A DNA stretch of 23,529 bases, taken from a virus. The stretch covers positions 1-23,529 of the IMG/VR virus record IMGVR_UViG_3300022926_000120; one strand, 5' to 3'. A program made the position numbers and the translations under genes. Each line of letters opens with the position of its first letter. Position 1 is the first letter of the stretch. Below the pieces are notes generated by a model. The model was not told the DNA's origin. It made no database searches and worked only from the letters and a program-made list of their open reading frames with translations. Shown here piece after piece: positions 1 to 23,529 of the stretch.

Positions 1-1
1 G

Positions 2-58
2 GTTATTCGCGAGCGCGGCTTTCGCCTAGCGACAAAAATAAATCATTCGTTTCGTTGA
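2..58 (+). CDS. possible C-terminal end of an upstream gene (partial)
   Basis: Frame 2 is open from the window edge to a TGA at 56-58. The 18 visible codons read VIRERGFRLATKINHSFR, rich in basic residues. The stop lies 12 bases before the next ATG, a spacing that fits the tight gene packing seen elsewhere in the window. Frame 1 is also open, to a stop at 100-102, so the choice of frame is uncertain. No family can be recognised from so short a piece. Confidence 0.2.
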   Translation, partial: VIRERGFRLATKINHSFR

Positions 59-70
59 TACGGGGAAATC

Positions 71-1309
71 ATGACGAAAAAGAAAACTTCACCAGCGATT
101 GAAATGCTTCCGATTGAAGGCTTGGTGCCTTACGCAAACAACAGTCGAACTCATTCCGATGAGCAAGTGGCACAGGTGGCTGCGAGCATAAAAGAGTTCG
201 GGTTCACCAATCCGGTACTGGTCGATAAAGACAACATGATTATCGCTGGTCACGGCAGAATGAAAGCAGCGATGCGCCTTGGTCTAACCGAAGTGCCTTG
301 CATCCGATTAGACCACTTAAATGATTTTCAAAAGAAGGCTTACATTATTGCCGACAATAAGCTGGCCTTAAATGCTGGCTGGGACGATGAGCTTTTACGG
401 CTAGAACTTGGTCAGTTAAACGATGACGGGTTTGACTTATCGCTAACTGGTTTCGATGATGATGAGTTAAGCAAACTGTTAATTCCTGAACAAATTGATG
501 GGCTGACAGATGAAGATGATGTGCCTGAAGTTCCCGACGAGCCTGTAACGGTTGAAGGAGACATCTGGATATTGGGAAACCATCGCTTGATGTGTGGGGA
601 CTCTACCAGTATCGACGCGGTAGATAGACTTATGGACGGAGGCTTGGCTGATCAGTTTATAACCGACCCACCTTACAACGTTGATTACGAAGGGTCTGAT
701 GGCCAGAAGATAGCCAACGACAGCATGAAGGATGATGATTTTAGGGTATTCCTGTCTGACGCACTTTCGGCCGCATTTTCTGTTATGAAAGGCGGGGCTA
801 GTTTTTACATATGGCATGCAGATTTAGAGGCATATAACTTTCGTGGTGCAGTAAAAGACTGCGGTCAAATCGTAAGGTCTTGTTTAATATGGAATAAACC
901 GTCCATTGTTATGGGGCGATCTGATTACCACTGGAAACATGAACCCTGTCTGTATGGGTGGAAGGATGGCGCGGCTCACCTTTGGGCAACAGATAGGAAG
1001 CAGTCAACCGTCATTGACTTTGTCGCAAAGCCAAAGAAGAATGATCTTCATCCAACAATGAAGCCTGTGGAGCTTATCGAGTATCAGATGTTAAACAACA
1101 CTAAAGCGCAGGATGTTGTTTTAGACCTTTTTGGTGGTTCAGGTTCAACATTAATTGCTTCAGAAAAAAACAACCGCCACTGCCGAATGATGGAGTTAGA
1201 CCCTAAATACTGCGATGTAATTGTCAAACGCTGGCAGGATTTCACTGGCAAAGAAGCAGTTCATGAAGACGGTAGAAAGTTTAACGACTTAAAGGTTAAT
1301 GATGAGTGA
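71..1309 (+). CDS. ParB-like nuclease domain fused to a DNA (N4/N6) methyltransferase
   Basis: This 412-residue protein should transfer a methyl group from S-adenosylmethionine to an exocyclic amine (adenine N6 or cytosine N4) of phage or host DNA. Residues about 10-105 form a ParB/Srx-type domain; AGHGRMKAA at 59-67 matches the box that binds nucleotide in ParB relatives. The catalytic DPPY motif is at 199-202 and the cofactor-binding FGGSG at 354-358, followed by an ELDPKYCDVI stretch. DPPY before FGGSG is the beta-class order, shared with CcrM-like enzymes. The ATG at 71 follows GGGGA by four bases. The gene overlaps the small terminase gene by 11 bases, and such ParB-methylase fusions are common beside phage terminases. 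No restriction endonuclease is visible, so it is probably an orphan enzyme for genome protection or packaging control. The target sequence cannot be read from the protein. Confidence 0.88.
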   Translation: MTKKKTSPAIEMLPIEGLVPYANNSRTHSDEQVAQVAASIKEFGFTNPVLVDKDNMIIAGHGRMKAAMRLGLTEVPCIRLDHLNDFQKKAYIIADNKLALNAGWDDELLRLELGQLNDDGFDLSLTGFDDDELSKLLIPEQIDGLTDEDDVPEVPDEPVTVEGDIWILGNHRLMCGDSTSIDAVDRLMDGGLADQFITDPPYNVDYEGSDGQKIANDSMKDDDFRVFLSDALSAAFSVMKGGASFYIWHADLEAYNFRGAVKDCGQIVRSCLIWNKPSIVMGRSDYHWKHEPCLYGWKDGAAHLWATDRKQSTVIDFVAKPKKNDLHPTMKPVELIEYQMLNNTKAQDVVLDLFGGSGSTLIASEKNNRHCRMMELDPKYCDVIVKRWQDFTGKEAVHEDGRKFNDLKVNDE

Positions 1310-1841
1310 AGCAGGAACCCCGACTTATCCAGTAAGCACTATTTCAAAGTTATTATTACTCACGGAACGCAGGGTTCAACAGCTTGTCAAAGAAGGCGTT
1401 ATTCCTAAAACAGAAAGGAACCGTTATGAGTTAGCACCGGCCGTTCAGGGCTATATCCGGTATCTTCAAGAAAGAATGGTTGGCAATACTGCCCAGCCAT
1501 TAGATTATCAACTTGAGAAATCTAGGTTGGTCAGAATACAGGCAGATAAGGCGCAGCTTGAACTAGACCATTTAAACGATGTATTAGTCGCAACCGAAGA
1601 AGTGGCAAAAGAATGGGAAATAATACTTTCAGATATGAAGTCTAAGATTTTATCTATCCCATCGAAAGCAGCGCCATTGATTAGAGATGAAACGGAAACC
1701 AATGTCATCATGGATATTCTACAGTCATTCATTGATGAGACATTATTAGAGCTTGCCAGTTATGGAAACAACGTCGAAAGCGAAAGCAATCCTATTCAAT
1801 GGGATGAAGCTATTGAAGCCGCCGCCGAAGTTCACGGTTAG
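1299..1841 (+). CDS. terminase small subunit (Nu1-like)
   Basis: This probable 180-residue small terminase subunit would recognise the packaging site on phage DNA and recruit the large subunit. Residues about 9-58 look like the MerR-type winged helix-turn-helix of lambda Nu1: LLLLTERRVQQLVKEGVI followed by a wing. The rest is charged and helical, suited to oligomerisation. Two adjacent ATGs (1299, 1302) could start it; AAAGG at 1291-1295 is better spaced for 1302. It overlaps the methylase gene upstream and runs about 80 bases into the large terminase gene, so translational coupling is likely. The assignment rests on the HTH and on its place directly before a GpA-type terminase; sequence identity to lambda Nu1 itself looks low. 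Confidence 0.8.
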   Translation: MMSEAGTPTYPVSTISKLLLLTERRVQQLVKEGVIPKTERNRYELAPAVQGYIRYLQERMVGNTAQPLDYQLEKSRLVRIQADKAQLELDHLNDVLVATEEVAKEWEIILSDMKSKILSIPSKAAPLIRDETETNVIMDILQSFIDETLLELASYGNNVESESNPIQWDEAIEAAAEVHG

Positions 1842-3606
1842 TTCTTGGGCTGATTCAAATAGAAAGTTAGATAGTCAGTCCAGCTCAGAGGCTGGTCAGT
1901 GGTATACATCCAGAGCAGAATACCAGCGCGGGATTATGGACGCCTGTTCTGACCCTAAAGTTAAAGAAGTCGTTGTCATGGCTGGGGCGCAGCTAGGCAA
2001 GTCAGAAGCCCTTTTGAACATCATCGGATTTCACATCGATCACGATCCTTGTCCTATCCTGATGCTGCAACCGACTGAATCAATGGCTCAGGCGTTTAGT
2101 AAAGACCGAATCGCTAACGGTTTGTTAAGGGCTACACCATGCCTTCAGGGTAAGGTCAAAGACCCAAGAGCTAGGGATTCAGGAAACACTACCCTTCACA
2201 AGATATTTCCGTCAGGCAGTCTTTCTTTGGTCGGCGCTAATAGTCCAGCAGGATTAGCCAGTAGACCGATCAGGATTTTGCTCGCAGATGAGGTCGATAG
2301 ATTCCCTGCATCAGCAGGATCAGAAGGTGATCCAGTCAATCTAGGTAAAAAGCGAACGTCAACTTTCTGGAATCGTAAGATCATCATGGTATCTACGCCA
2401 ACGATCAAAGGCGTTTCCAGAATCGAAGATGCCTATGAAGGGTCTGATCAGCGTGAATATTATGTCCCATGTAAGCATTGTGATCACGAACAGGTCTTAA
2501 AATGGCCTAGCGTCAGGTGGACTGATGAAGATCCTGACACGGCTAAATACCTTTGTGACGAATGCGGTACGCTATGGTCTGATGCCGATAGAAGATGGTC
2601 TATCAGAAACGGTCGTTGGTCTGCTGGCGAAGACTTCAAAGGCATCGCAGGATTCAAGATTTCAGGGTTATATTCACCGTGGACTCCACTAGCTGACGGA
2701 GTTAGAGAATTTTTGGCGGTTAAGAAAAACCCAGAACAGCTAAAGGTCTGGACGAATACTTACTTGGGTGAGGTCTGGGAAGACGAAGGTGAAAGCGTCG
2801 ATGAATTAAACCTGATGCAAAGAAAAGAACACTTTAATCAAGTTCCTGAAGGCGTGGTCATGGTCGTTGCTGGGGCTGACGTACAGGACGACAGAATTGA
2901 AATCACGTTCTTGGGGATTGGTCGAGACGAAGAATCGTGGGTGCTTGATCATGAAATTATGTATGGCGATCCTTCTACACCACAGCTTTGGACAGCATTA
3001 GATACTCAGATTTCAAGAACATTTGAAACAGAAGATGGCCGTGAAATCGCTGTTAGGGCTACGGCTATTGACTCAGGTGGTCACTTCACGAACACGGTTT
3101 ATCAGTACGCCAACAAAAACTTTGGTCGTCGAGTATTCGCTATCAAGGGTGTAGGTGGTGAAGGCAAGCCCATAGCTGGCAAGCCTTCAAGAAATAACAC
3201 GGTTAAATGTCGGTTGTTTCCGGTCGGAGTTGATACGGTTAAGAATTTGATCTTCGCAAGGCTTAGAATCGAAGAAGAAGGTGCCGGTTATGTGCATTTT
3301 TCAGACACGTTAAACGATGAATACTTTCGACAACTGACAGCGGAGAAGATCGTCACTAGATTCGTTAGGGGGTATAAGAAGCGGGTCTTCCAAAAGATTC
3401 GCCCAAGGAATGAGGCTTTAGATTGTTTTGTTTACAGTATAGCTGCTTATAGTATAATTAATGCGAATGTCAATAGCATTGCGGAACGGATTCAGGCAAA
3501 ATCAGCAGAACCAAAGAAGATTGAAGAACCTGAACAAAGCGAGCCAGTAAGAAGGCGGCCCGTTCAGCGTAGGCAACGACAAAACTACACCAACGCATGG
3601 CGATAA
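1762..3606 (+). CDS. terminase large subunit (GpA family)
   Basis: This is the ATP-driven packaging motor and genome-cutting nuclease, acting at the portal vertex. Numbering from the ATG at 1762 (614 residues): the Walker A-like AGAQLGKS is at 74-81, Walker B ILLADEVDRF ends near 181 with its catalytic Glu at 177, and the STPT coupling motif is at 211-214. Two Cys pairs (237/240 and 265/268) form the zinc-ribbon-like insert that GpA proteins carry. The nuclease domain opens with AGADVQDDR, its Asp near 373 a likely metal ligand. A TTG at 1753 and an ATG at 1804 are alternative starts. I prefer 1762 because lambda gpA also has about 30 residues before its first conserved WAD motif. The C-terminus is Arg/Gln/Pro-rich, suited to binding the portal or DNA. 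GpA terminases usually cut at cos sites; no cos site can be pointed to here. Confidence 0.95.
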   Translation: METTSKAKAILFNGMKLLKPPPKFTVSSWADSNRKLDSQSSSEAGQWYTSRAEYQRGIMDACSDPKVKEVVVMAGAQLGKSEALLNIIGFHIDHDPCPILMLQPTESMAQAFSKDRIANGLLRATPCLQGKVKDPRARDSGNTTLHKIFPSGSLSLVGANSPAGLASRPIRILLADEVDRFPASAGSEGDPVNLGKKRTSTFWNRKIIMVSTPTIKGVSRIEDAYEGSDQREYYVPCKHCDHEQVLKWPSVRWTDEDPDTAKYLCDECGTLWSDADRRWSIRNGRWSAGEDFKGIAGFKISGLYSPWTPLADGVREFLAVKKNPEQLKVWTNTYLGEVWEDEGESVDELNLMQRKEHFNQVPEGVVMVVAGADVQDDRIEITFLGIGRDEESWVLDHEIMYGDPSTPQLWTALDTQISRTFETEDGREIAVRATAIDSGGHFTNTVYQYANKNFGRRVFAIKGVGGEGKPIAGKPSRNNTVKCRLFPVGVDTVKNLIFARLRIEEEGAGYVHFSDTLNDEYFRQLTAEKIVTRFVRGYKKRVFQKIRPRNEALDCFVYSIAAYSIINANVNSIAERIQAKSAEPKKIEEPEQSEPVRRRPVQRRQRQNYTNAWR

Positions 3607-3607
3607 A

Positions 3608-4198
3608 ATGGCAAACCTTTTTGATCGTGAGAATTACCCACAGCAAGAGCCTGAAACGCTTGTTGTAGGTGATAGATGGGTCTGGAAACGACCTGATTTA
3701 GTCACCGACTACCCTACTGACCAGTACGCTTTAACGTACGAATTCCACTGTGATACGGGTGGTGGTGGCGCTCATAAATTCACCATCACGGCGACGGAAA
3801 CGACTACTGCCTATATTGTCGAAGTCGATTCATCCACAACAGCGGCTTATAACGCGCATCAATACAAGTGGTTCGCTTACATCACAAGAAGTTCTGATTC
3901 TGAACGTGTCGCAGTAGATAGCGGCATTTCTACGCTGGTCGCCAACTATGCAGACACCAATGCAGATCTCAGAACTCATGCTAAGAAAGTCCTAGACGCG
4001 GTTCAGGCCGTTATTGAGAACAGGGCGACTATTGATCAAAGTTCATTCAGCATCGCTGGCAGAAGCCTTTCTAGGATGTCTATCGATGAATTATTCACGG
4101 TTCGGGATCGTTATCGAGCGGAATACAACGAAGAAGTCAAGAAAGCCCGAATCAGAAACAAGAAGCCTAGCGGCAATCTAATCGGAGTAAGATTCTGA
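3608..4198 (+). CDS. probable gpW-like head-tail connector with an N-terminal beta domain
   Basis: This 196-residue protein lies between terminase and portal, the slot of lambda gpW. The N-terminal 115 residues look like a beta-sandwich: VGDRWVWKRP, then YALTYEF, a Gly-rich turn, and Thr/Val strands. The C-terminal 75 residues are helical with AVIENRA, a central SIAGRSLSRMSIDEL stretch and a basic tail ending GVRF. The order of a helix, a short hairpin carrying an Arg-Ser motif, a helix and a basic end resembles lambda gpW, which is only 68 residues long. It may stabilise packaged DNA and prepare the portal for tail joining. It starts one base after the terminase stop and overlaps the portal start by one base (TGATG). 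The gpW relation is inferred from pattern and position; the role of the beta domain is unknown. Confidence 0.6.
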   Translation: MANLFDRENYPQQEPETLVVGDRWVWKRPDLVTDYPTDQYALTYEFHCDTGGGGAHKFTITATETTTAYIVEVDSSTTAAYNAHQYKWFAYITRSSDSERVAVDSGISTLVANYADTNADLRTHAKKVLDAVQAVIENRATIDQSSFSIAGRSLSRMSIDELFTVRDRYRAEYNEEVKKARIRNKKPSGNLIGVRF

Positions 4199-5673
4199 TG
4201 GCTTGGAATCCGTTCAAGAAGAAAGAAGTTCGCAAGCAGATTAAGCTGCAAAGATCATTCAAAGGTGCTCAAGGTGGTCGGCTATTCGCTGACTTTTTTA
4301 GTTCTTCAGCTAGTGCTGATCAGGAATTAAAACAAGCCCTTGTCACGTTAAGAAATCGTAGCAGGGAGTTGTCAAGAAACGACGCCTATGTCGCCAGATA
4401 TTTGAACTTGCTGAACTCTAATGTGGTCGGCCATAACGGCATCAGGGTTAATGCTAAATCACGAGACGCAGACGGTAGTCTTGATGCGGTCGCGAACACG
4501 ACTATTGAACAGGCGTGGCGCAAGTGGTCTAAGAAGGGCAACTGTACAGTTGACGGACAGATGTCTTTGATCGACTGTCAGCGGCTGTTCATCGAAGCCT
4601 TAGCCCGTGACGGTGAGGTTATCATTCGTCAGATTACAGATCCGGTTAGTGACTTTGGTTATAAGATCGAGTTTTTAGAAGCTGATCATCTGAACGAAAC
4701 CAAGAATGAAATCTACACCAACGGAAATCGGGTGGTGATGGGGGTCGAGATTGATCAGAACCGAAAGCCGGTTGCTTATCATCTTTATAAAAACCATCCC
4801 AACGACTTAGGTTTGAATCAGAACAATGAAACGATTCGCGTACCGGCTGAAGAAATCATTCATGCTTTCGTGCGTCAGCGCCCAGAACAGACTCGCGGTT
4901 ATCCTTTCGTGGCTCCGGTCATGGGCAATATCAAAATGCTGAACGGGTATTACGAAGCAGAAATAACTGCTGCTAGAGTAGCAAGCGCGAAGATGGGATT
5001 CTTTACAAGTCCAGCGGGTGATGGTTACGTTGGCGATGATCTTGAAGACGAATATACGCCTATCACTTATGCCGAACCGGCGACATTTGAGCAGCTCCCT
5101 GCTGGGATGGACTTTAAAGCCTTTGACGTAGCACATCCGACGACAGCGTTTGAAAGTTTTTCAACTGCTGTTCTTAGAAGCATAGCGTCAGGTCTGAACA
5201 TAAGTTATCACAGCATTTCTAACGACTTATCCAGCGTAAATTATTCATCTCTAAGGGCTGGCAGCTTAGAGGATCGTGACCAGTACAGGGTGCTTCAGAA
5301 GTTCATGATTGAACACTTCATCGAGCCGGTATTCCGAAGCTGGTTGAAGAACGCGATGACTAGAAGCATCAATCTTCCTATCCAGAAATACGACAAGTTT
5401 GCCGATGGCGTGACGTATATTCCAAGGTCTTGGGGTTGGGTTGATCCGCAGAAAGAAATGATGGCGAATATCGCTGGGCTTCAGAATGGCATCGTGACGT
5501 ATCAAGACATAGAATCCAACTATGGGCGCGATGTTGAAGAACTATTTGAGCAGCACGAACGCGAAGATAAACTTGCTACTCAGTATGGCGTGAAGACAGC
5601 GTTCCAGCCGTTTGGAATGAAGATGCCGGTAGACGCAGACATTCAAGGAAGCGATGATGCCGACTCCGACTGA
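4198..5673 (+). CDS. portal protein (lambda family)
   Basis: This 491-residue protein should form the dodecameric ring at one capsid vertex through which DNA enters and leaves and to which the tail attaches. It begins with a basic, amphipathic stretch. It carries the lambda-type portal signature: RNRSRELSRNDAYVARYL near residue 55, then VVGHNGI, LARDGEVIIRQI, EADHLN, and the later SNDLSSVNYSSLRAGSLEDR region around 345. That last segment is a hallmark of the Phage_portal_2 group. The acidic C-terminus (ADIQGSDDADSD) overlaps the start of the protease-capsid gene by 20 bases. The ATG at 4198 overlaps the TGA of the preceding gene, so it is probably translated by coupling. Length is close to lambda gpB (533 residues). 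Confidence 0.93.
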   Translation: MAWNPFKKKEVRKQIKLQRSFKGAQGGRLFADFFSSSASADQELKQALVTLRNRSRELSRNDAYVARYLNLLNSNVVGHNGIRVNAKSRDADGSLDAVANTTIEQAWRKWSKKGNCTVDGQMSLIDCQRLFIEALARDGEVIIRQITDPVSDFGYKIEFLEADHLNETKNEIYTNGNRVVMGVEIDQNRKPVAYHLYKNHPNDLGLNQNNETIRVPAEEIIHAFVRQRPEQTRGYPFVAPVMGNIKMLNGYYEAEITAARVASAKMGFFTSPAGDGYVGDDLEDEYTPITYAEPATFEQLPAGMDFKAFDVAHPTTAFESFSTAVLRSIASGLNISYHSISNDLSSVNYSSLRAGSLEDRDQYRVLQKFMIEHFIEPVFRSWLKNAMTRSINLPIQKYDKFADGVTYIPRSWGWVDPQKEMMANIAGLQNGIVTYQDIESNYGRDVEELFEQHEREDKLATQYGVKTAFQPFGMKMPVDADIQGSDDADSD

Positions 5674-7990
5674 AGGCATGAAAGAAGACGCGCAGCGCGG
5701 TCTTGATTGGCGGCGTGAGTTTGGTCGTGGCGGTACTGAAGTCGGGATTGCTCGCGCTAGAGATATCGTCAACGGAAAGAACCTGTCAGATTCTACGGTA
5801 AAAAGGATGTATTCATTCTTTTCACGGCATGAAGTAGACAAGAAGGGCAAAGGTTTTAACCAAGGCGAAGAAGGATATCCGTCGAATGGTAGGATAGCTT
5901 GGGCGCTTTGGGGTGGTGATGCTGGTTTTAGCTGGTCAAAAAGATTGGTTGAGCAAATGAAAGACGATGAAAGATCATCGGATTTGATTGACATTAGTGA
6001 TAATATACCCATGACTGACGAGGTGAAAGACATGGAACGACATATAGTTAATGTGGAAGAAACAGAAGACTCATTTATCATCGAATTGGCTAAGGCTGAA
6101 ACAAGCGAAGAAGTCGAAATCGTCGATGAGGTTCAAGCTGAAGACGCTGAATATGAAGCGATGGCTGAAGATATCGAAAGAAGCAAGGCTTCTGAAATGG
6201 TCTATCGCACTGTTGACCTTTCTAGCGGTGCTATAGATGAAGAAAAAAGAATTGTTCGGATTGGAGTTTCTAGCGAAAGTCCAGTCGAACGTGATTTTGG
6301 CTTAGAGGTTTTAAGCCATAAGAAGGAAGACATAGACATGGAGTTTATGGCTTCAGGTCGTGCGCCCCTTTTGAACAACCATAAAATGGATGAACAGATA
6401 GGTGTGGTGCGATCATTTTACCTTGACGAGACGCATCGGCGCACCGTTGCGTTGGTTGAATTTGGCAATTCAGCCTTGGCTCAAGAGGTTTTTGCAGACG
6501 TGAAATCCGGTATAAAGCAGAATATTTCTGTCGGATATAGCGTCAAAAAGCTGGTTCGCGCCAAAGACAATGAAGGTCGAGAATACTACAGGGCAAGCTG
6601 GACACCGATGGAAGCATCGATTGTTTCAATCCCTGCTGATAGCTCAAAATTTGTTGGTGTTGGTCGATCCTCAGAAAAAACTCTAAACACTAATAAGGTG
6701 GAAACTATGACTGAAGAAACTAAAGTCGATGTGCGCCAAGTCAGTGAGTCAGCCAAGGCAGAAGCATTAGCATCTGTGTCTGAGATCATTGCATTGGGTA
6801 AGCACCACAATCAGCGTGATTTAGCTGAAAAAGCTATTGAACGCGGTGTAACCGTTGAGCAATTCCGTGGCGAGCTTCTTGAAGCTGTGCGAAATGATCA
6901 ACCTTTAGAAACGCCTGCTGCTGTCGTTGACGTAGCGAAAAGTGAGCGGCGTGAATATAGCTTGATCCGAGCTATTAAAGCTGCTTCATCTGGTGACTGG
7001 CGTGAAGCTGGCTATGAGCGTGAAATCTCAGACGAGATTGCAATTCGTTCTGGCAAAGAAGCCCGAGGCTTCTACCTTCCTGCTAACATCAACTGGGGCC
7101 AACGTGATCAAACTGCTGGCACTGATAGCCAAGGTGGGTTCTTGGTTGGTACTGACCATTTGGCAGACCAGTTCATCGAAGCATTGTATGCTCGATTGAC
7201 TATCACTTCTTTGGGTGCTCGCGTAATGCAGGGTCTGAAGGGCGATGTTGCTATTCCTAAGCTCAGTGCTTCTGTAACCAATTCAGCATTTGTTGCTGAA
7301 GGTTCAGCACCCAGCGAAGGCGCAGCTACGTTTGCACAAGTAACCATGTCCCCGAAAACGCTAGCGGCATACGTTGACGTTTCGAGAAGGCTAACACAGC
7401 AATCAGATCCATCCGTAGAACAGGTTCTTCGTAACGACATCATCAACACTTTCGCACGAAAGATCGATGACGTAGCTATCGAAGGCGGCGCTGCAAATGC
7501 ACCATCGGGCATCATTGCAAACGGCTCTACTAATGTTGTATCAATGGGAACCAACGGTGCTGCTATCACCTACGCTAAAGTAGTTGAATTGATGAAGGCT
7601 GTCGAAGAAGACAATGCCATGATCAACAGCTCTGCTTTCTTGACCAACCCTAAAGTCATCGCGGCTTTACGGACTGTCAGCAAGCAAGCGTCTGGTGTTG
7701 AAGGCAACTTTATCATGGATCCAAACGGCACGATCTTAGGAACTGAAGTAGCTTCTAGCACTTTGGTGCCTTCTGATCTGACCAAAGGAACCGGAACGGC
7801 GTTGTCAGCAATGATCTACGGCGACTTCAGTCAAATTATGCTCGGCTTCTGGTCTGGCGTTGACGTGGTTGTTGATCAAAGCAGCTTGTCTACTTCTGGC
7901 GGTACGCGATTAGCGTTCTTCCAAGACTTAGATGTTGCTCTTAGATACCCCGAATCTTTCGCGGTAATCAAAGACATCATTGCAAGCTAA
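5654..7990 (+). CDS. head polyprotein: N-terminal module + S78-like prohead protease + HK97-fold major capsid protein
   Basis: One 778-codon frame encodes what most phages split into two or three genes. Residues about 9-100 form a compact module (RARDIVNGKNLSD, RHEVDKKGKGF, GRIAWALWGGDAG) that I have seen in phage proteins but cannot name. Residues about 180-338 are a prohead protease with the expected triad candidates: His243 in LLNNHK, Ser292 in KQNISVGYS, and Glu320 in PMEASIVSIPAD. From Met352 follows an HK97-type capsid protein: a charged helical delta-like region to about 440, then QGGFLVG, the shell core, and a C-terminus with YPESFAVIKD. The protease would cut the delta region after assembly. 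Two internal ATGs with good Shine-Dalgarno sequences (6032, 6707) could give protease-capsid and capsid alone. ATG 5657 is an equal choice of start. The frame has no stop or frameshift, so the fusion is real in this sequence. Confidence 0.93.
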   Translation: MMPTPTEGMKEDAQRGLDWRREFGRGGTEVGIARARDIVNGKNLSDSTVKRMYSFFSRHEVDKKGKGFNQGEEGYPSNGRIAWALWGGDAGFSWSKRLVEQMKDDERSSDLIDISDNIPMTDEVKDMERHIVNVEETEDSFIIELAKAETSEEVEIVDEVQAEDAEYEAMAEDIERSKASEMVYRTVDLSSGAIDEEKRIVRIGVSSESPVERDFGLEVLSHKKEDIDMEFMASGRAPLLNNHKMDEQIGVVRSFYLDETHRRTVALVEFGNSALAQEVFADVKSGIKQNISVGYSVKKLVRAKDNEGREYYRASWTPMEASIVSIPADSSKFVGVGRSSEKTLNTNKVETMTEETKVDVRQVSESAKAEALASVSEIIALGKHHNQRDLAEKAIERGVTVEQFRGELLEAVRNDQPLETPAAVVDVAKSERREYSLIRAIKAASSGDWREAGYEREISDEIAIRSGKEARGFYLPANINWGQRDQTAGTDSQGGFLVGTDHLADQFIEALYARLTITSLGARVMQGLKGDVAIPKLSASVTNSAFVAEGSAPSEGAATFAQVTMSPKTLAAYVDVSRRLTQQSDPSVEQVLRNDIINTFARKIDDVAIEGGAANAPSGIIANGSTNVVSMGTNGAAITYAKVVELMKAVEEDNAMINSSAFLTNPKVIAALRTVSKQASGVEGNFIMDPNGTILGTEVASSTLVPSDLTKGTGTALSAMIYGDFSQIMLGFWSGVDVVVDQSSLSTSGGTRLAFFQDLDVALRYPESFAVIKDIIAS
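6020..6034 (+). promoter_or_regulatory. internal ribosome binding site and in-frame start before the protease domain
   Basis: GAGGTG at 6020-6025 is followed after six bases by ATG at 6032-6034, in frame with the head polyprotein (Met127). The spacing is near ideal. Initiation here would give a protease-capsid protein without the N-terminal module. The site lies between two domains, where a former gene boundary would be expected. Use of the site is inferred. Confidence 0.5.
6695..6709 (+). promoter_or_regulatory. internal ribosome binding site and in-frame start of the capsid protein
   Basis: AAGGTGG at 6695-6701 stands five bases before ATG 6707-6709, in frame as Met352 of the polyprotein. 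The ATG sits exactly at the junction between the protease end (VGVGRSSEK) and the capsid delta-like region (MTEETKVDV). Independent initiation would supply capsid protein in excess of protease, which head assembly needs. The sequence shows the site; its use is inferred. Confidence 0.6.
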
Positions 7991-7997
7991 TGAGAAC

Positions 7998-8015
7998 GGG
8001 GGGTTTCGGCCCCCC
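7998..8015 (+). terminator. GC hairpin just after the capsid stop codon
   Basis: Six G (7998-8003), the loop TTTCGG, then six C (8010-8015) make a perfect six-pair GC stem starting eight bases after the capsid TAA. The bases that follow (AATCTTAT) are not a U-run, so it is a poor intrinsic terminator. It may instead partly attenuate transcription or protect the 3' end of capsid mRNA, letting less message reach the low-copy head-completion genes downstream. Confidence 0.6.
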
Positions 8016-8033
8016 AATCTTATGGGGATTATT

Positions 8034-8213
8034 ATGGAATTAGTTATAAAAATGCCTTGTCACGTTCATGGTGTGCCTAGAGCCATCGGTGACGTAGTTT
8101 TAGTATCTTCAGCGGAAGCCCGACAGTACATCAGTTCAGGGCATGCCGTAGAATTCACCAAAGAAGAAAAGCCTTTAAAAAAGAAGGCTGTTGAAAAAGT
8201 CGCGAAGCGATGA
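8034..8213 (+). CDS. small head-region protein, 59 residues, Lys-rich tail
   Basis: The likely start is the ATG at 8034, after the hairpin and a weak GGGG element; an in-frame start at 7980 would place the hairpin inside the gene and overlap the capsid end. The first 40 residues hold a small beta-type unit with IGDVVLVSSAEARQYISSGHA. Short proteins with this pattern (a gate-like strand, then an Ala-rich helix ending in G-x-A) are common just after capsid genes. The tail is Lys/Glu-rich (KPLKKKAVEKVAKR). The stop overlaps the next start by four bases. No biochemical role is known to me; a minor head or connector accessory is a guess from position. Confidence 0.65.
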   Translation: MELVIKMPCHVHGVPRAIGDVVLVSSAEARQYISSGHAVEFTKEEKPLKKKAVEKVAKR

Positions 8214-8554
8214 GTTTAGAGTTCGATGCTGACTTCGATGGATACTTTGACGTGCTAGGTCATGGCGTGTCTTGTACCTATACGCCAACGGGTGGGTCAG
8301 CAGCGACGATTAAGGTCATATTAGACCAAGAATATTTTGCTGTTTCAGGTGACTCGGTTGACGTTCAATCAAGCCAGCCGGTCGTATATGGAAAGGCTAA
8401 GGATTTGCGAGGAGCTATATTCGGTGATGCTTTAGCATTCGCAGCGATTACCGATCTTGATGGTAATACAATTAAGAATGCGACAAATTACAAGGTTGTC
8501 AGCGTCCAGCCAGATCATACCGGCGTGGTTGCTCTGGTATTGGAAGAACAATAA
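8210..8554 (+). CDS. probable head-tail attachment protein (lambda gpFII-like)
   Basis: This 114-residue, largely beta-strand protein begins EFDADFDGYFDVLGHGVSC, followed by CTYTPTGG and IKVILDQEY. That opening (an acidic first strand, then a 'G.. . tytp' strand and a 'v.l.. .y' strand) resembles the lambda FII attachment family, which completes the head so that the tail can dock. It sits between the capsid and tail genes, the slot expected for FII. It overlaps the preceding gene by four bases (ATGA) and the next by one. Assignment rests on pattern and position rather than on identical motifs, and a neck protein of another type is possible. Confidence 0.55.
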   Translation: MSLEFDADFDGYFDVLGHGVSCTYTPTGGSAATIKVILDQEYFAVSGDSVDVQSSQPVVYGKAKDLRGAIFGDALAFAAITDLDGNTIKNATNYKVVSVQPDHTGVVALVLEEQ

Positions 8555-9000
8555 TGGCTGATCACGTCAGGCAACAAATCAGGGAGCAAGTAGCTACAAC
8601 AGTTACAGGATTGACCACAACGGGGTCTAATGTTTTTCAGTCTAGGGTCTATCCATTATCTGATAGCAATATGCCTGCTTTGTTGGTTTATTCGACTAGC
8701 GAAGATTCGGCTACCGACATAATGGGGCCATCTCTGGTGACTAATCGAGAACTGTCGGTAGTTGTTGAAGGTTACGTCAAAGCGACAACAGATTTTGATG
8801 ATGTGGTTGATGATATCTGCAAGGAAGTAGAAGTAGCGTTAGGCGCTGACAGAACGTTAAACGGTCTAGCAAAGTTCGCGTATTTGTCAGGCACAGAAAT
8901 TAGTTATAACGGTGAAGGTGAACAGCCAATAGGTGTCGTGTCCTTGACTTATCTAGTACAATATAGGACTGCTGTTGACAGTCCAGATGTACCTTTATAG
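8554..9000 (+). CDS. probable tail terminator / tail completion protein (gpU-like)
   Basis: This 148-residue protein has an N-terminal helix (ADHVRQQIREQVATTVTGL), then RVYPLSDSNMPALLVYSTSEDS, a beta strand pair around ELSVVVEGYVKA, a helix DFDDVVDDICKEVEVAL and a final strand GVVSLTYLVQYRT. This alpha-beta order, with the 'v.p.. ..PallVy' segment and the closing strand, fits the ring-forming tail terminators of the lambda U/Z group. Those cap the tail tube and bind the head connector. Its place two genes before the tail tube agrees. The start overlaps the previous stop (AATAATG). Lambda U and Z cannot be told apart here. Confidence 0.6.
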   Translation: MADHVRQQIREQVATTVTGLTTTGSNVFQSRVYPLSDSNMPALLVYSTSEDSATDIMGPSLVTNRELSVVVEGYVKATTDFDDVVDDICKEVEVALGADRTLNGLAKFAYLSGTEISYNGEGEQPIGVVSLTYLVQYRTAVDSPDVPL

Positions 9001-9009
9001 GAGCCAGAA

Positions 9010-9159
9010 ATGGAACTTAAAAGCCCAGATGGAAAGATTACGGTTGATTTTCATCCGTCTAAAGTAGAGTCAAAGCTGGCTAGAGGTTGGAAGCCAGTCA
9101 AAGAAAAGAAATCAGTAAAAAAAGCTGATGAAGAAATTGAAAAAAAGGAGTCTGAATAA
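9010..9159 (+). CDS. small hypothetical protein, 49 residues, before the tail tube genes
   Basis: A strong AGGAG at 8999-9003, six bases ahead of the ATG at 9010, supports translation of this 49-codon frame. It opens MELKSPDGKITVDFHPSKVE, continues LARGWKPVK and ends in a tail of Lys and Glu (KKADEEIEKKESE). Short proteins with an xARGW motif occur next to tail tube genes in other phages; their job is unknown to me. The TAA overlaps the next ATG by one base. It resembles the 59-residue gene at 8034 in size, MEL start and charged tail, though not in motif, so kinship is not claimed. Confidence 0.6.
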   Translation: MELKSPDGKITVDFHPSKVESKLARGWKPVKEKKSVKKADEEIEKKESE

Positions 9160-9581
9160 TGGCTACGCATACAGGCAGAGACGGAATCATAAAAGTCGGC
9201 GGCACAAGCGGCCAAGAGGACGGAACCGTAGTTGCTAATCTTAGAAGTTTTTCTATTGACGAGACAGCAGATACCGTTGAATACACAACAATGGGGTTGG
9301 CGGCGAAAGTCTTTCTTCCAACTACCACAGCATTCACAGGATCTGCTGATGTTTACTGGGACGAAAACGACGCAGGACAGACAGCTTTAGCTGTTGGGTC
9401 AAGCGTCACAATAAAATTTTTTCCAGAAGGCGATTCTTCAGCCGCACCAGCAGATACGTTCTATCAAGGTTCTGCTATCGTCACGGGTGTTAGCCGGTCA
9501 GCGTCTTTCGATGGAATGGTAGAGGCTTCCATAACTTTGCAAGGTAGCGGTGCGCTAACCGACTACACTGCAACACCTTAA
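9159..9581 (+). CDS. major tail (tube) protein, copy 1
   Basis: This 140-residue beta-rich protein opens with TGRDGIIKVGG and contains LRSFSIDETADTVEYTTMG, FTGSADVYWDEND, VTIKFFPEG and SASFDGMVEASITLQG. These fit the tail tube fold of siphoviruses, in which hexameric rings stack to form the conduit for DNA. The expected place, after the terminator and before the chaperone, agrees. AAGGAG lies about ten bases before the ATG, inside the end of the previous gene. A second, shorter paralogue follows after 13 bases. Copy 1 has extra residues in the N-terminal loop (SGQEDGTV) and in the region after FFPEG (SSAAPA). Confidence 0.75.
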   Translation: MATHTGRDGIIKVGGTSGQEDGTVVANLRSFSIDETADTVEYTTMGLAAKVFLPTTTAFTGSADVYWDENDAGQTALAVGSSVTIKFFPEGDSSAAPADTFYQGSAIVTGVSRSASFDGMVEASITLQGSGALTDYTATP

Positions 9582-9594
9582 ATAGGAGATAATC

Positions 9595-9978
9595 ATGCCC
9601 CATGTAGGTAAAGATGGCGTATTAAAAATTGATGATGTCGCTGTTGCACAGCTAAGAAGTTTTTCAGTAGATGAGACTGGCGATACTGTTGAAGATACTA
9701 CCATGACTTCGACCTTCAGAACTTATAAACCAACGCTGACATCATTCACAGGGTCAGCCGATGTTTACTGGGATGAGACAGATAGTGGTCAAAATGGCAT
9801 CGTTATTAACGATGAACCAAGCATTAAATTCTTCCCAGAAGGGGCAGATGCTGGTGATACTTATTATTCTGGGACTTGTATTGTGACAGGCATAAGCATT
9901 TCAGCATCTTTTGACGGAATGGTTGAAGCGTCGATTACGTTTCAGGGTAAAAGTGCATTAACTAAGACAACCGTATAA
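9595..9978 (+). CDS. major tail (tube) protein, copy 2 (paralogue)
   Basis: A 127-residue paralogue of the preceding gene. Shared runs include LRSFS-DET-DTVE-TTM, FTGSADVYWDE, IKFFPEG and SASFDGMVEASIT, in the same order. It differs at the N-terminal loop, at AKVFLPTTT versus RTYKPTLT, and after the second strand. Its own AGGAGAT is eight bases before the ATG, so it can be translated well without coupling. Either both copies assemble into the tube or one forms a specialised ring; the sequence does not say which is the main subunit. The stop overlaps the chaperone start by one base. Confidence 0.75.
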   Translation: MPHVGKDGVLKIDDVAVAQLRSFSVDETGDTVEDTTMTSTFRTYKPTLTSFTGSADVYWDETDSGQNGIVINDEPSIKFFPEGADAGDTYYSGTCIVTGISISASFDGMVEASITFQGKSALTKTTV

Positions 9979-10316
9979 TGGGCATTCTGGAGAAGGCACA
10001 GGAACATTATAAATCAGTCTTGGCTAGTGATCCTAAGCCGATTGATATTCCCGAATGGGGTGGTCGTTATTTTGTGAGGCCACAGATTTCCGTCAAGAAG
10101 AAGATGGAAATTCAACAGAAGCTGACATCTGAAAAGATGGATGAAGGTTTAGCTTTGACCCTGATCTATTATCTGGTAGATGATAACGGCGATCCTTGTT
10201 TCAAAAAGCTAGAACTGGTCGAGATAGTTCGATCAGTTGACCCTGACGTTTTGATTAGGGTGGCTGGCGAGATTGCAGAGATGCAACCAAAGGATGAGGA
10301 TCTGGAAAAAAACTGA
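9978..10316 (+). CDS. tail assembly chaperone, zero-frame product (gpG-like)
   Basis: This 112-residue soluble protein is the counterpart of lambda gpG, which coats the tape measure protein during tail assembly and is absent from the finished virion. It begins GILEKAQEHYKSVL and has a short beta segment (EWGGRYFVRPQISVKKKMEI) and helical stretches around LALTLIYYLVDDNGDPCF. It ends EDLEKN at a TGA directly after a slippery A AAA AAC. Position between the tail tube and tape measure genes, and the frameshift at its end, are the main evidence; sequence similarity to lambda gpG is not obvious by eye. Confidence 0.75.
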   Translation: MGILEKAQEHYKSVLASDPKPIDIPEWGGRYFVRPQISVKKKMEIQQKLTSEKMDEGLALTLIYYLVDDNGDPCFKKLELVEIVRSVDPDVLIRVAGEIAEMQPKDEDLEKN

Positions 10317-10459
10317 CAGACGATCATGCCCTACTGTTCTGTTATCAGTTAGCAGAACATCTTCACAAGACGGTTGAAGAAGTTTTAGAGATGGGCGTGG
10401 TCGAATTTCGGGGATGGATCGCATACTTTGAGGTGAAAAATAGTGGCTCGGGACGTTAA
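9978..10459 (+). CDS. tail assembly chaperone, -1 frameshift product (gpGT-like)
   Basis: A -1 slip on A AAA AAC at 10307-10313 makes the ribosome re-read C10313 and avoid the TGA at 10314-10316. It then continues for 48 codons to TAA at 10457-10459, giving a 160-residue protein. The extension reads LTDDHALLFCYQLAEHLHKT, then VEEVLEMG and EFRGWIAYFEV. The W-x-A-Y-F ending after a Glu-rich helix is like the T domain of other phage chaperones, which binds the tape measure and tube subunits. The T part has no good start codon of its own before its core, so frameshifting is the natural way to make it. It overlaps the tape measure start by 17 bases. The frames are seen directly; the slip itself is inferred. 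Confidence 0.78.
10307..10313 (+). promoter_or_regulatory. programmed -1 ribosomal frameshift slippery site
   Basis: The heptamer A AAA AAC lies in the X XXY YYZ phase of the chaperone frame, with codons AAA (10308-10310) and AAC (10311-10313) directly before the TGA. After the slip both tRNAs re-pair on AAA AAA, a canonical -1 site. Lambda uses G GGA AAG for the same G/GT switch. Confidence 0.8.
10335..10359 (+). promoter_or_regulatory. stem-loop downstream of the frameshift site
   Basis: TGTTCTG (10335-10341) and CAGAACA (10353-10359) are a perfect seven-base inverted repeat around an 11-base loop. It begins 21 bases after the slippery heptamer, farther than the 5-9 bases usual for a stimulator, so its role in frameshifting is only possible. 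Confidence 0.35.
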
Positions 10460-12215
10460 ACTACAGCTAACAGCGCAGGATAAAACAGCCGCTGCCTTTA
10501 ATTCGCTTAACAAGAAGTTAGGCGGTCTAAATAAATCAATCGGTGCATCAGTCACCAAGATTGCAAAGATCGGCGCAGCGTTCGCAACGGCTGGCGTTGC
10601 TGCTGGTGTAGCCTTGACCAAGGCATCAATGGCATCTGTCGATGCTTTGGCAAAGACTTCTGATCGTTTAGGTATAGCCACAGAAAAACTAGCCGGTCTG
10701 CAACACGCTGCAAGCCTTGCGGGTGTAGAAAATAGAACCCTAGAAAAATCACTTCAGAATCTAGCTGTTGGTGTTAGTGACGCGGCTGATGGTACTGGTG
10801 TGGCAAAAGACGCTTTGATTGAATTAGGTCTTAGTGCTGGCATTTTAGAACAGATGCCTTTAGATCAGCAGATGTCGAAAGTCGCTGAAGCAATGCAAGG
10901 CGTCACGAATCAGGCAGATAAGGTCAGAATCGCGACAGATCTATTCGGCGCTAGGGGCGTTGCTGTTTTAAACATGATTGGAGGCGGTTCTGAAAATCTT
11001 GCGATCATGGCGGCAGAAGCAGAGCATTTAGGAATTGCTGTTTCAAGAGTAGACGCGGCACAGATTGAGATGGCGAACGATGCTGTCACAAGAGCCACCG
11101 GAGTATTCACTGGCTTGGGTAATCAGTTAGCTGCTAATTTTAGCCCATTAATTCAGACTGTGGCCGATAACTTCAGACAAGCAGCTTTGGATAACGAAGA
11201 CTTTGGAACAATAGGTGAAGGGGTTGTTAGGGTTCTTCTTAAAGGATACGGACTTTTAGCAGACGGGGTTTTCTATCTTCGATTAGGATTTGCAAAGCTG
11301 TCTGTGAAATTGCTGGAAGTCGTTGAAGTAATACTGACCAAAATAAACCCAGCCTTTCAATTCTTAGCTGAAAAATATAATGCAATGGCTGGCGTCTTTG
11401 GTATGGATCTGATTGATACCGGAAAAGTCGATGGCATGATCGCGAACATGGAAGGTGCCATTGGTTTAGGTCTTGATAGAGTTGCAGAAATGTTAAACGG
11501 GCCATTGCCAAGCGAAGGGATACAAGCAACTTTTGATGGCATCGTCGAATCATCAAGAAGGATGGCAGAGCAAATAGCTGATAATGCACCGGCTAAAGTC
11601 ATGCTTGAAGACGCTGATGCTAATGGTCAAAAAGTTATTGAGAAGCTGACATTCTTTCAAGAACAAGCATCAGAAGGTGCGAAGAAGCGAAAAGAGTTTG
11701 AGATGAAATCTGCAACAGCGCAGACAAGCCATGTTCTAGGTGAATTAAGCAATCAATTCTCAGGCATAGCTCAAAACAACAAAAAACTATTCGCATTGAA
11801 CAAAGCCTTCCAGATAGCCCAAGCGGTCATGCAGACCTATCAGGGTGCAACGTTAGCCCTTTCAAGTTATCCACCACCGCTGTCGTTCATTATGGCTGGC
11901 GCACAAGTTGCTGCTGGTCTAGGCCAAGTCGCACAGATTCGCGCACAATCATTTGAAGGCGGTGGGTTTACTGGTCGCGGTTCAAGATCGGGCGGCATTG
12001 ATGGCAAGGGCGGTTTCCCTGCAATGCTTCATCCTAACGAATCAGTCATAGACCATACGAAGGGCCAAGGCCAAGGCATTACGATTATCAACAACATTGA
12101 CGCGAAGGGTGCTGACGCAAGCGTAGATATGAAGATTCGCGCAGCAATGCAGCAGAGTTCGCAGCAAACAGTCGCTACAATACAAGATTTGATGCGTCGC
12201 AGGAGATTCGTCTGA
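10443..12215 (+). CDS. tail tape measure protein
   Basis: This 590-residue protein sets tail length and probably aids DNA passage through the host envelope. The GTG start gives the classic opening ARDVKLQLTAQDKTAAAFNS; the first in-frame ATG is more than 60 codons later, so GTG is preferred. A hydrophobic Ala/Gly segment (residues about 41-62) follows, then long helical stretches, and hydrophobic parts near 260-300 and 455-500. The C-terminal part has FEGGGFTGRGSRSGG, then a segment with PAMLHPNE, typical of lambda gpH-like tape measures. With the usual rule of about 0.15 nm per residue, 590 residues suggest a tail near 90 nm. It overlaps the GT frame at the start and the next gene by one base (TGATG). 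Confidence 0.92.
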   Translation: MARDVKLQLTAQDKTAAAFNSLNKKLGGLNKSIGASVTKIAKIGAAFATAGVAAGVALTKASMASVDALAKTSDRLGIATEKLAGLQHAASLAGVENRTLEKSLQNLAVGVSDAADGTGVAKDALIELGLSAGILEQMPLDQQMSKVAEAMQGVTNQADKVRIATDLFGARGVAVLNMIGGGSENLAIMAAEAEHLGIAVSRVDAAQIEMANDAVTRATGVFTGLGNQLAANFSPLIQTVADNFRQAALDNEDFGTIGEGVVRVLLKGYGLLADGVFYLRLGFAKLSVKLLEVVEVILTKINPAFQFLAEKYNAMAGVFGMDLIDTGKVDGMIANMEGAIGLGLDRVAEMLNGPLPSEGIQATFDGIVESSRRMAEQIADNAPAKVMLEDADANGQKVIEKLTFFQEQASEGAKKRKEFEMKSATAQTSHVLGELSNQFSGIAQNNKKLFALNKAFQIAQAVMQTYQGATLALSSYPPPLSFIMAGAQVAAGLGQVAQIRAQSFEGGGFTGRGSRSGGIDGKGGFPAMLHPNESVIDHTKGQGQGITIINNIDAKGADASVDMKIRAAMQQSSQQTVATIQDLMRRRRFV

Positions 12216-12871
12216 TGACTGTTTATATGTTTCCATCAATAACGCCATCGTCCAGCACGTTTGAGCTGGTAACGAATACAAGGACGTTTCAAAGCCCATT
12301 GACTAACGCAGTCCAGACAGTTGGCCGGAAAGGATCTCTATGGAAAGTCTCAATGCAGTTTAATAATTTGTCTGGAAATGACAGGGCAATAATGCAAGCA
12401 TTCCTTACGAAGCTAAATGGGCAAGAGCATAGAATGTATTTATATGATCATTCAGCAACGAAAAGAGGTATTGCACCTTCAAATCCTGCTGACACATTGC
12501 TCGTAAACGGAGCAGATCAGACTGGTGCAATTTTGTTGGCAGATGGTGCTACAGCTAATCAAAATGGATATTTAAAAGCTGGTGACTATATTGCGTTCAA
12601 CAATGAGCTACATATGGTCACAGAAGATGTGAATAGTAAGTCTGACGGAGGTTTGGAGTTTGAGAAACCTAACAGCGACGGAACAACAACGACAACGAAC
12701 GGAATTCCTTTAGCGCCACCAATAAGGAAGCCAACTGTAAACGATCAGGCTATCGATTATCTACAGCCAATATTTGGAGTGTTTATGCTTTCCAGTGCTA
12801 CGTCTTGGGACAACCAAGCAGGAATTGTTTCATCATTCACTATTGAGGCGGTCGAGGACGTTCTAGTATGA
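12215..12871 (+). CDS. probable minor tail / distal tail protein
   Basis: A 218-residue protein directly after the tape measure gene, where lambda has gpM and many siphoviruses have a distal tail protein. It opens MTVYMFPSITPSSSTFELV and has a beta-rich first half with GSLWKVSMQFNNLSGNDRAIMQAFLTKLNGQEHRMYL split across about residues 42-75. Its middle is a strand-turn region (LADGATANQNGYLKAGDYI), and it ends SFTIEAVEDVLV. The pattern of an N-terminal beta domain, a helix with F-L-x-x-L-x-G, and a closing strand fits ring-forming tail-tip proteins. The start overlaps the tape measure stop and its own stop overlaps the next start (ATGA). The exact lambda equivalent is not clear. Confidence 0.6.
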   Translation: MTVYMFPSITPSSSTFELVTNTRTFQSPLTNAVQTVGRKGSLWKVSMQFNNLSGNDRAIMQAFLTKLNGQEHRMYLYDHSATKRGIAPSNPADTLLVNGADQTGAILLADGATANQNGYLKAGDYIAFNNELHMVTEDVNSKSDGGLEFEKPNSDGTTTTTNGIPLAPPIRKPTVNDQAIDYLQPIFGVFMLSSATSWDNQAGIVSSFTIEAVEDVLV

Positions 12872-13491
12872 GCAGGGGTTTTCCGGCAAACGTAGCAACG
12901 GCATTAGTACAACAGCATGTTGCTATTGTTACATTCGCAAAGCTGGAGTTTCCGAGCGGGACGATATACGTTCACAACTCATTGGGGACTTATACTTGGG
13001 GCGGTCAAGACTGGCTTGGTGTGGGTGATCTTGGGTCTATAAGTGAGGTTGAAGAAGGTCAAGACGTTAGCCCTTATGCTATAACCTTAATGCTTTCAGG
13101 TCTTGATGCCACAATATCGGGCGCAGCACTGACCGAAAACTATTTCATGCACCCTGTAACGGTTTATCTAGGCGTCCTAGATGCTGACGATGCTTTGATT
13201 GCTAACCCTACGCAGATTTGGGCTGGATTCATGGATCAAATGAATCTAACCGTTGGTGCTGATGGCGGCGACGCTATTCAATTAATCGCGGAGTCTGAGC
13301 TTTCACGATTCGACGTATCACGGAACTTGATGTACACCAACGCGGCCCAGCAAGAAAGATATTCAGGCGATTTATTCTTTAGCCATATTCACAAGGTTGA
13401 AGGTGCTAAGTTCAACTGGGGAGCTAGGACTGCTGGTAGCAATTACCCTGAAGATGATGCTAAACGTTTAACAACTCAAACTGTTGATTAA
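12868..13491 (+). CDS. minor tail protein of the tail tip (gpL / DUF2163-like)
   Basis: A 207-residue beta-rich protein: SRGFPANVATALVQQHVAIV, then TFAKLEFPSG, a YTWGGQDWLGVGDLGSI motif, SPYAITLMLSGLD, PVTVYLGVLDADD, and WAGFMDQM. The strand order, with W-x-G-x-D-Y/W followed by a Gly-rich turn, is shared by phage baseplate-hub proteins of the DUF2163/GTA type and by the slot of lambda gpL. It ends with QQERYSGDLFFSHI and a basic segment. No Cys cluster like that of lambda gpL is visible. Its place before a DUF6950-like protein and the gpJ-like hub supports a role in building the tail tip. The family name is my best match by pattern. Confidence 0.6.
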   Translation: MSRGFPANVATALVQQHVAIVTFAKLEFPSGTIYVHNSLGTYTWGGQDWLGVGDLGSISEVEEGQDVSPYAITLMLSGLDATISGAALTENYFMHPVTVYLGVLDADDALIANPTQIWAGFMDQMNLTVGADGGDAIQLIAESELSRFDVSRNLMYTNAAQQERYSGDLFFSHIHKVEGAKFNWGARTAGSNYPEDDAKRLTTQTVD

Positions 13492-13880
13492 TGCAGTTGC
13501 AAGTTCTGCAAGCGTTAAACAAATGGGAGCGTCGGGACTTTACCTACGGCGACGCTGATTGCTGCCAGTTTGCTGGATTCATTGTAAAAGAGCTGACCGG
13601 AAAAGACTATTTGACTGATTTCCACTATAATTCAGAAGACGAAGCGTATCAGATAATCAGGTCTAACGGCGACCTAGAAGACACTGTTTCAACGGTCTTA
13701 GGCGAGTCTACAGCCGAGATTGACAGTCTTCCTGATGGTAGCCCTGTATTAATTACCTTGCCTGATACACAGCTTCTAGGCGTTAAATTAGGAAATCAAG
13801 CGGTATGCCTGACATTAAAAGGTCTAGCCAGAATGCCTAAAGAATTCATCGTTATGGGTTGGAAATTATGGGGCCAGTAG
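13491..13880 (+). CDS. DUF6950-like protein, NlpC/P60-type cysteine peptidase fold
   Basis: A 129-residue protein at the position of lambda gpK. It opens LQVLQALNKWERRDFTYGDADCCQFAGFIV; the Y-G-x-x-D-C-C-x-F-A motif (residues about 19-28) looks like the catalytic Cys at the start of a helix in NlpC/P60 enzymes. The second half has LPDGSPVLITLPD and a GVKLGNQAVC strand. There, a catalytic His would be expected, but I see none in the usual place (Asn-Gln stands there). Its only His is in FHYN near 44. So it may be a degenerate or structural relative that no longer cuts peptidoglycan. It overlaps the hub gene by about 13-22 bases. Confidence 0.65.
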   Translation: MQLQVLQALNKWERRDFTYGDADCCQFAGFIVKELTGKDYLTDFHYNSEDEAYQIIRSNGDLEDTVSTVLGESTAEIDSLPDGSPVLITLPDTQLLGVKLGNQAVCLTLKGLARMPKEFIVMGWKLWGQ

Positions 13881-16800
13881 CACCTTTTTTATTATTTTTG
13901 CAAAATGTGGGTATTGCAGTAGCAGGCGCTGTCGGTGGGCTTGGCGCTGCCGCTTCACTTGGAATAGCGCAAGCAATAGCGTTAGGAGGCGCAGTTATTG
14001 CTGGTGTTACGCTAGTAGCAAACAAAGCTATGGCTTCCTTGTATGAGATCGACATGCCTAAAGTCGATACCGATGCAAGCCGACAAAGAACAGTAAGATC
14101 AACCACAGAACCTTATAAAACGATATATGGTGAGACGCTTGTTAGTGGCCCTATTTCCTATATAGGGATGGCTGGAACTGACAACGAAGATCTGTATCAC
14201 GTCATAGCCTTAGCAGGTCATGAAGTCACAGATATTACGGATATCTACTTTGACAATAAGCTGATACAAGATTCTCAGATAAACGGCGGGTCTAGTGCTG
14301 GGGGTAATGTTACAGGAGGGACTTTTGGCCCTAAAAACAGCACGACTATTTGTGTAATCAACAAGCATTTAGGAACGGCTACACAAACTGCTGATTCTAT
14401 GATGGCTGGCACGTTTGCTGATTACACTTCAGCCCATCAGGGTAAAGGCATTGCTTACATAGCAATGAAATGGAAGCTGAACGAAGACTCAGCAGAAGTT
14501 TGGGACAAGTACGCACCGTCAGACATTAAAGCTATCGTCAAAGGTAAGCCGGTCTACGATCCGAGGCTAGACACAGGCGGTTACGGCGACAACCCTACTA
14601 ATGATTTATTCATTACCTATAACGCAACGGCTGGTAGTTATGTCGGCCAAGGTCAAAATCCTGCTTTGGTTCTGGCTGATTACTTGATCAACGAAGATTT
14701 CGGAATGGGTATTGCCCCATCAAAAATAGACTGGAATGCAGTAGTAACTGCGGCGAATGGGTGTGATGTTTCTGTTGATGTTCCTAACGGGACACAAAAG
14801 CGCTTCACGGTAAACGGTGTTTTGTTCGGAACTGATTCACACCGTACAAATATCAACAAGATCTTGTCTGCAATGAACGGGCATCTCGTTTATTCCAACG
14901 GCAAGTATATTCTTCATGCTGGTATTTACGAAGCTGAAACCGTTCAGAATCCCTATGAGAGTCTTAACGAAGATGACCTTATCGGGGCTATTGGCATCAA
15001 AACATCATTTGAGCGGTCAGACAGATTCAACACGATTAAAGGTCTTTTTGTTGATCCAGCGCAGAATCACAAGTCAACCGAGTTTCCAAAGGTACAGTTA
15101 TCTGACGCTGTTAATAGGGACAACGGGGAAGTCTTAGAAAAAGAAGTCCAGTTTCCGATGACCAACTCAAGCTACATGGCGCAAAGACTTGCACATAAGC
15201 TTATCCAATTAACTGATCAACAAAAAGTAATCACCTTCCCCGCGAATTTATCAGCGCTAAGAATTACCGCAGGAGATAGAGTCAAGGTATCTATTGAGGA
15301 ATTGAGCTGGACTAACAAAGTCTTTATGTGCGTAGGCTGGACGTTTTCAGATGAAGGCGGTGTCAATCTTACGCTCCGAGAAGATTCTTATACTTCTTAT
15401 GCTGATCCCACGGTAACGCCAAACAATGAATATTCTACCATCACTGCCACAGGCGACATCACAGACGCATTCAGAGGCGTTCCTAGCCCGTCTGGCTTAA
15501 ATGCTACTGCTGGGCTAAAGAATATAGAACTTAATTGGGTAAACCCTTTGCGGCCAGCAGATTACGCCACTATTTATGTTTACGCGTCACCAAACTCATC
15601 CTTTTCTTCAGCGGTAAAAATTGGCGAGACTGACGGAACCCAATTTATTCATGATGGGGCGAATCCTGCTGACGCGGTTTCTGTTGGAGATCAGAGGTAT
15701 TATTGGGTCAGGGCAATTAAAAATATAGGAACTGACGCGGCTAGTCAGTCCGATTTAAGCAACTCTGATAGCGCGACAGTTGGTGCTGTTGAATGGGATG
15801 ACGTTGCTAATCCGACAATCGGTATTGATATAAACAACGATACCATTTCAATCAACACGGGATCTGCGACCACAACGACAGGTCAAGATGTAGCAACAAG
15901 CGGGATTGAAGCTGGCACAACCGTCACTCAGGGCGGCATCACAATGAATCAAGGCGGCTCTATAAAGGGCGGTCAAAGTGCCTACAACAGCGGCACAGGC
16001 TTCTTTCTTGGATACGTCGACGGCACTCCGACGGGTAAATATAAATTCAGCATAGGCAACGCGAGCAACGAGGCGCTGACGTTTGACGGTACAAATTTGG
16101 CCGTTACCGGAAACATTACCGCAACAAGCGGAACATTCACCGGAACTGTAAATGCCTCTTCTGGCGCATTTACTGGCGACGTTAGCACTGACTCAAAGTT
16201 TATTGCTGGATCTGGCGCAACATCTGCCACGATGGACGGTGGCGACCCTGAATTTAAATTGTACGCTGGCGCTGCGGCACCGGCTGACGCATCGTTTAAA
16301 GTTGATGCAAACGGCGTAGTCACAGCAACGAGGTTGGTAGTAACTCGACCCGATGATACGACTGCCATCATGTTTGACTCAGCGCAAGATGGCTTGGTTG
16401 GCATAGGGTTGGCTGCTGTCTCGCAAGAAACGGGTATCGTTGTTCAAAATCCGTCGGTCGAAATTACGTCGAGCAATCCTAACCCCGCACTGATATTGAG
16501 CGCATCGCAAACGATCACTTTAACACTTTTGGCTGGAACTCCGGCAAGCAAGAAAGTCACATCATACGGCGGCGAATATCCGTCTGAAATAACGGCCACG
16601 ATAGAATACTCAACGAATAACGGGTCAAGCTGGTCTACGTTTGGGTCGGCTGTTCAGCTAACTAGAACTGCGGTCAGATCACCATCTGACTCGACTAAAT
16701 ACGGTGTGGCTACATTCACAAACACTGGTGCGGGAGTTAGATCGTACATTCGCGGCATTCATGCAATAGACTCAATCGGTAATTTGCAATTTGTTCGCAG

Positions 16801-19800
16801 CGTCTCAGGTTTTGCGGCTGGTAGTTATATATTCCGAGTTAGTCTATCGCAGACTGCTGGCAGCGATACTGACATGAACGTCAGCACTTCCCCACCGTTT
16901 ACGCTTAAATTTGAAACAGACGCGGCAGGATTTACAGTAGCCGCGAACGGGACATTATCTGATGCCCCATCTGCAACAGCTACCATTGGGTATGTGCAAT
17001 CTAATTACATGGCCTTGGCTAACGGCAACACTATTACCGTCGGATCTGGCGAGATCAATGATTTTCAAGATGAAAGCGGTAACAGCGTTTTGATTATTAG
17101 CGATACAAAAACCGAGGTTAGGGATAGCTTAGAAGTAACCTATACATCAGCCAATCCCACGACGGATAAGATTTTCCGCATTAAGGATTACAACTCAACA
17201 TTTGAAACTTTTAGTATTCGGGAAGACGGTTTCGTAAATAACTGGACGGGGATAAATGTCGGCGGTGGTTACGGCAGCACCGGCACAACCATTGATGCCG
17301 CAGGCAATATAAGCACCGACGGCAATGTCACTATCGGCGGCGACCTAACAGTTCAAGGCACAACTACCACCGTAGACACTGACAACCTGACCGTTAAAGA
17401 CAACAACATCACCCTAAACTATTCCACGGGTGACAGTTCATCAACTGCCGATAACGCGGGGATCACGATTCAAGATGCGGTCGACGCAAGCACAGATGCT
17501 TCTATTTTATGGAAGACCGCCAGCGATTCTTTTGAGTTTAGTCACGGCGCTAATATTCCAAAGACTTATCTTAAAGCAACGGATCAAGATGTTGAGTCTG
17601 GAACTTGGACTTCAAGCACGACATCAGGCTCGTGGGGAAGTATAAAACTCGCCGCAGGATATTCTTATACCGCCAACGCTGGAGCATATAAGCAATACGA
17701 CATCCCTGCTGGAGCTGATACTTGTTACATGTCGTTTCTAAAATGGTCTAATGGGGGTTACGTTGATGTTCATGCGGTACAAGCTGACGGAGATCTTGTA
17801 TTTCTCGGCAGGATAAGCACAGGACAGTCAGTAGAAAATAGTAACGAGGGAAATTCGGTAGAGCATGATGGACAAGCGATTGTCAAAATAGGAACTGGTT
17901 TAGACAATTTTAGTTCCATAAGAATCACAAATAAGCGTGGGACATTTTATTTTTCAGGACTAGCTTTCTCTACGCAGCAATTAGACAGTTTTGACTCAGG
18001 GATGATCGCCGCTGAAGTGATCCATTCCGGCGTGTTGTCTAATGTAACGAACACAAATTGGGACGCTGCTTACACTTATAGCCAAGTCGGACATCTGCCA
18101 CTTTCTGGTGGCACTCTGACAGGCGCAGTGTCATGGCCTAGCGGTGGTTCAGCAAACGCTAATACGGCATATACCTATTCACAAGTAGGTCACTTACCTT
18201 TGGCTGGTGGGGCTTTAACTGGCGACTTGGATATCAAAAAAACTGGTGACGATACAATTGTAGACATAAGGGGAAATGGGAGTTACGACCCTATTTTAAA
18301 CCTAAGATCTGACCAAGGGGGAATTGCATCAGAAGGCTTTCAAATCTGGTATGACAACAGCGTGGGTGATGTTCATTTACATACAACTTATGACAACGAC
18401 GTTGCTGCAATACGTTTTCACACGAAAACAGCGGCTGACAAAGCCACATCTAATGAGCGTTTCGCAATTCTAGGCAGCGGAATGGTCAACATTGTAAGCG
18501 GTAATTTGCTTATGAATGGCACCGCCGTGATTCACAACGACAGAAGCATTTTCCCGACTAGTATAGAAGTGACCGGATCATATACCGGAGGAAGTGGTGA
18601 CTTTACCAACATAGTCAATGCTCAGTTGAAGATTGCATCAGCAGGCTCAGCGGACTTTTGGAGAATCCCACACTTTTCTACACACTCTAGCATTTCTGGG
18701 GTTTACAACTATGAAACCGGAAAGCATGTTTACTGGGGAGAGTCTACAGACACAGGAAGTTATCATTTCCGTGGGCGTAAAATTATCGGTTATAGCGGCG
18801 AAGTCTGGGATGATACTACTCAAGGAACTGGGATCGGCAGCATTCACCTAAATCCTAATTCAACGGCTGACAACGCAGGAAGCGCAATAACTTTCGGAGC
18901 TTCAGATACAGGCAGTGGAGCGACCGCACAAGCAGGGATTTATGTGCGATCAGACGGTAGCTACGGTACAAAGATGTATTTGTCTACTACAAATAGTTAC
19001 AATCAAGGGTCTAAAACAGGATTATCACTAGACCATGACGGTAACGTAGCTATTACTGGCCAAATCAACTCTGGAGCTATTATAAGAGCGACTGCAGACG
19101 GAACTAATAACACTTATGAGGGAGTGATAAAAACTGTCAACACAGGCAGTGCTCAGTGGGGGCACATAACCCTTGGCGGTTCTGCCACAAACAACGCCAT
19201 AAATAATTATTACATGGTCGGCAGAGGCGCTGCTGTCTCTGATAGAAATTTGTCTTTCCATGTGCCAAACGCAGCCAATTACGGAGATACCACGCAGCCA
19301 AAATTCCTGTTTGCCTCAACAGGGGCTGATACTTTGATGACGATTACCGCGTCAACAGGTGATGTTTATGCAAAAGGCAGTATCACTTCTGCATCTGGCA
19401 CTAGTGCTATTAACAATTTTCGTTTGACCGATTCATCAGTTATGGGCTTTGGTACGGTCAAGGCTGGCAGTACAGTAGGGCACAATGCTTCAGTAGACGA
19501 AGGTATCTTTTGGCATACAAGCAACACATATGGAATTTATCGCAACGCTGGTGACTGGACTGCCCCAGACTATCAGCAGTTAAGAATTGAGTTTGAAACG
19601 GGCATTGAGATAGACGGTGGAAGTGCTTACGGAAAGTCTGGCATAAATATTCTTTCAGATTTGCAGATTAGCGGTGAAACCGTCCTTAACACTAGTCGTG
19701 TTATGACGAACATCACCAGTATTGCATCGGGTCAAATTAATGTCACAAGCAGCGCAGGATCATTCGACGCGATTAGATTAGGCAGTTCGGCTCAAACTGG

Positions 19801-21442
19801 CTATAGCAACATTGTTTGGTATGCCGAAGGTGGAAACGCACAGATTTTTAAAGGTAGCTCTACATATTCAGACTGGGGCGGTGCAAATTCACTAAATATT
19901 TATAATAGCAACGGTGAGATCGCCTTTCACCCTTCAGGAGACGCTAACACTTTTACAATCAACGATTCATTTCTAAATTATACAAATAACCTAAGTTCTA
20001 CTTATTTCAAAATTAGATCAACTTACACAGCAAACGCCATATCTAACTTGACTTATCTATGGCTTGAAAGTGGCAGTGGAGCCGATGGATATTTAATAAA
20101 AAACGGATACGGGACTGGTAACGGCCTACCAAGTAACGAGCTTTATCTATGGAATAGTAGTACCAACGCCGAAATATCTTTTGTTACTGCTTCCGACATA
20201 AGCAGGAGGTTTAGCGTAAGGCCTGACGGATCAGTATATAAATATGTAGATACATCTCTTGGAACTACTTTCGTCAGTAGCTCTACCAATTCAGGCAGAG
20301 GTCAAGGATACGTCGTAGGGAAAAGCTATGTTGCAGGCGATTATGTTTCTTTGATTGAAGCACCATTTTCTACTGGTACAGATGCTGACGTTCGCATCGC
20401 CGCAAAATTTACAAGTAGTGGATCTCATATAATCTTTGGCACTTCAGACAGTTACGGATATATCACTCACGCTCCGTTAGAACTTGACTATAGAAATTAT
20501 GTATTCGCTAAACATATTGTTGGAGGAGAAAGCTCCCACGCGTTTACGCCGCCTATTGACCAAGAACTCGGCTACAGTAATCACAGTTTCGGTGCATTAG
20601 GTATTTTACACAGAAACGCTTACGACTCTTATATAACAGCTAACGCTTACTATTATAAGACCGGAGGTTCTAGCACTTGGAGAAATAAATATGCTAGTTA
20701 CTATTCTTCCATAATAAGTTTTCTTAACGGAGAGATGACATATGAAGTCAGCTCTACGGCACCCTCAAGTTCTGGGTCTGTAATAAATTTTAGCGCCGCA
20801 TTTAAAGTGACTAGATCGGGGCAGATAGAAGCAGAAAGCCGCAATTTGATAATGGGAGCAGATGCCTATTCTAACAGCTCTAGTTACTTGGGAATGAAAA
20901 CTTCTCTCCAGTCTGGTGCTAGTGATTACATGATCATATCAGGATTGAGCGACGGAAATACTTATGTTTCTGCAAAAGATGGTAATGGTGTTTATATAAG
21001 GGGCGGCGGCAATCTAACCACTAATCAAATTTTAGTTCCCGATAACAGTTACATAACCGTCACAACAAGCAATTTCAACGTGACTGGAAATGTTACAGCT
21101 TATTCGTCCTCAGACATTCGTTTGAAAAATAACATACGCCCGATTACTTCAGCCTTGGATAAGGTGCATAAAATAAATGGCGTCCATTTTGAATGGAAAG
21201 ATGATTTCGTTAAAACAATGTCCGGCAACGGAGAGGTCAATTTTAGAAAGGATGATGTGGGCGTAATTGCTCAAGAAGTGAAACTGGTGTTGGATGAGGT
21301 TGTTTCTGAACGAGAAGACGGAACCCTAGCGGTAAGGTATGAAAAAATCGTTCCTCTGCTTATAGAAGCAATTAAAGAGCAAACGCAAATGATCAAAGAC
21401 TTACAAACACAGGTAGAGGATATAAAAAATGGCAATGACTAA
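13868..21442 (+). CDS. tail tip attachment protein J-like hub fused to a long fibre with a C-terminal S74 chaperone
   Basis: This 2,524-residue protein binds the host and forms the tip and fibre. The ATG at 13868 is preferred over TTG 13859. Residues 3-55 are an Ala/Gly-rich hydrophobic segment. Then comes a gpJ-like hub (YKTIYGETLVSGPISYIG, DLYHVIALAGHEVTDI) to about 520. An FN3-like domain spans about 537-638 (IELNWVNP, YYWVRAI). A fibre follows, with GTFTGTVNASSGAFTGDV, a beta-sandwich insert near 857-1020, DLTVQGTTTT near 1159, and paired YTYSQVGHLPL repeats at 1401 and 1434. The C-terminus is an S74 intramolecular chaperone: Ser2415-Asp2416 in SSSDIRLKNNI, then GVIAQEV and IVPLLIEAIKEQ. 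By the endosialidase precedent it would trimerise the fibre and cut itself off between Ser and Asp, releasing 109 residues. Lambda gpJ is 1,132 residues, so this is over twice as long. Confidence 0.9.
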   Translation: MGPVAPFLLFLQNVGIAVAGAVGGLGAAASLGIAQAIALGGAVIAGVTLVANKAMASLYEIDMPKVDTDASRQRTVRSTTEPYKTIYGETLVSGPISYIGMAGTDNEDLYHVIALAGHEVTDITDIYFDNKLIQDSQINGGSSAGGNVTGGTFGPKNSTTICVINKHLGTATQTADSMMAGTFADYTSAHQGKGIAYIAMKWKLNEDSAEVWDKYAPSDIKAIVKGKPVYDPRLDTGGYGDNPTNDLFITYNATAGSYVGQGQNPALVLADYLINEDFGMGIAPSKIDWNAVVTAANGCDVSVDVPNGTQKRFTVNGVLFGTDSHRTNINKILSAMNGHLVYSNGKYILHAGIYEAETVQNPYESLNEDDLIGAIGIKTSFERSDRFNTIKGLFVDPAQNHKSTEFPKVQLSDAVNRDNGEVLEKEVQFPMTNSSYMAQRLAHKLIQLTDQQKVITFPANLSALRITAGDRVKVSIEELSWTNKVFMCVGWTFSDEGGVNLTLREDSYTSYADPTVTPNNEYSTITATGDITDAFRGVPSPSGLNATAGLKNIELNWVNPLRPADYATIYVYASPNSSFSSAVKIGETDGTQFIHDGANPADAVSVGDQRYYWVRAIKNIGTDAASQSDLSNSDSATVGAVEWDDVANPTIGIDINNDTISINTGSATTTTGQDVATSGIEAGTTVTQGGITMNQGGSIKGGQSAYNSGTGFFLGYVDGTPTGKYKFSIGNASNEALTFDGTNLAVTGNITATSGTFTGTVNASSGAFTGDVSTDSKFIAGSGATSATMDGGDPEFKLYAGAAAPADASFKVDANGVVTATRLVVTRPDDTTAIMFDSAQDGLVGIGLAAVSQETGIVVQNPSVEITSSNPNPALILSASQTITLTLLAGTPASKKVTSYGGEYPSEITATIEYSTNNGSSWSTFGSAVQLTRTAVRSPSDSTKYGVATFTNTGAGVRSYIRGIHAIDSIGNLQFVRSVSGFAAGSYIFRVSLSQTAGSDTDMNVSTSPPFTLKFETDAAGFTVAANGTLSDAPSATATIGYVQSNYMALANGNTITVGSGEINDFQDESGNSVLIISDTKTEVRDSLEVTYTSANPTTDKIFRIKDYNSTFETFSIREDGFVNNWTGINVGGGYGSTGTTIDAAGNISTDGNVTIGGDLTVQGTTTTVDTDNLTVKDNNITLNYSTGDSSSTADNAGITIQDAVDASTDASILWKTASDSFEFSHGANIPKTYLKATDQDVESGTWTSSTTSGSWGSIKLAAGYSYTANAGAYKQYDIPAGADTCYMSFLKWSNGGYVDVHAVQADGDLVFLGRISTGQSVENSNEGNSVEHDGQAIVKIGTGLDNFSSIRITNKRGTFYFSGLAFSTQQLDSFDSGMIAAEVIHSGVLSNVTNTNWDAAYTYSQVGHLPLSGGTLTGAVSWPSGGSANANTAYTYSQVGHLPLAGGALTGDLDIKKTGDDTIVDIRGNGSYDPILNLRSDQGGIASEGFQIWYDNSVGDVHLHTTYDNDVAAIRFHTKTAADKATSNERFAILGSGMVNIVSGNLLMNGTAVIHNDRSIFPTSIEVTGSYTGGSGDFTNIVNAQLKIASAGSADFWRIPHFSTHSSISGVYNYETGKHVYWGESTDTGSYHFRGRKIIGYSGEVWDDTTQGTGIGSIHLNPNSTADNAGSAITFGASDTGSGATAQAGIYVRSDGSYGTKMYLSTTNSYNQGSKTGLSLDHDGNVAITGQINSGAIIRATADGTNNTYEGVIKTVNTGSAQWGHITLGGSATNNAINNYYMVGRGAAVSDRNLSFHVPNAANYGDTTQPKFLFASTGADTLMTITASTGDVYAKGSITSASGTSAINNFRLTDSSVMGFGTVKAGSTVGHNASVDEGIFWHTSNTYGIYRNAGDWTAPDYQQLRIEFETGIEIDGGSAYGKSGINILSDLQISGETVLNTSRVMTNITSIASGQINVTSSAGSFDAIRLGSSAQTGYSNIVWYAEGGNAQIFKGSSTYSDWGGANSLNIYNSNGEIAFHPSGDANTFTINDSFLNYTNNLSSTYFKIRSTYTANAISNLTYLWLESGSGADGYLIKNGYGTGNGLPSNELYLWNSSTNAEISFVTASDISRRFSVRPDGSVYKYVDTSLGTTFVSSSTNSGRGQGYVVGKSYVAGDYVSLIEAPFSTGTDADVRIAAKFTSSGSHIIFGTSDSYGYITHAPLELDYRNYVFAKHIVGGESSHAFTPPIDQELGYSNHSFGALGILHRNAYDSYITANAYYYKTGGSSTWRNKYASYYSSIISFLNGEMTYEVSSTAPSSSGSVINFSAAFKVTRSGQIEAESRNLIMGADAYSNSSSYLGMKTSLQSGASDYMIISGLSDGNTYVSAKDGNGVYIRGGGNLTTNQILVPDNSYITVTTSNFNVTGNVTAYSSSDIRLKNNIRPITSALDKVHKINGVHFEWKDDFVKTMSGNGEVNFRKDDVGVIAQEVKLVLDEVVSEREDGTLAVRYEKIVPLLIEAIKEQTQMIKDLQTQVEDIKNGND
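18068..18223 (+). repeat. two copies of a fibre repeat, exactly 99 bases apart
   Basis: The coded motif AYTYSQVGHLPLxGGxLTG occurs at 18068-18124 and again at 18167-18223. The protein copies differ at only two positions, while third bases differ widely (GGACATCTGCCA versus GGTCACTTACCT). This is an old duplication kept by selection on the protein. The L-P-L-x-G-G-x-x-T-G motif is common in phage fibres. Confidence 0.85.
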
Positions 21443-21674
21443 AAGTGAAGAATTGCAATCGGTTCATGTAGAGGTTCATGCAACTCCAATGATGCCTGAT
21501 TCTGAACCTACAAAAATGGTGACTGCAATAGTCAGAGTTTCTTGGGATGACCCTGATGATTCAGATCTTCCCATAAGCAAGCAGGAAAGCAGGGTTTTCG
21601 TGGAAGGGGATGATGTGTCTGGACAAGATCAATTAGTTCAAGACATCTGCGCAGCGGTTTGGACTGATGCCTGA
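21429..21674 (+). CDS. small hypothetical protein, 81 residues
   Basis: The frame overlaps the end of the fibre gene by 14 bases and is preceded by GAGGA at 21416-21420, eight bases from the ATG at 21429; ATG 21435 is an alternative. It encodes an acidic, beta-type protein with HVEVHATPMMPDSEPTKMV, then VTAIVRVSWDDPDD and a helix near the end (DQLVQDICAAVW). I do not recognise the family. Being coupled to the fibre gene, it may be a fibre assembly helper or a minor tail component, but this is only position. Its stop overlaps the next gene by eight bases. Confidence 0.6.
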   Translation: MAMTKSEELQSVHVEVHATPMMPDSEPTKMVTAIVRVSWDDPDDSDLPISKQESRVFVEGDDVSGQDQLVQDICAAVWTDA

Positions 21675-21846
21675 GTACACGATAGAGGACGGATTGCTAA
21701 AATTCGCTCATGAATTTGAAAACGGTCAAACGTTATTTTTCCATCTTGAGCCTGATCCCAATTTAACTCCAGAAGAACAGATAGCTTTGTTTGTAGATCA
21801 GCAACAAGAGCTTATAAGGCAAGTAGCAGAATGGCAGTCACAATAA
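21667..21846 (+). CDS. small hypothetical protein, 59 residues
   Basis: ATG 21667 opens a 59-codon frame that fills the gap between two longer genes, overlapping the first by 8 bases and the next by 16. The protein starts MPEYTIEDGLLKFAHEFENG, continues TLFFHLEPDPNLTPEEQIALF and ends in a Gln-rich helix (VDQQQELIRQVAEWQSQ). No clear Shine-Dalgarno sequence precedes it beyond what coupling could provide. It fits the overlap pattern and keeps coding on this strand continuous, which is why it is listed. Family unknown. Confidence 0.55.
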   Translation: MPEYTIEDGLLKFAHEFENGQTLFFHLEPDPNLTPEEQIALFVDQQQELIRQVAEWQSQ

Positions 21847-23138
21847 GCCAATTTACAATATCTACTACTGATATTTTTGGGTTTGATCCACCATCAATTG
21901 CGGGATTTTCTGATGTAATTGGAACGTCGTCTGTAAATCAAAGTGAAAAATACCTAGTTGCTTTTGGTGGCAACGGTGTGCGAGCTTTATTATGGCAAGG
22001 CTCTAATGACACTATAACATTTCAAGTCTATGGCATTCATGAAAACGATGGGTGGGATGTTTTAACAATAAATGGGACAGACTACAGCAGAACGTCGGCA
22101 ACTTATGGCGGGGCTATAGTCAACGATAATTCTAGTTTTAATTACCCAGATCCACCGCCTACGGGAGGGGAAGAAGGAGGCCCGTATACCCAATGGGTTT
22201 GGAGCGGAATTTCATCATTTCCTTTTGCATCATCTTCGTCAGGTGCTACTGCGGCAATGTATGTAAAGCATAATGGAGTCGCAATACCAGCTACGGGGCC
22301 AATAACCCTAAATGATATACACAGAGAGGCTGGCGGCAGTTCTGGGACTCAAGTTTCATTAAATGACTCGGATGTTCGCGCTTTAAATTGGTACAACACA
22401 GTCGCAGGAAGCGCAATCGCAAGCGGCGGCACTAATACAATGCGAGACTATCTACATCCTTGCAGCGTAGGCGAGAATCAAGGTTATACACGCAGAAGGT
22501 TGTTTAGTACGACCAGCAACGACCTTAACTATAAATTAGGCAGTGCTCTTGCGACAATAACTCAAGCAAATATTTCAGGAATATTTACACAAGTTAAATG
22601 CGGCATGACTATTGAATTTAACGGAACTGACACAAGACTCAGGTTTCATTTGTTTTCAGTTGTCAACTACAGCAACCCCGCGATCATAACCGTAAGCAAT
22701 CAATATTGGAACTCAGAAGCAAGCGGGACTAGCAATCCTCAAACCTATAGCGCAACTGCGAATGATGCGATCTTGTTTGAGGGGGTGCAAGTAAAGCAAG
22801 CTGCGCTTTTGACCTCACAACACAATGAATCCATTGATTCTAGCGTTGGATCTAAAACTTATGACACATCTCAGTTTGGTGAGACCTTGATGAGCACAAA
22901 CAGCATAACCTCATTTGTAGACATTTCTCCAAACACGCAGTATGGGAGAAGTTTTAACGTAAGTAATACTGTTAATCCTCAAAATCAGGTTGTTGGCGAT
23001 AAAATATCCAAAGTAGACTGTAGATTTAGATGGGCTTTGCGGCTGCTTGGATACAGCCCAGAAGATCGCACCTTTATTGAGAAAGATACAACTATGAACT
23101 TTATGATTAGCCTGTATACCCTTACCAACCGACAATAA
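21831..23138 (+). CDS. probable accessory virion / tail protein, 435 residues
   Basis: A Ser/Thr/Asn/Gly-rich, beta-dominated protein without signal peptide or membrane segment, like many phage surface proteins. The first 100 residues hold a possible sandwich domain (FDPPSIAGFSDVIG, YLVAFGGNGVRALLWQG). Then a Gly/Pro linker (DPPPTGGEEGGPY) and WSGISSFPF follow. The segment PITLNDIHREAGGSSGTQV followed by SLNDSDVRAL (about 160-187) is a module I have seen in virion proteins of marine phages, often ahead of fibre or decoration domains. The C-terminal half continues with strands and ends RFRWALRLLGYSPEDRT. Its place behind the fibre suggests a second tail-tip or capsid-surface factor; enzyme motifs are not visible. 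AAGG at 21817-21820 is a weak ribosome site. Confidence 0.65.
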   Translation: MAVTISQFTISTTDIFGFDPPSIAGFSDVIGTSSVNQSEKYLVAFGGNGVRALLWQGSNDTITFQVYGIHENDGWDVLTINGTDYSRTSATYGGAIVNDNSSFNYPDPPPTGGEEGGPYTQWVWSGISSFPFASSSSGATAAMYVKHNGVAIPATGPITLNDIHREAGGSSGTQVSLNDSDVRALNWYNTVAGSAIASGGTNTMRDYLHPCSVGENQGYTRRRLFSTTSNDLNYKLGSALATITQANISGIFTQVKCGMTIEFNGTDTRLRFHLFSVVNYSNPAIITVSNQYWNSEASGTSNPQTYSATANDAILFEGVQVKQAALLTSQHNESIDSSVGSKTYDTSQFGETLMSTNSITSFVDISPNTQYGRSFNVSNTVNPQNQVVGDKISKVDCRFRWALRLLGYSPEDRTFIEKDTTMNFMISLYTLTNRQ

Positions 23139-23157
23139 AGCTAACCTGTTAAATAAG

Positions 23158-23186
23158 TGGTAGACATAGTCAGAAAAGTCTAAAAT
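23158..23186 (+). promoter_or_regulatory. weak candidate promoter before the lysis-side genes
   Basis: The 73-base gap after 23138 is the longest in the window. TAAAAT at 23181-23186 is a good -10 candidate; the partner TGGTAG at 23158-23163, 17 bases upstream, is poor. A six-T run (23191-23196) and the small inverted repeat TAGAC (23161-23165)/GTCTA (23178-23182) lie in the same gap, so a weak terminator is an alternative reading. Confidence 0.25.
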
Positions 23187-23211
23187 ACGGTTTTTTAACT
23201 AGGAGAGGAAA

Positions 23212-23430
23212 ATGAGTGAGCAAAAGCGGGAAATGAGTGCAGACGAGTATGTTCAGATGGCTAAAATTGATTCATTAGCCAAACAAAACGCTGGTCAAGC
23301 CCTTAGAATAGCCGATTTAGAGGCCCAAATTAGCCTCTATCAAGCGCAACAGCAGCAAGCGCAGCAGACGCCAGAGGAGCCTATTCTTGGCTCAGAGCCT
23401 GTGTTTGAGGAAGTGGACGAAGCACATTAG
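23212..23430 (+). CDS. small coiled-coil protein, 72 residues
   Basis: A strong AGGAGAGG (23201-23208) stands just before the ATG at 23212. Residues 8-50 are helical with heptad-like hydrophobics (IDSLAKQNAGQALRIADLEA, then LYQAQQQQAQQ), and the tail is acidic and Pro-rich (EEPILGSEPVFEEVDEAH). A short coiled coil with an acidic tail is common among small phage proteins between tail and lysis genes; no function is known to me. The stop (TAG at 23428-23430) overlaps the AGG of the next gene's ribosome site. Confidence 0.65.
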   Translation: MSEQKREMSADEYVQMAKIDSLAKQNAGQALRIADLEAQISLYQAQQQQAQQTPEEPILGSEPVFEEVDEAH

Positions 23431-23437
23431 GTGATGT

Positions 23438-23529
23438 ATGCAAGAGGAAGTCAAATCAATCGTTGATGCGGTCGCTGTAACAGGCGGCGTTGCGTCTCTT
23501 GCGGGCTGGCTTCCTGAAGCAGCGGCAGC
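23438..23529 (+). CDS. N-terminal part of a probable holin-like membrane protein (cut by window end)
   Basis: The ATG at 23438, after AGGTGA at 23429-23434, opens a frame that runs off the window: about 30 residues are visible, starting MQEEVKSIVDAVAVTGGVAS and going on LAGWLPEAAA. A short polar helix, then V-T-G-G-V-A-S-L and W-L-P before an Ala-rich stretch, is the start of many small phage holin-like proteins, in which the first membrane helix follows. Being at the 3' side of the tail genes, the usual place for lysis genes, supports this. The membrane helices themselves are beyond the edge, so the call is tentative. Confidence 0.45.
   Translation, partial: MQEEVKSIVDAVAVTGGVASLAGWLPEAAA

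Follow-up and report, generated by a model that had tools for sequence, protein, structure and literature searches.

Introduction

Fused capsid-proteases have already been described (PMC8508860, PMC8601537), and the tripartite capsid gene of MD8 holds protease, scaffold and capsid in one gene (PMC8508860). Such fusions pose a problem of ratio, with hundreds of shell subunits against few proteases per capsid. Gifsy-2 has a tripartite capsid gene as well, composed of a ClpP-like protease, a scaffold and a capsid part. Lambda C/Nu3 offers a known case of nested starts: an in-frame start inside the protease gene, described by Shaw and Murialdo in 1980 (cited in PMC8508860), reportedly gives a shorter scaffold product. 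According to Iyer et al. (2017, PMC5512222), polyvalent phage proteins carry small domains fused to portal or MuF proteins and are thought to travel in the capsid.

The gene studied here lies in a 23.5-kb virus record with a tailed-phage late region; the whole record is called the window below. The gene encodes an N-terminal module (module A), a protease and a capsid protein in a single frame. The phrog_617-type protease-capsid fusions (VP882, phiHAP-1, R4C, RcCronus and ep3-like phages) share its protease-delta-shell order, and most of them have an ATG with a Shine-Dalgarno (SD) sequence at the protease/capsid border, but they are without the N-terminal module, and the internal capsid start was un-annotated in the records examined. 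The same frame of N-terminal module, protease and capsid was found behind the portal gene in CRP-822-type roseophages (CRP-406, 811, 821 and 831) and in the cyanophages S-CBS1 and S-CBS3, some with extra modules inserted (DUF5824, RPYPNEHAAR, TUDOR); the paper on the CRP phages lists the gene as 'capsid', the protease being unmentioned (PMC12629253). The Gifsy-2 and MD8 genes likewise unite protease, scaffold and capsid, but their protease belongs to an unrelated family and they have no N-terminal module. Lambda shares the principle of the nested start, although its capsid protein E comes from a separate gene and it has one nested start and not two. The polyvalent proteins similarly place small domains on portal and MuF proteins, whereas neither module A nor a capsid-protease fusion is described in the available part of that paper (PMC5512222). 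No report of internal capsid starts in protease-capsid fusions was found in the open-access literature. Protease-capsid fusions and nested starts are thus each known, and it is their combination, their conservation and the modular front that look new.

Organization of the locus

The late region of the window is ordered terminase, head-tail joining protein, portal, protease-capsid fusion gene and tail genes, and no phage record proved close to the window in a Megablast search. A preliminary description of this DNA, made from the sequence, had placed the fusion gene at 5654-7990 of the forward strand, which was borne out by a frame of 778 codons; its first start overlaps the 3' end of the portal gene, which ends at 5673. 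The features of the gene are as follows.

5654..7990, + strand: single frame of N-terminal module, linker, protease, delta and HK97 shell protein (778 aa; Pfam PF05065, 2.6e-38)
5645..5659, + strand: first start, AAGGA at 5645-5649 followed by ATG at 5654 or 5657
5654..5980, + strand: N-terminal module A (residues 1-109), a five-helix domain of many phage head proteins (model pLDDT 93)
5981..6220, + strand: acidic disordered linker in which the conserved element MERHIVNVEETEDSFIIELAK begins at Met127 (from alignments and low pLDDT)
6020..6034, + strand: candidate internal start 1, SD GAGGTG at 6020-6025 and ATG at 6032 (Met127, codon 127)
6221..6670, + strand: S78-like prohead protease domain (residues ~190-339)
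6695..6709, + strand: candidate internal start 2, SD AAGGTGG at 6695-6701 and ATG at 6707 (Met352, codon 352)
6707..7135, + strand: delta/scaffold region (residues 352-~494), predicted to be helical (helices 365-384 to 449-465) and expected to be removed by cleavage
7136..7987, + strand: mature shell protein (residues ~495-778) with the HK97 fold (8gta_A, 3.3e-31 over 494-769)

The product had been described as three-part, and N-terminal module, protease and capsid were all recognized; four segments fit better, as a delta/scaffold region precedes the mature shell. The PF05065 match reached 132.5 bits against a gathering score of 24.2, identifying an HK97-fold capsid protein, and phrog_617, a single profile for protease plus capsid, aligned to residues 183-775 over positions 9-624 of 626 (E = 4.1e-123). 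The protease also matched PF04586 partially (0.0007; 20.2 bits versus a cut-off of 21) and TIGR01543 (3.6e-8; 33.7 versus 59 bits), both below the curated cut-offs, so that it is a divergent relative and is called S78-like only. These are S78/phrog_617 families, and not the ClpP/S49-like protease of the Gifsy-2 type. His243, Ser292 and Glu320 were invariant in 16 relatives (alignment A2) and are, by analogy, putative catalytic residues. The NCBIfam prohead protease/MCP fusion NF045541, which is related to the phrog_617-type fusion genes, scored 139.2 bits, below its cut-off of 525, with only residues 194-433 aligned.

The deposited virion shell chain of R4C (8gta) starts at Gly362 of a 629-residue frame, a residue that aligns to Gly495 of the protein studied here, so that Met352 would start a delta-plus-shell protein of 427 residues, organized like HK97 gp5. 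Met127 would start a protease-plus-gp5-like protein.

Internal ribosome sites

The preliminary description had proposed two internal sites, GAGGTG-6-ATG at 6032 and AAGGTGG-5-ATG at 6707, and the spacers of 6 nt and 5 nt matched exactly. When every in-frame ATG, GTG or TTG of the gene (n = 51) was scored by the anti-SD pairing of the preceding bases, Met352 ranked first (-7.8) and Met127 second (-7.2), while pairing was weaker at the full-length starts Met1 (-4.5) and Met2 (-5.4). Stronger pairing at the two internal sites than at the start of the full-length protein fits an N-terminal module made at low copy. The best ordinary gene starts of the window scored between -7.3 and -8.2, and among the internal ATGs of its other genes (n = 107) one reached -7.2 and none -7.8. 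Promoter-like sites were no commoner than chance, giving no sign of an internal promoter as a source of short mRNAs.

Both ATGs had been placed at domain borders, and in the predicted model they do fall in linkers of low confidence, one after the N-terminal module and the other before the delta helices. The full-length AlphaFold model was poor (mean pLDDT 42.8), was used for the N-terminal module and the linkers only, and had pLDDT below 50 for residues 107-192.

Conservation of the protease/capsid border

The IMG/VR database was searched with the fusion protein, yielding 78 loci to which named phages were added, and then with the N-terminal module alone, yielding 46 triple fusions (N-terminal module, protease and capsid) that formed 33 clusters at 80% identity, with capsid identity down to 31%. 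Alignment of relatives for conservation of the internal sites, a check named in the preliminary description, found an in-frame border ATG with SD in all 33 triple-fusion clusters and in most of 28 clusters of wider relatives (85% identity). Among all internal ATGs the border ATG had a median rank of 0.06 in the 33 clusters, 16 of them near or at the top, and a mean rank of 0.126 in the 28; the corresponding Fisher p-values (2e-15 and 2e-10) are approximate, as related clusters were treated as independent. The SD at the border was also stronger than in synonymous shuffles in both sets (p = 1e-6 and p = 4e-5, respectively).

In the codon alignment the sequence at the border varies, while an in-frame ATG is kept behind AAGGTG, GAGGTG, GGAG, GAGG, AAGGA or GGAGG. 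Over 58 border ATGs (one cluster counted twice) the information peaks at A-G-G at -11 to -9, and more than 25 combinations of residues, in any of the three codon phases, encode the SD core; most spacers measure 5-8 nt. The encoded residues change, and the ribosome site persists. The gene resembles lambda C/Nu3 in having an in-frame internal ATG with SD, retained in relatives, with a short product predicted from it.

SD-like sites in linkers between domains might instead pause ribosomes to aid folding, with no initiation, and the location of both sites is what such pausing would favor; pausing requires no ATG, however, and an ATG at ordinary start spacing was found in all the triple-fusion clusters, making this reading very improbable. 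A similarly slight probability is given to the view that gp4- and gp5-like genes, once separate, fused recently and left the internal starts behind as decaying relics. In HK97 the protease and capsid genes are separate and adjacent (PMC8508860), as a recent fusion would have it, and decay could be read in the cyanophages S-CBS1, S-CBS3 and S-LBS1, in which the border ATG is kept and the SD is absent; in FoX1 the border SD is weak. Borders without an SD are plausible in cyanophages, whose hosts rely less on SDs. Against relics, the sites persist across lineages differing at more than 60% of residues, and the synonymous shuffles show selection at the nucleotide level.

In Gifsy-2 the best internal ATG by SD was codon 221, near the expected end of the protease, the presumed protease/scaffold border; this is a hint that the nested-start solution arose more than once, although the comparison covered a single sequence (the capsid gene, 22471-24561), which proves nothing.

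The site at the module/protease border

The Met127 site stands before the conserved element ERHIVNVEETEDSF, and many relatives have an ATG with GAGGTG, GAGGAG or AAGGAG at this position. An ATG was present at the border between N-terminal module and protease in 29 of the 33 triple-fusion clusters (rank p = 7e-9; p = 4e-5 against synonymous shuffles), and several of these carry GAGGAG, whereas the start was weak in the L049/L050 group. In relatives with a TUDOR-like module before the protease, an ATG with SD was found ahead of that module in L111, L136 and L139, and in neither L112 nor L173. A sister group without the N-terminal module (L036-L043, L047, L048 and L054) has a frame that starts at the Met120/127 position, preceded by AGGAG or GGAG where the portal gene ends. 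Phages with a separate capsid gene (L150, L152 and L158) have a module A-protease fusion with GGAGG-ATG at the module/protease border. The site is thus kept in most lineages, and those without the module begin there; from these sequences Met127 is likely a second internal start, less certain and less universal than Met352. The claim that one gene gives three nested products is supported by the conservation of both internal sites, most strongly by that of the border site; a lack of such conservation had been named in the preliminary description as a refutation.

Proposed translation of the fused gene

The best explanation, and one that we hold to be quite probable, is nested translation of a fused gp4-/gp5-like gene with a swappable front slot, giving three products. 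An HK97-type protease gene (gp4-like) and a capsid gene (gp5-like, delta plus shell) would have been fused in frame behind the slot, the fused cistrons retaining their own ribosome sites; we infer as the simplest history that neighboring gp4- and gp5-like genes were so joined. Initiation at Met1/2, the weakest site, at Met127 and at Met352 would give a full-length protein at low copy, a protease-delta-shell protein and a delta-shell protein that would be the chief building block. Through their shell domain the low-copy forms would co-assemble, bringing protease and N-terminal module inside the procapsid, where cleavage by the protease close to residue 494 would clear away the delta, protease and module regions.

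A single full-length precursor could also give smaller products by self-cleavage, leaving the internal ATG and SD sites idle. Cleavage very likely takes part, given a protease fused to its own substrate and a virion chain in a relative (R4C) that comprises the C-terminal 268 residues only. Self-cleavage alone, however, leaves unexplained both the border ATG with SD in all 33 triple-fusion clusters amid changing residues and the lineages whose frame starts at the Met127 position. A full-length precursor alone would also fix protease and capsid subunits at equal numbers, although HK97-type heads usually contain few copies of the protease. We regard this reading as improbable, if less so than pausing or relics.

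Nested translation, if the conserved border start is used, would solve the protease/shell ratio problem across phages of many hosts, as the preliminary description had suggested for this gene, and their main capsid product would then be mis-annotated, its real start lying inside the listed gene.

Module A and exchange in the front slot

The only family match of module A was phrog_2859 (1e-31), to which no function is attached; searches found no family in Pfam, NCBIfam or PDB sequences, and no recognizable enzyme. Foldseek against PDB structures gave nothing at E <= 0.001, and the best match in a second comparison with VIA, to a helical protein (Z 5.1), was set aside as no closer than ordinary packings of helices can give; the missing structural match does not prove a new fold. 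Against viral models, 62 matched at E <= 0.001, with protein names including prohead protease, XkdF, portal, Mu gp29-like, Dps, HAD, TUDOR and capsid fragment. The module was found on portals (L153, L163 and L177), on portal-MuF proteins (L149 and HRTV-4), on separate proteases (L150, L158 and the XkdF of Limnohabitans phage DC31), in a HAD-Dps-protease chain (L166), fused straight to a capsid protein (L143) and standing alone in the jumbo phage PaBG. An added third N-terminal module, as had been claimed, is present, but it is a mobile domain of many phage head proteins and not private to this gene. Nearly all of its fused partners (portal, MuF, protease and capsid) face the procapsid interior, which suggests by analogy that module A belongs in the lumen; it may serve as cargo, in contacts with DNA or portal, or in regulation of the protease, or perhaps, as the preliminary description had proposed, in targeting the protease or nucleating the shell.

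In the slot before the protease, module A occurs together with DUF5824 (B), an RPYPNEHAAR domain (C) or an Hva1_TUDOR-like domain (T), or else a fifth module takes its place. On a tree built from the protease-capsid part (67 rows; good support for 47 of the 64 inner branches), at least 31 changes of slot architecture were counted (B 14, T 10, C 9 and A 4), indicating that the slot is often exchanged while the border starts persist. Such a slot offers a natural route for loading extra domains into the capsid, as well as access to a phage-head domain that is widespread but without known function or clear match among solved structures. More tentatively, and with the odds somewhat against it, a large group of marine phages might encode its whole procapsid recipe (cargo, protease, scaffold and shell) as three nested products of one frame, the slot being a loading bay where small helical or TUDOR-like domains are exchanged and from which, carried by the capsid lattice, a few copies enter the lumen.

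In CRP-823 (L005) a frameshift separates the N-terminal modules from the protease; it was considered as a natural experiment and rejected, because purification had left other phages alongside CRP-823 (PMC12629253), so that the frameshift may be an assembly error. In L058 a run of A near residue 345 interrupts the frame, probably through a sequencing error.

Exchange of modules at the front of head proteins

Module A, the five-helix domain at residues 1-109 of the capsid gene (5654-7990, + strand), was also found on other head proteins. A single frame in the locus L166 (3776-5893) comprised a small module, module A, HAD-like and Dps-like domains and a prohead protease, the head protease apparently acting there as a carrier of several enzymes; these domain names were assigned by eye, and similar names occurred among the viral structure-model matches of module A. 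In L143 (3992-5323), module A was joined directly to an HK97-like capsid protein (identified by eye) with no intervening protease, and at the junction an ATG was preceded by AAAAGGAATT (anti-SD pairing energy of -5.6).

In two other loci, L061 (176-3049) and L064 (700-3501), the same protease-capsid frame began with a different module in place of module A (SLRNSEYPxFD...IWKAGGNIRGNEAF), for which no Pfam or PHROG family scored above chance. In CRP-823 (L005, 2489-5417) a frameshift parted the N-modules from the protease-capsid frame, and the record is annotated with two overlapping capsid genes; since this phage is non-clonal (PMC12629253), the split is uncertain.

Surroundings of the capsid gene

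A strong G/C-rich hairpin (GGGGGG-TTTC-GGCCCCCC, 7998-8015; -20.7 kcal/mol when the flanking sequence is included, with a z of -2.3) lay immediately 3' of the capsid stop, with no T run on the + strand; in the relatives Mano and Mica a terminator is annotated immediately 3' of the capsid gene. In the tail region, a frame of 2527 residues (13859-21442), its TTG start taken from a mechanical ORF list, occupied about one third of the window. Upstream of the terminase gene, 71-1306 encoded a DNA methyltransferase with a fused ParB-like domain, matching phrog_498 (4e-175) and ParB-like families.
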